64,000 nt of DNA, taken from Phototrophicus methaneseepsis (GTDB lineage: Bacteria; Chloroflexota; Anaerolineae; Aggregatilineales; Phototrophicaceae). Shown in pieces: positions 1 to 64,000 of this stretch. The position numbers and the translations under genes were made by a program. Position 1 is the stretch's first letter. The number at the start of each line of letters is the position of its first letter. The stretch covers positions 3,038,001 to 3,102,000 of the forward strand of contig NZ_CP062983.1 of NCBI RefSeq assembly GCF_015500095.1. The letters run 5' to 3'. Under the pieces are notes generated by a model, which saw only the letters and a list, made by a program, of their open reading frames with translations, searched no databases and was not told where the DNA came from.

Positions 1-2
1 CC

Positions 3-314
3 CAGTCCTTCCTCGTTCGTTGGATCTGTGGTGAATTCCCCGGCCCTGAAAATGGTTGGCTCGGACGCAATGTCCCGCGTCACTGCGATCCTGAGTACGA
101 TGCGCTGTATGAAGAACTGACTGCAGAATCCGACCCGGAACGTCGTTCAGAACTGACAATCCAGTTAAACGATATTCTGATTGAAAATGGTGCGATTATC
201 CCGTTGATCTATCGTGCTGATGTCTCGGCTGTTAGCAACACAATTGAAGGTATCCAGATGAATGGTTGGGATACTGAATTGTGGAACATTGAAGACTGGA
301 CACGCGCTGAATAA
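3..314 (+). CDS. ABC transporter substrate-binding protein, family 5, C-terminal part
   Basis: The reading frame is open from the left edge of the window to a TAA at 312-314, giving the last 103 residues of a protein whose start lies outside. It holds the features of the C-terminal lobe of extracytoplasmic peptide/nickel-binding proteins (SBP family 5): a CDPEYDALYEEL stretch, then a helix with a D-PERR-EL pattern, a segment running IPLIYRAD, and a final tryptophan-rich strand (MNGWDTELWNIEDW). Two dipeptide-type permeases follow on the same strand, which supports a role as the solute receptor of that importer. The substrate cannot be told from this fragment. The family call is firm; the truncation is due to the window edge. 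Confidence 0.85.
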   Translation, partial: QSFLVRWICGEFPGPENGWLGRNVPRHCDPEYDALYEELTAESDPERRSELTIQLNDILIENGAIIPLIYRADVSAVSNTIEGIQMNGWDTELWNIEDWTRAE

Positions 315-344
315 CCGCATCCTGTAGCTATAAGACGCAATAAA

Positions 345-373
345 TAAGGGCGGGCAGGTCCTGCTCGCCCTTA
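345..373 (+). terminator. Hairpin after the binding-protein gene
   Basis: A 13-base-pair stem (one G-T wobble) with a 3-base loop sits 30 bases past the stop codon. No T run follows it, so it is more likely an mRNA 3'-end stabiliser or partial terminator that lets some transcription through into the permease genes. Confidence 0.55.
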
Positions 374-489
374 CCCCACATGACAATATGACCTTCTTAC
401 AAAGCCTTTATTGGGGATTTTTACGAACTCTAGGGTGAGCTATTGCCAACTCAGGCAGTTTGCATCAGCAAGTATGCGAGGGATTCATT

Positions 490-1503
490 GTGACCCAGTA
501 TATCGTTCGAAGGCTTTTAACTGCCATACCGACATTGCTTGTGATCAGTTTCGTCATATTCGCCATATTGGAGCTTTCTCCAAGTGACCCCGTTGGTAAT
601 TTGCCCCTGACTATCGAGCCTGAAGTGCGACAGAAAATTCGTGAATCCATGGGTGCCGATGACCCCTTCTTGATCAAATATGCCAAGTGGGTACGTCAGT
701 TCTTCGTCAATGAGCCATTAAATTATATTGAGCAGGTGACGGGCATCCGGTTCGGTAATTCTGAAGACCGCTTGCGGTATATTTCCTGGCAGACGCGCAG
801 CCCGATTGTAGACCTGATCATTCAGCGCATCCCACAGACCCTCTGGGTGGTAGGGACTGCGTATGTCTGGGCGATTTTGTTGGCGATACCAATCGGCGTG
901 ATATCGGCGTATCGACAGTATTCTTTATTTGACCAGCTTGGCACCTTTCTGGCGATGATTGGCTTTTCCGTACCCACATTTTTTACGGGGTTGCTGTTCA
1001 TCATCGTCTTTAGTGTTCAGTTAAAGTGGTTCCCGTCTGTTTATAACACCACTCATGTCGTCACAGATTGGGATAGCCTCGTCTTCCAACTACGCCAGAT
1101 ATTCATGCCTGTTGCTGTGCTGACGCTTTACTACACCGCACAGATCAGCCGTTTTACACGTTCCTCTATGCTGGAAAATTTAGGCCAGGATTATATTCGC
1201 ACAGCGCGATCTAAAGGCATTAGCGAAAGAGCCGTCATCATCAGGCATGCCTTGCGTAACAGCCTGATTCCTGTCGTGACCTTGGTGGCGCTGGGCATTC
1301 CGCAGATTTTCCAGGGTGCCATCATTACAGAGCAGATTTTCCGTGTGAATGGGTTGGGTCAGTTGCTCATCACGGCGATTCAAAGCGGCGATTTACCCAC
1401 AGTCCAGACGATTACGTTTCTATTTGCCGTGCTGATCGTCGTGTTCAACATATTCGCAGATGTTCTATATGGCTTTTTAGACCCGCGTGTTTCCTACCGT
1501 TGA
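490..1503 (+). CDS. ABC transporter permease, DppB/OppB type
   Basis: First of a pair of inner-membrane permease subunits of a peptide/nickel-type importer. The 337-residue protein opens with the family hallmark TQYIVRRLLTAIPTLL followed by a transmembrane helix, has an ABC-permease membrane domain of about five further helices, and carries the EAA-loop region (DYIRTARSKGISE, then HALRNSLIPVVT) that contacts the ATPase. It ends with the usual FADVLYGFLDPR motif. I place the start at the GTG at 490, which has GAGGGA 7 bases upstream. A longer reading from 460 adds ten residues without family similarity. The partner permease begins 64 bases downstream. The substrate is not shown by the sequence. 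Confidence 0.92.
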   Translation: MTQYIVRRLLTAIPTLLVISFVIFAILELSPSDPVGNLPLTIEPEVRQKIRESMGADDPFLIKYAKWVRQFFVNEPLNYIEQVTGIRFGNSEDRLRYISWQTRSPIVDLIIQRIPQTLWVVGTAYVWAILLAIPIGVISAYRQYSLFDQLGTFLAMIGFSVPTFFTGLLFIIVFSVQLKWFPSVYNTTHVVTDWDSLVFQLRQIFMPVAVLTLYYTAQISRFTRSSMLENLGQDYIRTARSKGISERAVIIRHALRNSLIPVVTLVALGIPQIFQGAIITEQIFRVNGLGQLLITAIQSGDLPTVQTITFLFAVLIVVFNIFADVLYGFLDPRVSYR

Positions 1504-1566
1504 TGGCTGCTCAGAGCGCCTCAACCGTTAGATTACTGATCGTGATACCAGGAAGATCGGTGCAAT

Positions 1567-2496
1567 ATGGCTTCTACAACGCTACCTGCAAAGCTCTCCT
1601 CTAAAGAAAAGGGGCTGCCCAAAGCAAGGACGCTTTGGGGAGACGTCGCGCGCCAATTTCGTAAACATCGGCTGGCGATGGCAGCGACTTTTGTGCTGGC
1701 TTTTATCATTCTCATGGTCATCATTGGGCCATTTATCTGGCAGGTCGACCCAGAATATATTGATATTGTCGATGCCTATTCCGGTATGACAGCCGAGCAT
1801 CCCTTTGGTACGGATAACCTGGGACGAGATACCCTGGCCCGGACGCTGTATGGTGGCCGCGTTTCGTTGATGATTGGCCTTTCCGCAATGGTGATCGCCA
1901 TGGTCGTTGGGACCTCCATCGGCGTGTTAGCGGGTTACTATCGGTTCCTCGATAATATCCTCATGCGCTTGACAGACATGTTTTTATCCTTGCCGCAGTT
2001 ACCTTTGCTGCTCGTGACGACACTCTTATTTCGGGACCCACTGCGCAAGGCCTTTGGTCCTGAAATCGGTATTTTTATTTTGATCGTCTCAGTAATTGGC
2101 TTATTGGGGTGGATGTCTACAGCGCGCCTGGTTCGTGGTGAAGTGTTATCTGTAAAAGAGCGTGAATTTATCCTGGCGGCTCGCAGTGTGGGCGCCGCAG
2201 ATGGCCGGATTATGCTGCGGCATATTCTGCCCAATGTGCTCAGTCCGGTGATTGTATCAGCGACCTTCAGCGTGGCGGGCGCCATCATTACGGAATCTGC
2301 TTTGTCTTTCCTGGGGTTAGGCTTCCCGCCAGATTTCCCGACCTGGGGACGGTTGCTCTTTGATGGCAAAGATTATCTGAACATCACGCCTGCACTGGTG
2401 CTATGGCCGGGTATCCTTATTTCGCTCACGGTATTGTGTGTGAATTTTATCGGTGATGGCCTGCGTGATGCGCTTGACCCGCGCCTGCGCAAATAA
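1567..2496 (+). CDS. ABC transporter permease, DppC/OppC type
   Basis: Second permease of the first importer, 309 residues. After a cytoplasmic N-terminal stretch comes the OppC_N-type first helix, then the characteristic EHPFGTDNLGRDTLARTLYGGRVSL motif region near residues 75-100. The ABC-permease domain follows with an EAA loop (EFILAARSVGAADGRIMLRHILPN), then ITESALSFLGLG and the terminal GDGLRDALDPR. It pairs with the DppB-type subunit just upstream to form the transmembrane pore. No DppD/DppF-type ATPase gene follows, so the energising subunits must be encoded elsewhere, either dedicated or shared. Confidence 0.93.
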   Translation: MASTTLPAKLSSKEKGLPKARTLWGDVARQFRKHRLAMAATFVLAFIILMVIIGPFIWQVDPEYIDIVDAYSGMTAEHPFGTDNLGRDTLARTLYGGRVSLMIGLSAMVIAMVVGTSIGVLAGYYRFLDNILMRLTDMFLSLPQLPLLLVTTLLFRDPLRKAFGPEIGIFILIVSVIGLLGWMSTARLVRGEVLSVKEREFILAARSVGAADGRIMLRHILPNVLSPVIVSATFSVAGAIITESALSFLGLGFPPDFPTWGRLLFDGKDYLNITPALVLWPGILISLTVLCVNFIGDGLRDALDPRLRK

Positions 2497-2854
2497 GCAA
2501 CCGCGCTATATACATAAAGAATCCTTTTCCTGAAACCGTTGCCTGTATCAGGTTCCCATGATGTCATGGCTCCCTTTAAGGGAGTCCAAAAGAGAGTCCA
2601 ATTTGGGGTTGCGTAAATTCCTTCGGGCCTCGCTAATTTGCTCCGGTCTATTACTAAACAGGCGTACTTTTTCCTGTGGCGATGCTTGAAATGTTTCCCT
2701 TTTGCTGAAACTGGCAACTTTTTGTGCAATCTGATGAATGGATTGTGCGGAAAATGATGCAATATGCATTTTTGCTTTTGTGAGCGGCACGTTACAATCG
2801 CTTGCGGATTCGTTGTAATGATTAGCAATCAACTTTAAAAAAGGAGTCCTTCCT
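2497..2854. other. 358-base intergenic region between two importer operons
   Basis: No convincing gene is present. The stretch holds two short perfect inverted repeats side by side (2557-2568 and 2570-2584, the latter CTCCCTT-T-AAGGGAG), a direct repeat GAGTCCAA (2582-2589 and 2594-2601), and a TACAAT box at 2793-2798 that could be the -10 element for the next binding-protein gene. No good -35 is seen at the matching distance. An AAGGAG ribosome binding site at 2841-2846 serves the GTG start at 2855. Confidence 0.5.
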
Positions 2855-4435
2855 GTGAGATGGGTATCGAAATTACGCATCCTCGTCGTGGTGCTGGCAA
2901 TATTTCTCGGTGCATTAGCGATTCAAGCTCAGGATGAAACAATCCTGGTCGTCGGCCATGCTGAAAATACAGATTCGCTAGACCCAGCACATGGTTATAC
3001 GCAAACAACGGGTATCGTCAATCGGGCGACCTATAACACCCTGGTGACTTTCCCTGATGCAGATGCCAGTGAAATCCTGCCGATGCTGGCGACGGAGTGG
3101 ACCATCAGCGAAGATGGTACAGAATACACCTTCACCCTGCGTGATGATGTTACATTTGCCAGTGGTAACCCTTTGACGGCTGAAGATGTGGTCTTCTCCG
3201 TTGAGCGCCTGCAAAATGTGATGGGCAATCCATCCTTCCTGGCGGAAGGCATTGAAAGTGTCGTGGCTAACGAAGATGGCACGGTAACCTTCACTTTGGC
3301 TACCCCGCGCCCGTCCTTCCTGGCTGAGCTGACCAACTATGCTTTCTCCATCACCGATTCCGCAACCATCATGGAAAATGGCGGCACCGCTGCTGAAGAT
3401 GCTGCTGAGACAGATACCGCTGAAGACTATCTGAACGGAACATCTGCCGGTACTGGCCCGTACATTCTGGATGGTTGGGAACAAGATGTCGAAACTATCC
3501 TGGTGAAGAACCCGAACTACTGGGGTGAAGAACCTTATTTTGACCGTGTGATCATCACCAACATTCCGGAAGCGGCTACCCAGAAGATTGCCCTGGAGGC
3601 TGGCGATATTGATCTGGCGCTGGACCTGTCCCGCGATCAGACGGCGACCATGGAAGGTAATGAAAACCTGATTGTGTATAGTGGCCCTGGTGTCCAGACC
3701 CACTTCTTGTTGATGAATGAAGATCCTGAACTGGGCGGCCCGGTATCCGATCCGCTCGTCCAAAAGGCAATCCGTTATGCGTTGGATTACGAAGGTTACA
3801 AAGCCCTGTGGGGTGGTGTGACCCCGGCAACCAACCTGACTGTTGGTCTGGCTGGCGCTTATGGCGAAGACCAGGCCCTTAGCCGTGACCTGGATATGGC
3901 TCGTGAACTGCTGGCCGAAGCTGGTTATGCTGATGGTTTTGAAATCACCCTGAGCTATCCTGATTACAGTTCCCAGGGTGTCAATATGAACACCAACGCC
4001 CAGAAGATTCAATCTGACTTGGCGGAAATTGGCATCACCGTGACCCTCAATACACAGGAACTCCAGGTTTCCCTGGAAGAATACCGCAATGGCCTTCAGG
4101 GCTTCGGTTATTGGTTCTGGGGCCCGGATGTGTTGGATCCGGTTGATGTGCTCTCCTTCCTGCCGGGCGGTAAAGTCGCTGAGGAACGCGCCAACTGGAC
4201 GACAGAAGGCGTTGACGAAGAAATTCTGGCGCTGATCGATGCCGCATCAACGGAAACAGACCCCGCAGCACGTGTGGAAATCTTCGCACAGTTGCAGGAT
4301 TATCTGAAAGAAAGCAGCCCCTTCGCTCCGTTTATCAACCCGGCGATTCAGGCCGCATCTCGTGCCGATTTGCAGGGTTTTGTCTTCCATCCGCAGTGGG
4401 GTGTAGACGTTTCAATTCTGAGCTTGTCTGAGTAG
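2855..4435 (+). CDS. ABC transporter substrate-binding protein, family 5 (peptide/nickel type)
   Basis: Extracytoplasmic receptor of the second importer, 526 residues, the normal size for SBP family 5. The GTG start has AAGGAG 8 bases upstream. A signal peptide with a hydrophobic core and an AIQAQDE cleavage region occupies residues 1-25; there is no lipobox cysteine. The mature part shows family patterns: DSLDPAHGY near the start, LATEWTISEDGTEYTFTLRD, then FASGNPLTAEDVVFSVERL, and GTGPYIL. Two permeases follow on the same strand after a hairpin. The ligand is unknown; peptides are the usual substrate, but opines, nickel or sugars are possible in this family. Confidence 0.93.
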   Translation: MRWVSKLRILVVVLAIFLGALAIQAQDETILVVGHAENTDSLDPAHGYTQTTGIVNRATYNTLVTFPDADASEILPMLATEWTISEDGTEYTFTLRDDVTFASGNPLTAEDVVFSVERLQNVMGNPSFLAEGIESVVANEDGTVTFTLATPRPSFLAELTNYAFSITDSATIMENGGTAAEDAAETDTAEDYLNGTSAGTGPYILDGWEQDVETILVKNPNYWGEEPYFDRVIITNIPEAATQKIALEAGDIDLALDLSRDQTATMEGNENLIVYSGPGVQTHFLLMNEDPELGGPVSDPLVQKAIRYALDYEGYKALWGGVTPATNLTVGLAGAYGEDQALSRDLDMARELLAEAGYADGFEITLSYPDYSSQGVNMNTNAQKIQSDLAEIGITVTLNTQELQVSLEEYRNGLQGFGYWFWGPDVLDPVDVLSFLPGGKVAEERANWTTEGVDEEILALIDAASTETDPAARVEIFAQLQDYLKESSPFAPFINPAIQAASRADLQGFVFHPQWGVDVSILSLSE

Positions 4436-4488
4436 TCTCGTCTGAGTGAACTTGATTGCTGTCGCAAGTATTTGACCGGATCAAACAA

Positions 4489-4516
4489 GATCGGGTGGGC
4501 CATAGCTCACCCGATC
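4489..4516 (+). terminator. Hairpin between binding protein and permeases
   Basis: A 12-base-pair stem (one wobble pair) with a CATA loop is followed by the T-rich TGTTCTCTGTTG. Its position between the receptor gene and the permease genes fits partial termination, which would give more receptor than pore. Confidence 0.65.
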
Positions 4517-4548
4517 TGTTCTCTGTTGTAAAACGATTGTAAGGTGTG

Positions 4549-5571
4549 ATGTCTTTTCAACTCTACTTCTTCCGTAGGCTGGTCTTCATTGTGCCGTTGC
4601 TGTTCGGCATTACGATCATCGCGTTTTTAATCGCTAATGCAGTGCCGGCTGATCCTGTAACGGCGAACTTGCCCCAGAATGCCCTCGGTGACGAAACGCT
4701 CGTTCAGGCTTTCCGGGAAAAATGGGGCCTGGATCAACCTCCACACGTTCAATACCTGACTTACATCAGCAATTTGCTCCGTGGAGACATGGGCACATCC
4801 ATCAAGACAGGACGTCCCGTGATTGTCGATATTGGGGAATTCCTCCCGGCGACGATTGAGTTGGCGACCTTAGCGATTGTGTTTGGGTTGGTGATGGGCG
4901 TTGGCGTCGGCATTATCTCTGCGGTTTATCGCAATACGCTCATTGATTATGTTTCGCGGATCTTCGCGCTGATCGGCGTGAGCTTCCCCGTCTTCTTGCT
5001 GGCATTGATCGGCCTGACAGTTCTTTATGCGCAGCTAGGGATTGTAGCTGGTCCCGGGCGCCTTGGCTTCAGGACGCCGGACCCAGACCATATCACAGGC
5101 TTCTTTACGCTGGATGCACTCCTGACGGGCGACTTTGAAACCTTCCAGGAAGCTTTTTCCCACATTGTTTTACCGGCCTTCATCCTGGGGATTTACGTTG
5201 CCGGGACAATCGCCCGCGTGACGAGATCGGCACTATTAGAAGTGCTGGGTATGGATTATATGCGGACGGCGCGAGCCAAAGGCTTAGGTGAACGACGTGT
5301 ATTATGGCATGGGGTGCGTAATGCACTTATCCCGGTCGTGACAATCATCGGCCTGAGTTATGGTAATTTGTTGGCGGGTACTGTCCTTGTGGAATCCATC
5401 TTCGCTTGGCCAGGTATAGGGCGCTACATGTTCCGCGCATCGACATCGCAGGATTTCCCGGCAATTATGGGGGTGAGCATGCTCATTGCCCTGATCTATA
5501 TTATTGTGAACTTCGTCGTGGATATGTTGTACTTCTTCGTTGATCCGCGTATTCGTACGGAGGGACGATGA
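4549..5571 (+). CDS. ABC transporter permease, DppB/OppB type
   Basis: Pore subunit of the second importer, 340 residues. It begins with the family's FFRRLVFIVPLLFGI helix, then ADPVTANLP and the LRGDMGTSIKTGRPV motif that precedes the permease core. The EAA-loop region reads DYMRTARAKGLGERRVLWHGVRNALIPVVT, and the end is VVDMLYFFVDPRI. I prefer the ATG at 4549; the GTG directly before it (4546) is in frame but sits too close to the AAGG at 4541-4544. The stop codon overlaps the next start by 4 bases (ATGA), showing translational coupling with the partner permease. Confidence 0.92.
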   Translation: MSFQLYFFRRLVFIVPLLFGITIIAFLIANAVPADPVTANLPQNALGDETLVQAFREKWGLDQPPHVQYLTYISNLLRGDMGTSIKTGRPVIVDIGEFLPATIELATLAIVFGLVMGVGVGIISAVYRNTLIDYVSRIFALIGVSFPVFLLALIGLTVLYAQLGIVAGPGRLGFRTPDPDHITGFFTLDALLTGDFETFQEAFSHIVLPAFILGIYVAGTIARVTRSALLEVLGMDYMRTARAKGLGERRVLWHGVRNALIPVVTIIGLSYGNLLAGTVLVESIFAWPGIGRYMFRASTSQDFPAIMGVSMLIALIYIIVNFVVDMLYFFVDPRIRTEGR

Positions 5572-6503
5572 GTACTCAGACAGCCTCACAACAAGTGGCC
5601 CAACTGGCGGCCCAGGCGACTGAACCGCCGTGGCGTGCCTGGTTACGTGCGCTCACCTTCCAATTGCGTAAAAATCCGCTCATTATGATCGGGCTGATTA
5701 TCGTGGTGGGGTGGATTATTATCTCTTTCATGGCGCCGATCCTGGCGACAACAGATCCGCTGCATCAAAATGTCGTTGACCGTATGCTGGCCCCCGGTAC
5801 TGTTGTGGACAAAGGGGAAGATGGCTCAGTGACGTATATTATGGGCACCGATGAGCTCGGACGTGATATTTACTCGCGTGTGCTTTATGGTGGCCGGATT
5901 ACAATCCCGGCTGGTATTGTGGTTATCGTTGTTGGCAGCCTCTTAGGGACGCTTGTAGGGGGTATCGCCGGTTATGTAGGTGGCATCTGGGATGAAATCC
6001 TGATGCGCATTGCCGAGTTGTTCCTTGCCTTCCCGACGATCATCCTCGCATTGGCTGTGACGGCTGCACTGGGTCCCGATATTCGTAATGCCATTTTAGC
6101 TTTGGTTGTCGTCTGGTGGCCGACGTATGCTCGCCTTGTGCGTGGCCTTGTGCTGGAAGTTAAATCACAGGAATATGTCGAAGCCGCGCGCAGTGTTGGC
6201 GCGTCTAACGCGTATATCTTGTTTCGTACGATTTTGCCGAATGCGATGTCATCAGCTATTGTGCTGGCGACGCTCGATATTGGTAATGCGATCCTGACAT
6301 TTGCTGGTTTGAGTTTCCTGGGGTTGGGCGCTGACCCATCCTCGCCAGAGTGGGGCAGGATGGTTGCCATTGGCATTGATTTCTTCGACCAGTGGTGGAT
6401 GTGGCTATATCCTGGTATGGCGATTGCTTCTCTGGTCATGGCTTTCAACTTCATTGGTGATGGCTTACGTGATATGGCTGACCCGCGCACACGCAATGGC
6501 TAG
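5568..6503 (+). CDS. ABC transporter permease, DppC/OppC type
   Basis: Partner pore subunit, 311 residues, overlapping the previous gene by 4 bases. It has the OppC-type N-terminal helix around residues 38-60, the MGTDELGRDIYSRVLYGGRI motif near residues 95-115, an EAA loop (EYVEAARSVGASNAYILFRTILPN), then FAGLSFLGLG and the end GDGLRDMADPR. As with the first importer, no ATPase genes follow; a strong terminator closes the operon 40 bases downstream. Confidence 0.93.
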   Translation: MSTQTASQQVAQLAAQATEPPWRAWLRALTFQLRKNPLIMIGLIIVVGWIIISFMAPILATTDPLHQNVVDRMLAPGTVVDKGEDGSVTYIMGTDELGRDIYSRVLYGGRITIPAGIVVIVVGSLLGTLVGGIAGYVGGIWDEILMRIAELFLAFPTIILALAVTAALGPDIRNAILALVVVWWPTYARLVRGLVLEVKSQEYVEAARSVGASNAYILFRTILPNAMSSAIVLATLDIGNAILTFAGLSFLGLGADPSSPEWGRMVAIGIDFFDQWWMWLYPGMAIASLVMAFNFIGDGLRDMADPRTRNG

Positions 6504-6541
6504 CTGATTCCCTGTTTAAGCCATGTGAATATGTTTAGAAG

Positions 6542-6575
6542 TAGCCGATACATATATTTTGTATCGGCTATTTTT
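6542..6575 (+). terminator. Intrinsic terminator of the second importer operon
   Basis: A perfect 10-base-pair stem (TAGCCGATAC with GTATCGGCTA), a 9-base A/T loop and a run of five T. This is a textbook rho-independent terminator 38 bases after the last permease gene. Confidence 0.9.
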
Positions 6576-6703
6576 GTGATGGTTGTATAGGCCTTTAGGG
6601 AAAGGGCCTAGGCCGTCACCCTATATCACAATTCAGGCACTTAATTAACCCACATAACGGTACAATAGGGTATTGATTACATTCATGACTGGAGTGCTTT
6701 CTG

Positions 6704-8242
6704 GTGCTTGCTATTGTCCATGCTTGTGCGCTCGTTGGGTTGGAAGGGCGGCTTATTGAGGTACAGGTTGATTTCAATCCGAAAGCTGGTATCCCCTCGT
6801 TTACGATTGTTGGCTTACCCGATGCCGCAGTGAGAGAGAGTCGAGAGCGAATTCGATCGGCAATCAAGAACAGCCGTCTGCGCTTCGCCAATAAAGGCTA
6901 CGTCGTCAATTTATCTCCTGCTGATTTGCCGAAGCACGGCCCTGCTTATGACCTGGCAATCGCTATCGGCGTGCTGGCGGCAACGGACCAAGTCCCCATG
7001 GCTGGATTGGAAGAAGCGCTCTTCATAGGTGAACTCAGCCTGGATGGGCGTATTGGACATGTGCAAGGCGTGATGCCCATGGTGTATTCGGCTGTGCAAG
7101 CTGGTATCAAAACGATCTACGTTGCAGCAGAAGACGCGCCCCAGGCTGCCTTAGTTGAGCAAGCAACAATTATCCCCGTTGATACTTTGGGTCAGCTCAT
7201 TGAGCATCTATATGATTTAAACCCCATCGCGGCATACGAACCCTCGTCCGATATGCTCTCGCAGAGTAACGGTCTCCCCGTTGATTTAGTGGATTTTGCC
7301 GATATAAAGGGGCAGGAACACGTCAAGCGTGCATTAGAAATTGCTGCTGCTGGAAACCACAATGTACGGATGGTTGGCCCGCCAGGTGTCGGCAAAAGTC
7401 TCTTAGCGCGCGCAATGCCGGGTATTTTGCCTTCAATGACAATGGCTGAAGCCCTGGAAGTTACGCGTATTTATTCCGTGGCTGATATGCTCAACAGCCA
7501 TCACCCCTTGATGATGACTCGGCCTTTCCGCGCGCCGCATCATACGATTTCTCAAGCTGGGTTGGTTGGGGGTGGTACTGTGCCCAAACCGGGTGAGGTC
7601 TCGCTCGCGCACCTGGGCGTGTTGTTCCTTGATGAAATTAACGAGTTCGGCCCCCGTGCCCTTGAAGTGTTGCGTCAACCCCTGGAAGATAAGCATGTTA
7701 CCATCAGCCGTGCTAAAGGAACGCTGACCTTCCCGGCCAATTTCCAATTCATCGCTGCTCATAACCCATGCCCCTGTGGCTATCACGGGGATCCAACGCG
7801 CGAATGTTCCTGCACGCCGACGATGATCAAGCGCTACGAAGCACGGCTGTCTGGGCCGTTGTTAGATCGCATTGATATTCATGTGACAGTGCCGCGTGTT
7901 GAATATGATAAGTTGATGGCATCTACTCGTGCAGAATCTTCCAGCGCAATACAGGCGAGGGTTGAAGCTGCGCGTAAGTTACAACAGCGCCGCTTAAGAG
8001 ATATGCCCGGTATTTATTCAAATGCGGATATGGGCGTCGGAGATGTTCAGCGTCTGTGTGTCCTTACGCCAGAAGCCAAACAGGTCCTGGAGCTTTCCGT
8101 CCGTCGTATGCAACTCAGCGCGCGTGCATATCATCGTGTCCTGAAGTTGAGCCGTACGATAGCAGATCTCGCAGTTTGTGATGTTATTGAAGTGAATCAT
8201 GTTGCGGAGGCACTGCAATATCGTCCCAGGCAAGAACAGTAA
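6704..8242 (+). CDS. comM: ComM-like magnesium-chelatase-family AAA+ ATPase
   Basis: A 512-residue AAA+ protein of the YifB/ComM family. In characterised bacteria ComM is a hexameric helicase that promotes branch migration when transformed DNA is integrated. The N-terminal ChlI-like domain has PSFTIVGLPDAAVRESRERIRSAI (about residues 30-53). The ATPase domain has Walker A GPPGVGKS (about 225) and Walker B LFLDEIN (about 306). A cysteine cluster (CPCGYHGDPTRECSC) and a C-terminal Mg_chelatase_C domain with the sensor-2 arginine region (RAYHRVLKLSRTIADL) follow. The GTG start has GGAG 9 bases upstream. It stands alone between a terminator and a weakly structured gap. The link to natural competence here is inferred from family only. 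Confidence 0.93.
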   Translation: MLAIVHACALVGLEGRLIEVQVDFNPKAGIPSFTIVGLPDAAVRESRERIRSAIKNSRLRFANKGYVVNLSPADLPKHGPAYDLAIAIGVLAATDQVPMAGLEEALFIGELSLDGRIGHVQGVMPMVYSAVQAGIKTIYVAAEDAPQAALVEQATIIPVDTLGQLIEHLYDLNPIAAYEPSSDMLSQSNGLPVDLVDFADIKGQEHVKRALEIAAAGNHNVRMVGPPGVGKSLLARAMPGILPSMTMAEALEVTRIYSVADMLNSHHPLMMTRPFRAPHHTISQAGLVGGGTVPKPGEVSLAHLGVLFLDEINEFGPRALEVLRQPLEDKHVTISRAKGTLTFPANFQFIAAHNPCPCGYHGDPTRECSCTPTMIKRYEARLSGPLLDRIDIHVTVPRVEYDKLMASTRAESSSAIQARVEAARKLQQRRLRDMPGIYSNADMGVGDVQRLCVLTPEAKQVLELSVRRMQLSARAYHRVLKLSRTIADLAVCDVIEVNHVAEALQYRPRQEQ

Positions 8243-8526
8243 ACTTGTGCTGGTGGGGGCTCTCATTTATTATGCTATTGGATTTTGATCATGACCTGCA
8301 ATAATGTTTATGAGCTATTCCAGGTCACTTTAGGCATACTTTGGCAAAGGGTGGGTACTTTCCCCGTTTGATTTAGTTCAGACATGCTCTGCAGCCATAA
8401 CCGTCCCGTGTTTCGACACTTAGGGATGTTTGACTCATCAGAACCTTTGCCGCTACAAAGACGTCATCGTTGCTGAGCTGCCTGTATCAAGAACTCAGTA
8501 TACCGAATCACAAGATAGGTGAATCA

Positions 8527-9579
8527 ATGGCATCAGAAACATTGCGTCACGATTGGCAAGACAATGACGTGCTTATTTTTACACATATCCCCAAGACGGC
8601 AGGGACTTCTTTAGCTGCCATGCTAGATAGACAATTCTTGCCTGAAGAGCGGTTGGAATTACGCTATTTTCAGCATCCACATTTATTCGATGAAATCCAG
8701 GCTGAATCAGAGCATCGGCTTATCAGTACAGATGAATACAAACAAGCCGTAAAAACTGGGGAAGATGTGGATAATAAATTTGGGGCCTACAAGTTTATAC
8801 GCGGGCACACGCCCTACTATCCGCCGCCATTTAAAACACATAGAGCCGTTTACGTAACAATACTGCGCGATCCAAAGAAACGGGCTTATTCAGATTACAA
8901 GCATATTGCAACTTACAACGATAATCCTAAGCACGAAGTCGTCAAAGCAATGAGCTATGAGGAATTTCTGATGGAGGATGACCTCCAAAAAGATACAAGA
9001 AATCCCTTAACGAGCTTTATCTTGAATAAAAGCCCTAAGACTGAGGCAGACTTTGAACAGGCGTGTCGGAATTTGGAGTCTATGGCCTGGTTTGGTATTG
9101 TGGAGCACTTTGATGCTTCCATGCTGCTGCTGCATTACGTCTTTAGTTGGCCCTATAATTTTGAATCATGGCACTTAAATCGTGCTCGTATGCAGTCACC
9201 CCAACCAGAGCTATCTGCTAAAGCGCTAAAACGACTTGAAGCGTTGAACCACTACGATATAAAACTATATAACTACGCTGTTAATCTATTTCATCAGCGT
9301 GTTCAGCATATGGCAACAGAATTATTTGCCGAGAATAAAGACCTCAGTGAAGCAAGCCTGCAACTAGAAGCAGAGATGCAGGTATTAAGCTCAGAAGTGC
9401 AAGCACTCAAGGTGCAAACAGAAGATCTACAGGGAGCGCTGCAGGCGAAGGAGCAAGAACTCCAGCGCACGATTGAGCGCTATTCTGGCATGAAGGGGGC
9501 ATTACGGGCACTTTATCAAGCGGCTATCCCACTTTCTGCTCGGCAGCGGCTTTATGCTATACGAGACCGAAATCGTTAA
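8527..9579 (+). CDS. Sulfotransferase-family protein with C-terminal coiled coil
   Basis: The 350-residue protein belongs to the P-loop sulfotransferases that move sulfate from PAPS to sugars or other acceptors. The 5'-phosphosulfate loop is visible as THIPKTAGTSL near residues 20-30, and the 3'-phosphate motif as VTILRDPKKRAYSDY near residue 110. From about residue 275 to 320 the chain is a heptad-rich coiled coil (LQLEAEMQVLSSEVQALKVQ and on), ending in a basic tail. I choose the ATG at 8527 because AGGTGA lies just upstream; earlier TTG starts add unlike sequence. Glycan sulfation would fit an extracellular polysaccharide role, but no glycan genes adjoin. The acceptor is unknown. Confidence 0.75.
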   Translation: MASETLRHDWQDNDVLIFTHIPKTAGTSLAAMLDRQFLPEERLELRYFQHPHLFDEIQAESEHRLISTDEYKQAVKTGEDVDNKFGAYKFIRGHTPYYPPPFKTHRAVYVTILRDPKKRAYSDYKHIATYNDNPKHEVVKAMSYEEFLMEDDLQKDTRNPLTSFILNKSPKTEADFEQACRNLESMAWFGIVEHFDASMLLLHYVFSWPYNFESWHLNRARMQSPQPELSAKALKRLEALNHYDIKLYNYAVNLFHQRVQHMATELFAENKDLSEASLQLEAEMQVLSSEVQALKVQTEDLQGALQAKEQELQRTIERYSGMKGALRALYQAAIPLSARQRLYAIRDRNR

Positions 9580-9585
9580 TTCCTT

Positions 9586-10497
9586 ATGCCATCCATCATT
9601 GAGTGCATTCCTAATTTCTCAGAAGGGCGTGATTGCCAGATTATTGACCAGATCGCCGATGCAGCGTTAGCTGTGCCCGGTATTATGCTGCTGCATAGGA
9701 CCAGCGATAGTGACCATAATCGCACGGTTTTAACATTTGCCGGAACGCCCAAAGCGGTGATTGAAGGCGTCTATCGCGCTGTTGAAACAGCTTCCGAGCT
9801 TATTGACCTGACAAAACAAACAGGACAGCATCCTCGTATGGGTGCTGCTGATGTGGTGCCTCTTGTGCCGATTCAAGGTATAACGCTGGAAGAATGCGCG
9901 ATATTGGCCCATCAATTGGGGCAGCGTATTGGCGACAAGCTGCAGTTACCAGTGTATATGTACGAAGCGGCAGCAACACGCCCTGAACGTCGTAACCTAG
10001 CGGATGTACGGCGGGGTGGATATGAATTCTTGGTTGAGCATATTGCTTCAGATCCTGCTCGGTATCCTGATTATGGGCCGGCATCTATAGGCCCTGCTGG
10101 GGCTGTGATCGTCGGTGCAAGAGAAATCCTGATTGCTTATAACGTCTTTTTGGATACAACGGACGTTGAAATTGCAGGGCGGATTGCAGCCAAAATCCGT
10201 GAAAGCAGCGGTGGCCTGCCATACGTTAAGGCATTAGGTCTCTTTGTTGATGGGCGTGCTCAGGTTTCTATGAACTTGACGAATTATCGTATGACACCTG
10301 TACACATCGTTGTTGAGCGCATACGGGAGCTTGCTGCTGAAGAAGGGGTTGGCGTAGAGCGATCCGAATTAATAGGATTAATGCCACAGGACGCACTTTA
10401 TGCTGCTGCTAGCGCTTATTTGCAGCTTCCCGGCCTTTCCCCTAATGATATTCTTGAACATGTCCTCTCTCAAGTGAATACGACCTCTGATAGGTAA
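9586..10497 (+). CDS. ftcD: Glutamate formimidoyltransferase (formiminotransferase domain)
   Basis: This 303-residue protein matches the FTCD N-terminal and formiminotransferase domains, which transfer the formimino group of N-formimino-L-glutamate to tetrahydrofolate in histidine breakdown. Marks are IIECIPNFSEGRD at the N-terminus, the conserved SDSDHNRTVLTFAG (His/Asn of the active site), HPRMGAADVVPLVPI, and YEAAATRPERRNLADVRRG. It has the length of stand-alone bacterial enzymes; the cyclodeaminase half of the fused enzyme is absent. It starts six bases after the sulfotransferase stop, so the two may be cotranscribed, although their functions are unrelated. No other hut genes are in the window. 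Confidence 0.93.
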   Translation: MPSIIECIPNFSEGRDCQIIDQIADAALAVPGIMLLHRTSDSDHNRTVLTFAGTPKAVIEGVYRAVETASELIDLTKQTGQHPRMGAADVVPLVPIQGITLEECAILAHQLGQRIGDKLQLPVYMYEAAATRPERRNLADVRRGGYEFLVEHIASDPARYPDYGPASIGPAGAVIVGAREILIAYNVFLDTTDVEIAGRIAAKIRESSGGLPYVKALGLFVDGRAQVSMNLTNYRMTPVHIVVERIRELAAEEGVGVERSELIGLMPQDALYAAASAYLQLPGLSPNDILEHVLSQVNTTSDR

Positions 10498-10629
10498 TGG
10501 CCCTTTAGCTGTTAAAACGTTTACCGGACCCTATAGGGCCACAGGTAGTCCAAGTTATGCGTCTTTCGTGTAAAATGAAGGACGTTTTGCTTTTACTTAG
10601 TCTATCTGTGACTACATCAGGAGTCGTGA

Positions 10630-11913
10630 ATGCAGACTGCAACGCCGATGCGGCATGATACCAACATGCGGCATAATTTTATTGTCAATGTGATGGATGC
10701 GGCGTTTTTTGGTTTGGGGATGGGGTTTGCCTCATATGTAACCGTATTGCCGTTGTTTGTAGGGACACTCACTTCATCGACGCTGTTAATTGGGTTAATT
10801 GCGACAATTCATGAAATTGGCTGGCAATTACCGCAAATTTTGACTTCTGCGCGGGTTTCCCGTTTGCCACTTTACAGGCGCATGGTCCTGCTGATGACAC
10901 TACATGAGCGCTGGCCGTTTCTGGCTCTGGCAATTGTTGCGTTGTTGGCGACTGTGTTAGATGCGCGACTTGTGCTGATATTGACGTTAATTTTCACGGC
11001 CTGGCAATCTCTGGGCGGCGGCCTTACGGCGACAGCATGGCAGAGTATGATTGGCAAAATTATGCCTGCCACGGTGCGCGGTCGCTTCTTTGGCCTGCAA
11101 TCATCAGCCTCAAACCTCCTGACGAGTGGGGGAGCCGTACTAGCCGGGATACTGTTGGGCGTGCTGCCGTATCCTTATAACTTCGCGGCTTGTTTTGGTA
11201 TTGCGAGCGTAGGTATGGCGATCTCGTTTGCCTTCCTTGCCCAGACCCGTGAGCAAAAGCGCGCTGTTACCCAGACGGAGCCAGCAAACTGGCAGGTTTT
11301 CCGGCGAGAAGCCGGTGCCGTTTTGCGCGATGATGCGAATTTCCGCTGGTTTATTCTGGCGCGTATCTTGTCGCAGTTTGCTCGGATGGCGATTGCTTTT
11401 TATACCATTTACGCGACACGCACATTTGATATCACGCCAGAGTTCGCTGGTATCATAACGGGCATCTTGAGCCTGACACAGATGTTTGCAAGCCCAGTGG
11501 TGGGCTGGCTCGGTGATCGTTTTGGGCATCGCCTTGTGCTGGCGGGCGGTATGACTTTGATGGTATGCAGCGTGGTGTTGGCAATCACAGCTACGACGCA
11601 GGAATGGTTTTATGTCATTTTCGCACTGACAGGTATGGCAAATGCAGTGCAATGGACGAGTATGCTAGCGATTACCGTGGAATTCGGCACAGAAGAGAAC
11701 CGTGCATACTACATCGGGCTGAGTAACACCATTATCGCGCCTGCTACCCTGATCGCACCGTTGATTGGTGGCTGGCTGGCGGATACGGCTGGCTTCGCAT
11801 CTGCGTTTTCTGTCTCGATTGTCGGTGGCATCCTGGCGATAGCTGTGTTGTTACTGTTCTTCCGCAACCCGGTATCCCGTAAAAAGAAGCCTGACGAGTT
11901 GGTGACTGCCTAG
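10630..11913 (+). CDS. MFS transporter
   Basis: A 427-residue integral membrane protein with about twelve hydrophobic segments in two halves, as in the major facilitator superfamily. After the first helices there is a region rich in Arg (SRLPLYRRMVL) in the 2-3 loop; the second half carries a clear VGWLGDRFGHRLVLAGG loop, the MFS motif A. The ATG has AGGAG 7 bases upstream. The substrate is not evident; no neighbour is diagnostic. The stop overlaps the end of the convergent kinase-like gene by 4 bases. Confidence 0.88.
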   Translation: MQTATPMRHDTNMRHNFIVNVMDAAFFGLGMGFASYVTVLPLFVGTLTSSTLLIGLIATIHEIGWQLPQILTSARVSRLPLYRRMVLLMTLHERWPFLALAIVALLATVLDARLVLILTLIFTAWQSLGGGLTATAWQSMIGKIMPATVRGRFFGLQSSASNLLTSGGAVLAGILLGVLPYPYNFAACFGIASVGMAISFAFLAQTREQKRAVTQTEPANWQVFRREAGAVLRDDANFRWFILARILSQFARMAIAFYTIYATRTFDITPEFAGIITGILSLTQMFASPVVGWLGDRFGHRLVLAGGMTLMVCSVVLAITATTQEWFYVIFALTGMANAVQWTSMLAITVEFGTEENRAYYIGLSNTIIAPATLIAPLIGGWLADTAGFASAFSVSIVGGILAIAVLLLFFRNPVSRKKKPDELVTA

Positions 11914-12758
11914 ACGAACCGGCTGAGTATGCGGCGCACGGAACCTTCATAACCACCGCCAAACAGCCGGACGTGGACGAGCAGTGGATAAAGATTATAA
12001 ATATCGCGGCGGACTTCGAAGAAGCCATCCGCAATCGGCTTCAGGGTATGATAGCGCTCGAAGAAGGGCCGCCCAAAGGTATTGAATAGGGTGATATAAG
12101 CCAGTTCAATTTCTGGGTGGGCATAATAAATAGCCGGGTCGATGAAGGCTGTGATGCGGTCGCCTTTTGCGAGGACGTTTGTCGCCCACACATCACCATG
12201 AATCAGGCTTGGCGCATCTGGCTCAATGAGCAGGTCATTCAGTTGGGAGGCCAGTTGATTGAGCTTGATCTGCGTCTCTGACATGAGTTGTCCCGCGTCA
12301 TAAGCGGCGCGGGTCATGTGGAGTAAGCGTTGATCGCGAAAGAAATCAATCCAGCTTCCTGACTGGGTATTGGGTTGGTGTAAGCTGCCAATTAACGTAT
12401 CAAAGGATAGGCCGTAGCGATCTGCATGATGACTATGTAAGTCTGCAAGGAGTTCCGCCGCGTGCTGCTCACCAGCGGTAGAAAATCGGCTTTGTCCCTC
12501 TACATAGTCCATAATGAGCAGGTCTGGACTATGATAAAGCACCTTCGGCACGGGCAGCGTTGAATGTTCAGATAAGTATTGCAGCATCTGGCCTTCGATA
12601 TGCAGGGTAGGCGTGCCTGTATGGCTGATTTTGACGACGATTTGCTGGTTATCGGCGTGCGTTGCTGCATAAACTTTGCCGACCATCCCCCCTTGAAGTG
12701 GGTGTAGATCGCGGATACTTTCTCCTATAATTTGTTGGATTCGACTTTCTAATGACAT
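11910..12758 (-). CDS. Fructosamine kinase family protein
   Basis: A 282-residue protein of the fructosamine/ketosamine-3-kinase family (aminoglycoside phosphotransferase fold). These enzymes phosphorylate sugar adducts on protein amines and so help repair glycation. The nucleotide-lid Gly region (LQGGMVGKVYAAT) and catalytic lysine region (IVVKIS) are in the first 45 residues. The catalytic loop is LIHGDVWATN (about 186) and the metal-binding segment is FIDPAIYYAHPEIELAY. All key Asp and Asn residues are in place and length is normal. It is monocistronic, divergent from the SDR gene upstream. The physiological substrate is not known for most bacterial members. Confidence 0.88.
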   Translation of the reverse strand: MSLESRIQQIIGESIRDLHPLQGGMVGKVYAATHADNQQIVVKISHTGTPTLHIEGQMLQYLSEHSTLPVPKVLYHSPDLLIMDYVEGQSRFSTAGEQHAAELLADLHSHHADRYGLSFDTLIGSLHQPNTQSGSWIDFFRDQRLLHMTRAAYDAGQLMSETQIKLNQLASQLNDLLIEPDAPSLIHGDVWATNVLAKGDRITAFIDPAIYYAHPEIELAYITLFNTFGRPFFERYHTLKPIADGFFEVRRDIYNLYPLLVHVRLFGGGYEGSVRRILSRFV

Positions 12759-12850
12759 GGCAGCCTCTCACGGTGAGCTGTGGCTAAGAGCTGTAGATGT
12801 ACATCGAAGCAGCTTGATGATTCGTCAATAGCGTTGCAAGGGAGCATAAC

Positions 12851-13648
12851 ATGAAAACGGTCGTTGTCACGGGCGGGACGCGTGGGATCGGCTATGGCTT
12901 GGCGCTGGAGTTTTTAAAGCGGGGTTGCCAGGTGGTGATTTGTGGTCGCAGCGAAGATAGCACGCAGGAGGCCGTTGATAAGCTGACAGCACAATATGGC
13001 GGTACGCATATCTTTGGGCAGGCTTGTGATGTCAGTGATTATGATCAGGTTCGCAACTTGTGGGTCGCTGCTAAAGAGCATTTTGGTGGTGTTGATATTT
13101 GGATTAATAATGCGGGCCTGAGTCATGCGCCAGTCAATCTCTGGCAGATCGACCCGGAGCGCACCCAAGCTGTGCTGGATACCAATCTGCTTGGCCTGAT
13201 TTATTGCAATCAGGTCGTTATTGAAGGCATGATGGAGCAGGGCAGCGGTTTTATCTATAATATGGAGGGCTCCGGCAGCACAGGTAAGCCGATGCCTAAG
13301 TTGCTCTTATATCAGCTTACGAAACGGGCACTCAAGTTCATGACGACTGGGCTGGTACAGGCAACAGAAGATAGCCTGGTAAATATCGGTTACTTAAGCC
13401 CCGGTATGGTGGCGACAGATTTGCTCCGTGAAGGTTATAGCCCATCAGAATGGGAGCGCGTCAAGCGGATATTTAATGTTCTGGGGGATCGCGTCGAAAC
13501 GGTGACGCCGTATCTTGTTGAGCAAATCCTGGCAAATAACCAGCATGGGGCACGGATTGCCTGGTTAACAACGCCGAAGATTATCTGGCGCTTTGCGACG
13601 GCAAGGTTCCGTAAACGCGATATATTTAGTGATCAATCGACTGATTGA
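12851..13648 (+). CDS. Short-chain dehydrogenase/reductase
   Basis: A 265-residue Rossmann-fold oxidoreductase. The nucleotide-binding motif TGGTRGIG is at residues 7-14, the NNAG motif near 86, and the catalytic YxxxK appears as YQLTK near 156. An Arg in VICGRSEDS after strand 2 suggests preference for NADP. The unusual segment before the active site (NMEGSGSTGKPMPKLLLYQLTKR) resembles plant NYC1/NOL chlorophyll b reductases more than common SDRs; that likeness is from memory and its meaning is uncertain. A Dabb protein and a MOSC protein follow on the same strand with short gaps. Confidence 0.87.
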   Translation: MKTVVVTGGTRGIGYGLALEFLKRGCQVVICGRSEDSTQEAVDKLTAQYGGTHIFGQACDVSDYDQVRNLWVAAKEHFGGVDIWINNAGLSHAPVNLWQIDPERTQAVLDTNLLGLIYCNQVVIEGMMEQGSGFIYNMEGSGSTGKPMPKLLLYQLTKRALKFMTTGLVQATEDSLVNIGYLSPGMVATDLLREGYSPSEWERVKRIFNVLGDRVETVTPYLVEQILANNQHGARIAWLTTPKIIWRFATARFRKRDIFSDQSTD

Positions 13649-13703
13649 CGTATTCATGTCGCGTTTCATTTATTCACATTTCGCAATTAAATGAGGTCTA
13701 ACA

Positions 13704-13991
13704 ATGTTGAAGCACGTTGTGATGTTCCGGTTTAAAGAAGATAAAGAAGCTACAGCAGAAGAACTGAAGCGCCGCCTTCTAGCGCTGCCCCCTCAGATTG
13801 ATGTGATCAAAGGCTTTGAAGTGGGTATCAATTTGGTAGCATCCGCACGGGCTTATGATCTGGTGCTGATCTCCGACTTTGAGAGCCTGAAAGATATGCA
13901 GGCCTATCAGGTCCATCCAGCTCATCAGGAAGTTGGTAAATATACATCACAGGTCAGTGAGAGTATTGTCGCCGTCGATTACGAGTACTAA
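13704..13991 (+). CDS. Dabb (stress-responsive A/B barrel) domain protein
   Basis: A 95-residue single-domain protein. It starts with the Dabb signature LKHVVMFRFKEDKEATAEEL, has the central IKGFEVGINL strand and a final VHPAHQEVGKYTSQV segment. Dabb proteins form dimeric alpha/beta barrels; plant members are induced by salt, and some bacterial ones are cyclases or decarboxylases, so the chemistry is open. The gene has GAGGT upstream of its ATG and lies between the SDR and the MOSC protein, suggesting one transcript. Confidence 0.88.
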   Translation: MLKHVVMFRFKEDKEATAEELKRRLLALPPQIDVIKGFEVGINLVASARAYDLVLISDFESLKDMQAYQVHPAHQEVGKYTSQVSESIVAVDYEY

Positions 13992-14040
13992 GCCAGGATT
14001 CTAAAACGTCAGTCTCATCTGATGAGAGAGAGGGTAACGG

Positions 14041-14616
14041 ATGCGTGAAATAGGTTCGATTGAATTTGTGCAGGTTCAGCGCCAGCCGATGAAAGTCATG
14101 CAGGAGGACGGGCGCATTTATCAGCCTGACCCACTGATGCGGGTATCCTCTCTCAAACTAACAGATAAGGGCATTATCGGTGTGACTGCGGCGGGCGAAA
14201 ACCTCGTAGATGCTCACCATGCTGACCATCCCCAAAGTCGCTATCGGGGCCAGAATGGGATCTCGGTTGGTTTTTTGCATTTTTATGAGGATATGCGGGC
14301 GACTTTCGGTCCACATATGGTTGATGGTATCGCTGCGGAAAATATCATCGTACGGGCACGCGAGTCTATGCTGCCCTTGTCGCTGGGCAATGAACTCGTC
14401 ATCCAATGCCAGACGGGAACGCTCGTGCACTTACAGGAGGTGATGGCAGCACCACCTTGTGTGGAGTTCAGCCGTTTTGCCCTGGCGCGCGAGGCGACAC
14501 CACAAGAGATCAAGGCGACGCTGCAATATCTCGATGATGGACGACGCGGTTATTACGCGACACTGGACGGACCATTGTGCGAAATCCGTGCGGGTGATGT
14601 CCTCGTGGCCCCTTGA
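14041..14616 (+). CDS. MOSC-domain protein
   Basis: A 191-residue protein with the MOSC (molybdenum cofactor sulfurase C-terminal) fold. Diagnostic stretches are DAHHADHPQSRYRGQNGIS (about residues 58-76), the GIAAENIIV strand and a late cysteine in APPCVEFSRFAL, which matches the conserved cysteine that carries sulfur in the family. The product may handle sulfur or the molybdenum cofactor; no molybdoenzyme gene is nearby. It closes a short + strand gene run that meets the convergent MFS gene five bases later. A second, different MOSC protein is at 35925-36569. Confidence 0.75.
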   Translation: MREIGSIEFVQVQRQPMKVMQEDGRIYQPDPLMRVSSLKLTDKGIIGVTAAGENLVDAHHADHPQSRYRGQNGISVGFLHFYEDMRATFGPHMVDGIAAENIIVRARESMLPLSLGNELVIQCQTGTLVHLQEVMAAPPCVEFSRFALAREATPQEIKATLQYLDDGRRGYYATLDGPLCEIRAGDVLVAP

Positions 14617-14621
14617 TGTCG

Positions 14622-16016
14622 TTAGGAAGCTGGATCAGGCATTCGGATGCGGGCAAAGGCTATGATGGCGAGTATGCTCATTGCAATGCCCCCGACTAAA
14701 AAGGGCACTGTTTCGCCATAATGCTGGAAGATGAGGCCCATGACAATCGGTGCTGCGGCATTGGCTGCGCTGACAAATGAGGAACTCAGGCCCAGAACGA
14801 CGCCATAAGCATTTTTACCGGCTCGCTGTGTCATGAGGGTGTTCAGCATAGGCCGGATCAGCCCGGAGCCAATGGATAGCGGTACAAGCGCGACAAGGAA
14901 CCATATAACGCCGCCGATACCGTTATTCCCCTGGGCGGGTAAGTCAACGGCAATTTCTCCAACGATGGCCTCTGTACTGCTGGGGGCCTGGCTTGCGAGC
15001 TCGTTTTCCACGATAGGCCGCACATAAAAAGGCTGTGGCTGCTCTGGTGTTGTAGCGACCAGCAGCAACCCCGCTGCCAACAGCGCCATAGCGACGGCAG
15101 CCATACGTGCCTCGCCATATTTGCGTGCCCACTTGCCAATGAACCGCACCTGTACCATCACCAGTATCGTGCCGATAAACAGGAACAAGATCGCGTTTCC
15201 CTGGCCGAGCAAGCCCAATCGCGTCAAAGTAAATAAGCCCATCAAGCTCTCAAAGCCGTAGAAAATGAACTGCTGAGAGAACATCAGCACCAGCAAAAGG
15301 GCAATTTGTGGCAGGACGATGATGCTCATCAAGCGCATGCGCCCGGTTTTCTCGGTAGGCTCTGTTTTGTTTTTGCCGCGTGCTTCTGGTGGCAGCGTTT
15401 CTTTAAAGACGAACAGTGTCAGCAGGATAGAGATGAATGAATAGCCCGCGGCGGAAAAGGCTGGGATAGCCAGCGAATCGCTCATTTCTAGCGCGAGGAT
15501 GGAGATAATCGGGCCAAAGATAAACCCCAGGCCAAAAGCCGCGCCTGTCAGCCCCAGGCCCCGTGCCCGGTTTTTTTCGTCAGTGATGTCGCTGATTGCA
15601 GCCTGAGCTGTTGCCATATTGGCCCCAAACAGGCCATCCAACACACGCGAGGCGATAATCATCGTCAGTGAGTTCGCCATCCCGAGCATGATAAAGCTCA
15701 GGCAAGTTGTAATCTGGCTGATGAGCAGTAAGGGTTTGCGCCCGTAGCGGTCGCTAAGGGCCCCCATTGCCGGAACGCCAATGAGCTGTGCTAGAGGGAA
15801 GGCGGCTGCAACAAGGCCGATTTCCAGAGGTGTCGCGCCGAAGGCGGCAGCGTACAGGTGGAGTAAGGGTAAGATGACGGTCAGGCCGAGGACGTCAACG
15901 AATACCAGGGCGAAGATGGGCATTACCTGATTGAAGTCGAGGCCGTTATCAGTTGGCGTATCAGCCTTTAGGGCAGGCTGCTGCGATGTGCTCAGCTTAT
16001 TTACCTTTCCATTCAA
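14622..16016 (-). CDS. MFS transporter, tetracycline-resistance-protein-like
   Basis: A 464-residue membrane protein with twelve predicted segments. The N-terminal half shows the drug-exporter pattern: PIFALVFVDVLGLTVILPLL in helix 1 and the motif-A loop GALSDRYGRKPLLLIS after helix 2, as in TetA-type proton antiporters. Between halves there is a charged loop (LPPEARGKNKTEPTEKTG), and a periplasmic insert of about 45 residues (PEQPQPFYVRPIVENE and on) sits in the second half, longer than usual. Its start overlaps the end of the upstream enoyl-CoA hydratase gene by 20 bases, so the two are cotranscribed. Substrate unknown; calling it a drug pump is inference. Confidence 0.85.
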   Translation of the reverse strand: MNGKVNKLSTSQQPALKADTPTDNGLDFNQVMPIFALVFVDVLGLTVILPLLHLYAAAFGATPLEIGLVAAAFPLAQLIGVPAMGALSDRYGRKPLLLISQITTCLSFIMLGMANSLTMIIASRVLDGLFGANMATAQAAISDITDEKNRARGLGLTGAAFGLGFIFGPIISILALEMSDSLAIPAFSAAGYSFISILLTLFVFKETLPPEARGKNKTEPTEKTGRMRLMSIIVLPQIALLLVLMFSQQFIFYGFESLMGLFTLTRLGLLGQGNAILFLFIGTILVMVQVRFIGKWARKYGEARMAAVAMALLAAGLLLVATTPEQPQPFYVRPIVENELASQAPSSTEAIVGEIAVDLPAQGNNGIGGVIWFLVALVPLSIGSGLIRPMLNTLMTQRAGKNAYGVVLGLSSSFVSAANAAAPIVMGLIFQHYGETVPFLVGGIAMSILAIIAFARIRMPDPAS

Positions 16017-16800
16017 CAGGGTATGTTTTGTTTATCATAGCGTTTACCCCGTTGTAAAAGTCTTCCGTGCGGATGAGCTGAGCCTGGGCCCAGGCTTCTA
16101 TCTTTAGGTTGCCACGATCATCCAGCATGTCGTTAATTGTGCGTTTGGTATAGCTCACGGCTAAAGGCGCACTCAACATAATATCCTTAGCGAGTGCTTC
16201 AGCCTTAGGAATGAGATCATCTTTGGGGACGACATAGTTCACAATTCCCCATCGCTCTGCATCTACCACGTCGATATTGCCGCCCGTCATGATGATTTCT
16301 TTAGCGCGGGAAGGCCCGACCAGCCGCAGTAGGCGCGTTGTGCCGCCCACATCCGGGATCATCCCAAGGCGGGATTCTGGCAGGGCAAGCTTAGTGCGTT
16401 CCGCAATAATGCGGAAGTCACACGCGAGCGCAAGCTCCATACCCAGGCCCAGGCAGTAACCATGCATCAGGCAAAATGTCGGCAGCGAACAATCTTCGAT
16501 TTTATTCATCACACTTTGTAAATCTGCCGTTGTCGGGAAGAGATTATCACGCCAGTTTTCGCCGTATTTATTTTCATCTTCCAAAAAGCTCGTCAGGTCG
16601 ATACCTGATGAAAAAACACGCCCCTCCGCCCGGATGAAGAGTACCCTTGCTTCGCCCTGGATGAACGCTCTTTCAGCATCATCAATGGCCTTGCCGATTT
16701 CCTCGACCATCTGGATGTTCATTGCGTTGCGCTTATCAGGACGATTCAATACAATCTCAAAAATCTGGTCGTGGGTTTCGGTCAAGATAAACTCGTACAT
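15997..16800 (-). CDS. Enoyl-CoA hydratase/isomerase family protein
   Basis: A 267-residue crotonase-fold protein. The CoA-binding NRPDKRNAMN motif is near residue 20, the oxyanion-hole segment is FSSGIDL, and both glutamates used by true enoyl-CoA hydratases are present (GLGMELALACD and LPESRLGMIPDVGG). It probably adds water to 2-enoyl-CoA in fatty acid or amino acid breakdown. Of two in-frame ATGs, I take the second (16800), since AGAGAG lies 9 bases before it; the first (16809) directly abuts that sequence. No other beta-oxidation gene is close, so the pathway is unassigned. Confidence 0.87.
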   Translation of the reverse strand: MYEFILTETHDQIFEIVLNRPDKRNAMNIQMVEEIGKAIDDAERAFIQGEARVLFIRAEGRVFSSGIDLTSFLEDENKYGENWRDNLFPTTADLQSVMNKIEDCSLPTFCLMHGYCLGLGMELALACDFRIIAERTKLALPESRLGMIPDVGGTTRLLRLVGPSRAKEIIMTGGNIDVVDAERWGIVNYVVPKDDLIPKAEALAKDIMLSAPLAVSYTKRTINDMLDDRGNLKIEAWAQAQLIRTEDFYNGVNAMINKTYPVEWKGK

Positions 16801-16911
16801 AGGCAACATCTCTCTTTATGATGGGCAAATGCCGTGTGAGTATACCTCAGAGCCATTCAATTTAGCATCTTGCACAAACAAAATCGGATATATTATGGGA
16901 GTCTTGTCCGG

Positions 16912-16940
16912 TTGACAGGGTAAGTGCATCGTGTCACAAT
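16912..16940 (+). promoter_or_regulatory. Sigma-70 type promoter for the aminotransferase leader
   Basis: A perfect -35 TTGACA (16912-16917), a 17-base spacer and CACAAT (16935-16940, four of six to consensus). Transcription would begin near 16947, giving a leader of about 190 bases before the aminotransferase start. Confidence 0.6.
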
Positions 16941-17009
16941 TTGCACTGTTGGGCCGGATGGTTCAATGACCGCAATTTGTGCGGAATAATGCGATAAAGG
17001 CCGTTTCTT

Positions 17010-17060
17010 GTGAACAGCATGAACACCACCACCGATACTATGAATCGCCGGAGCGGATAA
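17010..17060 (+). CDS. Leader peptide, 16 codons (MNSMNTTTDTMNRRSG)
   Basis: A short reading frame begins at a GTG with AAAGG 9 bases upstream and stops with TAA at 17058-17060. Eleven of its sixteen residues are Thr, Asn, Met or Asp, all members of the aspartate family of amino acids, with three Thr codons in a row. It lies between a good promoter and a set of mutually exclusive hairpins, directly before an aminotransferase gene. That arrangement is the classical one for a translated attenuator leader. An alternative start is the ATG at 17019. Translation is not proven. Confidence 0.5.
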   Translation: MNSMNTTTDTMNRRSG

Positions 17061-17121
17061 CGGTCGGGGTGTTTTGATGTCGCTAGAGTATGTTCAACAA
17101 GCCCCGACTAGGGGCTTTTTT
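17027..17121 (+). promoter_or_regulatory. Ribosome-mediated transcription attenuator
   Basis: Four segments can pair in competing ways. Segment 1 (17027-17036, CACCACCGAT, inside the leader's Thr-Thr-Asp codons) pairs with segment 2 (17063-17071, GTCGGGGTG) with one bulged A. Segment 2 core (17063-17069) pairs with segment 3 (17102-17108, CCCCGAC). Segment 3 (17099-17105) pairs with segment 4 (17111-17117) to form a terminator. A ribosome stalled on the Thr codons would cover segment 1, free segment 2 to sequester segment 3, and prevent termination. This predicts induction of the aminotransferase when the cell lacks charged Thr tRNA (or Asn/Asp). The base pairing is seen; the mechanism is inferred. 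Confidence 0.55.
17099..17121 (+). terminator. Attenuator terminator hairpin upstream of the aminotransferase
   Basis: A 7-base-pair stem AAGCCCC/GGGGCTT with a GACTA loop, followed by T residues. It ends only about 7 bases before the AGGAGG ribosome binding site, so it can act only as a regulatory terminator in the leader. Confidence 0.75.
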
Positions 17122-17140
17122 ATTATCAGGAGGAACCAAC

Positions 17141-18454
17141 TTGGTTAAGGTCATGACAAATTTAGAATTGCCCGAATATGCAGTGCCGGAAGCCAATCGT
17201 ATTCCGGTGAGTGGGCATCTGGCGACGATGACGGATATTCCGCCTTCGCGTATGTTCACCATCAAGGAAGCTCTGGCAACTTATCGTCAGAAAGCTGGTG
17301 CAGATGCACCGGTTTATGATGCCTCTCAGGGTGATGGCGGGGCCAGCCTACCAGGCGTGCCTCAATATATCCTGGAGATGGCGTTAGAAATCCAGATCGA
17401 GCATGGCACGGGTTATGATAAGCCCTTTGGTACTGAGCTGTTCCGCCAGACGGCCGCTGAAAATTATTGGCACCTAGATAGCAGCACTGGCTGGGGACCT
17501 GGCAATATTATTTTCGCACAGGGTGGGCGCGATGCACTGCAAAAAGCGTATACGGCAATGTCCTTCCTGGGGCATGGCCGCATTGGCGACCTGATTGTCG
17601 TCAGCCGCGTACCATGGATCAGCTATAACTGGGGCCCTTATGGCGTCGGCTTAAATGTGATGCGTGCCCCTGGTGACCCGGAACAGGGCTGGCGCTACAC
17701 GCCGGAAGGCATTCAGGCATGTGTGACCATGGCTGAAAAAGACGGTCGTAAAATTGCTGGTATCGTCATCACCTCACCGGATAACCCGACAGGCCGGACC
17801 GTCCCGCTGGAAGAGCAAATTATGCTGGGTAAGACGGCTATTGCAGCTGGTATCCCATTCGTGCTCTATGACTGGATGTACCATTACGTCACCGATGGCG
17901 AGCCGTCAGATATTAATAAATTGTTGAACGCCTTTACCCCGGAAGAGCGTAAGAGCATTATGGTGCTGGATGGCATTACCAAGAGCCTGGGCGCTTCCAA
18001 CATCCGTAGTGCGCACCTGCTGGCCGATACGAAGGTGATCAAATTCATCAACAGCCAGTCTTCTCATGGTGTGATCCCCAGCTTTTATGCTCAGGCTGTG
18101 GCGATTGCCGCTTATCGCCAGGGATTTGCAGAAGCAGCCAGCAGCATCATCGAGCCATGCAGCGCCAGCCGTAAGGTGCTGCGCGGTGTCCTGGAAGAGA
18201 ATAACTTCAAATTCGTGATGGGTGACGGTTATTACGCTTTCATCGACCTGACGAGCTATATTGAAGCGGGTGGCTTCGATTCCAGCGAAGGAATTGGTCA
18301 ATATCTGGGCGAAGAACACGGTATTGCTGTGGTTCCAGGTGCATTCTTCAGTGATGCTGGCGCGAATTGGGTGCGCTTTAGCTATGCGCTGCCGCCAGAA
18401 CGTACAGAAGCCGCCGCCAAGCAGTTGCTTAAAGGCTTGAGTGCACTGGGCTAG
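17141..18454 (+). CDS. Class I/II pyridoxal-phosphate aminotransferase
   Basis: A 437-residue fold-type I aminotransferase. The PLP lysine is in LDGITKSLGASNIR, the substrate/PLP asparagine in SPDNPTGRTV, and the ring-binding Asp in LYDWMYHY. The N-terminal part has SQGDGGASLPGVPQYI and the C-terminal substrate-carboxylate arginine is likely in NWVRFSYALP. I start at TTG 17141, which has AGGAGG 7 bases before it; the ATG at 17153 is also possible. Extending to the ATG at 17090 would put a terminator hairpin inside the gene. The amino acid donor is not evident; the leader peptide composition hints at an aspartate-family substrate or product. Transcription ends at a strong terminator at 18488. 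Confidence 0.88.
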   Translation: MVKVMTNLELPEYAVPEANRIPVSGHLATMTDIPPSRMFTIKEALATYRQKAGADAPVYDASQGDGGASLPGVPQYILEMALEIQIEHGTGYDKPFGTELFRQTAAENYWHLDSSTGWGPGNIIFAQGGRDALQKAYTAMSFLGHGRIGDLIVVSRVPWISYNWGPYGVGLNVMRAPGDPEQGWRYTPEGIQACVTMAEKDGRKIAGIVITSPDNPTGRTVPLEEQIMLGKTAIAAGIPFVLYDWMYHYVTDGEPSDINKLLNAFTPEERKSIMVLDGITKSLGASNIRSAHLLADTKVIKFINSQSSHGVIPSFYAQAVAIAAYRQGFAEAASSIIEPCSASRKVLRGVLEENNFKFVMGDGYYAFIDLTSYIEAGGFDSSEGIGQYLGEEHGIAVVPGAFFSDAGANWVRFSYALPPERTEAAAKQLLKGLSALG

Positions 18455-18487
18455 TCCAACGTCATTATGTAACCAATGTATGAGAGA

Positions 18488-18518
18488 CAGGGCAGCCAGA
18501 CGGTTGCCCTGTTTTTTT
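18488..18518 (+). terminator. Intrinsic terminator after the aminotransferase
   Basis: A 10-base-pair stem (one G-T pair) with an AGAC loop followed by seven T. It lies between the convergent aminotransferase and livF genes. Confidence 0.9.
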
Positions 18519-18529
18519 GTTGGTTGTGA

Positions 18530-19243
18530 TTAACCGCCTAGATAAGCTTCTATAATGGCGGTATCGTTCTTGAGAGCAGCGGCTGCACCTTCATGGCTGA
18601 TACGACCTGATTGCAGCACATAACCTCGATGTGCCACTTCTAACGCCATTAGGGCGTTTTGTTCCACCAAGAGGATCGTTGTGCCGTTCGTTTCATTTAA
18701 GTAGCGTACGACATCGAAGATTTGCTTAACCAGCAGAGGGGCTAGGCCCATGCTTGGCTCATCGAGCAGCAAAATACGCGGGCGCGCCATTAAGGCCCGT
18801 CCTATAGCGAGCATTTGCTGTTCACCGCCGGACATCGTCCCTGCGAGCTGATGTTCACGCTCTTTCAGGCGAGGGAAGCGCTCAAAAACATCTTCCAGAT
18901 CATCCTGAATACCACGACTATCATTGCGGACAAAAGCACCCATTTCCAGGTTTTCGCGCACGGTCAGCCGTGTAAAGACTTTACGACCTTCCGGGGATTG
19001 TACGACGCCAGCTTTGACGATCTCGTGCGGGGGCATGGCTGTGATATCCTGTCCATTGAGGATGACCTGCCCTTCAGCGGCGGGCGTGATGCTGCAGATG
19101 GTGTTGAGCGTGGTCGATTTCCCTGCGCCGTTCCCACCAATCAGCGTGACGACTTCGCCCTCGTTGACTTCTAGCGAGATGCCTTTGAGGGCATGGATTT
19201 TGCCATAGTAGGTGTGTATGTCGTTGACGACGAGCAGGCTCAT
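18530..19243 (-). CDS. livF: Branched-chain amino acid ABC transporter ATP-binding protein LivF
   Basis: One of the two ATPases of a HAAT-family importer (237 residues, normal size). Walker A GGNGAGKST is at 36-44, the Q-loop precedes VVQSPEGRKVF, the signature motif is TMSGGEQQML, and Walker B is ILLLDEPSMGL. The SPEGR segment and MGLAP are typical of LivF rather than LivG. It is the last gene of the liv operon and overlaps livG by 4 bases. It drives import of a branched-chain amino acid or related amide/urea type substrate. Confidence 0.95.
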   Translation of the reverse strand: MSLLVVNDIHTYYGKIHALKGISLEVNEGEVVTLIGGNGAGKSTTLNTICSITPAAEGQVILNGQDITAMPPHEIVKAGVVQSPEGRKVFTRLTVRENLEMGAFVRNDSRGIQDDLEDVFERFPRLKEREHQLAGTMSGGEQQMLAIGRALMARPRILLLDEPSMGLAPLLVKQIFDVVRYLNETNGTTILLVEQNALMALEVAHRGYVLQSGRISHEGAAAALKNDTAIIEAYLGG

Positions 19244-20037
19244 GCCTCTGCCTCCGCTTCTTCAGCTTCGTCCACCGCGCTGGTGCCGAGATAGGCCTTG
19301 ATGACTGCCGGATTGCTCTGGACTTCTTTCGGCGTGCCATCCGCGATCTTACGGCCATAATCCATGACAGTTACATGATCTGAAATGGTCATGACTAGCT
19401 TCATATCATGTTCAATCAGGAAGATCGTAAGCCCCAGATCATCGCGCAACTGGCGGATGAAGTTCATCATCGTATCTGTTTCAATGGGGTTCATGCCTGC
19501 TGTCGGTTCATCTAGCAGCAAGAGCTTTGGATTAGAGGCCAGCGCACGAGCAATTTCAAGTCGGCGCTGCATACCATAGGGTAGGTTGGCCGCGAGATAA
19601 TCGCCTTGGCCCTTAAGCCCGACGAAATCCAGCAATTCCATAGCCTCTACAAGCGCTTTTTGCTCTTCGCTGTGGTCCAGGCTGAAGATAGGCTGCCACA
19701 TGCCCGCATGCAGGCGATGATGCATCCCAACCAGGATATTTTCCAGAACAGTCATGTCACCAAATAGGCGGATGTTCTGGTAGGTACGGGCGATGCCGCG
19801 CTTGGCGATGTTATCTGTTGTGAGGCCCTGGATAGGCCGCCCGTCGAAGATAATCTCGCCTTCCTCTGGCGTATAAAAACCTGTGATGCAGTTGAAGAAA
19901 GTGGTCTTACCAGCCCCGTTGGGGCCGATCAGGCTGGCAATGGTGCCCATTGGAATGCTCAGGTCTACATCGCGGACGGCTGTCAGGCCGCCGAAGCGTT
20001 TGGTAATGCTGCGTACATCTAAGAGTGGCTCGCTCAT
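19240..20037 (-). CDS. livG: Branched-chain amino acid ABC transporter ATP-binding protein LivG
   Basis: Second ATPase of the importer, 265 residues. Walker A GPNGAGKTT is at 38-46; GIARTYQNIRLFGDMTVLEN is the Q-loop region peculiar to LivG; the signature is the LivG-type LPYGMQRRLEIARAL; Walker B is LLLLDEPTAGMNP. The C-terminal end has the LivG helical tail (NPAVIKAYLG) plus an acidic extension (VDEAEEAEAEA). Overlaps of 4 bases on both sides (with livF and livM) show tight translational coupling. Confidence 0.95.
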   Translation of the reverse strand: MSEPLLDVRSITKRFGGLTAVRDVDLSIPMGTIASLIGPNGAGKTTFFNCITGFYTPEEGEIIFDGRPIQGLTTDNIAKRGIARTYQNIRLFGDMTVLENILVGMHHRLHAGMWQPIFSLDHSEEQKALVEAMELLDFVGLKGQGDYLAANLPYGMQRRLEIARALASNPKLLLLDEPTAGMNPIETDTMMNFIRQLRDDLGLTIFLIEHDMKLVMTISDHVTVMDYGRKIADGTPKEVQSNPAVIKAYLGTSAVDEAEEAEAEA

Positions 20038-22187
20038 TGGTCCGCTCCTTGCAGGCTGGGTTGTGATGATGTCGGGTTCTTTTCGCCCGTGACACGCTGC
20101 GAAAGCTGCCGTATGGGCGGCGGGATGAGGCCTTCTGGCTTGAGTAACATCGTACCGACCAGTAGAGCCCCGAAGACCAACAGACGATAATCCTGAAGTT
20201 CGCGCAGTAGTTCCGGTAAGCCGACAAGCATCAAGGCCCCCAGGACGATACCAGGAATGGATCCCAGACCGCCGATGATAATCAAGCTCAGCACATTGAC
20301 GGAAACCATGAGTGTGAAGCTATCCGGGAAGATACCGCGCAATTGGGCTGCGAAGATCGCGCCACCGAGGCCCGCAAATGCTGAACTGATGCCAAAGGCC
20401 AGCAACTTAGTGCGGACGAGCGGTACGCCCATGGCTTGTGCCACATCCTCGTCGGCTTTCATCGCACGCCATGCACGGCCTAACCGTGAACCTGCTAAGC
20501 GCCACACAATCAACGCTGCTGCCAGGACGCTGAAAACATACAGATAATAGATTGTACTGGCGTTACTGAGTTCGAAGTACCAACTGGGGTTGATACTCGT
20601 CAGGTCAATGACCGGGAAAGGCACAGGCGATATGCCTTGTGCTGCTCCCAGCAAAGGCGCTGTAATCTGCGCACGGGTGAGCACGCGTGTCATTTCGCCA
20701 AAGCCGAGCGTCACAATCGCCAGGTAGTCGCCCCGTAGGCGCAACACGGGTATGCCCAACGCCATCCCTGTAAAGGCGCTGACGAGGATGGCAATCGGCC
20801 AGGCTGTCCAGAACGTGAGCAGACCAATACCCTGCCAATTTTCAAGGATGCCTGTACACATATCGAAGTAATGCGTTCCCTGGGCTACATCCAGTGGGAC
20901 ACACCCTGTTGTGACGATACTGGGCGTCGTGAGGATCGCAGATGTGTAAGCGCCAATTGCGAAGGATGCCACATAGCCCAGGTCCAACAGGCCCGCATAG
21001 CCGACCATCACATTCAGGCCCAGGCCCATAATGATGTATAGCATGACGAGATCGAGAACGTTTGTGATGTATTGCCCCATGAAGATGGGGGCAACAAGGG
21101 CCAGAGCCAACGCAAGCCCACTTGTCAGCCGGGTGACTGTCTTACGTTGGGCAGGGGCGCTCTCATCATAAAATTGGTTGGCACGCTGCCCAAGCGGAGG
21201 CAGCAGCCAGATCGCCAGCGCAAAGACGACGAACGTGGCGACCGCCATAATATCCGTCATGCGCTGCTGGACGTTCAGCATGCCCAATAGCAGCAGGACG
21301 ACCGCCAAGAAGGCAGCGCTGTTATGCACGAAGGTTGTCGATGTGGTGATGAGTGCGCCGGATAGACCAATTAGGCCGAAGATGATCGGCAGCATCACAA
21401 AGGGCTGATCAGGGCCGAGGAGAATAACCGGCTGGTCACCCCCCAGCAGTAAACTGCCATCCTGGGCGAAGGCTCCGCCGTTTGCCAATAATGCCATGAT
21501 GAAGCCAAAGACAGCCCCCGCCGCCAGACCTATAACCAGCCGCAGCCAGAGCGGGCGTTCAATTAGTATGCGGCTGGCAATATACCCGGCAATCAGCGCC
21601 AATATAATTGCGACAGAATCGGCAGGTGTCATGAGGTCGCGAACCTGATTGGAGATGAGGCCAATAACGACCATACTGCCCAGGCCACCATAAAAGGCAT
21701 GTTGTACCCGGCTTGGGAGCGCCTGTATAGCTCCTACAACGCCACCGAGTATCAGGCCGAAAAGCATCAACAAGGTGACACCTGTAAACCAAGCATCGCC
21801 TTCATAGCCAAAGGTCGCAACCCCGCCAATAATTGGACGGTAGTTGTTAAAGACGAAGACCAAATCCTGCTGAGGTACGAGCGTTTCTAGCACAATCACG
21901 ATGCTAATAGCGGCGCTGGCTATCCAGCCAGCGATAGCGCCATTAATCACCTTAAGGGGCAGGGATGAATCCAACAATGTTGTTGAGGCGATGAACGCCG
22001 GGATACCGATCATCAGGAGCAGCGCGATGGTATCCATAGAGAGGCGATTCTGGATAATGTCGCGGCCTGCAAAAGTACTGAAGATGCCCGTTAGCGTTAA
22101 GATCAGGACGACCACAGCCGTATACAAGCTGTACCGGATGGTATGCTCCCCTAAGAACCCTATGCGTAAATTATTGTGATTTTCCAT
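20034..22187 (-). CDS. livM: Branched-chain amino acid ABC transporter permease LivM with long N-terminal membrane extension
   Basis: The C-terminal half (from about residue 360) is a normal LivM permease: LGLNVMVGYAGLLDLGYVASFAIGAYTSAIL, then GIPVLRLRGDYLAIVTLGFGEM, the EAA-like region RAWRAMKADEDVAQAMGV, and the IIGGLGSIPGIVLGA segment. At 717 residues it is almost twice the usual size because the first 350 residues form an extra set of roughly nine hydrophobic helices, with TIIGGV-like glycine-rich loops. LivM proteins often have a few extra helices at the N-terminus but seldom this many. It pairs with LivH upstream (5-base gap) to form the pore. The reading frame is intact, so an accidental fusion is unlikely. 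Confidence 0.92.
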   Translation of the reverse strand: MENHNNLRIGFLGEHTIRYSLYTAVVVLILTLTGIFSTFAGRDIIQNRLSMDTIALLLMIGIPAFIASTTLLDSSLPLKVINGAIAGWIASAAISIVIVLETLVPQQDLVFVFNNYRPIIGGVATFGYEGDAWFTGVTLLMLFGLILGGVVGAIQALPSRVQHAFYGGLGSMVVIGLISNQVRDLMTPADSVAIILALIAGYIASRILIERPLWLRLVIGLAAGAVFGFIMALLANGGAFAQDGSLLLGGDQPVILLGPDQPFVMLPIIFGLIGLSGALITTSTTFVHNSAAFLAVVLLLLGMLNVQQRMTDIMAVATFVVFALAIWLLPPLGQRANQFYDESAPAQRKTVTRLTSGLALALALVAPIFMGQYITNVLDLVMLYIIMGLGLNVMVGYAGLLDLGYVASFAIGAYTSAILTTPSIVTTGCVPLDVAQGTHYFDMCTGILENWQGIGLLTFWTAWPIAILVSAFTGMALGIPVLRLRGDYLAIVTLGFGEMTRVLTRAQITAPLLGAAQGISPVPFPVIDLTSINPSWYFELSNASTIYYLYVFSVLAAALIVWRLAGSRLGRAWRAMKADEDVAQAMGVPLVRTKLLAFGISSAFAGLGGAIFAAQLRGIFPDSFTLMVSVNVLSLIIIGGLGSIPGIVLGALMLVGLPELLRELQDYRLLVFGALLVGTMLLKPEGLIPPPIRQLSQRVTGEKNPTSSQPSLQGADQ

Positions 22188-22191
22188 GCGT

Positions 22192-23385
22192 TTACGCTTT
22201 CTTCTTAGAGAGAACTTCGCCGAAGATACCTGTCGGACGGAAGATCATGAAGACAATCAAGAGGCCGAAGGCAACCACATCTTTGAGCTGGTTGGGCAAC
22301 CCTAATGCAGAAGGCAAAACAGATTCCGCAACGCCCAGGAACAGGCCGCCGAAGACTGCGCCGGGTACGTTACCGATGCCGCCTAATACCGCCGCTGTAA
22401 AGGCTTTGATGCCCGGAATAAAGCCCATAAACGGCGTCACCTGCCTGTTATAGAGGGCGAAGAGCACGGCACCAGCACCAGCCAGCGCAGCACCCAGAAT
22501 AAAGGTGATGACGATTGTCCGGTCAACATTGATGCCCATCAGCGAAGCCGTATCTTTATCTTCTGCGACGGCCCGCATGGCTTTGCCCGTCTTGGTGCGT
22601 TGGATGAAGAACCATAACGCAGACATCAACAGCAATGAGACGAACAGAATCACGAAGAAGAAGGGCCGTATACGGACTTCCTGATTGAAGATGATGACAT
22701 CATAACTCTGGCTGATGAGGTCAATACCCTGGCAAACGGTCGTTCCATCGGCATCTTCGCAGCCCCACATGCCTTGGCCCACAAATAGGCTGATGCGTGG
22801 GTAGGTGCGGGGGCTACTGCCGAATAGCCGCAAAAAGAGTTGTTGCAGCGTGATCGACGCGCCAATAGCTGTAATCAGGGGGACGAGTCGTGGCGCATTG
22901 CGTAAGGGGCGGTAAGCGATGCGCTCCAACAAAATCGCGATGATAACAGAGCCCAGGACAGCAACGCCCATCGTGAGCAAAATGGCGAGTAGGGTTTGGC
23001 TTTCCAGGAATCCGGATTGCTCAGCGGCATTGATGGCGAAGAAGCCAATATAGGCGCCTGCCATAAAAACTTCGCCGTGAGCAAAGTTAATCATAAAGAG
23101 GATGCCATAGACCAGCGTATAGCCCAGGGCAATGAGTGCGTAGATACTGCCTTGTGCCAGCCCAATGATAAATTGGCTGATAAACGTATCCCACGCATAA
23201 CGCGCTCGTTCGCCTTCTTCCAGGAAGAGGCGAGGTTCAATTTCAATGACGAAGAAGACCCACAGAAACAAGATAACGAGCACAGCGGCGATGAATACAG
23301 TCGCATTCTGGTTTGTTAACCAAGTACGCACAGCACTGCGCGATCTTGTAGATTCCGATGGGCCTGAATCAACGGATTCACTCAT
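22192..23385 (-). CDS. livH: Branched-chain amino acid ABC transporter permease LivH
   Basis: First permease of the importer, 397 residues. After a hydrophilic N-terminus and one extra helix (residues about 28-48) comes the LivH core: FIIGLAQGSIYALIALGYTLVYGILFMINFAHGE, then ERIAYRPLRNAPRLVPLITAIG, the EAA-like loop GKAMRAVAEDKDTASLMGIN, and GGIGNVPGAVFGGLFLGV. It is about 100 residues longer than E. coli LivH because of the extra N-terminal helix and a periplasmic insert holding two cysteines (WGCEDADGTTVCQ) that could form a disulfide. It lies 5 bases before livM and 184 bases after livK, with a terminator between. Confidence 0.94.
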   Translation of the reverse strand: MSESVDSGPSESTRSRSAVRTWLTNQNATVFIAAVLVILFLWVFFVIEIEPRLFLEEGERARYAWDTFISQFIIGLAQGSIYALIALGYTLVYGILFMINFAHGEVFMAGAYIGFFAINAAEQSGFLESQTLLAILLTMGVAVLGSVIIAILLERIAYRPLRNAPRLVPLITAIGASITLQQLFLRLFGSSPRTYPRISLFVGQGMWGCEDADGTTVCQGIDLISQSYDVIIFNQEVRIRPFFFVILFVSLLLMSALWFFIQRTKTGKAMRAVAEDKDTASLMGINVDRTIVITFILGAALAGAGAVLFALYNRQVTPFMGFIPGIKAFTAAVLGGIGNVPGAVFGGLFLGVAESVLPSALGLPNQLKDVVAFGLLIVFMIFRPTGIFGEVLSKKKA

Positions 23386-23480
23386 AGGCTAGCCCTAACA
23401 GTCGTTACAATGATCAGCAAATGAAAAATAATAGTAGGGTGTTCCGCGTGGCGGGCACAGATTATGACAAATTTGTGCGT

Positions 23481-23517
23481 AAAAAAACAGAGATAAGCCG
23501 AAGCCTATCCCTGTTTT
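23481..23517 (-). terminator. Terminator with UUCG loop between livK and livH
   Basis: A 15-base-pair stem with two wobble pairs, capped by a TTCG tetraloop and followed by a T run on the - strand. It sits 52 bases after the binding-protein gene and before the permease genes, so it probably lets only part of transcription reach livHMGF. Confidence 0.85.
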
Positions 23518-23568
23518 ATCGCAATCAGTGCAATTTTGCGATGAAGTTTAGTCAGAATATGCCTGACA

Positions 23569-25914
23569 TTACTCCGTTGCGACGTCCTGTTGGACGTATT
23601 CGCCACCTTCAACCTGGTAGAAGCCAATGTTCGCGCTGGAGCATTCGCCAGTACCGTCACACACGATTTCGCCCGTCAGACCAGCGAAGCTTGCGCTACG
23701 GATGTAGTCTGAAAGAGCGGCGCGGTCAATGACGAGATCACCGTTGTCATCAATGGTACCAACGGCTTCGATAGCATCCAACAGCAGGTTGGTGGCATCA
23801 TAAGCATTGGTATTGAATGCTGACGGCGGTTCTTCACCGTATGTATCGACATAACGCTGTGCGAAGGCATCGAGTTCATCGCTGGATGCCGGGATCGGAC
23901 GGGTAGCGTAGACGCCATCCGCGAAGTCGCCAGCCAGGTCGATCAGTTCGCTACCATAGATGCCATCTGCACCCATGAAGGGCACGTCTTCCAGACCAAC
24001 GTCATAACGTTGTTCGATCAGACGAGCAGCTTCTGCATTGAAGCCTGCGAAGTAGATCAGATCAGGCTCAGTCGCGGCGATGTCTTCCAGCAGCGGGCGG
24101 AAGTCTGTTTCGCCGACGGCGACAGCGTCACGGGTTGCAACGGTACCACCAAGTTCTTCATATGTGGCGATCACTTCGTCCACCAGGCCAGAGCCGTAAG
24201 ATGAACCGTCGTCGATGAATGCGACGTTGGTCGCACCCAGCACGTTCACGATGATACTTGCAGCAGCTTCACCCTGGGCACCGTCGGTCGGAACCGTGCG
24301 GTTGAAGGATGTAAAGCCACTCTGGGTCAGCGAAGCAGCGGTCGCGCTAGCGCTGATGGTGACATAGCCAGCTTCATCAAAGATAGGTGCAGCGGCTTCT
24401 GCTGCGGAGGAGCACATCGGGCCAATCACGCCAACGATATTGCTATCGGAGACGAAGCGGTTCGCCACTGTCTGGCCGCCCTCTGGCGAGCAGAGGGAAT
24501 CCTGGACGTCTAGAGACACGCCGAATTCCTGATCACCAACGGTGACAGTCGGGCGATCTTCCAGCGCCAGTTCAACACCACGGTTGATGTCGATACCAAA
24601 CGGAGCCAGACCTTCACCGGTCATAGCAGCAGCGAAGCCAATGACAAGGTCTTCGCCAGGAGCGAGCATGACGGAGGGGCCCATCATTTCTTCGCCCATA
24701 GCTTCTTCGGTAGCCTCTTCAGCGGCTTCCTCGGTTGCTTCTGCAACTTCTTCAGTCGCTTCAGTTTCTGCTTCTTCAGTTGCTTCTGCTTCCTCAGTCG
24801 CTTCTTCGGTAGCCTCTTCAGTGGCTTCCTCGGTTGCTTCTTCGACAACTTCTTCAGTTGCTTCTTCTTCGACAACCGGGAGGACAATGCTATCAGCAAT
24901 GCCAGTTGCCAATGCTTCGGTGTCTGTTTCGCCACCGCTCAGGGCAATCACAACAACCTGACGGCCATTTTCTGTCTCGACGAGGGTCGCAGTACCTGTC
25001 TGGTCACGACGTGGCAGCGCAACTTCTACAGCAGCCAGCTCGTCTGTTTCAACAGGTTCACCCACATCGTAACCACTGCGATCTGCGAAGAATGCCAGTG
25101 CGTCGGCATCTGATTCAAATTCTTCGTTACCCAGCAGGGTTGCGTAGTTGTCAGGGCCGCTGACGATAACAGTGGCGTCACCCTGGGTCAGGCTTACGAG
25201 ATCGGTGCCTTCTGTGGCTGTCCAATCATCGGTGTAATCAAATGACAGGGTTGCACCTTCGAAGGTGGTTGCTGCGCCCATCATGGCTTCTTCAGTTGCT
25301 TCTGCAACTTCTTCAGTGGCCTCTTCGGTCGCTTCAGCCATTTCTTCGGTTGCTTCTTCGGTTGCTTCTGCAACTTCTTCAGTCGCTTCCTCGGTAGCCT
25401 CTTCGGTCATTTCCTCAGTGGCTTCCTCGGTTACTTCCATAGGCTCAACTGCTTCTTCAGTGGCCTCTTCGGTCGCTTCTTCAGCCATTTCCTCGGTTGC
25501 TTCCTCAGTCGCCTCTTCGGTCATTTCCTCAGTGGCTTCTTCGGTTACTTCCATAGGCTCGATCACTTCATCGGTCGCGGTGACTTCTTCAGTCGCTTCA
25601 ACAGTTGCTTCAGCTTCCTCAGTCGCCTCTTCAGTCATCTCTTCGGTTGCTTCGACTTCTTCAGTCGCTTCAACTTCTTCGGTAGCCTCTTCAGTCATTT
25701 CCTCAGTGGCTTCGACTTCTTCAGTCGCCTCTTCGGCTACTTCTTCAGTGGCTTCCTCTACAACTTCCTCAGTGGCCTCTTCAACGACCTCTTCGGTTGT
25801 CGGCGCTGCCTCGACCGTTGCTGTTGGTGTCGGTTCTCCGGACGCACAGGCGGCCAAAGCTAGGCTAAGCACCATCAGCATGATGATCAACAAACGGGTA
25901 GTTCTTGTTTTCAT
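23569..25914 (-). CDS. Branched-chain amino acid type substrate-binding lipoprotein with long Thr/Glu/Ala linker
   Basis: Receptor of the liv importer, 781 residues, twice the usual length. A lipoprotein signal peptide ends in LALAAC (Cys23). A low-complexity tract of TEEATEE-type repeats runs from about residue 39 to 210. Next is a small folded domain (about 213-343, starting ATTFEGATLSFDYTDDW) that I cannot assign with confidence; its pattern recalls PsbP/Mog1-like domains. A second, shorter repeat tract covers about 344-408. The periplasmic ligand-binding domain (Peripla_BP_6) spans about 418-775, with VIGFAAAMTGEGLAPFG and IVGVIGPMCSSAAEAAAPIF. The frame is kept through all repeats. The acidic linkers probably hold the receptor away from the membrane. 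AAGGAG precedes the ATG. Confidence 0.92.
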   Translation of the reverse strand: MKTRTTRLLIIMLMVLSLALAACASGEPTPTATVEAAPTTEEVVEEATEEVVEEATEEVAEEATEEVEATEEMTEEATEEVEATEEVEATEEMTEEATEEAEATVEATEEVTATDEVIEPMEVTEEATEEMTEEATEEATEEMAEEATEEATEEAVEPMEVTEEATEEMTEEATEEATEEVAEATEEATEEMAEATEEATEEVAEATEEAMMGAATTFEGATLSFDYTDDWTATEGTDLVSLTQGDATVIVSGPDNYATLLGNEEFESDADALAFFADRSGYDVGEPVETDELAAVEVALPRRDQTGTATLVETENGRQVVVIALSGGETDTEALATGIADSIVLPVVEEEATEEVVEEATEEATEEATEEATEEAEATEEAETEATEEVAEATEEAAEEATEEAMGEEMMGPSVMLAPGEDLVIGFAAAMTGEGLAPFGIDINRGVELALEDRPTVTVGDQEFGVSLDVQDSLCSPEGGQTVANRFVSDSNIVGVIGPMCSSAAEAAAPIFDEAGYVTISASATAASLTQSGFTSFNRTVPTDGAQGEAAASIIVNVLGATNVAFIDDGSSYGSGLVDEVIATYEELGGTVATRDAVAVGETDFRPLLEDIAATEPDLIYFAGFNAEAARLIEQRYDVGLEDVPFMGADGIYGSELIDLAGDFADGVYATRPIPASSDELDAFAQRYVDTYGEEPPSAFNTNAYDATNLLLDAIEAVGTIDDNGDLVIDRAALSDYIRSASFAGLTGEIVCDGTGECSSANIGFYQVEGGEYVQQDVATE
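24700..24885 (-). repeat. Low-complexity repeat tract 2 in the binding lipoprotein
   Basis: About 60 codons of imperfect 9- to 12-base units encoding Glu/Ala/Thr runs (EEATEEATEEA), lying between the unassigned domain and the ligand-binding domain. Confidence 0.85.
25285..25802 (-). repeat. Low-complexity repeat tract 1 in the binding lipoprotein
   Basis: About 170 codons of imperfect repeats encoding TEEATEE, EATEEM and similar units; two longer copies contain EPMEVTEEATEEMTEEATEE. Units drift in sequence at synonymous positions, so the tract is old enough to have diverged, and length changes by slippage are likely. Confidence 0.9.
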
Positions 25915-26001
25915 ACGTATAACTCCTTGATGTCTGGCAGTGAATACTTATGAATAATGTGAGTACTTTGATAGGCCAGAAGCGGCACACAGGCCATAAA
26001 C

Positions 26002-26029
26002 GGCACAATATTAAGGGGATAATTGTGCC
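26002..26029. promoter_or_regulatory. Inverted repeat upstream of livK, candidate operator
   Basis: GGCACAAT (26002-26009) and ATTGTGCC (26022-26029) form a perfect 8-base inverted repeat with a 12-base spacer, followed toward the gene by another copy of CGGCACA (25983-25989). It falls just downstream of a promoter-like pair for livK, where a repressor would block transcription. Confidence 0.4.
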
Positions 26030-26041
26030 AGAATTCCATTC

Positions 26042-26070
26042 ATATTATCACTATGTGTTGTGATACACAA
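26042..26070 (-). promoter_or_regulatory. Candidate promoter of the liv operon
   Basis: On the - strand TTGTGT (26070-26065) is followed after 17 bases by TAATAT (26047-26042). Matches to consensus are three and four of six, so this is a moderate candidate. It would give a leader of about 120 bases before livK. Confidence 0.35.
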
Positions 26071-26139
26071 CGTAATGGACGAACGTAATGTGTTTGATTT
26101 ATCAACTTTTCATGCGTTTGGTTTGACTCTCATCCTCAC

Positions 26140-27120
26140 TTAATCATTATTCGAAGCGATATTGGCTTTTTCTGCCTCTACAAAAGCTTCCAGTGTCGCT
26201 TTGTCCTGGATGTTGATGCGTGTAGCGCTGCGGTCAATCCGGCGGATCAAACCGGTTAATACATCTTTTGGACCAATTTCTACAAAAGTTGTTATGCCGT
26301 TTGCAATCATGTTCTGGATGCTGTTCGTCCATTGGACGGCACCTGTCAGTTGGCCTTCAAGCTCTTTATAAATGTCTTCTACACTTCTCAGGGGCTGGGC
26401 ACTGAGATTGGCGTAAATGGGGACTGAAGGCATATTGAAAGCCGTTTTTTCAACGTGACGTTTGAATTCTGCTTCAGCCGGATGCATCAATGGGGAGTGC
26501 GTTGCAACACTGACTGCAAGGGTGATGACGCGCTTAGCCCCGGCTTGTTCGACGCGCTGACTGGCTTCTTTCAGGGCGTCCGGGTCGCCGCTGATGACCG
26601 CTTGCCCAGGGCAGTTGTCGTTTGCCAGCACGACAGGGTGCCCCAGCTCTTCAGTGACTTGCTGGCAAATCTGCTTCACTGTATCGGCATCCATCCCAAT
26701 GATGGCGGCCATGGCGCCAGGATTTTTTTCGCCTGCCATGTGCATCAGCTCACCACGACGCCTGACAAGCTGGATACCGTCCTCAAAAGAAAGGGCATCT
26801 GCTGCACAGAGAGCCGTAAGCTCGCCCAGACTGTGCCCCGCATATGCGACGGGTTTCGCTTCTGGTAGCAGGTCTCGCAGAACCGTGAGTAGGGCGATGC
26901 TATATGTGAAGATCGCTGGCTGCGTGGTGGCCGTATCGTTGAGGGTTTCTTCGGGACCGTTCAACATGATATCTGATAAATTAAAATCGATGGCCTTGTC
27001 GGCGGTGGAAAAACATTGTTTTGCTTGGGGATAGTGTGCGATGAGCTCGCTGCCCATGCCAACTTCTTGTGAGCCTTGACCGGGGAAAACGAACGCTGTT
27101 GCTGACCAATCGATCGACAT
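26140..27120 (-). CDS. fabD: Malonyl-CoA:ACP transacylase
   Basis: A 326-residue enzyme that loads malonyl groups onto acyl carrier protein for fatty acid synthesis. It has the N-terminal FVFPGQGSQEVGMG motif, the catalytic serine in YAGHSLGELTAL (about residue 95), the active-site arginine in LVRRRGELM, and the partner histidine in SVATHSPLM. The chosen ATG (27120) has AGGAGA 10 bases upstream; a longer frame from 27174 has no family match in its first 18 residues. No fab neighbours are present. It is followed by the liv promoter region. Confidence 0.95.
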   Translation of the reverse strand: MSIDWSATAFVFPGQGSQEVGMGSELIAHYPQAKQCFSTADKAIDFNLSDIMLNGPEETLNDTATTQPAIFTYSIALLTVLRDLLPEAKPVAYAGHSLGELTALCAADALSFEDGIQLVRRRGELMHMAGEKNPGAMAAIIGMDADTVKQICQQVTEELGHPVVLANDNCPGQAVISGDPDALKEASQRVEQAGAKRVITLAVSVATHSPLMHPAEAEFKRHVEKTAFNMPSVPIYANLSAQPLRSVEDIYKELEGQLTGAVQWTNSIQNMIANGITTFVEIGPKDVLTGLIRRIDRSATRINIQDKATLEAFVEAEKANIASNND

Positions 27121-27329
27121 AAGAATGCGCTCTCCTGTGTACATCTGAATACTGACACACGACATCTCGCCCAACTTTTTGATATAAGAGATGCCTTATG
27201 TTGTGGATATGATCAGTGGCGAGTGCAATGTCCCTCTATGTTATCAATTGTCATCTAAAAAAACACCACCCAGGCAAATCCATCTGAATTCTGAGAGAGT
27301 CTGAGAGCCATATTTTGCAAGATTATCGA

Positions 27330-27356
27330 GAGGCCAGGCTGTGCAAGCCTGACCTC
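27330..27356 (-). terminator. Terminator hairpin after the sigma/anti-sigma pair
   Basis: An 11-base-pair stem (one T-G pair) with a TGCAC loop, 11 bases past the stop of the anti-sigma-like gene. The tail is only weakly T-rich. Confidence 0.6.
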
Positions 27357-27366
27357 ATGAGGGATA

Positions 27367-28113
27367 TTAGCGGAGAGATTCTGCGAGTTCGACCACTTCA
27401 TCCAATGTGTCGGCAATATATGATGAGACGGTTAAGCTGTAACTGAAATGATCGTCTTGCCAGTGGAGTAGGCGTTGATTCTCTGCGGACCACTGGGTGG
27501 ATTCATCCCTGGGGGTGTGCCACCAGCCTGCTACGAATTGAGCCACATACTCATTGACCTTCGTATTGATGATTGTTGCATCTGGACGAACAGGCTCAGG
27601 CTCATGGGGGAGGATGTTACGGGTTTTTGAGACGATGACCAATGGCCCACGATCATTTTTGTGCTCATAGACGAGGGTGATACGCCCTTCTGCTGCGAGG
27701 ATAAAAATAGGATTGAAGTGCTCTGCCTGCCATTTGAGTGCTTCAAATCCTGCGATTTCTTCTGCTTGGGTAATGCTTTCGACATTGATGAACTCTGGTT
27801 GATCATGCTGCACAAGTTGTGTTGAATCTGTAATTTCGCTATGTATAAAGAAGTCGAAGATTTCTTGTGCCCATGTTTGCAGGGGTTCGACAGCGGCGAC
27901 GAGTGCGAAGATGATCACAATTGATGCAGCGACAAGCCCAAGGTGGCGATAAGTAGGTTGAATGCGGAGCTTCTCTTGCTTAGGCGATATTATCGCTGGC
28001 TGCCTTTGGGCGGAACTGTTGCGTAGTGTTTGCTCTAATTGATTGATAAAGGCTGCATCTGGTTGGTTCCTTTGGTGTAAAGCCATGAGTTCTTGTTCTA
28101 AAAGATCGGTCAT
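27367..28113 (-). CDS. Membrane-anchored anti-sigma-factor-like protein
   Basis: A 248-residue protein with an N-terminal cytoplasmic part (about 1-55), one transmembrane helix (about 57-76, LGLVAASIVIIFALVAAV) and an extracytoplasmic domain. The outer part resembles DUF4367-like domains of anti-sigma and sporulation-related proteins (GFEALKWQ, ITLVYEHKN, plus a final VVELAESLR helix); I did not see a zinc-binding HxxxCxxC motif. It overlaps the ECF sigma gene by 4 bases, and that pairing is the best argument that it holds the sigma factor inactive and senses an envelope signal. The function is inferred from context. Confidence 0.65.
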   Translation of the reverse strand: MTDLLEQELMALHQRNQPDAAFINQLEQTLRNSSAQRQPAIISPKQEKLRIQPTYRHLGLVAASIVIIFALVAAVEPLQTWAQEIFDFFIHSEITDSTQLVQHDQPEFINVESITQAEEIAGFEALKWQAEHFNPIFILAAEGRITLVYEHKNDRGPLVIVSKTRNILPHEPEPVRPDATIINTKVNEYVAQFVAGWWHTPRDESTQWSAENQRLLHWQDDHFSYSLTVSSYIADTLDEVVELAESLR

Positions 28114-28658
28114 GGTCGTTCCTCCTGAACAGCTAGTAATTGTCGAATATCGTCGAGCGCCCTGGAAACTAGCATTTTGACAGCCCCCTCTGACTTGTTC
28201 ATGACTTCTGCAATCTCTCGAAATTTGAGTTCCCCAAAGAATCGCAACCGGAGCGCTTCGGCACGGTCTGGGTTGAGCTTTTCCAGGGTGATTGCAACAT
28301 CTTCCATCCGCATCCGTTCTATAACGATTTCATCAATAGGTGGTTTGCCATCCGTTAAGGGTAAGATGGCTTCTATTGATGTCAGGGCTTGTCGGTTACG
28401 CAGGTAATCAATTGACTTGTGTTTGGCGATTCCGAGCAACCATGCTGGGAACATGTTGCACGCTTGGTAACTGGCAATAGATTTCATAGCTGCCATAAAT
28501 GTTTGGGCGGTTAAATCCTGGGCATCCTGCACATGGCCGACTCGGCTGTGTAGATAGCTGTAAACGCGATGCACATGGCGTCGATAGAGCAGGGCAAATG
28601 CTTCGATATCCTCTTTGGCTTTTTCAGCGAGCAAGTCATCTGGGAGGATTTCATCCAT
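28110..28658 (-). CDS. ECF-type RNA polymerase sigma factor
   Basis: A 182-residue group 4 sigma factor. Region 2 covers about residues 18-85 (FALLYRRHVHRVYSYLHSRV, then AQDLTAQTFMAAMKSI and WLLGIAKHKSIDYLR), and region 4 about 125-175 (LEKLNPDRAEALRLRFFGEL, then FREIAEVMNKSEGAVKMLVSRALDDIR), joined by a short linker. There is no C-terminal extension. Cotranscription with the downstream membrane protein suggests control by sequestration. Its regulon is unknown; no matching promoter was identified in this window. Confidence 0.93.
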   Translation of the reverse strand: MDEILPDDLLAEKAKEDIEAFALLYRRHVHRVYSYLHSRVGHVQDAQDLTAQTFMAAMKSIASYQACNMFPAWLLGIAKHKSIDYLRNRQALTSIEAILPLTDGKPPIDEIVIERMRMEDVAITLEKLNPDRAEALRLRFFGELKFREIAEVMNKSEGAVKMLVSRALDDIRQLLAVQEERP

Positions 28659-28811
28659 ATAGTCTCCTTATGCTGATTGCAGCCGATTGCAGCTATTATT
28701 GCGCGCTTCTAAGGAACATATCGGCAGTGGAGGCTAAAAGGTCACAAATTGCTGCGAAAAGATACTCTAGCGTTTGAAGCCGAGCTTTTGAGGTGAGATA
28801 AAGGGGATAAA

Positions 28812-28842
28812 AGAAAAAACCACGCTCAAAGGCGTGGCTTTC
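28812..28842 (-). terminator. Intrinsic terminator after rpmF
   Basis: A 9-base-pair stem AAGCCACGC/GCGTGGTTT with a CTTTGA-type loop, then a T-rich run, on the - strand 38 bases past rpmF. Confidence 0.85.
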
Positions 28843-28879
28843 TCATTTCATAGTGAGGCGTAAACGTTGGGCGTTAACG

Positions 28880-29065
28880 CTAGTCTTCGTCGACTTCAAT
28901 CACATCTTTGCCGTTGTACGAGCCGCACTTCGGGCAAACGTGGTGTGCGATGTGGTATTCGCCACAGCTCTCGCAGACAACCAGGTGATTGAGCGTCAGA
29001 GCATCGTGCGCCCGACGGCGATTACGCCGCGATTTGGATACTTTGCGCTTCGGCAGTGGCCCCAT
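28880..29065 (-). CDS. rpmF: 50S ribosomal protein L32
   Basis: A 61-residue basic protein of the large ribosomal subunit. It has the L32 start PLPKRKVSKSRRNRRRAHDAL and a zinc ribbon of CESC and CPKC pairs (Cys31, 34, 44, 47), so this is the zinc-binding form. The tail is acidic (VIEVDED). It has AAGGAG 8 bases before the ATG and its own promoter and terminator. In many bacteria rpmF sits beside fatty acid genes; here it stands alone between the sigma pair and glmS. Confidence 0.97.
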   Translation of the reverse strand: MGPLPKRKVSKSRRNRRRAHDALTLNHLVVCESCGEYHIAHHVCPKCGSYNGKDVIEVDED

Positions 29066-29106
29066 GCGGCCTGCTCCTTATATCACTCGTTATATAGAAC
29101 TGAAGC

Positions 29107-29135
29107 ATTATAGGAACGCAGGCTGTTTTCTTCAA
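29107..29135 (-). promoter_or_regulatory. Promoter of rpmF
   Basis: On the - strand TTGAAG (29135-29130), a 17-base spacer and a perfect TATAAT (29112-29107). The start of transcription would fall near 29100, about 35 bases before the ATG. Confidence 0.7.
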
Positions 29136-29272
29136 GTCCCGATTCCAGCGATCTGGGCCGATTTGCTATCGTTATACAGGCTTTGAGGGCCATTGTTTAC
29201 AGCCTATCGACATGTTCCTGTATCTGCCTCAATGTGCTGCTAACGGCATCTTCGGACCTGTTCTTGGTCGAT

Positions 29273-31117
<1,845 letters not shown>

Positions 31118-31532
31118 AGTTGTGCTCTCCCATAGATAGGCGCAGCATGCAGGCGTGCGTCAACAGCGCCTTGCTGCTTCGTCTGATTAAAAAATGTTGG
31201 TTGGAATCCACATGCGCAGACGTTGTACCACCTGTTACCAGGCGTCTTTGGGTATGCGCTGATTAAAGAGGGAGAGCGTCAGTCAGGGATGCGGAAGGTC
31301 CCTGGGCGGCATCCGCCGAATACTCGATTTTCCCCATAAGAGCATGCATTCGCACATAATGGGTTAGCACAATGGAACCGCCACCTCGTCAGCCACAGCC
31401 GATGCTGTTAGGCTCAGGCGCTTACTGTATCTCCCGTGTTTGTAGCAGGGCACCTCCACATTGGATAGGTCACTTTGAGCAGTGTAGCACAGATTTGCTC
31501 GTCAAAAAGTAGGATTTTCTGAACTCGGGCGC
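31118..31532 (-). other. 415-base leader of glmS
   Basis: No gene. Reading on the - strand it contains the glmS ribozyme (31422-31284), then a further hairpin-rich stretch of about 165 bases before the glmS start (for example CCTG-GTAA-CAGG within an AGACG/CGTCT outer stem near 31219-31247). About 110 bases upstream of the ribozyme cleavage site could hold the promoter, but I see no convincing -35/-10 pair. Confidence 0.6.
31284..31422 (-). ncRNA. glmS ribozyme (glucosamine-6-phosphate-activated)
   Basis: The - strand shows the conserved core in order. The cleavage site A|GCGCC lies with A at 31422 and G+1 at 31421. The next segment GAGCC (31415-31411) faces GGCTGACGAGG (31394-31384), matching the usual GAACU/GUUGACGAGG with paired changes. 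A GGCGG segment (31382-31378) can pair with CCGCC in the strictly conserved TCGGCGGATGCCGCC block (31319-31305). A hairpin CAGGGA/TCCCTG (31304-31284) follows as P3. The variable P1 arm lies between 31376 and 31326. The position is right, 305 bases upstream of glmS on the same strand. This class self-cleaves when bound to glucosamine-6-phosphate, lowering glmS mRNA. Confidence 0.92.
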
Positions 31533-32255
31533 CTACAGTAAATCAAGGTAGCGCGTGGTTGCCTGTGATAAATCGCTGAATAAGCCGCGCTGAGAAGCAT
31601 ACTGCTCTGGTATCAACTGAGCAATTTGATACATGGCTTCTTGCATCATCGTTGCGCGGACGGGCTTAGAAAGTCGTTCATCTGCGGGGAGTTTAAAGCG
31701 AAATGGCCTGCCGAAAGCGACCCGTGCATAAGCCTTATGGAAGCTTTTAAGGCGCTGGTTCCAGTCCTGTGCACCCATAATAGCGGCGGGCACAATCACG
31801 GCATTCGCCTTTTGTGCGATGTAAGCGACGCCTTCTTTCGGTTCGCCAAGGCCTTCTGGATGACGATGGCCCTCTGGCGCAATCAGCAGTAATTGCCCGC
31901 TTTTTAGCAGCTCAATGGCATTGCCGAGTGCTTTGCGGTCAACTTCGCCCCTGTTGATGATGAAGTTACCCCATAAATTGATGATGCCCCGGATGAACCA
32001 ACTCTCGTAGGCTTCTGCCTTCGCCATGGAGATGACGTAGCGATTCGGTATAACGGCTGTAAAGACGATGGGGTCAATGAAGGTGATGTGGTTGATCATG
32101 AGGATGGTCGGCCCGGAAGAGGGGATATTCTCCAGGCCGGTGACATCCACATTGCAAAGTCGGAAACCGATGGCGCGTAAGGCTTTGTGCAGGTATCTGC
32201 GCCTCTGATCATAGATTGGTTGGTTAGCGACAAATTCCTGAATCGTACTGCTCAT
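31533..32255 (-). CDS. plsC: 1-acyl-sn-glycerol-3-phosphate acyltransferase family protein
   Basis: A 240-residue PlsC-type acyltransferase that would acylate lysophosphatidic acid in phospholipid synthesis. Motif I is INHITFIDPI (H-x4-D catalytic pair, about residue 54), motif II lies in GNFIINRGEVDRKAL, and motif III is APEGHRHPEG, where Gly-His replaces the commoner Gly-Thr. The later IVPAAIMG is motif IV. Such changes are common in the wider LPLAT family, so the acceptor may not be lysophosphatidate. It is 26 bases downstream of the pseudouridine synthase gene and probably in the same transcript. Confidence 0.85.
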   Translation of the reverse strand: MSSTIQEFVANQPIYDQRRRYLHKALRAIGFRLCNVDVTGLENIPSSGPTILMINHITFIDPIVFTAVIPNRYVISMAKAEAYESWFIRGIINLWGNFIINRGEVDRKALGNAIELLKSGQLLLIAPEGHRHPEGLGEPKEGVAYIAQKANAVIVPAAIMGAQDWNQRLKSFHKAYARVAFGRPFRFKLPADERLSKPVRATMMQEAMYQIAQLIPEQYASQRGLFSDLSQATTRYLDLL

Positions 32256-32281
32256 CGCTTTATCCCTGCACTGCTTGGTTG

Positions 32282-33172
32282 TTATGAGCGCTCGGGGCGC
32301 TTCTTGGCCCGCCTGACCCCCTGCGATTTGTTCGTAGGTTTGCGGGGCGTACGGGGCCCTTTGTTGCTGTTTCTATTCTGCGATGCTGATTGAGCGTTAT
32401 CCCGTGGCGGGCGCGGACGACGGTTTTTACGTCGCATGTATTTCACTTCTTCTGCTGGTATCTTCATCGCTTGTACTTCTTCATCTTCCAGCTCGTAGTA
32501 GGCTCCCTTTTTCAGGGTGCCCAGACCAAGCTGGCCGATGTGGGTACGCACCAGGCGACGCACCGGATGACCCAGCATAGCCGCAATACGGCGAATCTGG
32601 CGCTTGCGGCCTTCAATCATGACGACTCGCAGCGTGGTGGTTTGAGGATTCTGCTCCATCACGCGAACGTAACACGGTGCAGTACGAGTGCCATCAAGCC
32701 AGAGGCCCGCTTCCCATCGTTCCAGGGTTTCCGTATCAGGTTGACCGTAAACGGTGACTTTGTAAGTCTTTGTGTGTTCAAAGCTCGGGTGAGATAGCTT
32801 GTGGGTGAGGTCACCATCATTGGTGAGCACCATCAAGCCTTCGCTCTCGGCATCGAGGCGGCCAATTGTGAAGAAGTGCCCTTCAATCGGAATGAGATCG
32901 CGTACGGCATCCCGGTCATCGCCTTCTGGCTTCTTATTCGTTGAAAGCACATTCTTGGGCTTATTGAATACGATGTAGCGCTTGGTGAACATATCCACGC
33001 GGATACGCTGCTCATCGACCGTAATCGTATCTTTTTCGGGGTCGGCCTTATCGCCAAGGGTGACGAGTTTACCATTAACCTTGACGCGTCCCTGCTCGAT
33101 GATTGCTTCACAGGCACGGCGAGAGCCAATATCGGCACGGGCCATAATTTTCTGAAGTCGTTCTTCAGCCAT
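32282..33172 (-). CDS. rluB: 23S rRNA pseudouridine synthase, RluB/RsuA family
   Basis: A 296-residue enzyme that converts uridine to pseudouridine in rRNA. The N-terminal S4 domain (ERLQKIMARADIGSRRACEAII) is followed by the catalytic domain with the RsuA/RluB-type GRLDAESEGLMVLTNDG, whose Asp is catalytic, and IEGRKRQIRRIAAMLGHPV. The last 50 residues are a basic Arg/Pro/Asn-rich tail that may bind RNA. I start at 33172 (MAEERL) because it aligns with the S4 domain and has AGAGGA upstream; a start at 33205 would add 11 residues. RluB versus RsuA specificity is not settled by sequence reading alone. Confidence 0.9.
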   Translation of the reverse strand: MAEERLQKIMARADIGSRRACEAIIEQGRVKVNGKLVTLGDKADPEKDTITVDEQRIRVDMFTKRYIVFNKPKNVLSTNKKPEGDDRDAVRDLIPIEGHFFTIGRLDAESEGLMVLTNDGDLTHKLSHPSFEHTKTYKVTVYGQPDTETLERWEAGLWLDGTRTAPCYVRVMEQNPQTTTLRVVMIEGRKRQIRRIAAMLGHPVRRLVRTHIGQLGLGTLKKGAYYELEDEEVQAMKIPAEEVKYMRRKNRRPRPPRDNAQSASQNRNSNKGPRTPRKPTNKSQGVRRAKKRPERS

Positions 33173-33346
33173 GTGTAACTTGTTCCTCTCGACTATGCGT
33201 CTCACGACGCATGTTTACATATGCGTTTCCCAACGCAGCCGCATCAGTATAATTTCAGCGATGCCAAAACACCAGCGTAAGTTACTCCATTTTATCATGT
33301 TCTTACATGCGCGGTGCAGAGGTGAATCGGGAACAATAATGTTGGC

Positions 33347-34972
33347 CTAGACTTTACGCGTCACCCTGAAGCTGAGAGGGGCCCCTATTAAGAGCCGTGT
33401 CTGTGCTTGGATTGTCGGGATTGCCAGGACGAGCAGGGTCAATACTGGCAATAATGGGAAGCTGAGCACCGTCCAGAAGCGTTCTGTCAGCGTCATGGGG
33501 TGGGGGCGCGGTGGTCTTACGATCACATCCAGGTACCAGAAGACGATACCCAGGATGACCACCATCCCGCCTGCAAACAGCAAGATGCCCCATGTGGGGT
33601 CCTGAATCAGGCTGTTTAAGGCGTCTGATAAGCCTGTAGCCGGGTCGCTTAGTAAGGTTGCTGTATCGACAGGCGCCATTTGTGGGTGCAGCATGACGGG
33701 CAATTGCGATCCCACTGTCATGATGATCCAACCTGCGCCTGCTAATAAAATGTCATGTGCGATGCGGACGAGCAGACGAAAGGAATGCCAGAAGGGCATA
33801 TGCGGGTTATCAATCATCTTGGCAACCATATAGCCGACTTCTTTGCTACCCCAGGAATGCCGCAGCGTTTGCTGATACCGGGCGACTAATTCGCCCCAGA
33901 GGGTATCGCCGATTGTAGCATCTGCCATGAAGGGCAGCATGATAGGTTCCAGGCGTACAGCACCTTCGCTGCCGAAATAAGCTTTGATGTACATGTGCCA
34001 TTCATCAGCAATGACATCGCCATCCCAATACCCGTTCTGGTCGAGCAGCTTCAGACTCAGGGAATAGGACGACATCGGCATCGCTAGCCAATAGGGCGAA
34101 GCCAAGTATGCCAGTTCAAAGGCGGTAGCATAGGCATTTACGATCCGAAGCAGGGGATTAATATCCCAGATATTGCCATGATAGCGAATCGGTGCCTGCC
34201 AGAATCGTTCATAGCGGTTCGAGTTCGTGGCAAAAAGATATGTCAAGGCATAAAAGTGTTGGGGGTGCCAGCGCGTATCCGCATCCATCGTTGTGATGCA
34301 AATATGATTGATGTCGTAATGTAGTTCATCCACGAGGCGGCGCTTAATCCAGCGGCCAGCCCAGGCTTCATTTGCGGATTTACACTGCATTTCTCCAGGT
34401 AATCCACGAGGATGGACGGTAAAGAAGAAATGCGCGAACTGTTGATGATATTCTTGCTCCAGGGCCTCTGCTTTTTCAATCGCCTCAGATTCCGCTGCTT
34501 CCATCGCCAGCACAATGGTCATACGCTTTTTAGCTTCGTACTGGGCCGCGAGGCCATCTAGCGTGCGCTTAAGCACAAGGGTTGGCTCTTTATAAGCGGG
34601 GATAATAACGACGTGATGGACGGCATCCCAGGGCAAGGCATCGACAGGGGCTTCTTCCTGGTATTTTTGCAACCAGTTGATTTCTTCCCATTTTTTGATG
34701 AGCCGCAAGCCGTGAATGTTGGCGAAACCGGCGAGTAAGAATCGTACGGAGGAATAAAGCCCGACTAATGCAGCAAGGAGCAGCAAAGTTCTTGGGAAGG
34801 CAACCGCAGCAGCGACACAGAAAAGGAGTGCGAACCAGGCTACGAAGCCCGGTATACCGTCCAGAATGCGTTCTGGGATTGGTGTTGGGGGGAGGCCGCC
34901 CCAGACAGACGACCCAATTTGTACCTTATTACGACGTTCCCCACTTGTGCGATATGGCACAGACTTATCCAT
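33347..34972 (-). CDS. Membrane glycosyltransferase, family 2
   Basis: A 541-residue protein with two N-terminal transmembrane helices (about 45-85), a cytoplasmic GT-A glycosyltransferase domain, and three to four C-terminal helices. The GT2 nucleotide-sugar part starts at HHVVIIPAYKEPTLVLKRTL (about 120); the DxD motif is TTMDADTRWHPQHF (about 230); a late ADEWHMYIKAYF supplies the likely catalytic base, and RYQQTLRHSWGSKE stands at the place of the Q/RxxRW motif of processive synthases. The shape resembles exopolysaccharide or glycan polymerases, but no export genes are adjacent. Product unknown. Confidence 0.8.
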   Translation of the reverse strand: MDKSVPYRTSGERRNKVQIGSSVWGGLPPTPIPERILDGIPGFVAWFALLFCVAAAVAFPRTLLLLAALVGLYSSVRFLLAGFANIHGLRLIKKWEEINWLQKYQEEAPVDALPWDAVHHVVIIPAYKEPTLVLKRTLDGLAAQYEAKKRMTIVLAMEAAESEAIEKAEALEQEYHQQFAHFFFTVHPRGLPGEMQCKSANEAWAGRWIKRRLVDELHYDINHICITTMDADTRWHPQHFYALTYLFATNSNRYERFWQAPIRYHGNIWDINPLLRIVNAYATAFELAYLASPYWLAMPMSSYSLSLKLLDQNGYWDGDVIADEWHMYIKAYFGSEGAVRLEPIMLPFMADATIGDTLWGELVARYQQTLRHSWGSKEVGYMVAKMIDNPHMPFWHSFRLLVRIAHDILLAGAGWIIMTVGSQLPVMLHPQMAPVDTATLLSDPATGLSDALNSLIQDPTWGILLFAGGMVVILGIVFWYLDVIVRPPRPHPMTLTERFWTVLSFPLLPVLTLLVLAIPTIQAQTRLLIGAPLSFRVTRKV

Positions 34973-35204
34973 GGGTGATTATTGGTTCAATTGGGGCAAA
35001 GCATAGCATAAGCTATAGGGCCGTACCAAGTCACAGTTTACATGACTTTTTCTATGATTCTGTGAGTTGGCGGTCATACTGTATGAGGGCATCCACTGTG
35101 CAATCCGTTGATTCTGCTCATGATATACATCGCGTGTTTGCAGGGTAGATGGTAATATGGAGTGAAATGAGTGATTAATCATCCCTGCGGCGGGAGATCG
35201 AACG

Positions 35205-35921
35205 ATGAGCACGCAAGCCAGTGTTTTAATTATTGAAGATGATCGAGAATTATCTCGTTTGTTGCAAATTGATTTGCAGCGGCATAATTTTGACGTTTCC
35301 GTAACGAATAATGGCCTGGATGGGCTGCGAATGTTCCAGAACAGTCGGCACGATCTGGTTGTGTTGGATGTCGCTTTGCCACTGATGGATGGATTGACTG
35401 TCTGCGAGCGCATCCGAGAAATATCCAATGTGCCAATTTTGATGATGACGGCCCATGCTGTGAGCGAACATGATATTGCCGAAGGGCTGAATCGTGGGGC
35501 CGATGAATACATGCTCAAGCCGCTGGGTAAAATTGAATTCCATGCGCGGATTAAAGCCCTTCTGCGCCGTGCTCGCATTTCTGAAGAACCAGCCGAAACC
35601 ATTACACGCTTCGAGGATGGGTATCTTTCTGTTGATTTGAATACGCGCCGTGTGCTGATCAATGGGGAAGAAATCCGCCTGACGCCGACCGAATTTAAGC
35701 TGTTGGCGACCTTTATTCGCAATCCAGATGCTGTATTGAGCTTCCAACAATTGCTAGAGACGGTATGGGGGCCAGAGTATAACAGCGAGCATCATTATCC
35801 CCGGATTTACGTCTCGCATTTGCGCCGCAAGATTGAGCCAGATGCGAAGAACCCCTCCTATATTCATAATGAATATGGCGTTGGCTATCGCTTTGTCGGC
35901 CAGAATGAGGCCGTTCAATAG
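35205..35921 (+). CDS. Response regulator, OmpR/PhoB family
   Basis: A 238-residue two-component regulator. The receiver domain has the acidic pair Asp12-Asp13, phospho-acceptor Asp55 (LVVLDVALPLMDG), Thr82 and Lys105 (YMLKPLG). The effector is a winged helix (about 145-235) with INGEEIRLTPTEFKLLATFIRN and YVSHLRRKIEPD and the VGYRF end. No histidine kinase gene is adjacent, making it an orphan here. GGGAGAT precedes the ATG. It lies alone between two - strand genes. Confidence 0.94.
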   Translation: MSTQASVLIIEDDRELSRLLQIDLQRHNFDVSVTNNGLDGLRMFQNSRHDLVVLDVALPLMDGLTVCERIREISNVPILMMTAHAVSEHDIAEGLNRGADEYMLKPLGKIEFHARIKALLRRARISEEPAETITRFEDGYLSVDLNTRRVLINGEEIRLTPTEFKLLATFIRNPDAVLSFQQLLETVWGPEYNSEHHYPRIYVSHLRRKIEPDAKNPSYIHNEYGVGYRFVGQNEAVQ

Positions 35922-35924
35922 CTG

Positions 35925-36569
35925 TTAATCGCCTGACATGGCATCCAGCCGTTTCTGAATATCATGGCGGCCACGGATGCTAATGGGGGTGTCAAGCGCT
36001 CGTTGTAGATCCGCCGGAGTTGCTTTTTTGTTGTAAAACAGCCGGAAGCTATCCAGAATCGTGAACTGGCTATGCGTAGCTGGCTCGATCTGGACGTCTG
36101 CATTTATCTTGATCTGCCCCGGTACAATCACGCGACAGTATGCACCCGGGCGTTCCGCCTGGGTGAACCGCTTGACGAAAGTCGGGTCGCCCATCCTGAC
36201 GGCTAAGGTCACACAAGGAATGCGCGCATCTGTGACTTCCAGCACGACATCCCCGATGTGAATGCGATCTCCTATCGTCATGCGGTTGCTTATGCCTTCG
36301 CTGAGCGTTAGGTTTTCTCCGAATGTGCCAGGGGCTAGCTGTCGCCCTAGTTCTTGCTCCCACCAGCCATAATCTGGCAGCGTATAGACATAGATTGCCT
36401 GATCGGGGCCGCCGTGGTTTTCCGTATCGCTGATTGTATCCCCTTCGAGACCCAAAGGGGTCACTGTTACGGTATCCGTCTGCGGTTGCTTATAAATGCC
36501 CGTGACGCCATAAGACTTTGCACCTGTAATGGCCTGTTCTTTGCCAATGTTGATGCTGACCAATTTCAT
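35925..36569 (-). CDS. MOSC-domain protein, YiiM type
   Basis: A 214-residue protein with a MOSC domain followed by a small alpha-helical C-terminal domain, the YiiM layout. Signs are VTPLGLEGDTISDTENHGGPDQAIYVY, FGENLTL, IGDRIHIGDVVLEVTDARIPC (with the conserved Cys near residue 120), and a 3-alpha C-terminal part (LDSFRLFYNKKATPADLQRAL). E. coli YiiM takes part in molybdenum-dependent reduction of N-hydroxylated compounds. No related genes adjoin. The stop faces the response-regulator stop 3 bases away. Confidence 0.9.
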   Translation of the reverse strand: MKLVSINIGKEQAITGAKSYGVTGIYKQPQTDTVTVTPLGLEGDTISDTENHGGPDQAIYVYTLPDYGWWEQELGRQLAPGTFGENLTLSEGISNRMTIGDRIHIGDVVLEVTDARIPCVTLAVRMGDPTFVKRFTQAERPGAYCRVIVPGQIKINADVQIEPATHSQFTILDSFRLFYNKKATPADLQRALDTPISIRGRHDIQKRLDAMSGD

Positions 36570-36590
36570 CGTTTAATTTCCTTAATGAGA

Positions 36591-37712
36591 TCAGGCATCC
36601 CGGTCAATTTGCTCCAGATCTAGTGTGAAATTGCCCTTTGTGGTGCCCAATTGCTGTTGGAAGCGCGTCGCCACAATGGTATATGTCCCATCACGCGGCA
36701 AGACATATTCATTGATTAAAGCGTCACGGTTGCCGGCTGCGTCGTCATCCTGAATGAGGGTCGCACCTGACTCGTTTTTGAGCAGCAACAGCGGGTCCAG
36801 GTCTCCGTCTCCATGCGTCATGCGGATAGTGACCCTATCGCCAGCCATGCCTTCAAATTCAAAGAGAACCTCGTATATCGTATCGGTGATGGATGCTTGA
36901 GCTGTTTCGCCATAGCTGAGCATGGTATCAGTTGGGGCGCCGGATGTCCCCTGAGGTTGGGCCGTGTTGTCGACGACAATTTCGCCAATTTGGCGCTCAA
37001 ACGATAAGTCAAAGTTGCCCTGGCTGGTGCCTAATGCTTGCTGAAAGCGCGTAGCAATGATTGTATAAGTCCCTGTTGCGGGGATGACAAAATCCTGGAG
37101 ATAGGCATTTCGTGTGCCGCCTCGCTCATCGTCGTCATTTTCGACCACCACATCGTCATCGCTATCACGTATCTGGATGAGTGGGTCCAGATCGCCACTG
37201 CTGCGGCTCATCGAGATTTCTACAATATCGTTTTCATTGGCTTCAAAAGTGAATTCTACGCGCTGCTGCTGGTCTGTGATTTCGCCCGCATATTCAAAAA
37301 AGTCTTCTTCAATCGGCACAGAGACGATTTCAGCAGGCTCTTGAGTATCCGGCAGCCCCAGGGAGAGCGTGGGCTGTGCTGGTATGGTGATCATCGGCAG
37401 CAGGGAAGAATGCGTCTCTGTGGCGGCAGGTGTTTCTGTGGCAGTGGGTGGCATTGCCGTATGGGTGGGCGTTGAGGTCGGCAAATCCGTCGATGTCAAT
37501 GTCATCGTCGGCGTAAAGGTCATTGTTGGCGTGGTTGTTGCCGTAGCGGTCTGCGTTGGGGTTTCGGTTGCGATGCGTGTTGGCACAATGGCCCCTTGTA
37601 GGGCAGGGGTAGCATCGCCTGTAGGATTACAAGCACTGAGTACGAGACTCAAGAAAAAGGGGAACACGACCCACATCGTGTTCCGCAAACGCGAACCGGT
37701 TTGTAACAACAC
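36591..37712 (-). CDS. Lipoprotein with Thr/Pro-rich stalk and two PPC-type domains
   Basis: A 373-residue surface protein. The signal peptide ends in a lipobox LSAC (Cys28). Residues about 45-105 are a Thr/Pro/Ala-rich stalk with repeated TPTxTxT units, likely extended and perhaps glycosylated. Two beta-sandwich domains of the pre-peptidase C-terminal (PPC) type follow (about 135-240 and 260-370), both showing the DLDPLIxIxDSD-type strand and a closing GTYTIIATRFQQ-LGTSxGNFxLxL motif, nearly the same in both copies. No protease domain is present, so a binding or structural role is more likely. The GTG start has AGGAG 9 bases upstream. Confidence 0.85.
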   Translation of the reverse strand: MLLQTGSRLRNTMWVVFPFFLSLVLSACNPTGDATPALQGAIVPTRIATETPTQTATATTTPTMTFTPTMTLTSTDLPTSTPTHTAMPPTATETPAATETHSSLLPMITIPAQPTLSLGLPDTQEPAEIVSVPIEEDFFEYAGEITDQQQRVEFTFEANENDIVEISMSRSSGDLDPLIQIRDSDDDVVVENDDDERGGTRNAYLQDFVIPATGTYTIIATRFQQALGTSQGNFDLSFERQIGEIVVDNTAQPQGTSGAPTDTMLSYGETAQASITDTIYEVLFEFEGMAGDRVTIRMTHGDGDLDPLLLLKNESGATLIQDDDAAGNRDALINEYVLPRDGTYTIVATRFQQQLGTTKGNFTLDLEQIDRDA

Positions 37713-37832
37713 CGTAGAATGCTCCTAATTGTCGTCGCAACATCCAAGCTGAATGCCAGACTGAATGCGCGGATAATAGCAAAGCCAAATTTGTCTACAG
37801 ACATTGTAAATGGCTGTCACCTATTTGGCGAA

Positions 37833-39035
37833 TTAAGAGCTCGCGCCTTTCGCTTTCCCCTTAACGCCTTTGAGGCCGCGCCCAGCTGCCATGTCTACCA
37901 GGTTGGTCTTGTAATCATAGACGTTGCGGCGTTTATCGGCGTAAGCATCCTGGGCCAGCTTAACGAGGTATTCAACCACTTCTGACGCTGTCATATTTGT
38001 CTCTCGCCAGAGGTAAAGCGCCAGAGAACCGGGCATCGTGTTGATCTCGTTGAGGTAGAAAGCGCCGCTTTCGCTATCAACCAGATAATCAATACGGCAG
38101 ATGCCACGCCCATCAACTGCGATGAAGGCATCTTTGCTTGCCTGCTGGATTTGTTCTGTAACATCGTCTTCAATAGGGGCCGGGATAATGCGATCTGCGC
38201 TTTTCATGCCCTCATTGCCTCGCAGATATTTATCATCAAAGCCGAGGAAATCCGTCCAGCTCAAGGGCTGCTCTAACACAGAAATGCGAATATCTTCACC
38301 GTAACCCATGATGGAACAGTTAATCTCGATGCCTTTAACGGCTTGTTCAACCAGCACACGGCGGTCAAAACTGGTGGCGACGTCGATAGAAGCTTTGAGC
38401 AGTTCATCACTATCGGCGCGCCCCACACCAATGCTCGATCCAAGTGTCGCTGGCTTCACAAAGACAGGATAAGCGAATGCGCCTTTGATCTGCTCCATGA
38501 TAGCTTGTGGGTCCCGTAGCCAGTCATCGCGTTGGATGGTTATGCCAGGGACCACAGGAATATCATTTTGCTGCAAAATCTGTTTTGTCAGGATTTTATC
38601 GTTCGTCAGGGCGCTGCCCGTTGTTGCGAAGCCCACATAGGGAATATCTGCCAGTTCACACAGTCCCTGTAAGGTGCCATCTTCACCATGTGAGCCGTGG
38701 ATCGCCGGGAACAAAACATCCAGGCGTAGGACTTCGCTCTTGCTGAATCGTCCTGCTAAGGGGTTCCGAATCAGGCCATGATGACGCACATCTGGCGATA
38801 AGATCACGGGTTCTACGGTTTCATGGTTGAGGATGGCATCATCTTTATAGTTATCAAGCTGACGCAGCCCCTCACCTGTATACCATTTGCCATCGCGACT
38901 GATATAGATAGGGACAACGGTGTAACGGTTCTCATCAAAGGCATCCATGACCTGGTGGCCTGTTACGATGCTGACATCGTGCTCTACGCTGCGCCCACCA
39001 AAGATCACGCCGACCGTTAATTTGCGATTTGCTGC
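37833..39035 (-). CDS. ddl: D-alanine--D-alanine ligase
   Basis: A 400-residue ATP-grasp ligase that makes D-Ala-D-Ala for peptidoglycan. The N-terminal domain has VGVIFGGRSVEHDVSI, the central part LFPAIHGSHGEDGTLQGL, the ATP-grasp lysine region FVKPATLGSSIGVGR, and the metal-binding end FYLNEINTMPGSL. It is slightly longer than E. coli Ddl, with a basic tail (KGVKGKAKG). I start at ATG 39035 since GAGG lies 9 bases before it; the alternative GTG at 39053 overlaps that sequence. The MurF-like ligase at 41886-43532 would use its product. Whether it makes D-Ala-D-Ala or D-Ala-D-Lac is not decided by reading alone. Confidence 0.95.
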   Translation of the reverse strand, partial: AANRKLTVGVIFGGRSVEHDVSIVTGHQVMDAFDENRYTVVPIYISRDGKWYTGEGLRQLDNYKDDAILNHETVEPVILSPDVRHHGLIRNPLAGRFSKSEVLRLDVLFPAIHGSHGEDGTLQGLCELADIPYVGFATTGSALTNDKILTKQILQQNDIPVVPGITIQRDDWLRDPQAIMEQIKGAFAYPVFVKPATLGSSIGVGRADSDELLKASIDVATSFDRRVLVEQAVKGIEINCSIMGYGEDIRISVLEQPLSWTDFLGFDDKYLRGNEGMKSADRIIPAPIEDDVTEQIQQASKDAFIAVDGRGICRIDYLVDSESGAFYLNEINTMPGSLALYLWRETNMTASEVVEYLVKLAQDAYADKRRNVYDYKTNLVDMAAGRGLKGVKGKAKGASS

Positions 39036-39136
39036 CATGAGACTATACCTCACGGTAAGTTGCTAAAGCGCGGCAAGCATAGCGCAAAGGTACGGGGCTG
39101 CAAAGGCATAACCCGCTACTGAACGTGACGATCTCT

Positions 39137-40426
39137 CTACGCTTGTTCCGTGACCAACACCTTGTCGATGCGCACGCCGTCCATATCGACAATTTCGAAG
39201 TGCAGATTATCGTATGTGATGTGATCCGCTGTGGTAGGCACGGAGCCAGTCCGAGCCATGATAAAACCTGCCAGCGTGTGATAATCGCTTTCTTCATCTT
39301 CCGGCACTTTGAAGCGCGGGAAGATATGGGCTAATTCTTGTAAGCGGATTTGGCCGTTGAGTAACCAGGAACCATCATCTCGTTGGACTGCTTCAGCCTC
39401 TTCTGTGGCAAATGGCCCACCATCAAGATCCCCCACAATTTGCTCGATCAAGTCATGCATGCGGACAAGACCCGCTACACCACCATATTCATCCAGGACA
39501 ATGGCCGTATGCATACCCGTTTGCTTAAAGCGTGTAAATACATCCGAGATCGGCACTGTTTCAGGGATGATCAGTGGGGACATCATGATCTTTTCAAGGT
39601 TAAAAGGCGTATCGTGCAACAACTGAACCAATAGGTCCTTGCTGCGTACAATGCCGACAACTTCATCGACATCTTCTTTTGCCACAGGATAGACAGAGTA
39701 GGCATAGGTGCTGAGTATCCGGCGGATATCCTCTTCGCTGGCATCTACATCGAGCCAGATAATGTCATTACGAGGCGTGAGCGCAGAGGCGACAGGCTGG
39801 TCATCCAGGCGCATGACGCCTTCGACCATGGCTTCTTCGTTTTTTTCGAAGATGCCCGCGCCAATACCTTCACGGACGAGCGAGAGAATTTCTGCTTCTG
39901 TGATTGTGGAATCTTCACTGGTCGGAACACCTAGCAGGCGTACTAACAGGTTGGTGGAACCTGTCAAGAACCACACAAGGGGCGTCGTAATTTTGGAAAG
40001 AAGCTGCATGGGTTGTGCAATGAGCTTCGAAAGTGTCTCAGGATAGCGCAGGGCAAGCTGCTTGGGGACAAGCTCGCCAATGACCAGCGAAAGATACGTG
40101 GTTAATGCGACAACCGCAGCGACACCAATTGCATCGGCTGAGCTGGATAAGGATGGTACTGTCTCGCGGATGAAATCAGCAATTGGTCCTGCAAGTGTGG
40201 AGCCACCAAAAGCGCCTGCTAAGATTCCAATCAGTGTAATGCCAATTTGGACAGTTGATAGAAAGCGGGTTGGGTCCGCGCTGATAGCCAGGGCTGTGAT
40301 AGCGCGTTGATCGCCTTCTTCGGCATCGGCCTGTAGGCGTCCACGTCTGGCAGAGACAATAGCCATCTCCGACATAGCAAAGACCCCGTTGAGTAAAATT
40401 AAGGCCAATAAGATGACCAGTTCCAT
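39137..40426 (-). CDS. CNNM/CorC-HlyC family protein with paired CBS domains
   Basis: A 429-residue membrane protein. The N-terminal DUF21/CNNM domain has four hydrophobic segments (residues 1-150), with ALILLNGVFAMSEMAIVSARR at the start and VIGELVPKQLALRYPE before the cytoplasmic part. Two CBS domains lie at about 205-335 (ALTPRNDIIWLD; VVGIVRSKDLLVQLL; VLDEYGGVAGLVRMHDLIEQIVGDL), followed by a CorC_HlyC domain (about 350-425). Family members are linked to magnesium and cobalt efflux. Despite the name HlyC there is no haemolysin link here. A ddl gene follows after 83 bases, so it may share its transcript. Confidence 0.9.
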   Translation of the reverse strand: MELVILLALILLNGVFAMSEMAIVSARRGRLQADAEEGDQRAITALAISADPTRFLSTVQIGITLIGILAGAFGGSTLAGPIADFIRETVPSLSSSADAIGVAAVVALTTYLSLVIGELVPKQLALRYPETLSKLIAQPMQLLSKITTPLVWFLTGSTNLLVRLLGVPTSEDSTITEAEILSLVREGIGAGIFEKNEEAMVEGVMRLDDQPVASALTPRNDIIWLDVDASEEDIRRILSTYAYSVYPVAKEDVDEVVGIVRSKDLLVQLLHDTPFNLEKIMMSPLIIPETVPISDVFTRFKQTGMHTAIVLDEYGGVAGLVRMHDLIEQIVGDLDGGPFATEEAEAVQRDDGSWLLNGQIRLQELAHIFPRFKVPEDEESDYHTLAGFIMARTGSVPTTADHITYDNLHFEIVDMDGVRIDKVLVTEQA

Positions 40427-40610
40427 TGAATTCCCTATGTATGTGTGATTGTTGGGTATAAAAATAGCAGATCCATATCAGAAGGACATTACAATCAGCA
40501 AAATATGCTGCAATCTGATTTTACGGATGGGTTCTACTTTTGGAGCAACTTTATAGCATAAGAGCGCTCATTTTGTGGGTAACTTGAGTTGAAGACATGA
40601 TGATAAAGAT

Positions 40611-40634
40611 AACGCCCGACGACTGGCGGGCGTT
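40611..40634 (-). terminator. Hairpin after the M23 peptidase gene
   Basis: An 8-base-pair stem AACGCCCG/CGGGCGTT with an 8-base loop, 31 bases past the stop codon. The following bases are only moderately T-rich. Confidence 0.6.
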
Positions 40635-40664
40635 GTCAGCCTGATGGAAAATTATTCTCGTGGG

Positions 40665-41759
40665 TTATTCCGCATTTTGCACGAATGAGCCACCGTCAGG
40701 CTCCCCTGATTCTTGTAACTCACCGTCCTCCAGATAATTGGAGAAAACCAGCGGGAGGCCAATAGCATCGGAAAAAGCGGTAATCAAGCCATCTTCATCC
40801 GTAACAAACATTTCCGGCATATCTTGCAGATGGATATGCAGGTGTGGCTCTGATGTGTTGCCAGAATTGCCAACCAGCCCGATCTCTTGCCCTGCCTCAA
40901 CGGTATCTCCTTCTGCGACGCTGATGCTATCCGGTTGTAAGTGCGCGATGTAAATGTATTCCGCATCGGCTGTCTGGATGACGACGTGGTTCCCGGCAGG
41001 ATTCTGTTGATCTGTCTCGACCTTCGGCTGATTTTCCGGCAATCCGTCAACGATTGTGACCACCGTACCATCAGCGGGCGCGAGGGCAGGCTGTCCATAA
41101 GCGTAATAGTCTTCGTTGGATGTGCCATCCCCGCTAAAGGTACTGCCATCCTGCCAAATGACGAAATCATAAGCATGCCGCTGGGGTGGTGCATCGACAT
41201 GATAGTTATGCAAACGGTCGGAGCCGCCCCAGGCCGTATACCAGAGGCCCTCAAAGGGAAGCTGATACATCACATCACTTTCGTAGTCCAGTGCCGGATC
41301 ATCGGGGAGCGTGTTATTGGCTGTGAAGTTAAGGCCTGAAATCTGGTTGTTGGCATCAAATGTGACTGTTGCAGCCATTTCATTCTCGCCCCAGGTATAG
41401 GTGGCAAGATAAGAAATGCCATTACCCAGGGGCAACACCCTTGCTGATGTTTGTTCCCCCAGGGCCGCGACAGACGAAAATTGAGTATAAGCCTGTTCGA
41501 GTTCTTCCAGGGGCACAGCTTCTGCCATACCATCATTAAATTGTTCGAAGAGTGCTTCAAAATCCTGATTGATGAAAAGCTCAATGGCTGCGGTGCCCTG
41601 GCTGGCGATATTCTCTTCTAAGGTATGATACGCTTCTGCAACGGCATCATAATCGGAGGCCATGGCATCCGTGGTTGTATCCTGCGCCCTGATGCTGCTG
41701 ATAGGCAATAAGGTAAGTAGCAAATACAGCCCATATATAGCGAATAACTTGTGTTTCAT
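40665..41759 (-). CDS. Secreted M23-family metallopeptidase with N-terminal DUF3887-like domain
   Basis: A 364-residue exported protein. The signal peptide ends around SIRAQD (residue 26). A domain of about 100 residues (DYDAVAEAYHTLEENIASQGTA onward) resembles DUF3887. The peptidase domain holds the LytM/M23 zinc and catalytic positions: HAYDF (first His and Asp), YIAHLQP, and HLHIHLQ near residue 315. These enzymes cut peptidoglycan cross-bridges or act as regulators of cell-wall hydrolases. The GQEIGLVGNSGNTSEPHLHIH block is typical. It has no coupled partner; its upstream neighbour is the MurF-like gene. Confidence 0.88.
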   Translation of the reverse strand: MKHKLFAIYGLYLLLTLLPISSIRAQDTTTDAMASDYDAVAEAYHTLEENIASQGTAAIELFINQDFEALFEQFNDGMAEAVPLEELEQAYTQFSSVAALGEQTSARVLPLGNGISYLATYTWGENEMAATVTFDANNQISGLNFTANNTLPDDPALDYESDVMYQLPFEGLWYTAWGGSDRLHNYHVDAPPQRHAYDFVIWQDGSTFSGDGTSNEDYYAYGQPALAPADGTVVTIVDGLPENQPKVETDQQNPAGNHVVIQTADAEYIYIAHLQPDSISVAEGDTVEAGQEIGLVGNSGNTSEPHLHIHLQDMPEMFVTDEDGLITAFSDAIGLPLVFSNYLEDGELQESGEPDGGSFVQNAE

Positions 41760-41885
41760 TGCGTGTTCCTCCTCCTGTGAGGTGATAACTGAAGTGATAC
41801 CTTACATCGTTCCTTACGAAGAGGAGGATATATGACTTGTGTAAATAGAAGATGTGGTCTGTAAAAATACAGGCTTAAAAGTGGC

Positions 41886-43532
41886 CTAGTAAGTATCTGG
41901 CAAATCGTTCAGGAAGAGGACTGCATCGCCAGCGCGCAGATGTGCTTGGTACCAGCTTGTCGCTTCTGAAAGTGTTTCGACGACTTGTAAATGATCTTGT
42001 GGGAAGTCCGTTGTAGCAATCCCCGCCTGGATGGGCTGTGTTTGCTGCTTGCCAACCAGGATGATATCGGTTGCATAACGGGCTGCCTGTATACCCAGTT
42101 CTCGGTTTTCCGCTTCTTGTACGCTGCCCAGTTCGACCATGCCAGGTGTAATCAGCACGCGACGGCCACCCTGATGCAGCCCCAGCACTTGCAGTGCACT
42201 GATAGCCCCGACCGGGTTGGTACTATAAGAATCGTTGATGATGGTGATGCCGCTGGCAGTCGCTTGCCGGACGAGACGGCTTTCCGGTGGTTGTAAGAGG
42301 CGTACGCGATACGCAATATCGCCCAGGGACATCCCTTCGTGGAGCGCTACGGCTGCTGCTAGCAGCAGATTGGTGACGTTATGAATCCCCACGATAGGTG
42401 ACTGGAGAGCCTCATGCGCGCCTGTTGACGTATCCGTAACGGTGAATGAGAGGCCGTCCAGGCTTTCGCTAATATCACTGGCGACGAGGCGAACCCCCTT
42501 AGCTGTCGCTTCTTCGACCGAGAGCTGGCGTGTGACAGCAATACGCGTTTGAGGGTAGCCACGCTCGTACATTGCCCGGATGTAATCATTATCCCAATTG
42601 AAGATGCCCACACCCGTTGGCGTCAGCCCCTGGATGATTTCGTACTTGGCATTGGCAATCGCTTCCATGCTGCCAGCACGTTCCAGATGTTGCGGCCCGA
42701 CTTCTACGACAATGCTCACGTCTGGCGGCGTGAAGCGGCAGAGTTCCGCAATTTCACCCGGTACATACATCCCCATTTCCGCAATAAAGTAATCAATGCT
42801 GTAGTCATCCACGAGATCACGGTTGATGGCTAGAGAGATGCCCATTAGTGTGTTATAGCTTTTAGGGGTGGCGTAGGCTTTATAGCGCCCATTGAGGATA
42901 TCTCGGACATAGTTTTTTGTGGTTGTCTTGCCGTAGCTGCCTGTAATTGCGACCACACGGGGGTGAATCTCTGCCATGATGCGCTGAGCCTGATTTAAAA
43001 AGCGCTGTCGCATGAACTGCTCAACGGGAATCATGGCGATATTGCCCAGCACTAGCCAGATCGGAGCCAACAAGAAAATCAGACATCCCAATAAGGTGGC
43101 TGCAAGCGCCTGACTACGGTCCGTTGATAGCGTCATATTTGCTAGCACAAGCAGGCTTGTGATAGCGACGCCTATTGCTATTACGAACGCAGCAGTTAAG
43201 AGACGTGTGGCGCGCTGTGTACGGACGAACTTTTTCTTGATCTCGCCTTCGTCAGGGGGCCAGATAGCGACGCTGGCGGCCACAAGGCCTAAAAGATGCG
43301 GGAGAATATTCATTTGGCCGGGAATATTATCTGTGAAAAAGCCAAGAACGCCGCCTGCAAGGGCTGCAATAATGGGCCGGGCGGGTAACCAGCGTGCTCG
43401 CTCACGCAGTAACCAGCGCAGATAACGACCATTCATATATTCTTCGATCTGGAAAAACCGTGCCTGCCGATAGATGCGTATGCACGTGCCGACTAACCAG
43501 ATGAATACAATCAGGATTGTAAGTAGAGACAT
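41886..43532 (-). CDS. MurF-like Mur ligase with N-terminal membrane domain
   Basis: A 548-residue protein joining a membrane part to a Mur ligase. Residues 1-180 hold about five hydrophobic segments. The ligase domain begins near 190 with the P-loop VVAITGSYGKTTTKNYV, then TPKSYNTLMGISLAIN, the conserved EMGMYVPGEI, GPQHLERAG, and the C-terminal domain's INDSYSTNPVGAISAL and LITPGMVELG. These match MurF, which adds D-Ala-D-Ala to UDP-MurNAc-tripeptide; the standard enzyme is soluble and about 450 residues. Whether the membrane form acts on the normal nucleotide precursor or another acceptor is open. The hydrolase gene lies upstream after a 37-base gap. Confidence 0.83.
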   Translation of the reverse strand: MSLLTILIVFIWLVGTCIRIYRQARFFQIEEYMNGRYLRWLLRERARWLPARPIIAALAGGVLGFFTDNIPGQMNILPHLLGLVAASVAIWPPDEGEIKKKFVRTQRATRLLTAAFVIAIGVAITSLLVLANMTLSTDRSQALAATLLGCLIFLLAPIWLVLGNIAMIPVEQFMRQRFLNQAQRIMAEIHPRVVAITGSYGKTTTKNYVRDILNGRYKAYATPKSYNTLMGISLAINRDLVDDYSIDYFIAEMGMYVPGEIAELCRFTPPDVSIVVEVGPQHLERAGSMEAIANAKYEIIQGLTPTGVGIFNWDNDYIRAMYERGYPQTRIAVTRQLSVEEATAKGVRLVASDISESLDGLSFTVTDTSTGAHEALQSPIVGIHNVTNLLLAAAVALHEGMSLGDIAYRVRLLQPPESRLVRQATASGITIINDSYSTNPVGAISALQVLGLHQGGRRVLITPGMVELGSVQEAENRELGIQAARYATDIILVGKQQTQPIQAGIATTDFPQDHLQVVETLSEATSWYQAHLRAGDAVLFLNDLPDTY

Positions 43533-43569
43533 TCTGCTTTGTCTGTTCGTTTAGTCTATTCGTCTTAGT

Positions 43570-44358
43570 CTATTCGTCGTTTTTGAAGAAGTAATCCATA
43601 ACGCGCGCTGTTTCTGGCAGGTATTCTAGGTAGCTGTAATGCCCGGCGCCTTTATGGATGACGAGTCCAGCATCAGGGATCAACTTCTCAAAAGTCTGAC
43701 CATACCAAAGGGGTGTTTCTTCGTCCTTATCACCCCAGATGAGCAGTGTTGAGGGCCGGACGCGCTGTGCATAGTCACGCAAATCCTGGTTCACCACATT
43801 GATGAAGACCTGCCGCATGATGCCGCTCGTCTGTTGTAAGTCAGCGGATCCATAGCGTGCGTTATAGGCCTGCCGCAAGTGATCCGCTAAGTTCTTGGCG
43901 CCGACTTTATAGAGGCCATCGCGTACAGATTTATAGGCACCTAGTCGCACTCGCTTCGCCAGGGGCGCTTTTTCGACAATACCAGCGGCATCTGCCAAAA
44001 CTAATTTGTTGATACGGTTGCTGTATTCTGCGCCGAGGATCAGGCCCAGGCGCCCGCCAAAGCTGTGCCCGAAGAGATGAACACGGTCAAGTTGATGCGC
44101 ATCGAGATACGTAATAACAAATTTCGCGTAGTCAAATACTCCCCAGGGGTCTCCAGGTGCGTCACTCTCACCGAAGCCCGGTAAATCCATTGCATAAACG
44201 CGATAGCCTAACCGGACGAGACGCTCACCAAGCGGCCATACTAGGTCCACATTAGCGCCCCATCCATGCAGCATCACAATCGTATCGCCACCTCCTGCGA
44301 CGGATTCAGCAATATTCAGGCCGTTGATGAGGCTATTTGTTCGTTCAACGTGCATCAT
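43570..44358 (-). CDS. Alpha/beta hydrolase
   Basis: A 262-residue alpha/beta-hydrolase fold protein. The oxyanion hole lies at MLHGWGAN, the nucleophile elbow is LFGHSFGGRLGL (Ser near 98), the acid is in LLIWGDKDEETPLWYG, and the catalytic His in GAGHYSYLEYLPE. All triad positions are present. Substrate cannot be told. It sits 39 bases after the radical SAM gene and 37 bases before the MurF-like gene, so the three may be one operon. Confidence 0.9.
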   Translation of the reverse strand: MMHVERTNSLINGLNIAESVAGGGDTIVMLHGWGANVDLVWPLGERLVRLGYRVYAMDLPGFGESDAPGDPWGVFDYAKFVITYLDAHQLDRVHLFGHSFGGRLGLILGAEYSNRINKLVLADAAGIVEKAPLAKRVRLGAYKSVRDGLYKVGAKNLADHLRQAYNARYGSADLQQTSGIMRQVFINVVNQDLRDYAQRVRPSTLLIWGDKDEETPLWYGQTFEKLIPDAGLVIHKGAGHYSYLEYLPETARVMDYFFKNDE

Positions 44359-44397
44359 AGTCGTTCAATGAGAGTGCTTGGTTCACTAAGGATACTG

Positions 44398-46341
44398 TTA
44401 GTCAATAATTGTGACGTTCGGTGTGCGATCTGAAGCTGCCTTTTTGCGATCCGCAATGGTTTTTACGGGCGGACATTCCCAGGCCATTTCTGTTGTCTGC
44501 TTGCGGATTTCTGTGAATTTCGGCAGGATGCCGCAGGCAAAACAACGATCACGGCAATCAACGCGCGTTTCACGGTTCAGGCTCATCAAGTAATCTTCTT
44601 TGAGGAACTTTTTGTGTACCGCTACATCAATATGTTCCCAGGGGAAAACTTCTTCCAGCCCGCGTGTACGGTGATTATAAAAAGCCGGATCAAGGCCGTT
44701 TTCCTCGAAGGCTTGCAGCCATTTATCATGTTCATGGCTATCGTGCCATGCATCGAATTTGCAGCCAAGCTGCCATGCACGTTCGACCACATCGGCCATA
44801 CGACGATCACCCCGGCTGAGGAAACCTTCGAAGCGGCTGTTGCTGAGGTCGCTCCAGCGCAGATGCATGCCGCGCTCATGCATGATCTGATCCTTCAGCA
44901 GCTTCTGCTTGGCGAGGATCTGCTCGGTGGTATCCTGCGACACCCACTGGAAAGGCGTATGGGGCTTGGGGATAAAGGTGCTGACGCCGACATTGACGTT
45001 GGCCTTCATGCCCAAGATGCGGCGACCTTCTTTGAGGACGCGCTTGCATAAGTCGATGATGGCTTGCACATCTTCCAGCGTTTCTTCCGGGTGGCCGATC
45101 ATGAAATAGAATTTGATGGTGCGCCAGCCGCGTGAATAGACATCACGGGCTGTTTGCAGCACCTGCTCATCAGAAACAGTCTTGTTGATGATGTCGCGCA
45201 TGCGCTCGGTAGCTGCTTCTGGTGCGAACGTGAAGCCGCTGCGGCGTGTATCGCCAATGCGATCCAGCAGTTCAGAACTGGCTGTCTCGATGCGCAGCGA
45301 GGGCAGGCTCATACTCAGCCCCGCGTCTTTGTATTTATCCTGAATTGTCTGCGTTAGCTCATGCACATAGACGTAATCCGACGATGACAGGCTCAGCAGG
45401 CTGATTTCTTCGAAACCCGTATTTTCCACGACTTCCGCAATGGCTTGCATGACTTCTTCAACAGGGCGCTCTCGGACGGGGCGTGTCACCATGCCGGCAT
45501 GGCAAAAGCGGCAGCCACGGGTGCAACCGCGCATGATCTCAATCGGGGCACGGTTATGGACTGTGTCGATATTGGGCACGATGAACTTGGTGAAAGGCTT
45601 CGTCAGTACGGGTACGACGCGCTTGAGCACACGCTTGGGTATGCCATCGATGTTTGGCTCCACAGCGGCGACAGTGCCATCCTCATGGTAGGTCGCATGA
45701 TAAAAGCGTGGCACGTAAATGCCCTGAATTTTCGCAAGGGCTTGTAACTGCTCATCACGGCTGGCACCACGCATATGCTGTGCTAGCCGGGCCACTTCAA
45801 CGATGATTTCTTCGCCTTCACCGATAATGAAGGCGTCTATAAAGGCATGCATGGGTTCCGGGTTGTAGCAGGCATGGCCGCCAGCAACGATTAGCGGGTA
45901 GCTGCTATCGCGGTCGATGCTGCGAACAGGCATCCCGGCCATGTCGATCATATTGAGGACATTAGTATAGAGCTGCTCGTAGGGAATACTGATACCAAGC
46001 ACGTCAAAGTCGAGGATAGCGCGCTTATTTTCCAGCGAGTAGAGCGGAATCTCATGCTGGCGCATCTGAGCTTCCATATCGGTCCATGGGCTGAAGACGC
46101 GCTCCGCCAGCATATCCGGCTGCTGGTTGATTTGATCGTACAGCAACATAATGCCCAGGTTGGACATGCCGATGTCGTATACATCAGGGAAGGCCAGCGC
46201 GACTTTAACGTCGATCTCATTCCAATTCTTAACGACGCTGTTCCACTCACCGCCAACGTAACGCCCAGGCTTATCCACTTGCAATAAGATGCGTTCCAGC
46301 TTCCGTTCCAAGACTTCCGGCTGCATACTCGTTTGCCGCAT
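44398..46341 (-). CDS. B12-binding/radical SAM protein (TIGR03960-like)
   Basis: A 647-residue protein with an N-terminal cobalamin-binding-like Rossmann domain (about 45-180), a radical SAM domain with CTRGCRFCHAGM (CxxxCxxC for the 4Fe-4S cluster, about 270) and a C-terminal domain with a cysteine pair (DCRDRCFACG). The opening ILLQVDKPGRYVGGEWNSVVK is a hallmark of the TIGR03960 family. Function of the family is unknown; it is widely paired with a DUF2344 protein, seen here at 48507-49160. I use ATG 46341 (GAGG 8 bases upstream) rather than the TTG at 46365. Confidence 0.9.
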   Translation of the reverse strand: MRQTSMQPEVLERKLERILLQVDKPGRYVGGEWNSVVKNWNEIDVKVALAFPDVYDIGMSNLGIMLLYDQINQQPDMLAERVFSPWTDMEAQMRQHEIPLYSLENKRAILDFDVLGISIPYEQLYTNVLNMIDMAGMPVRSIDRDSSYPLIVAGGHACYNPEPMHAFIDAFIIGEGEEIIVEVARLAQHMRGASRDEQLQALAKIQGIYVPRFYHATYHEDGTVAAVEPNIDGIPKRVLKRVVPVLTKPFTKFIVPNIDTVHNRAPIEIMRGCTRGCRFCHAGMVTRPVRERPVEEVMQAIAEVVENTGFEEISLLSLSSSDYVYVHELTQTIQDKYKDAGLSMSLPSLRIETASSELLDRIGDTRRSGFTFAPEAATERMRDIINKTVSDEQVLQTARDVYSRGWRTIKFYFMIGHPEETLEDVQAIIDLCKRVLKEGRRILGMKANVNVGVSTFIPKPHTPFQWVSQDTTEQILAKQKLLKDQIMHERGMHLRWSDLSNSRFEGFLSRGDRRMADVVERAWQLGCKFDAWHDSHEHDKWLQAFEENGLDPAFYNHRTRGLEEVFPWEHIDVAVHKKFLKEDYLMSLNRETRVDCRDRCFACGILPKFTEIRKQTTEMAWECPPVKTIADRKKAASDRTPNVTIID

Positions 46342-46418
46342 ACCCGTATCCTCAAATGCCAACAACTGCTATAGAATCCTCTGGTAACGAGTATAACCGC
46401 AACCGGGGAGATACCACA

Positions 46419-47495
46419 GTGCGACGTTTGATGCTTCTCATTTTGCTTCTGATGCTGACCATGCCGATCTTAGCTCAAGAGGATACGCCGCCTGTCATCA
46501 CATCTGATAATGTGGCTCAGTTGCAATCTGTTCAGCAGATAGATTTTGATGATCTCGCTTACCAGCTTAATGCAGGCTGGTTTGCTATGAACTGGTCAGG
46601 TACTCGGTTTGCTCTACGTGATGCAACGGGCCATGGTGTTGTTTTCGATGAAACTGGCGAAAGTATAATGACTTATCCCGATCTTGTAGACGATGATACT
46701 GAAGAAAATAATTCCCCCCAGGTTGTTGATGCCGTTTTCTTCCGTGATGCTGTCTATTTCCTGAGCTATGATGTCAGCGGTGTCTACGTCAATGGGCAGC
46801 CGCTTGATGAGCTAGCTGGAATCCCACTTGCCATTGGTAGTAATGCAACGGATACAGACAGTGGCCTTATTGTTGTCGAAATCATTGATGTAGAAACACA
46901 GACTAATGTCGTGTATGAGTATGAAGTTTCACCTTCAACAGGGGACTTAATTTATACCGATAGGTCTGCTATCAGCCTATCGAGCGAAACAGGGAATGTC
47001 GTTCGTATCGGTCGAATTTCAATTCCAAAAGTTGTGACATCAACAGTAACAGGGCTGGTTTCTTTTGGCATAGTCGGCCAAAAAAGCGTGCAAGTGGGTA
47101 ACGGTACAGGCCAGCCAAGTGTTTTTGGCAATATCAACGCCGACGCGACGCATCTCGTCTGGCGGGACAATGCCAGCCAAACACTCTATCTGTTGGATTT
47201 TGAAACGGGCGAAAATCGCATTGTTGCGCCGCTCAATGGGGCTTATGCGCAGTGGTTTTTCCTGAGCAATGACGCCAGCACGATTCTGGCGGTCAACCTC
47301 GACCATGAGCCCATTGTCGTTGCCTGGGATGTCGAGACAGGCGAGAAGACAGTCCTAGGTGAATACCGCCAGTGTAATCGGCCCCAACCAGACATGGCCC
47401 GCCTCAGCACCGATGGGACGACGCTGGTCATTGGCTGTGATACGGGGTTAGATGTATGGCGCGTGGTTGATCATGACGATAACGAGGCCGACTGA
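46419..47495 (+). CDS. Secreted protein, beta-propeller-like, unknown function
   Basis: A 358-residue protein with an N-terminal signal peptide (RRLMLLILLLMLTMPILAQ). The mature part is made of repeated beta-strand blocks with WNSGTRFALRD-, LVWRDNASQTLYLLDFETGEN- and VAWDVETGEKTVLGEYR-like motifs, which look like WD40/PQQ-type propeller blades; I cannot assign a family. Start at GTG 46419 (GGGGAG 8 bases upstream); extension to 46356 would overlap the divergent gene. It faces the radical SAM gene across 77 bases and ends 34 bases before the psuG stop. Confidence 0.7.
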   Translation: MRRLMLLILLLMLTMPILAQEDTPPVITSDNVAQLQSVQQIDFDDLAYQLNAGWFAMNWSGTRFALRDATGHGVVFDETGESIMTYPDLVDDDTEENNSPQVVDAVFFRDAVYFLSYDVSGVYVNGQPLDELAGIPLAIGSNATDTDSGLIVVEIIDVETQTNVVYEYEVSPSTGDLIYTDRSAISLSSETGNVVRIGRISIPKVVTSTVTGLVSFGIVGQKSVQVGNGTGQPSVFGNINADATHLVWRDNASQTLYLLDFETGENRIVAPLNGAYAQWFFLSNDASTILAVNLDHEPIVVAWDVETGEKTVLGEYRQCNRPQPDMARLSTDGTTLVIGCDTGLDVWRVVDHDDNEAD

Positions 47496-47529
47496 TTTTT
47501 TGTCGACCTCGATTGTGCGGTGCTCATTG

Positions 47530-48456
47530 CTAAACAGTCGGGACGGCCTGTATCTTCACCAGTTCACCAGCGATTTGTGCTGCGATGAGACCGTTATTGC
47601 GCAGTAGGGCACGGTTGGCTGCCATGGAACGGCCTTCGGTCAGTTCGACAACGCGGCCCAACACAAAGGGCGTGATCTCTTTACCATGAATACCCTGGGC
47701 ATCGGCTTCTTCTGTGGCTTGCTGAATCGCTTTTTCAGCGACTTCTTCCGGTACAGCGATGTCTTCAGGGCAGGGGACGGTAATCAAGATGCCATGCTTG
47801 GCTTCCAGCTCCCGGGCGGCATGGATAATATGGGCGACCTGCTCAGCACTTTCGACACGGGCATCAATCGGTAGGCCGCTGCTGCGTGTGAAGAAGGCCG
47901 GGAGCGTATCCGTCTGGTAGCCGAGGATAGGCACCCCCTGTGTTTCCAATGTTTCCAGGGTCAGGGGTAGATCGAGAATCGACTTGGCCCCTGCACAAAC
48001 CACAGCCACAGGTGTGCGGCCTAATTCAATCAGATCAGCAGACACATCGAAGGGGTGACCGCGATGCACGCCGCCGATGCCTCCTGTAGCAAAGACGCGG
48101 ATACCTGCCATATTGGCGACGATCATCGTGCCTGCGACGGTTGTCGCGGCATCTTCGCCCAGGCCTACAGCTATAGGGAGATCGCGTCGGCTGCACTTAC
48201 GGACGCTGCCAGCGGGGGCACTTGCCAGCCGCTCAATATCCGATGGGCTGATGCCAACTGTAATGCGGCCTTCCAGTACCGCGATCGTCGCAGGAACAGC
48301 GCCGCCATCGCGCACCGCTTGCTCCATAGAGAGGGCTGTATCACGATTTTGTGGGTAGGGCAGGCCATGTGTGATCACGGTTGATTCCAGCGCGACAACG
48401 GGCTGGTTATTCGCCAGGGCTGTGGCGACTTCTTCGGAAAAGTGCAGGTTCATCAT
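47530..48456 (-). CDS. psuG: Pseudouridine-5'-phosphate glycosidase
   Basis: A 308-residue PsuG enzyme that cleaves the C-C glycosidic bond of pseudouridine 5'-phosphate to uracil and ribose 5-phosphate. Marks: LESTVITHGLPYPQN at the N-terminus (active-site Glu and Lys region), RKCSRRDLPIAVG, FATGGIGGVHRG, VVCAGAKSILDL, and the end TPFVLGRVVELTEGRSMAANRALLRNN. Length is standard. A pseudouridine kinase (PsuK) normally supplies its substrate, but no such gene is in the window. AAGGAA lies 9 bases upstream of the start. Confidence 0.96.
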   Translation of the reverse strand: MMNLHFSEEVATALANNQPVVALESTVITHGLPYPQNRDTALSMEQAVRDGGAVPATIAVLEGRITVGISPSDIERLASAPAGSVRKCSRRDLPIAVGLGEDAATTVAGTMIVANMAGIRVFATGGIGGVHRGHPFDVSADLIELGRTPVAVVCAGAKSILDLPLTLETLETQGVPILGYQTDTLPAFFTRSSGLPIDARVESAEQVAHIIHAARELEAKHGILITVPCPEDIAVPEEVAEKAIQQATEEADAQGIHGKEITPFVLGRVVELTEGRSMAANRALLRNNGLIAAQIAGELVKIQAVPTV

Positions 48457-48506
48457 CAGGTTGGGTTCCTTATTTGTTGAGCTTGTTAGTAGCGCGATTT
48501 CAAAAA

Positions 48507-49160
48507 TCAGTCACGGATATGTAGTTTGGTGCGGTGCACCTGGACAAAGGCATCACCTAGCCCTAACTCAGAAAGCAGCAGGTCCGGACGAACATTGCCA
48601 CGTGTGCCAGTTGCGACATGTGCCAATAGATGCCCCGCGTCATCGACGTGCAAATCATAGAGCAGCGGACGCAGGTCGTAAGCGGTCTTCTTGCCCCGGC
48701 GGTTGCGCTCGATCTTCATAATGCGCTCCTGGGCCATATATGTCTCAACGGTCTGCTGTAGCTGCTCAGTATCTATCGAGTCGATAAATGTGATGCGGTA
48801 TTCTGCGCTTTCGATTTCTGTTTCCAGCGCATTTTCGTGCAGTGCAACTTCTTTGACATCATACACGTAAAGTCCATCAGGGCTGACTTCCATAATGCGC
48901 TCTGGTAAGTCGCTGTAATCAATGCGTTCTTTAAGGGCTACATCAATCAATTCGCATTCGCTGGTAATGCCTAAGGGGAGTGCAATCGCAATCTGAATGC
49001 GTGGACGCGCATTGAACCCCTGCGTATACAGAATGGGCAAGTTGGCTCGGCGTAGGGCGCGTTCCCACACTTTAGCGATATCAAGGTTGCTTGTGTACTT
49101 CAGGTTGCCCATTTTGCCAAAAGTCAGGCGCAGGCGTTGAGCAATGGGGGAATCTGACAT
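48507..49160 (-). CDS. DUF2344 / TIGR03936 radical SAM-linked protein
   Basis: A 217-residue protein of the DUF2344 family (TIGR03936). The family starts with LRLTFGKMGNLKYTSNLDIAKVWERALRRANLPILYTQGFNARPRIQIAIALPLG, of which the pattern FxKxGxxxYxSHxDxxRxxxRAxRRAxLPxxxSxGFxPxPxxxxAxPLxxG is clear here with Asn in place of the usual His. It usually lies next to, or is fused to, the TIGR03960 radical SAM protein; here the partner is 2.2 kb downstream on the same strand, split by psuG and a + strand gene. Function unknown. Confidence 0.88.
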   Translation of the reverse strand: MSDSPIAQRLRLTFGKMGNLKYTSNLDIAKVWERALRRANLPILYTQGFNARPRIQIAIALPLGITSECELIDVALKERIDYSDLPERIMEVSPDGLYVYDVKEVALHENALETEIESAEYRITFIDSIDTEQLQQTVETYMAQERIMKIERNRRGKKTAYDLRPLLYDLHVDDAGHLLAHVATGTRGNVRPDLLLSELGLGDAFVQVHRTKLHIRD

Positions 49161-49294
49161 AGGTGTGTGATACTCACGATACTCTTACTCAGGATACGCT
49201 TATTCCGTACAACGCTTCTTTTATGTTAAGTAGCGCTACGGTAAAATAACATTGTGTCACTATTTTAATAGAACGCACCCAGAACGGAAGGCGC

Positions 49295-49822
49295 ATGACT
49301 CCACAAAATCCCACCGAAACGCGCTCAGAACGTCGAGAATCTGGCCCTGAGCTGCATCGACGTGAGACGCGTCTGGGTATCTGGCTCCCATTCTTCTTGA
49401 CTTTTTTGCTCGTTGTCGCATTGATTTTGCTTATTGCGTTACCCAGTGAACCAGAATGGCGCACACGAGTATCTTTCATCGCAGATTTCATGGGATCTGT
49501 GCTGATCTTTTGCCCGGCTATTATTTGTGCTTTCGCCATTTATCTGGTCCTCGTTGTGGCGGTATGGGGTATGAACCGCTTACACAGCGGGGCCGCATCG
49601 CCGTTGGAAAAAGTCGAGAATATCACGGCTAACCTGGCGAACCGCGTTGAAAGTGCGACTGAAAAAGTCAATGAACGTGTCGTTGATGCGAGCACACGTA
49701 TGGCCTCGCTAACGTATTTCATGCGCTTCTTCGATCAAAATGAGAATATTGATGGTGTGAATACATCGGATCAGCCAGCATCTGGGGATGCTGCCTCGCA
49801 AAAAGGAGATACTACAAAATGA
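49295..49822 (+). CDS. Small membrane protein, unknown function
   Basis: A 175-residue protein with a charged N-terminus, two strong transmembrane helices (about 28-50 and 65-95), and a C-terminal cytoplasmic or periplasmic amphipathic region (VENITANLANRVESATEKVNERV) with coiled-coil character. No recognised family. It overlaps the next gene by 4 bases, so the pair is translationally coupled. A role in the membrane or in partner binding is only a guess. Confidence 0.6.
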   Translation: MTPQNPTETRSERRESGPELHRRETRLGIWLPFFLTFLLVVALILLIALPSEPEWRTRVSFIADFMGSVLIFCPAIICAFAIYLVLVVAVWGMNRLHSGAASPLEKVENITANLANRVESATEKVNERVVDASTRMASLTYFMRFFDQNENIDGVNTSDQPASGDAASQKGDTTK

Positions 49823-50070
49823 CAAATTTACTCAATACCAAGTCAAAAGACGTCGAACAAGACTGGAAGAATAAAATGTACGTTTTCGGCGTTATTGGCG
49901 GCGCAATTGTAGGCGGTCTATCCGCTTTGCTATACGTCCGCAGTGCAGAAGAATCGATGGCGGCAGAAGGCGAAATGCCTGAGGTTTCTACTGGCACGAT
50001 GTTGAGCCTGACGTTAGCTGCGATTAGTTTGATTCGCCAGATTGCTGAGAGCGGAAAAAAGAAAAAATAG
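49819..50070 (+). CDS. Small membrane protein, unknown function
   Basis: An 83-residue protein with one or two hydrophobic stretches (VFGVIGGAIVGGLSALLYV at about 22-40, and MLSLTLAAISLIRQI), and a Lys-rich end. The glycine-rich first helix is a common packing motif. An AAGGAG-like site sits in the end of the preceding gene. Unknown function; coupled with the gene at 49295. Confidence 0.6.
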   Translation: MTNLLNTKSKDVEQDWKNKMYVFGVIGGAIVGGLSALLYVRSAEESMAAEGEMPEVSTGTMLSLTLAAISLIRQIAESGKKKK

Positions 50071-50166
50071 TGCAGCATGCAACGCACACGCATCGAGTAA
50101 CCAACACGCATAACCAATGACGAAACAAGTACAACCAAAAGTACAACAAGTAGAAAGATTGGATTT

Positions 50167-50850
50167 ATGTGCGGTCGATATGTGCTGAATGCAACACCGG
50201 AACAGCTCCAAAAAGCCTTTGACCTGGACAATGTGCCCCGGCTGGAACCACGCTATAATATCGCGCCGACACAGCCTGTGCCGATTATCACAGATGCCAG
50301 CCCTAAAGAATTGACACTGGTTCAATGGGGGCTGGTGCCGTCATGGTCAAAGGACCCTTCTATTGGTGGGCGTATGTTTAATGCACGTGCGGAAACAGCC
50401 GCTGAAAAGCCGTCTTTCCGCAATGCGTTTAAACGCCGCCGCTGCCTCATCCCTGCAACGGGCTTTTATGAATGGCGCAAAGAGGGCAAGACCAAAAAAC
50501 CGCAGTACATCCATATGAAAGATAATAGTATCTTCGCCTTTGCGGGCTTGTGGGAAGTCTGGACAGATCCCGAAGGTGGCGAACTATGGTCTTGTACGAT
50601 TCTCACAGGTGAACCCAACGACCTGATTGAGCCACTTCATAATCGGATGGCTGTCATCCTTGAACAGGGTGATTATGATACGTGGTTAGACCAGGATGCG
50701 CCTACAGAAGCGCTTACGGAAGTGCTGCAGCCCTATCCATCTGAAGAGATGGCATACTATGAAGTGGCGACGACGGTCAATAGCTATCGCAATGAAGGCG
50801 CTGAACTGATTGAGCCACTAAACCCACCAGAGCAGCAAAGTCTCTTATAG
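50167..50850 (+). CDS. yedK: SRAP-domain protein (HMCES/YedK family)
   Basis: A 227-residue SOS-response-associated peptidase. Cys2 (MCGRYVL) is exposed after Met removal and forms a thiazolidine link with abasic sites in single-stranded DNA. Family motifs follow: RYNIAPTQPVPII, WGLVPSWSKDP, MFNARAETAAEKPSFRNAFKRRRCLIPATGFYEW (with catalytic Asn and Glu), and the late His in LHNRMAVIL. It shields abasic sites until repair. Two endonuclease III genes follow on the same strand, a sensible neighbour for abasic-site protection. No LexA-type operator was seen. Confidence 0.95.
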   Translation: MCGRYVLNATPEQLQKAFDLDNVPRLEPRYNIAPTQPVPIITDASPKELTLVQWGLVPSWSKDPSIGGRMFNARAETAAEKPSFRNAFKRRRCLIPATGFYEWRKEGKTKKPQYIHMKDNSIFAFAGLWEVWTDPEGGELWSCTILTGEPNDLIEPLHNRMAVILEQGDYDTWLDQDAPTEALTEVLQPYPSEEMAYYEVATTVNSYRNEGAELIEPLNPPEQQSLL

Positions 50851-50941
50851 ATCTTACTCGAACTCGCCATTGGGAATGCCTGGGGGCGGGCTTTGAGTAC
50901 ACCCTTCAACTTGATAAACAGCTTTTAGGGCGAATAGCTAA

Positions 50942-51619
50942 ATGAAAGCCATGTTCCCAGATGATGACTTGGCGCGTACACGAGAAATTGCTGAGCGTTT
51001 GCAGCCTATTCTGGATGAGATGGGCGAGCGAACAACGGTACAGCTCTATCAGGGGCAGCCATTCCCTGTTGTGATAAGCTCTATGCTCAGCGCACGCACC
51101 CGTGAAGAAAATACGGAAATGGCGATGAATCGGCTCTTCGCGCTGGCAGATACCCCTCAGGCGATGTCTCAACTCAAATATGAGGACGTGCTGGAAGCCA
51201 TTAAGATGGTGCAGTATCCTGGCAACAAAGCCCAATATGTAATTGATACCAGCTCGTTGATTGCACAGCAGGGCAGTGTGCCACAGACGCTTGAAGAATT
51301 GATGGCGCTCCCTGGTATTGGCTGGAAATCGGCTGTTTTAATCTTATGGCTGGGTTTTGGCCTCGCGCCTGAAATTTGTGTCGATGTGCATGTGGCACGC
51401 ATTGGTATCCGGTTGGGACTCGTCAAACCCACGACAAAACAACCTCAAAAAGTCAGTCGTGAACTGATGGCGAAAATCCCTGAAGACCTGTGGGGACCCT
51501 GGAACCCGATGATGGTCAATTTTGGCCGGACGATTTGTTTAAGAGTGCGCCCTAAATGTCCGACATGCCCGATTAATGATTTGTGCCCCAAAATTGGCGT
51601 GCAGGATGTGCGCACTTAA
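50942..51619 (+). CDS. nth: Endonuclease III, first of a tandem pair
   Basis: A 225-residue DNA glycosylase/AP lyase of the HhH-GPD family. The helix-hairpin-helix has LPGIGWKSAVLIL with the catalytic Lys, and VDVHVARIGIRLGL carries the catalytic Asp. The iron-sulfur cluster is formed by CLRVRPKCPTCPINDLC (CX6CX2CX5C). It removes oxidised pyrimidines and nicks the abasic site. The stop codon at 51617-51619 is directly followed by the ATG of a second Nth-like gene, so both come from a duplication. Compared with E. coli Nth, GWK replaces GRK. Confidence 0.92.
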   Translation: MKAMFPDDDLARTREIAERLQPILDEMGERTTVQLYQGQPFPVVISSMLSARTREENTEMAMNRLFALADTPQAMSQLKYEDVLEAIKMVQYPGNKAQYVIDTSSLIAQQGSVPQTLEELMALPGIGWKSAVLILWLGFGLAPEICVDVHVARIGIRLGLVKPTTKQPQKVSRELMAKIPEDLWGPWNPMMVNFGRTICLRVRPKCPTCPINDLCPKIGVQDVRT

Positions 51620-52288
51620 ATGCAGCCTCTCTTCCAACATGAAGATACTGAACGCGCTGTCGCGATCTTCGAGGTGCTCAATGCTGATGGCGGTATCGGT
51701 TGGCGTCGTTCCAGCTTGTATCAAAACGCGCCCGATCCTTTCCGCACGTTGATTTCGGCCATGCTCAGCCCACGCACAGACCGAGAGAGTAACCGTATCG
51801 CTGTGGAGAACCTCTTCGCTCTGGCTCAAACGCCTGAGATGATGTCACAGCTCGATTATGAGACGATTTTAGAGGCGATTGCCCCTGTGACCTATGCAGA
51901 GAATAAAGCGCGCTATGTGCCGCTTTTAAGCGCACAGATCGCAGAATGGGGCGAGGTCCCGGCTGATCGAGATCGCTTAATGACGCTGCCGGGAGTTGGA
52001 TGGAAGGTGGCCTTGCTCACGCTGTGGGTCGCTTATGGTCTTGCGCCTGAAATCTGTGTCGATGTCCATGTGGCCCGCATTGGTAAACGATTGGGCCTTG
52101 TAAAGCCTACAACGCAGCAGCCACAAAAGGTCAGCCAGGAATTAATGCAGATTGTTCCCAAAGAAATTTGGGGGCCCTGGAATCCGACGATGGTCTATCA
52201 TGGCCGTACGATTTGCTTTCCATCGCGGCCTAATTGTGCCCAGTGCCCCATTTATGACTTGTGTGAGCGAATTGGTGTAAAGCGTTAG
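51620..52288 (+). CDS. Endonuclease III, second of a tandem pair
   Basis: A 222-residue paralogue of the gene before it. It keeps LPGVGWKVALLTLW (catalytic Lys), VDVHVARIGKRLGL (catalytic Asp), and the cluster cysteines CFPSRPNCAQCPIYDLC. The two proteins share long near-identical blocks in the C-terminal half (LAPEICVDVHVARIG, KPTTxQPQKVS, WGPWNPxMV) but differ in the N-terminal half, especially SxRTREENTEMA versus SPRTDRESNRIA. Both look active. It overlaps the end of the convergent ftsK gene by 4 bases. Confidence 0.92.
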   Translation: MQPLFQHEDTERAVAIFEVLNADGGIGWRRSSLYQNAPDPFRTLISAMLSPRTDRESNRIAVENLFALAQTPEMMSQLDYETILEAIAPVTYAENKARYVPLLSAQIAEWGEVPADRDRLMTLPGVGWKVALLTLWVAYGLAPEICVDVHVARIGKRLGLVKPTTQQPQKVSQELMQIVPKEIWGPWNPTMVYHGRTICFPSRPNCAQCPIYDLCERIGVKR

Positions 52289-54888
52289 CTTTCTTCTGAG
52301 CGATGTGTTTTCTCTTCAAGCCGCTTTTCAATAATGCGCTTGAAGGGGTCTTCGCCTTTCGGGATCAACACACGGCGGGCACGGCCACCCCCGACAGCCT
52401 CACCAACGACGCCAAGTTCTGCGAGCATATCGACCAGACGAGCCGCACGTGGGTAGCCCAGGCCCATGCGACGTTGAATCATAGACGCGCTGGCTTCCTG
52501 CGTTTCTACGACCAGTTCAATGACTTCTTCCAGCATAGGATCTGTTTCTGCCAGGAATTCCCGGCGCGTCAGGCCGCGCTCCCACGGGGCACGCTCAGGC
52601 TCAACTTTGCCGCTGTCGAGTTGTTCCTGGTGCCAATCCTTCCAGTGTTGAGTGATCTGGCGTACTTCGTCGTCGCTGATGAAGCACCCCTGAATACGCT
52701 TTGGCCCAGCGGCATCCGGTGCCTGGAAGAGCATGTCTCCATCGCCGAGCAAGGTTTCAGCGCCGGTTCCATCCAGGATGACGCGAGAATCAACACCTGA
52801 CGCGACCGAGAAGGCGATGCGACCCGGGAAGTTCGCTTTAATCAGGCCCGTGATGACGTCTACGCTGGGACGCTGTGTGGCAACGACGAGATGCATCCCA
52901 ACAGCGCGGGCCATCTGTGCCAGACGCGTAATCGCCGTTTCTGTTTCTTCTGGCTGGCTCATCATCATATCGCCGACTTCGTCAATCAGGATGACGATAT
53001 AGGGCATATAATCCGCGCCACGTCGCCGGGAACCAAACTTTTCATTGTAGTTATCAATATTGCGGACGGCGTGCTCTTCCAGCAATTTATAGCGCCTATC
53101 CATCTCACGAGTGCACCACTTGAGCACCCCGATGATGCGCTCCATCTCCGTCTCGACAGGGCCAACCAGATGCGGAATGCCGTTGAAGCGGCTGAGCTCA
53201 ACCATTTTCGGGTCAAGCATGACCATCTTCACTTTATCTGGACGGTTATTCATGATGAGAGCCGTTGCCAGGGCAGCGATACAAACGGATTTACCGGAAC
53301 CTGTCGTGCCTGCGATGAGTAGATGCGGCATCTTTGCGAGATCAACCGGGACAGGGCGGCCCGCGACATCACGTCCCAGAGGGACTGTTAAGGGCGTTCC
53401 TTTGCGCTGCGAATATTCATAATAATCTTTGCTCTCATACACGGAGCGCAGATGTACGATGCTGGGGCTGCTATTTGGTACTTCGATACCCATGTAGGTT
53501 GTGCCCGGCACGGGTGTTTCTAGGCGGAGCCGTTTAGCAGATAGCGCCAACGAGAGATCGTTATGGAAAGATGCAATCTTGCTCAGGCGTGTACGCTCAA
53601 TTGTGCCGTCACGCTTACGCTGGTAGGGCTGCACGGCATAACGCGTCACGGTAGGGCCAACCTGCACATCAATCACATCAATGTCGATATCAAACTCTAG
53701 CAGGGTGTTCTCGATTAAGACCACATTGCGATTGATCTCGTTTTCGTCAGGCGGGTCCATAGGGATATCAGCCAGAATGTCGAGCGCAGGTAAGACTTTA
53801 TCGCGCTTGCCGATCTTCTTCGCTTCTTCCATCTTTTTGACTTCAAAGTAGCGTTTTTCGCGCCCATCTGGCCGTGTCACGATGAGGTGACCGTCTTCCA
53901 TCTTCTTTTTGCTGACCTGCCCAATCTGGTTGAATTCACCAATCAGTTCTTCGCGGTTTTTGACGAAAAGAGGATGATTATCCAGGTCTTCGTAATCTTC
54001 AGCGCGGCGCTTCTTTGTGCGCTTACCGGCTCGCCGCCGCAGTTCTCTTAGTGAAGGCGGCAGGCTTTCAGGATTGGGCCGGATGCGCAGTAGGGGCGTT
54101 TCTCGGCTTGTGAGGATGCTTTCCGGAATGCCGTAAGTTTCTGCACGACCCATAATCTCCGCAATATCATTATCAGAAGGCGTGATTCTCTCCGCGAAGC
54201 TCTTGAGCCGTTCGCTGCTTAATTTGAACCAGGAGACGACTTGCTCTCGCTGGACGCCAATAATCATGCCAATGCCGACCAAAATCAGGGCGGTATAGAT
54301 GACGAGCGTTGGAATACGCCCCAGGAACCAGTGTGGGACTGCTGTCAGGCCCCAGCCAATCAGGCCGCCGCCGCCGCCGTTACGTGCTAACGCTCGTAGC
54401 TCTGGCTCATTGACGAGCAAATGCAAAATAGCCATGATGCACAGAAATGTGATTTCAAGGCCCAGGATGCGTGTTGGCTGTAGTTTGATATGTATGCCGA
54501 ACTTCGGCAGGAGGATAAACACGCCCATGCCGAACAGCACGGTCGCAACCAACAAGCTGCCAGTGCCAAACAACTGTCGCAGGATATCTGCCCAGGCGAC
54601 AGCAACCACGGCCTGTGTCGAATTAAAGAGCGCCAGGAAGGATAAGATACCAAAGATCAACAGGGCGATAGCGATGACCTCATCGAGCCAGTCAGGGATG
54701 CTATCGCGCATATCTTCCAGGAAGCTGGTCGGCTTTGCGCCATCCAACCTGGGCATGACATCTGCACTATCGGCAGGGCCTAAGACAGCATCCAAAGTAA
54801 CCTGTTTGGATGCATCCGGTTGTTTGGTATCGGGCTTATCTGAGGATGTATTGCGGCCTGTGCTTTTTGCCGCCTGCTTTTGTGCCAA
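52285..54888 (-). CDS. ftsK: DNA translocase FtsK/SpoIIIE
   Basis: An 867-residue translocase that pumps DNA through the closing septum and assists chromosome dimer resolution. Four N-terminal transmembrane helices lie between about 65 and 215. The alpha/beta motor domain begins near 390; Walker A is AGTTGSGKSV (about 530) and Walker B VILIDEVGDMM (about 645), then ATQRPSVDVITGLIKANFPGRIAF. The C-terminal gamma winged helix (about 800-850) reads SASMIQRRMGLGYPRAARLVDMLAELGVVG. The linker is short, as in Gram-positive SpoIIIE. The gene is downstream of a small gap from the S1-domain gene. Confidence 0.96.
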   Translation of the reverse strand: MAQKQAAKSTGRNTSSDKPDTKQPDASKQVTLDAVLGPADSADVMPRLDGAKPTSFLEDMRDSIPDWLDEVIAIALLIFGILSFLALFNSTQAVVAVAWADILRQLFGTGSLLVATVLFGMGVFILLPKFGIHIKLQPTRILGLEITFLCIMAILHLLVNEPELRALARNGGGGGLIGWGLTAVPHWFLGRIPTLVIYTALILVGIGMIIGVQREQVVSWFKLSSERLKSFAERITPSDNDIAEIMGRAETYGIPESILTSRETPLLRIRPNPESLPPSLRELRRRAGKRTKKRRAEDYEDLDNHPLFVKNREELIGEFNQIGQVSKKKMEDGHLIVTRPDGREKRYFEVKKMEEAKKIGKRDKVLPALDILADIPMDPPDENEINRNVVLIENTLLEFDIDIDVIDVQVGPTVTRYAVQPYQRKRDGTIERTRLSKIASFHNDLSLALSAKRLRLETPVPGTTYMGIEVPNSSPSIVHLRSVYESKDYYEYSQRKGTPLTVPLGRDVAGRPVPVDLAKMPHLLIAGTTGSGKSVCIAALATALIMNNRPDKVKMVMLDPKMVELSRFNGIPHLVGPVETEMERIIGVLKWCTREMDRRYKLLEEHAVRNIDNYNEKFGSRRRGADYMPYIVILIDEVGDMMMSQPEETETAITRLAQMARAVGMHLVVATQRPSVDVITGLIKANFPGRIAFSVASGVDSRVILDGTGAETLLGDGDMLFQAPDAAGPKRIQGCFISDDEVRQITQHWKDWHQEQLDSGKVEPERAPWERGLTRREFLAETDPMLEEVIELVVETQEASASMIQRRMGLGYPRAARLVDMLAELGVVGEAVGGGRARRVLIPKGEDPFKRIIEKRLEEKTHRSEES

Positions 54889-54989
54889 GAGCGACCGACC
54901 TCATCAGTTTCCAATAGTTTCAACAGTATCAGTATAGTCCATGCACCTGCCTTGGTACAATTCGTGTCTTGTGTTTATGGCTTGCTTAA

Positions 54990-55016
54990 ATCAAAAGCCA
55001 GAGCATTGCCCTGGCT
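54990..55016 (-). terminator. Intrinsic terminator of the S1-domain gene
   Basis: A 9-base-pair stem AGCCAGGGC/GCTCTGGCT (one wobble) with an AAT loop, followed by TTTTGATTT on the - strand, 33 bases past the stop. Confidence 0.8.
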
Positions 55017-55049
55017 CATTTGATCAACAGTGTTGTATCTGGCGGATCG

Positions 55050-56063
55050 TTAATCCGCTTGCTGCTCGGTGCGCAGGCTCAGTCCGAGGCGTCGCTGTTG
55101 GCCGTTAATGCTCAGAATACGAGTTTGAACGATGTCCCCTTCCGCAACCACATTACGAGGGTGCAAAAAGTGTCCTTCCGCTAATTCTGAAAAGTGAATG
55201 AGGCCTTCCAACCCTTCTTCAATGCAAGCAAAAGCGCCGAAGTCAACGACATTGGTGATGCGCGCACGGACAACTTGCCCGACCTGATAACGCTGGCCGA
55301 CAGTCTTCCATGGGTCGTCATTCAGGCGTTTGATGCTTAACGCAATGCGTGCCTCATCGGGGTGCACTTCCAGCACGAAGACGCGGATCATATCGCCACG
55401 TGCTAGCATATCTCCCGGATGGCCGACACGCCCCCAACTAAGCTCACTGATGTGGATTAAGCCTTCAATGCCGCCTAAATCAACAAAAGCGCCGAAGTCA
55501 CACAAATTCGTGACACACCCTTCGATGACATCGCCGGCTGCTAAACTTTGTAGCAAGGAATTTCGTGTGCCGGCATCTGCTTGCGCGGCGCGTTCACTAA
55601 AAATAAGACGGTTTTTTTCAGGATCTAGCTCAATAACACGCAAAGAAATCATCTCGCCAACACGAGATACGAGGAGGTCGCGGCGTTCTTCGCTATGATC
55701 TTCACCTGCGAAGTTAAGCAGTTGGCTGGCTGGTACGAAGCCACGCAGCGAGCGCCAGTCGACCAAAAGGCCACCGCGATTATAGCCAACAACTTTGAGA
55801 TTGAGCACTTCATCAGCCTGCATAATCAGGTCGATACTCGCCCAGTCATCTTCTGTTGGCTCAGGCAGATATGTATCATCCGGGTCTGCAAGATGGTCAT
55901 CGTCGCCTGTGTCATAGAATAGGTCTTGCTGATGTGTATAGTCTTTTTCATCGAAGTGATCAGATACGGATTCGGTGTATTCCCCTTCATTGAGCAAGGA
56001 CGCCCAATAACCTTCTTCGATACCCTCATCAACGCCGTACCTGGAATTCCCCCAAGTGGACAT
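55050..56063 (-). CDS. Three-S1-domain RNA-binding protein, ribosomal protein S1-like
   Basis: A 337-residue protein. The first 85 residues are strongly acidic and lack obvious structure. Three S1 (OB-fold) domains follow: about 86-155 (LNLKVVGYNRGGLLVDW), 178-250 (DVIEGCVTNLCDFGAFVDLGGIEGLIHISELSWG) and 263-335 (VVRARITNVVDFGAFACIEEGLEGLIHFSEL). The second and third have the classic V-x-G-FGAFVDL-G-EGLIHxSEL pattern. It may serve as the organism's S1-like ribosome or mRNA partner. True S1 usually has 4-6 domains, so the label rpsA would be a stretch. Confidence 0.87.
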   Translation of the reverse strand: MSTWGNSRYGVDEGIEEGYWASLLNEGEYTESVSDHFDEKDYTHQQDLFYDTGDDDHLADPDDTYLPEPTEDDWASIDLIMQADEVLNLKVVGYNRGGLLVDWRSLRGFVPASQLLNFAGEDHSEERRDLLVSRVGEMISLRVIELDPEKNRLIFSERAAQADAGTRNSLLQSLAAGDVIEGCVTNLCDFGAFVDLGGIEGLIHISELSWGRVGHPGDMLARGDMIRVFVLEVHPDEARIALSIKRLNDDPWKTVGQRYQVGQVVRARITNVVDFGAFACIEEGLEGLIHFSELAEGHFLHPRNVVAEGDIVQTRILSINGQQRRLGLSLRTEQQAD

Positions 56064-56203
56064 TAAAATCCCCCATCAAATCCATTTTATAACAGCAAGT
56101 GCCAACGAAATCGTATTCCCTCCAATTTTGCATTATAGGATGATCGATTTTTTGTGTCAAATAGGGTTACAAATGACTTGGGATTGGCTGATACTGAAAT
56201 TAA

Positions 56204-56234
56204 AAATGGCTATAAAGTCCGTTTATAGCCATTT
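56204..56234 (-). terminator. Strong hairpin terminator
   Basis: A perfect 13-base-pair stem AAATGGCTATAAA/TTTATAGCCATTT with a 5-base loop. On the - strand it is followed by a TTTTTAATTTC tail and lies 24 bases after the 56258-58186 gene; it is symmetrical enough to work on both strands. Confidence 0.85.
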
Positions 56235-56257
56235 CTTTGGAAGGATATGCTGACACG

Positions 56258-58186
56258 TTATGAATTGGCGCGGGTCTCATTTTCCATCAGCAAGAGTGTA
56301 TCTGTAATCGCATCAATGGCGACGCGCTGCTTACGATAGAAATCAGCATCGCTCATACTGAGGCGTTTCGTCACTTCTTTGACTTTCTTGCCTTCTATGA
56401 AGCGTAGATCAAGGATGTTATAGATAATCCACTCATTGCCAAACATGGAGCGTTCGCCATCCGGTCGTAGACGATCAATGGCCCTGACGATGGTGTTGCG
56501 CAAGGCTTGGGTGGGGTTACCTGCCTGCTTCATTTCTTCCTGGACGATGACCATGTCTAAGAGGCGGCTACGAGAGATGCCTGGACCGCCCCAATAATGC
56601 CGGAGTGCGGCGCGCACCTGCTCATACATTTCATCCCTGGAAGGCTGCCTGGATGTGGCGATGCTCGCTGCGCGCCCTGGACGATATTCAATGGCATCAG
56701 CACGGGCACGTGTGGTGCTGATCTGGGGTAGCAACCCTTCTAATGCAGCGAAAATCTCTGTTTGCAGCATTAAGTCATCGAGTGTCTGTTGGGTGCGTTT
56801 GACGAAGCTTGTGAGCATCGGTTCTTCTGCCTCAGGCACCATTGTCACGCTTTCGTCACCGATGAAGCCCATAATGCCGATGAGGTACCGTTGTGACGGA
56901 TCGCCATTGTTTTGCCGCTGTGTGAACAGCGGTGTGATCTGGTACTCGCCCCAGCTATAGAACTCATCTTCATCTGCTTCTTCGATATCCCCAAGCGCCT
57001 GCAAGGGGGTGAGTTCTGCGTCTTGCAAACTCGCTTCCGTGAGGTCATTGCCGATTTGACTGATGATTTCGAAAGATGTGCCGTTGTAAATAGCAACAAA
57101 CGCGGCAGGAATACGGAAGTAATCACAAGCCGCCTGCAGTGTGGCATCAATCAGTTGGGTGATATCGGTACGCGTCAGGATACGGTCGCTCAGGTCCTGT
57201 AACTTGGCGATTTGCTCGTCGCTATCATCGTTATAGATAAGGCGTTTTTCTAAATAGGGCAGTGCTAGGGCGATACTCCATTGCCACAGCAAAACGATGG
57301 CAACAACCGCGAAAGGCGTAAAATCTTCACCACTCAGGCCAAGAATCTGGGTTGCCTGGGTTGTCAGGATGATCGTTGCCAGGGCAAGCATACCCGTACC
57401 TGGACCGCGCAGCAAAAAACGCAGTAGCTCAACCTTTACCACACGGTCTGGCTTATCTGAGCCGAAGAAGGACAGCGGATAAGAGAGGAAAATGAGCATC
57501 AAAATCACAATGAGATTGGCGATGTTGACCAGCAGCACGATATTGAGTGAAAACACATCGGTCTGTGGCAGCAATGCCGAGAATGGGAAGATCCCCAGGG
57601 CCGGCGTCAGGATCGCAAATTGTAGATAGGCCATACGGCGTTGGGATGTGCGCGTTAGTCCGCGGCGGCGGGCCCGATCCACGAATAAGAACGTAGCGAT
57701 GTTGACAGTCAGGAAGAAGAGTATAAAGACCGGGAATAACAGCCCTGCATGCAGCCGCGCGCCATGTTCTGTAAATTCGGTCGTGACGAGTGTATCTGTG
57801 CCGATAGCGGCAATAGTGAAGATACTGCTCATCAGGTAAAGGATGCGTACGACGCGCCGCCTACGCCCGCGAGAGGGCAACCCTGTGGTTGCTAGCAGGG
57901 TATCTGCCAGGTGAAATAATGCCGAGGGAATAAACGCAATCCCGACCCACTGCAATCGTAAAGCCAGGTTAAACGTCTCTGCATTTGGCCCTAGGGACAT
58001 AAATGCGTCGCACAAGTATGCGAAGGTCACGCTGGCAAGCACCGCCGCTGAGGAGCGCGCGACACGATTGCGCAGATTACGCGTGAGGTTATAAAGCAGC
58101 AGTGAGGCAGCAATAATCACGTTGGCTGCCGTCAGGATTTCATTGGTTGAGCTTAAAAAAGAAACGAGAAGTTCTTCTCTGGTCAT
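56258..58186 (-). CDS. Membrane sensor with GAF-like and C-terminal HTH-like domains, unknown family
   Basis: A 642-residue protein that I cannot place in one family. Residues 1-310 hold about eight to nine transmembrane helices, resembling the 7TM/MASE-type sensor half of some kinases. A cytoplasmic GAF-like domain (about 335-480) follows a helical linker (LQDLSDRILTRTDITQLIDATLQAACDYFRIPAAFVAIYNG). The last 140 residues are helical and end in LRFIEGKKVKEVTKRLSMSDADFYRKQRVAIDAI, which looks like a sigma-region-4 or LuxR-like helix-turn-helix. No kinase, cyclase or phosphodiesterase motif is seen. This suggests a membrane-bound transcription factor. A terminator follows. Confidence 0.7.
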   Translation of the reverse strand: MTREELLVSFLSSTNEILTAANVIIAASLLLYNLTRNLRNRVARSSAAVLASVTFAYLCDAFMSLGPNAETFNLALRLQWVGIAFIPSALFHLADTLLATTGLPSRGRRRRVVRILYLMSSIFTIAAIGTDTLVTTEFTEHGARLHAGLLFPVFILFFLTVNIATFLFVDRARRRGLTRTSQRRMAYLQFAILTPALGIFPFSALLPQTDVFSLNIVLLVNIANLIVILMLIFLSYPLSFFGSDKPDRVVKVELLRFLLRGPGTGMLALATIILTTQATQILGLSGEDFTPFAVVAIVLLWQWSIALALPYLEKRLIYNDDSDEQIAKLQDLSDRILTRTDITQLIDATLQAACDYFRIPAAFVAIYNGTSFEIISQIGNDLTEASLQDAELTPLQALGDIEEADEDEFYSWGEYQITPLFTQRQNNGDPSQRYLIGIMGFIGDESVTMVPEAEEPMLTSFVKRTQQTLDDLMLQTEIFAALEGLLPQISTTRARADAIEYRPGRAASIATSRQPSRDEMYEQVRAALRHYWGGPGISRSRLLDMVIVQEEMKQAGNPTQALRNTIVRAIDRLRPDGERSMFGNEWIIYNILDLRFIEGKKVKEVTKRLSMSDADFYRKQRVAIDAITDTLLLMENETRANS

Positions 58187-58215
58187 TGACTGCTACCTAT
58201 TGCACGTACCATTAC

Positions 58216-58773
58216 TTAACGTGTGGATTTGCCGAAATATACCCCGATATCATTATTGGGATAGATCTGATCGTTAAAGCCGCAAAAGGCAAAGCCAAAA
58301 CTTTGACAGAATTCGATGGCTGGATAGTTCTGCGTCTGAGTCTCAAAAAACAGGTGACGTATATCGTGCTCCAAAGCCCAGCGCTGTGCAATGGTTAACA
58401 ACCGCTTGCCGACGTTCTGCCGACGATAGGGGGCATCAACGACGATGTGATGGATTGTGGCATTGCCATGTGTATGCTCACGATGCATGGCGAGATAGCC
58501 AATAAGACGTGGTTGCTCTTTTAACGCGGCAACTAAAAAGCAATCCTGCTCGTCAAGCACATATTGGAGCTGGTCGCTTGTGGTGAGATGTTTGGCTTCG
58601 ACAATACGCGGTAAGCGTTCTGTCCGGAAGTTAATCGTCCAACCACTGCTTTGTGGTTGTATCGACATTTGCCAAACATGCTCTGTCTCGTACCGATGAT
58701 CAAGTTCAAGACAGTTTGGAATATCAAGCTCAAGTGCTTCGCGAATGACGAAGGGTGGTGTGGTTGGTTGCAT
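58216..58773 (-). CDS. GNAT-family N-acetyltransferase
   Basis: A 185-residue acetyltransferase. The opening VIREALELDIPNCLELD and the acetyl-CoA motif IVVDAPYRRQNVGKRLLTIAQRWA with LFFETQTQNYPAIEFCQSFGFAFCGFNDQ are typical of GNAT fold enzymes. The substrate cannot be told; ribosomal protein or small-molecule amines are both possible. The gene lies 30 bases after the membrane sensor. Confidence 0.9.
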   Translation of the reverse strand: MQPTTPPFVIREALELDIPNCLELDHRYETEHVWQMSIQPQSSGWTINFRTERLPRIVEAKHLTTSDQLQYVLDEQDCFLVAALKEQPRLIGYLAMHREHTHGNATIHHIVVDAPYRRQNVGKRLLTIAQRWALEHDIRHLFFETQTQNYPAIEFCQSFGFAFCGFNDQIYPNNDIGVYFGKSTR

Positions 58774-58853
58774 TTGGATGATCTATAGCCGTTTTGTAAT
58801 GGATGTCCAGGTACATTGGCTGATGTTGATGCCAGACGTATGCTTATATCGTA

Positions 58854-59651
58854 TCAGATGAGATAGACATCGCCTACAATGCTGTCGATAAATAAGTTAA
58901 TTTCAGGGGAATTGTTAGGAGAATTGGCTAAATAGGAGCCGTCCTCTGCCTGTGTATATCGTCCCATATCGGCATGGACTTTAGAGAAGCGTCGTTGGCG
59001 TATGGTGATATGCGTCCTGGTCTCTGTCGGTGTAACAATCTGAATTGTGCCAAGGATGGAGTGCACTTCAATATTGCCCATGGCTTCTGGCGGGCAAACC
59101 AGGCGAATGTCACCCAGGCCAGTGCTGATAAGCGCCCGTTCAACGACAATGCCGCTAGCATCCCAATCAATCTGCCCGATATGCGTCCCCAGGACGACTT
59201 CCCACGGCATATTGCGCGCGAGGCCCAGTTCCCAGTTTGCGAATGAAATCCAGGGCGTCTGATTGCGGCGCATGATGATATGCGCATGGCTCCCGGCTGT
59301 TTCTAGCCTGGGGCGGGTTTGGAGGGCGTATTGCCCTGCAATGAGGCGTTCTGGGCCATCAAGCGCCCCGACGACAAGATCAATATCACCCGCTTGCACA
59401 TCGAGCGTACCACTCTGGACACTGCCACGTGTAATCCCGAAGGTTCGGCCTTCTGCACTTGGAATAATATCCCCGCGCAGCAAAAGCTGCAGCCCCAGGG
59501 CAACCAGCAGGAGCGGCCATAAATCAATGACATTGAAATCGCCAAGTAAGAGGAAATTGTTTAGTAACAACAAAACCCCGACGATGACCAGCAAAGCTGG
59601 CCAAAGTACGGGGCCTCGTTGATTAACTGTCGTGCGGGTTCTGCTTGTCAC
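58854..59651 (-). CDS. LiaF/LiaI-like membrane protein
   Basis: A 265-residue protein with two N-terminal transmembrane helices (about 15-33 and 42-60; GPVLWPALLVIVGVLLLLNN, then LWPLLLVALGLQLLLRG), the pattern of LiaI/DUF5668 membrane segments. The rest is a beta-helix-like repeat region (GDIDLVVGALDG, GDIRLVCPPEAMGNIEVHS, GTIQIVTP). LiaF-type proteins act with LiaRS in envelope stress; no such kinase is nearby. It lies 33 bases downstream of rpoD and likely shares its transcript. Confidence 0.72.
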   Translation of the reverse strand: MTSRTRTTVNQRGPVLWPALLVIVGVLLLLNNFLLLGDFNVIDLWPLLLVALGLQLLLRGDIIPSAEGRTFGITRGSVQSGTLDVQAGDIDLVVGALDGPERLIAGQYALQTRPRLETAGSHAHIIMRRNQTPWISFANWELGLARNMPWEVVLGTHIGQIDWDASGIVVERALISTGLGDIRLVCPPEAMGNIEVHSILGTIQIVTPTETRTHITIRQRRFSKVHADMGRYTQAEDGSYLANSPNNSPEINLFIDSIVGDVYLI

Positions 59652-59684
59652 GAAATTGTGCTCGCTTATGCGATGGCCGCTGGA

Positions 59685-60947
59685 CTAACTCTCAAAGAGA
59701 TAATCTTTGAGAATGACGTGGGCGGAAGACTGGCGCAGGCGATTGAGTGCCTGTGCTTCCAATTGGCGGACACGTTCGCGCGTGACGCCGATTGTCTGGC
59801 CAACTTCTTCCAATGTGTAGACACGACCATCCGCCAGCCCATAACGCAGGCGCAGAATCTGCGCTTCGCGCGGGGGGAGCTTGTCCAATGCCTGCTGGAG
59901 TTGCTCCTGCAGCAGATGCGATGCGACTTCTTCCGCCGGGGCGGGGCTATTGGCATCTTCGACGAAATCGCCGAAGGTGCTGTCACCATCGTCATCAATC
60001 GGTGTCTCGAGGCTGACCGGGCGACGAGAAATCTCTAACAGATTCTCGACCTTATCCGGTGTGGTCTCCATACCGGCGGCCAATTCCTCGATCTTTGGAT
60101 CGCGGCCCAGTTCTTGCAGCAACTGCAACTGAACACGGCGCATCCGGTTCAGCTGATCGCCCATGTGGACGGGCACGCGGATTGTGCGGCCCTGGTCAGC
60201 AACAGCACGGCTGACTGCTTGACGAATCCACCATGTGGCGTAGGTGCTGAACTTATGCCCACGCTGATACTCAAATTTGTTCGTCGCGCGGATCAGGCCG
60301 ATGTTGCCTTCCTGAATCAAGTCAAGGAAGGGGACTCCGCGACCAATGTACTTCTTGGCGACGCTGATAACGAGACGTGCATTTGCGCGGATCAGGTGTT
60401 CCTGGGCGGCATCGCCGTCCATGACCACTTCGCGCAGGGACTGCTCTTCAGACCAGAGCAGTTCTTCGCCTTCACGTTCCAGCTTTTCACGCGCCCAAAC
60501 GGCGGCTTCCATCCGCTTCGCGAGGGAGACTTCCTCTTCAGCGGTCAGCAGCGGCACGCGGCCAGCTTCCTTCAGATAGAGGCCCACCACATCGTCTGTA
60601 TCGAGCGCTGCCTGATAACCGGCATCCTCAATCAGATCGTTGCGGAACTTGAGTGCCTGTAGTTCGTCGTCGTCTTCTTCCTCATCGTCTTCCATATCTT
60701 CTTCGGAGACATCGTCGTTGAGGTCGACAGCAACGCCTGCATTGTCTGTATTGGGTGCGCCAGACCCTGGCACAACCTCAATATCAGCTTCTAAGAGTTC
60801 ATCCATCAGATCATCGAGCAATGCCACATCACGCTCAACATCCGGCATCATAGCCAGAATATCGTCGTAAGTGATAAAGCCCTGACGGCGCGCCTTTTCC
60901 ATTAACTGCGCCCGTACCTGGTCCTTCTGTAGCGTTGTTTCCACCAT
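59685..60947 (-). CDS. rpoD: Primary RNA polymerase sigma factor
   Basis: A 420-residue sigma-70 factor. Region 1.1 begins [19 protein letters not shown]; an acidic stretch follows ([15 protein letters not shown]); region 1.2 is [29 protein letters not shown]; region 2 has [62 protein letters not shown]; region 3 [16 protein letters not shown]; and region 4 [46 protein letters not shown]. All motifs of the housekeeping sigma are present, so this is likely SigA/RpoD. A LiaF-like gene follows. Confidence 0.97.
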
Positions 60948-61098
60948 TGCGTCACACCATACCTATTTGTTACAGAGATAATCGCCTTGCTTAGCATCGA
61001 AGCAAGGCGTTAGTTTATTGAATATGATTCGGACGGAAATTATCGTTGCGCACGCTGGTATTTGTTAGATACCCATCATGGCGCGCAGTTGAATATAC

Positions 61099-61114
61099 AA
61101 TGTGCAAGTGTGCA
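61099..61114. promoter_or_regulatory. Inverted repeat TGTGCA-N4-TGCACA in the rpoD upstream region
   Basis: Perfect 6-base arms around a 4-base spacer, 152 bases before the rpoD start. Such symmetrical sites are often operator-like, but no regulator can be named. Confidence 0.3.
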
Positions 61115-61251
61115 CATAAGGATATACCTAAAAGATTATAATCACATAAAAATCACTTAAAGGTATTACACAAGACCTTAAGGATCTATGTGATGTCACA
61201 GCGGGTCATTACGTTTCTTTAAGGTTATTCGTAACTACGCTGCAATTAAAC

Positions 61252-61280
61252 AAGGTACCCGTTTTTTGAAAACTTGTCAA
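61252..61280 (-). promoter_or_regulatory. Candidate promoter of rpoD
   Basis: On the - strand a perfect TTGACA (61280-61275), a 17-base spacer and TACCTT (61257-61252, three of six to consensus). It lies just inside the 3' end of the upstream DUF4340 gene's trailing region. Confidence 0.45.
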
Positions 61281-61298
61281 GTAATTCGGTAAATTTCT

Positions 61299-61859
61299 TT
61301 AAGCTTCGTAAGCACGCCTCAACAAGACTGTAAAAAAGCTGACCGGACCTTCATTAACAATGTACAAATTTGGTCGATCGTCAACTAGTGCGTAGAAGCT
61401 ATCACCATTAGCCGTCAGGTCCCCAACGGCAACGCTATGTTCATTGCCATCTTTCAAAATAACGGAGACAAGCATCGTTAGATCATCCTGTGTCAGGCCA
61501 AACTCATCGTAACGATCAGTGCCGATTTCTTCCAGAATGCGCACAACCGGGAACAGCGCCACAGATGCGGCTGCGAGGTTCCCTTCTTCTTGCGTCAGGA
61601 GCCCACCAAACTCAACCAACTGCCACAAATCATCGTTGGTGCGGGTAATTGTCAGGCCAAGTTGTGCGACGGGATCATAGATCTGTATGGCGTAGACGTT
61701 ATCGACGCCCCAGCCTTCGAACACAGGCGTAATCTGTACGCTTGCATCGGCGGTAGGGGTTGCGATAGGTTGGCTTAAGATTGTGTTTTGTAATGCGCCA
61801 ACGAGTAGGATCATGCCGAAAACCACGACCAGGATGATCAGCATTCGCTGTTGTTTCAT
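61299..61859 (-). CDS. DUF4340-like membrane-anchored protein
   Basis: A 186-residue protein with an N-terminal transmembrane anchor (MLIILVVVFGMILLVGALQ). The outer part shows DUF4340 patterns (VYAIQIYDPVAQLGLTITRTNDDLWQLVE; DDLTMLVSVILKDG; YALVDDRPNLYIV). DUF4340 proteins commonly lie after gldG in an ABC cluster of gliding or related type. It follows GldG by 33 bases. It is short for the family, which often has 300-500 residues, so it may be a reduced form. Confidence 0.7.
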   Translation of the reverse strand: MKQQRMLIILVVVFGMILLVGALQNTILSQPIATPTADASVQITPVFEGWGVDNVYAIQIYDPVAQLGLTITRTNDDLWQLVEFGGLLTQEEGNLAAASVALFPVVRILEEIGTDRYDEFGLTQDDLTMLVSVILKDGNEHSVAVGDLTANGDSFYALVDDRPNLYIVNEGPVSFFTVLLRRAYEA

Positions 61860-61892
61860 AGTAGCCTCTAATTGATTTTTTTAGCGTTAAGC

Positions 61893-63536
61893 TTATTGTC
61901 GTGTTCGTTTTAGCCATAACCCGGCAGCGACTAAGATCAATATCCCCGGCATGAGTACCAGAGTGCCGAAGGCAATAGCATCCAACAACTGCCCGCCTAC
62001 GAAGATGACAGGCGTGGTCTGATAGGCGCGAGGCTCAAAGGTTACCTCTTCCGTGAACCCGGTCATCCAGCCGACTGCATCCAGGAATAAGGTGCTGTTC
62101 CCAGCAGGTGATTGCACACGGCCATTTGTCAGGAAATCGCCATCGCCAACGAGGACGACTTTCGCATTTGTTTCTTCGTCAAAGGCCCATCCGACTGTGG
62201 TCAGTGGCCCAGGTGTATCTGTGGCGGAATCAAACGAGAATTGGTTTTGTTGGAAAATCGCGGCCCAATCACGTTCGCCCCAGCTTTCGTTGCTGGTCAT
62301 GATGATACGGCCATTTTGGACGGGCGGCTCATCATTAATTTCTACGGCGCGCGCAATATGGAACAGGGTGGCCGTTTCGGGCTGTCCTTCCAGGTTGATA
62401 TTTGCCCCGATGCTGTTATTAGCAAAGACTTGTGCGCTGAGGATACTAAGCTGGCTTTCGCTGCTAGAGACCAGATCCACGGCGATCATGTCGGTCATAC
62501 GTAGGCCATAATGATCCCACATATATTGATTAAACTCAGAATCCGGCGCCATGAACAGATCATCCGTTAGCATCGCATCAGCAGCGATGAAGACGCTGCC
62601 GCCATTAGCCAGATAGGCATCCAGAATGGCGATTTCTTCGCTCGTCATCTGGCGGCGCGGCTGGGCGATCACCAATGCAGATGCATCAACCGGCATTTGT
62701 TCCCCGGTCGCAGCTAGTTCTGATAGGCTAACCGGATTCGTAACGAGGCCATTCTGCCGCATGATGTTATTCAGTAAGGACATCCCTTGCTGTTGATTAT
62801 CCAGCGGGTCCAGTTCGCCCATTCCTGTTTCGAAGTAAACAGTAAATTGTCCGGATGCCATCAAAATTGATAAGGCCTGAGCGATGTTTTCTTCTTGGAG
62901 GCCCGTTATTTGAACAGGGATTGTATCTCCCAGGCTGCCATCTGGCTCCACAAAGGAAGCGAAAACATAATATTCACTCATTAGCGCATTAGCATAAGGG
63001 GCTGCCAAACCGGGTTGTTCTTCAGGGTCAATATAGACGACATGCAGTCGTCCCTGGCTGGCTTCTTCAAAGAGCTGGAAGTACTGGTCATCGACTTCTC
63101 GTAGGGCGATATCCCCGGCACTATAGAAGGCTGTGATTTGAATATCGCGGGTATTTCGTGCGACTGCATCCATCAAATCCAGGGTTATGTCAGAGAGGCT
63201 GAAGCGCTCGTCAATCGTCATGTCACCGACGATATTTGCTCTCTGGACGACCACGTAGGCTGTTGTAACGATGCCGATGAGAATGGCCGTGCTGAGAATG
63301 GCAAGTGTGCTCTGGCGCATTTGCCGGCCAGTGAATAAAGCCTGGACTTCTTCTGGCAGGATGATAGCCCATAAGACCAGGGCAATGATTGCAACGACGA
63401 GCGCGCCAATTGTCAGCGTGTTTAGCCCGCCCCATAAAAAGCTTACAAGGGCCAGAATAAGGCTGACGCTGCCTATCAGGATACCTATTTGCCCGATTTG
63501 CCCGCGTGTAATGCGGACGGAATTACGTTCAGACAT
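61893..63536 (-). CDS. GldG-family ABC-transporter auxiliary protein
   Basis: A 547-residue protein with two or three N-terminal transmembrane helices (about 15-35, 43-60 and 75-95), a long periplasmic part of the ABC_transp_aux type (FYSAGDIALREVDDQYFQLFEEA; YIDPEEQ; VIAQPRRQMTSEEIAILDAYLANGGSVFIAAD), and a final C-terminal helix. GldG works with GldA/GldF ABC components; outside Bacteroidetes the role is not known. I take the ATG at 63536, which has GGAGG 8 bases before it and overlaps the permease stop by one base (TAATG); a GTG start at 63545 would add three residues. Confidence 0.85.
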   Translation of the reverse strand: MSERNSVRITRGQIGQIGILIGSVSLILALVSFLWGGLNTLTIGALVVAIIALVLWAIILPEEVQALFTGRQMRQSTLAILSTAILIGIVTTAYVVVQRANIVGDMTIDERFSLSDITLDLMDAVARNTRDIQITAFYSAGDIALREVDDQYFQLFEEASQGRLHVVYIDPEEQPGLAAPYANALMSEYYVFASFVEPDGSLGDTIPVQITGLQEENIAQALSILMASGQFTVYFETGMGELDPLDNQQQGMSLLNNIMRQNGLVTNPVSLSELAATGEQMPVDASALVIAQPRRQMTSEEIAILDAYLANGGSVFIAADAMLTDDLFMAPDSEFNQYMWDHYGLRMTDMIAVDLVSSSESQLSILSAQVFANNSIGANINLEGQPETATLFHIARAVEINDEPPVQNGRIIMTSNESWGERDWAAIFQQNQFSFDSATDTPGPLTTVGWAFDEETNAKVVLVGDGDFLTNGRVQSPAGNSTLFLDAVGWMTGFTEEVTFEPRAYQTTPVIFVGGQLLDAIAFGTLVLMPGILILVAAGLWLKRTRQ

Positions 63537-64000
63537 TAGCGCCACCTCCGCGAAGATACGACCTGTATCGCGACGAAGAGAGCAATCGCGATAATGCCTG
63601 CATAATAAACGAGATCTTCAGCGCGTAAGACACCAATGGCGAAGGAAGCCATGAAGTGGCCGCGTAACGTCAGATTAAAGAGGACATCAGCAACACGCAC
63701 GTCACTGATAAGTTGGCTGATGTTATCGCCATAATAAAGGATAAAGAGCGTTGTTAGACTGAGAAAAGCGGCCAGAATCTGGTTTTCTGTGGTCGCACTA
63801 AACAACGTCCCGATTGCGAGAGTGGCCCCACCATAAATCCAGATGCCTAGATAGCTGCCTAGCATATGGCTGATATCAGGGAAGGAGATGCTTATAGCAA
63901 TCACCTGATAAATCAGTGTGAGCAAGAGCAGTATTGTATAGAAGGCCCAGGCACTCAAAAACTTACCTATGACAATGCTGCTATCTGTCACCGGGGCAGT
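63536..64000 (-). CDS. ABC-2 type permease, C-terminal part
   Basis: The frame runs from the right edge to a TAA at 63538-63536, giving the last 154 residues. It starts at TAPVTDSSIVIGKFLSAW, a typical ABC-2 permease intracellular motif following the first helices, and contains about five hydrophobic segments. The N-terminus and first helix lie outside the window. The stop overlaps the gldG start (TAATG), so they are coupled; the ATPase gene is presumably further right. It matches the GldF-like permease that accompanies GldG. Confidence 0.85.
   Translation of the reverse strand, partial: TAPVTDSSIVIGKFLSAWAFYTILLLLTLIYQVIAISISFPDISHMLGSYLGIWIYGGATLAIGTLFSATTENQILAAFLSLTTLFILYYGDNISQLISDVRVADVLFNLTLRGHFMASFAIGVLRAEDLVYYAGIIAIALFVAIQVVSSRRWR

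Follow-up and report, generated by a model that had tools for sequence, protein, structure and literature searches.

The genome of Phototrophicus methaneseepsis ZRK33, a deep-sea Chloroflexota bacterium, comprises 5,631,885 bases in one contig. In the window analysed here, a stretch of 64,000 nucleotides at C1:3038001-3102000 of its forward strand, a TTG-started class I/II aminotransferase gene (17141-18454, + strand) is preceded by a region (17010-17121) with the anatomy of an amino-acid-coded attenuator. The gene stands alone, its neighbours on both sides being encoded on the opposite strand: an enoyl-CoA hydratase family gene upstream (15997-16809) and ABC transporter genes, assigned by eye, downstream. 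The features of the locus, in window coordinates, are:

16865..16877, + strand: conserved upstream element GCATCTTGCACAA, recognised by the pattern GCAnnYTGCAC[AG] in ortholog upstream regions
16912..16940, + strand: sigma-70-type promoter TTGACA-17-CACAAT, from a promoter scan, with a similar pattern in relatives
17010..17060, + strand: leader peptide ORF VNSMNTTTDTMNRRSG followed by a stop, from ORF reading, with a Thr-rich ORF kept in relatives
17022..17034, + strand: segment 1 (AACACCACCACCG), pairing with segment 2, from folding, duplex energy and covariation in the Anaerolineales
17061..17078, + strand: segment 2, pairing with segment 1 (via 17061-17073) or with segment 3, from duplex calculation
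17093..17110, + strand: segment 3, forming the antiterminator with segment 2 and the terminator with segment 4, from duplex calculation
17099..17121, + strand: intrinsic terminator, stem 17099-17117 (3:4) plus U run, from a terminator scan and folding
17129..17134, + strand: ribosome binding site GGAGG of the aminotransferase gene, from direct reading
17141..18454, + strand: class I/II aminotransferase with TTG start, a proposed aspartate aminotransferase, from PF00155, the ortholog alignment and the nearest structures

The promoter pointed out in the initial annotation of this DNA is present at its place, matches 10 of 12 consensus bases and carries a TG before the second hexamer. A scan of the window found 2 promoter-like sites against 3.7 expected from shuffles, a count not above chance, so the promoter is weak evidence on its own. 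The leader comprises 16 codons, starting with GTG at 17010 or an in-frame ATG at 17019 and ending with TAA at 17058-17060, behind a weak ribosome binding site (AAAGG at 16996-17000, by direct reading); the earlier count of eleven aspartate-family residues among the sixteen is correct when the GTG initiator is counted as Met and not otherwise. Folding recovered the four proposed segments, which form either a protector stem plus terminator or an antiterminator. The 17000-17130 stretch folds at -40.1 kcal/mol (z -2.03), with 9 of 200 shuffles equally good. The 2:3 antiterminator (17061-17078 with 17093-17110) reaches -21.0 kcal/mol (p 0.007 when the upstream strand is dinucleotide-shuffled), the 1:2 protector stem -23.7 kcal/mol (p 0.10) and the 3:4 terminator stem -12.4 kcal/mol. 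The terminator scan found 6 terminator-like sites in the window, where 2.5 were expected, and no Rfam family, including Thr_leader and T-box, matched the window at its gathering score. The single-sequence evidence for an attenuator is suggestive; it is the comparative evidence from relatives that lifts it above chance.

Orthologs of the aminotransferase (E <= 1e-80) are encoded in 56 of the 98 genomes of the bacterium's own family and also occur in families f3, f4 and f6 of its order. In a class-wide sample, 26 of 297 genomes match at E <= 1e-120, these belonging to families f1, f7, f8 and f32. Sixty-nine upstream regions were taken, two of them cut short (L007 and L009) and one belonging to a second, more distant copy (L071). 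A terminator lies near the gene in 43 of the 56 own-family regions, although in one of them, L026, it probably marks where the upstream gene ends, and the same scan found none in the 13 ortholog upstream regions from other families of the order. The short frame is kept: an ORF with at least three Thr codons ends before the terminator in 39 of these 43 regions, as against 15% of shuffles, and one with at least four in 33 (4% of shuffles). Examples are MRMFARNTTDTMNRRRS, MLMLTITTTDTNRRRG, MTMRVIMTTTDTNGMPQR, MLATNTTTNMDTIVIT and MRNNRMTDTTTNFLTSR. The promoter pattern TTGAC-n-AAT recurs in 35 of the 43 regions and in 0.3% of shuffles. The segment 2/3 pairing, whose loss in close relatives would have told against an attenuator, is likewise retained, with p<0.05 in 25 of 43 and p<0.2 in 36 of 43, and the 1:2 pairing is weak (p<0.05 in 6 of 43). 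In five of the regions (L022, L023, L050, L043 and L053) segment 2 is covered by the leader ORF, the last codons of which encode a conserved APPGxGxLPHPxx-like tail directly 5' of the terminator. Families f7 and f8 have a promoter-like sequence close 5' of the gene, as judged by eye. Of 67 upstream regions of orthologs, 27 carry the GCATCTTGCACAA-type pattern GCAnnYTGCAC[AG] 5' of the promoter, as against 0.09% of shuffles; the element is a possible regulator site. By a simple rule, TTG is also the likely start codon in 45 of 69 ortholog regions, an unusual conservation of a rare start.

A second and larger set of leaders is found in family f32 of the Anaerolineales, in which 86 of 150 genomes match the ortholog at E <= 1e-120, a cut-off that misses fragments at contig ends. 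From 110 upstream regions, 10 in which the scan found no terminator and 22 duplicate or too short ones were set aside, leaving 78, and 65 of these, chosen by eye, entered an alignment spanning start codon to U run. The 13 that were not aligned comprise three acidobacterial regions, four Thr-rich ORFs with an unclear start (L145, L243, L260 and L268) and six without a clear leader or with a terminator from elsewhere (L169, L176, L200, L245, L247 and L269), a selection that can favour Thr-rich leaders. The Geothrix orthologs (L161 and L175) have a terminator-like hairpin without a Thr leader. The Anaerolineales leaders are longer than those of the own family, MFRQIVVDTTNTNRNTRTHTVTGRWYLSGEHEQVHSS being an example, and show the same three alternative helices: segment 1 AATACCAA pairs with TTGGTATT, segment 2 CGGGGCGTTGGT with ACCAAACGCCCCG, and ACCAAACGCCCCG with CGGGGCGTTT. 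Standard pairs fill 424 of 520 cells (82%) in 1:2, 693 of 780 (89%) in 2:3 and 577 of 585 (99%) in 3:4. Compensating changes accompany them. Cells changed on both sides number 20 in 3:4 (mean 3.0 and maximum 8 in 1000 shuffles), 18 in 2:3 (mean 5.0, maximum 12) and 14 in 1:2, which is just above its shuffles (mean 6.5, maximum 13); since the shuffles keep shared descent, these figures are not probabilities. At one site the three segments co-vary together, reading GCG in 43 of the 65 rows and ATA in 8. The ORF of many Anaerolineales leaders extends over segment 2, so that a ribosome reading on would take away segment 2 itself. Among the leaders at L146-L267, the start codon follows a TGnTATnnn box (-10) by 7-10 nt in 64 of the 65 aligned cases. 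A start so close to a -10-type box would make the leader mRNA leaderless, and the Anaerolineales leader peptides are probably read from such mRNA.

The codon make-up of the leaders is biased towards amino acids that share a precursor: Asp, Asn, Thr, Met and, via argininosuccinate, Arg all draw on aspartate. In a frame-blind test, in which amino-acid content was compared with shuffles and no frame was chosen, Thr is in excess in both groups of loci analysed (z 6.5 in 43 loci and 8.6 in 28 loci) and Asn in the second (z 9.5, against 2.3 in the first), and Met in the 43 loci (z 7.2) and Ile in the 28 (z 6.8) also stand out. Read in frame, the control part of the 65 Anaerolineales leaders (1263 residues) contains 22.6% Thr, 17.8% Asn, 10.4% Arg and 4.8% Asp, while the other two frames contain 7.9% and 1.5% Thr and are broken by 65 and 129 stops. 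The corresponding values for 27 own-family leaders (439 residues) are 26.7% Thr, 12.1% Arg, 10.0% Asn, 7.3% Asp and 7.3% Met; these leaders were assigned by eye out of the 43 and hence do not provide an independent count. Thr alone is not the rule, as four of the 65 Anaerolineales leaders have at most one Thr, among them L246 and L250, which encode an identical peptide that keeps many Asn residues.

It is quite probable that the region upstream of the P. methaneseepsis gene is a ribosome-mediated attenuator that senses the tRNAs for Thr, Asp and Asn, and perhaps for Met and Arg, in front of a likely aspartate aminotransferase. As RNA polymerase produces the leader, a ribosome would translate the short ORF. 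Given ample charged tRNA for these amino acids, the ribosome would reach the stop codon and block segment 2, the 3:4 terminator would form and the aminotransferase gene would not be transcribed. Were the tRNA for one of them uncharged, the ribosome would stall on segment 1, segments 2 and 3 would pair, no terminator would form and the gene would be read. Since aspartate aminotransferase is the most likely identity of the enzyme, a shortage of aspartate products would raise aspartate supply, and the probable effect of the leader is to step up aspartate synthesis whenever amino acids derived from it become scarce.

Folding calculations, in which the RNA under the ribosome was masked to a chosen 9 nt beyond the A site, back this switch in part only. 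At equilibrium in the window, the terminator has a probability of 0.67-0.95 for stalls at 17019-17033 and of 0.93-0.95 for a ribosome between 17052 and the stop. Masking opens the 2:3 antiterminator for stalls on the Asp-Thr-Met-Asn-Arg codons at 17034-17048, where P(2:3) is 0.61-0.73, but yields only 0.08-0.23 for stalls on the three ACC codons. The control codons may therefore be Asp, Thr and Asn more than the Thr triplet. The prediction of control by charged Thr (or Asn/Asp) tRNA is supported by the codon bias, which favours Thr first and then Asn, Arg and Asp. In window RNA ending after segment 3, stalls at all positions as far as 17052 give a 2:3 probability of 0.74-0.82, which drops to 0.31 at the stop; by this calculation segment 1 would have no part in early stalls. 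In the Anaerolineales, the switch is not recovered by equilibrium folding on its own, the terminator winning even with a ribosome stalled on the Thr codons (mean P(3:4) 0.81, P(2:3) 0.15). In nascent RNA, 2:3 exceeds 0.5 in all 65 Anaerolineales and all 27 own-family leaders with a ribosome on the best Thr codon, and in 0 of 65 and 3 of 27, respectively, with a ribosome near the stop. It also does so in 45 of the 65 Anaerolineales leaders with no ribosome, which indicates that segment 1 protects poorly there and that untranslated leaders would read through. A reading ribosome that shuts off segment 2 is accordingly better supported by these models than protection by 1:2.

The aminotransferase matches PF00155 with 91.1 bits and meets no curated cut-off among the NCBIfam models, the best aspartate aminotransferase model scoring 64.9 against a cut-off of 550 bits. 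The top NCBIfam match, GntC, was rejected as an identity (78.5 against 415 bits), the weak matches to many aminotransferases reflecting fold similarity only. The list of structures nearest to its AlphaFold model (pLDDT 85.5) is headed by aspartate aminotransferases (Phormidium, Thermotoga, Legionella and Thermus) and also contains prephenate aminotransferases, at Z values of 38-39.5, which show the fold and not the substrate; sequence identity to solved structures is about 20%. The likeness to the Thermus thermophilus and Phormidium aspartate aminotransferases (1bjw, 1gck and 1j32) extends to a fold Z of 38.5-39.5, the GG(K/R) motif and the Lys and Arg positions, whereas identity to this group is about 22% and the P. 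methaneseepsis enzyme differs in a longer N-terminus and a QGDGGxSLPG motif. In an alignment of orthologs from 17 of 30 loci, K276 and R407, which we take to be the catalytic Lys and the carboxylate-binding Arg of fold type I aminotransferases, are invariant. Arg125 is also invariant (17 of 17) and falls on the position of the GGK Lys when aligned with 1j32 and 1bkg, Arg replacing Lys. In class Ib enzymes this Lys presumably binds the side-chain carboxylate of aspartate; a literature search on a substrate-carboxylate role of the GGK Lys found no paper. Nine of the 12 PF00155 loci of the P. methaneseepsis genome were taken, and three of these, other aminotransferases compared at the GGK position, have no basic residue there. 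An E. coli-type AspC is encoded in one of 80 chosen genomes (G396), where it lies behind a Thr/Asn/Asp leader and no ortholog is found at E <= 1e-120, a cut-off that misses fragments, so that G396 could have a truncated ortholog elsewhere; in G390 and G412 the ortholog gene is present though missed, being truncated where the stretch or contig ends. With AspC in a single genome of the 80, no exclusion correlation between AspC and the ortholog is computable, and genomes lacking the ortholog must mostly use an enzyme other than AspC. Taken from these sequence comparisons, the aminotransferase is most likely a lineage-specific aspartate aminotransferase.

Leaders of the same kind occur before other genes. 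Two covariance models were built, R1 from 25 own-family leaders (that of the window and 24 of 36 others) and R2 from 20 of the 65 Anaerolineales leaders, and run on 21 and 31 genomes, respectively. Of nine model-match loci that were read, four lie before the ortholog, one before AspC, two before aspartate kinase and one before aspS, and one (L282) is without a leader. The AspC case in G396 (E 1.7e-6) consists of the leader MQSIIRFSTDTNTNNTRLL before an AspC/TyrB gene (NF006719, 575 bits against a cut-off of 377). Thr/Met leaders precede aspartate kinase in G408 (E 0.002) and G409 (E 0.003), and MHINWTIIININDRART.. precedes aspS in G037 (E 4e-4). From among the matches listed, 18 weaker ones were picked, some with E above 0.1 and with L321 and L322 left out: eight have a codon-fitting leader before a fitting gene, one is ambiguous and nine look like chance or other terminators. 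Many further weak matches are restricted to the terminator portion of the model. The leaders ANNNNDNNN and ANNNNNDNDD lie before aspS in G390 and G174, Met/Thr leaders before aspartate kinase in G390, G174, G402 and G394, MRTTTTMTPHRTMRGLLR before aspartate kinase in G005 and SINLIVVVLVLVLIIGGL before ilvE in G009 (E 0.19). The codons fit the gene that follows, with Asn and Asp before aspS, Thr and Met before aspartate kinase and Val, Leu and Ile before ilvE. On direct inspection of aspartate kinase loci (22 of 30 examined), a Thr/Met leader was found in 9 of 22, 8 of them with a scanned terminator. P. methaneseepsis itself has a Thr/Met leader, MTTMMTTMPTYIGDGEFCTP, with a terminator before its aspartate kinase gene (C1:2706811-2706873, minus strand; L330:3001-3063). 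No Thr leader was recognised before hom or thrC in 28 loci of the same genome and its relatives, 8 of which have a Thr-rich ten-codon window somewhere near. These sibling leaders, found on aspartate kinase and aspS genes and in a single genome on AspC, back the suggestion that the aminotransferase works in aspartate-family metabolism.

Among the individual loci, the AspC gene behind its Thr/Asn/Asp leader in G396 (L293:1501-2878) gives the impression that one enzyme was replaced by another while the leader stayed in place. Upstream of the aspartyl-tRNA synthetase gene, Asn/Asp-rich leaders were seen at L303, L308 and L279, the last also with Ile, and a Val/Leu/Ile leader lies before ilvE at L314. 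The ambiguous locus, L317, has a Lys-containing short ORF before homocitrate synthase. Judged from such sequences, attenuation may be widespread in the class Anaerolineae. A broader picture is favoured with some reserve: the Anaerolineae would control the aspartate pathway through a whole set of amino-acid-coded attenuators, with Thr/Asn/Asp leaders on a previously unrecognised, lineage-specific aspartate aminotransferase, Thr/Met leaders on aspartate kinase and Asn/Asp leaders on aspS, in which the leader outlasts the enzyme, as with the AspC of a different family in one genome, and the Anaerolineales leader peptide is leaderless.

The attenuator could also sense Thr, Asn and Asp while the enzyme transaminates another linked substrate, such as prephenate or a different dicarboxylate. 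Prephenate aminotransferases are structurally as close (top Z 39.1, against 39.5 for aspartate aminotransferases), and the missed family cut-offs and the roughly 20% identity to solved structures leave room for such a substrate. The leader codon make-up speaks for aspartate instead, as do the Arg at the GGK position and, as a single case, the leader of this type that precedes AspC in G396; a prephenate substrate would be expected to call for Phe and Tyr codons. We consider a different substrate unlikely, though clearly the most serious of the alternatives.

It is less probable still that the ribosome is stalled by the peptide sequence or by general slowing and not by a specific uncharged tRNA. 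Many Anaerolineales leaders also retain the tail GRWYLSGEHEQVHSS, and Arg is enriched as well; the tail overlaps segment 2, however, and pairing can account for part of its conservation. The Thr/Asn/Asp content of the control part is maintained despite changes in its length and order, and the sibling leaders switch codons with the gene behind them, both of which argue for tRNA sensing. That the hairpin is an ordinary terminator of an upstream transcript next to a chance short ORF, with no regulation, seems barely credible. The promoter count of the window would agree with it, as would the scan of the order's other families, in which all 13 regions have the gene without a terminator. The upstream gene (15997-16809) nevertheless lies on the other strand, and conservation, covariation and codon bias are found in two orders, the three-way covariation speaking strongly against a chance arrangement.

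Attenuation by charged Thr, Asp and Asn tRNAs at this locus would resemble several known systems. The ilv leaders respond to three amino acids in one leader and so sense several pathway end products; the P. methaneseepsis leader would share the sensing of several end products, while here the branch point is aspartate and the gene would stand at the pathway entry. The thr leader of E. coli (thrL; Rfam Thr_leader), the codons of which are Thr and Ile, likewise combines a Thr-codon peptide, alternative hairpins and a terminator before a biosynthetic gene, and differs from the Thr, Asn and Asp (and Arg) codons found here as well as in gene, phylum and sequence. The 1:2/2:3/3:4 logic with pathway codons in segment 1 is that of the trp attenuators of E. 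coli and, according to PMC1262725, the Actinobacteria. In contrast to the trp type, the P. methaneseepsis and Anaerolineales leaders carry several amino acids of one family, and the Anaerolineales ORF covers segment 2 and has its start codon 7-10 nt downstream of the -10 box (64/65).

Leader-peptide attenuators are described in Proteobacteria, Actinobacteria and some Firmicutes in PMC2965389, PMC1262725, PMC3766115 and PMC4833913. No report of a Chloroflexota aspartate-family attenuator was found in the portion of the literature covered, which consists mainly of non-subscription papers. The mechanism suggested by the sequences is classical, and its place and codon set are unreported in the literature covered. 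The initial annotation knew of no such leader for an unlinked class I/II aminotransferase; leaders of this kind are confined neither to the aminotransferase gene nor to P. methaneseepsis. The leader codons give a testable reading of the role of an unnamed enzyme, namely aspartate supply, and the sibling leaders make a codon-to-pathway rule checkable within one clade. The leaderless leader peptide of the Anaerolineales, if true, would couple attenuation to translation that begins at the very first codon.
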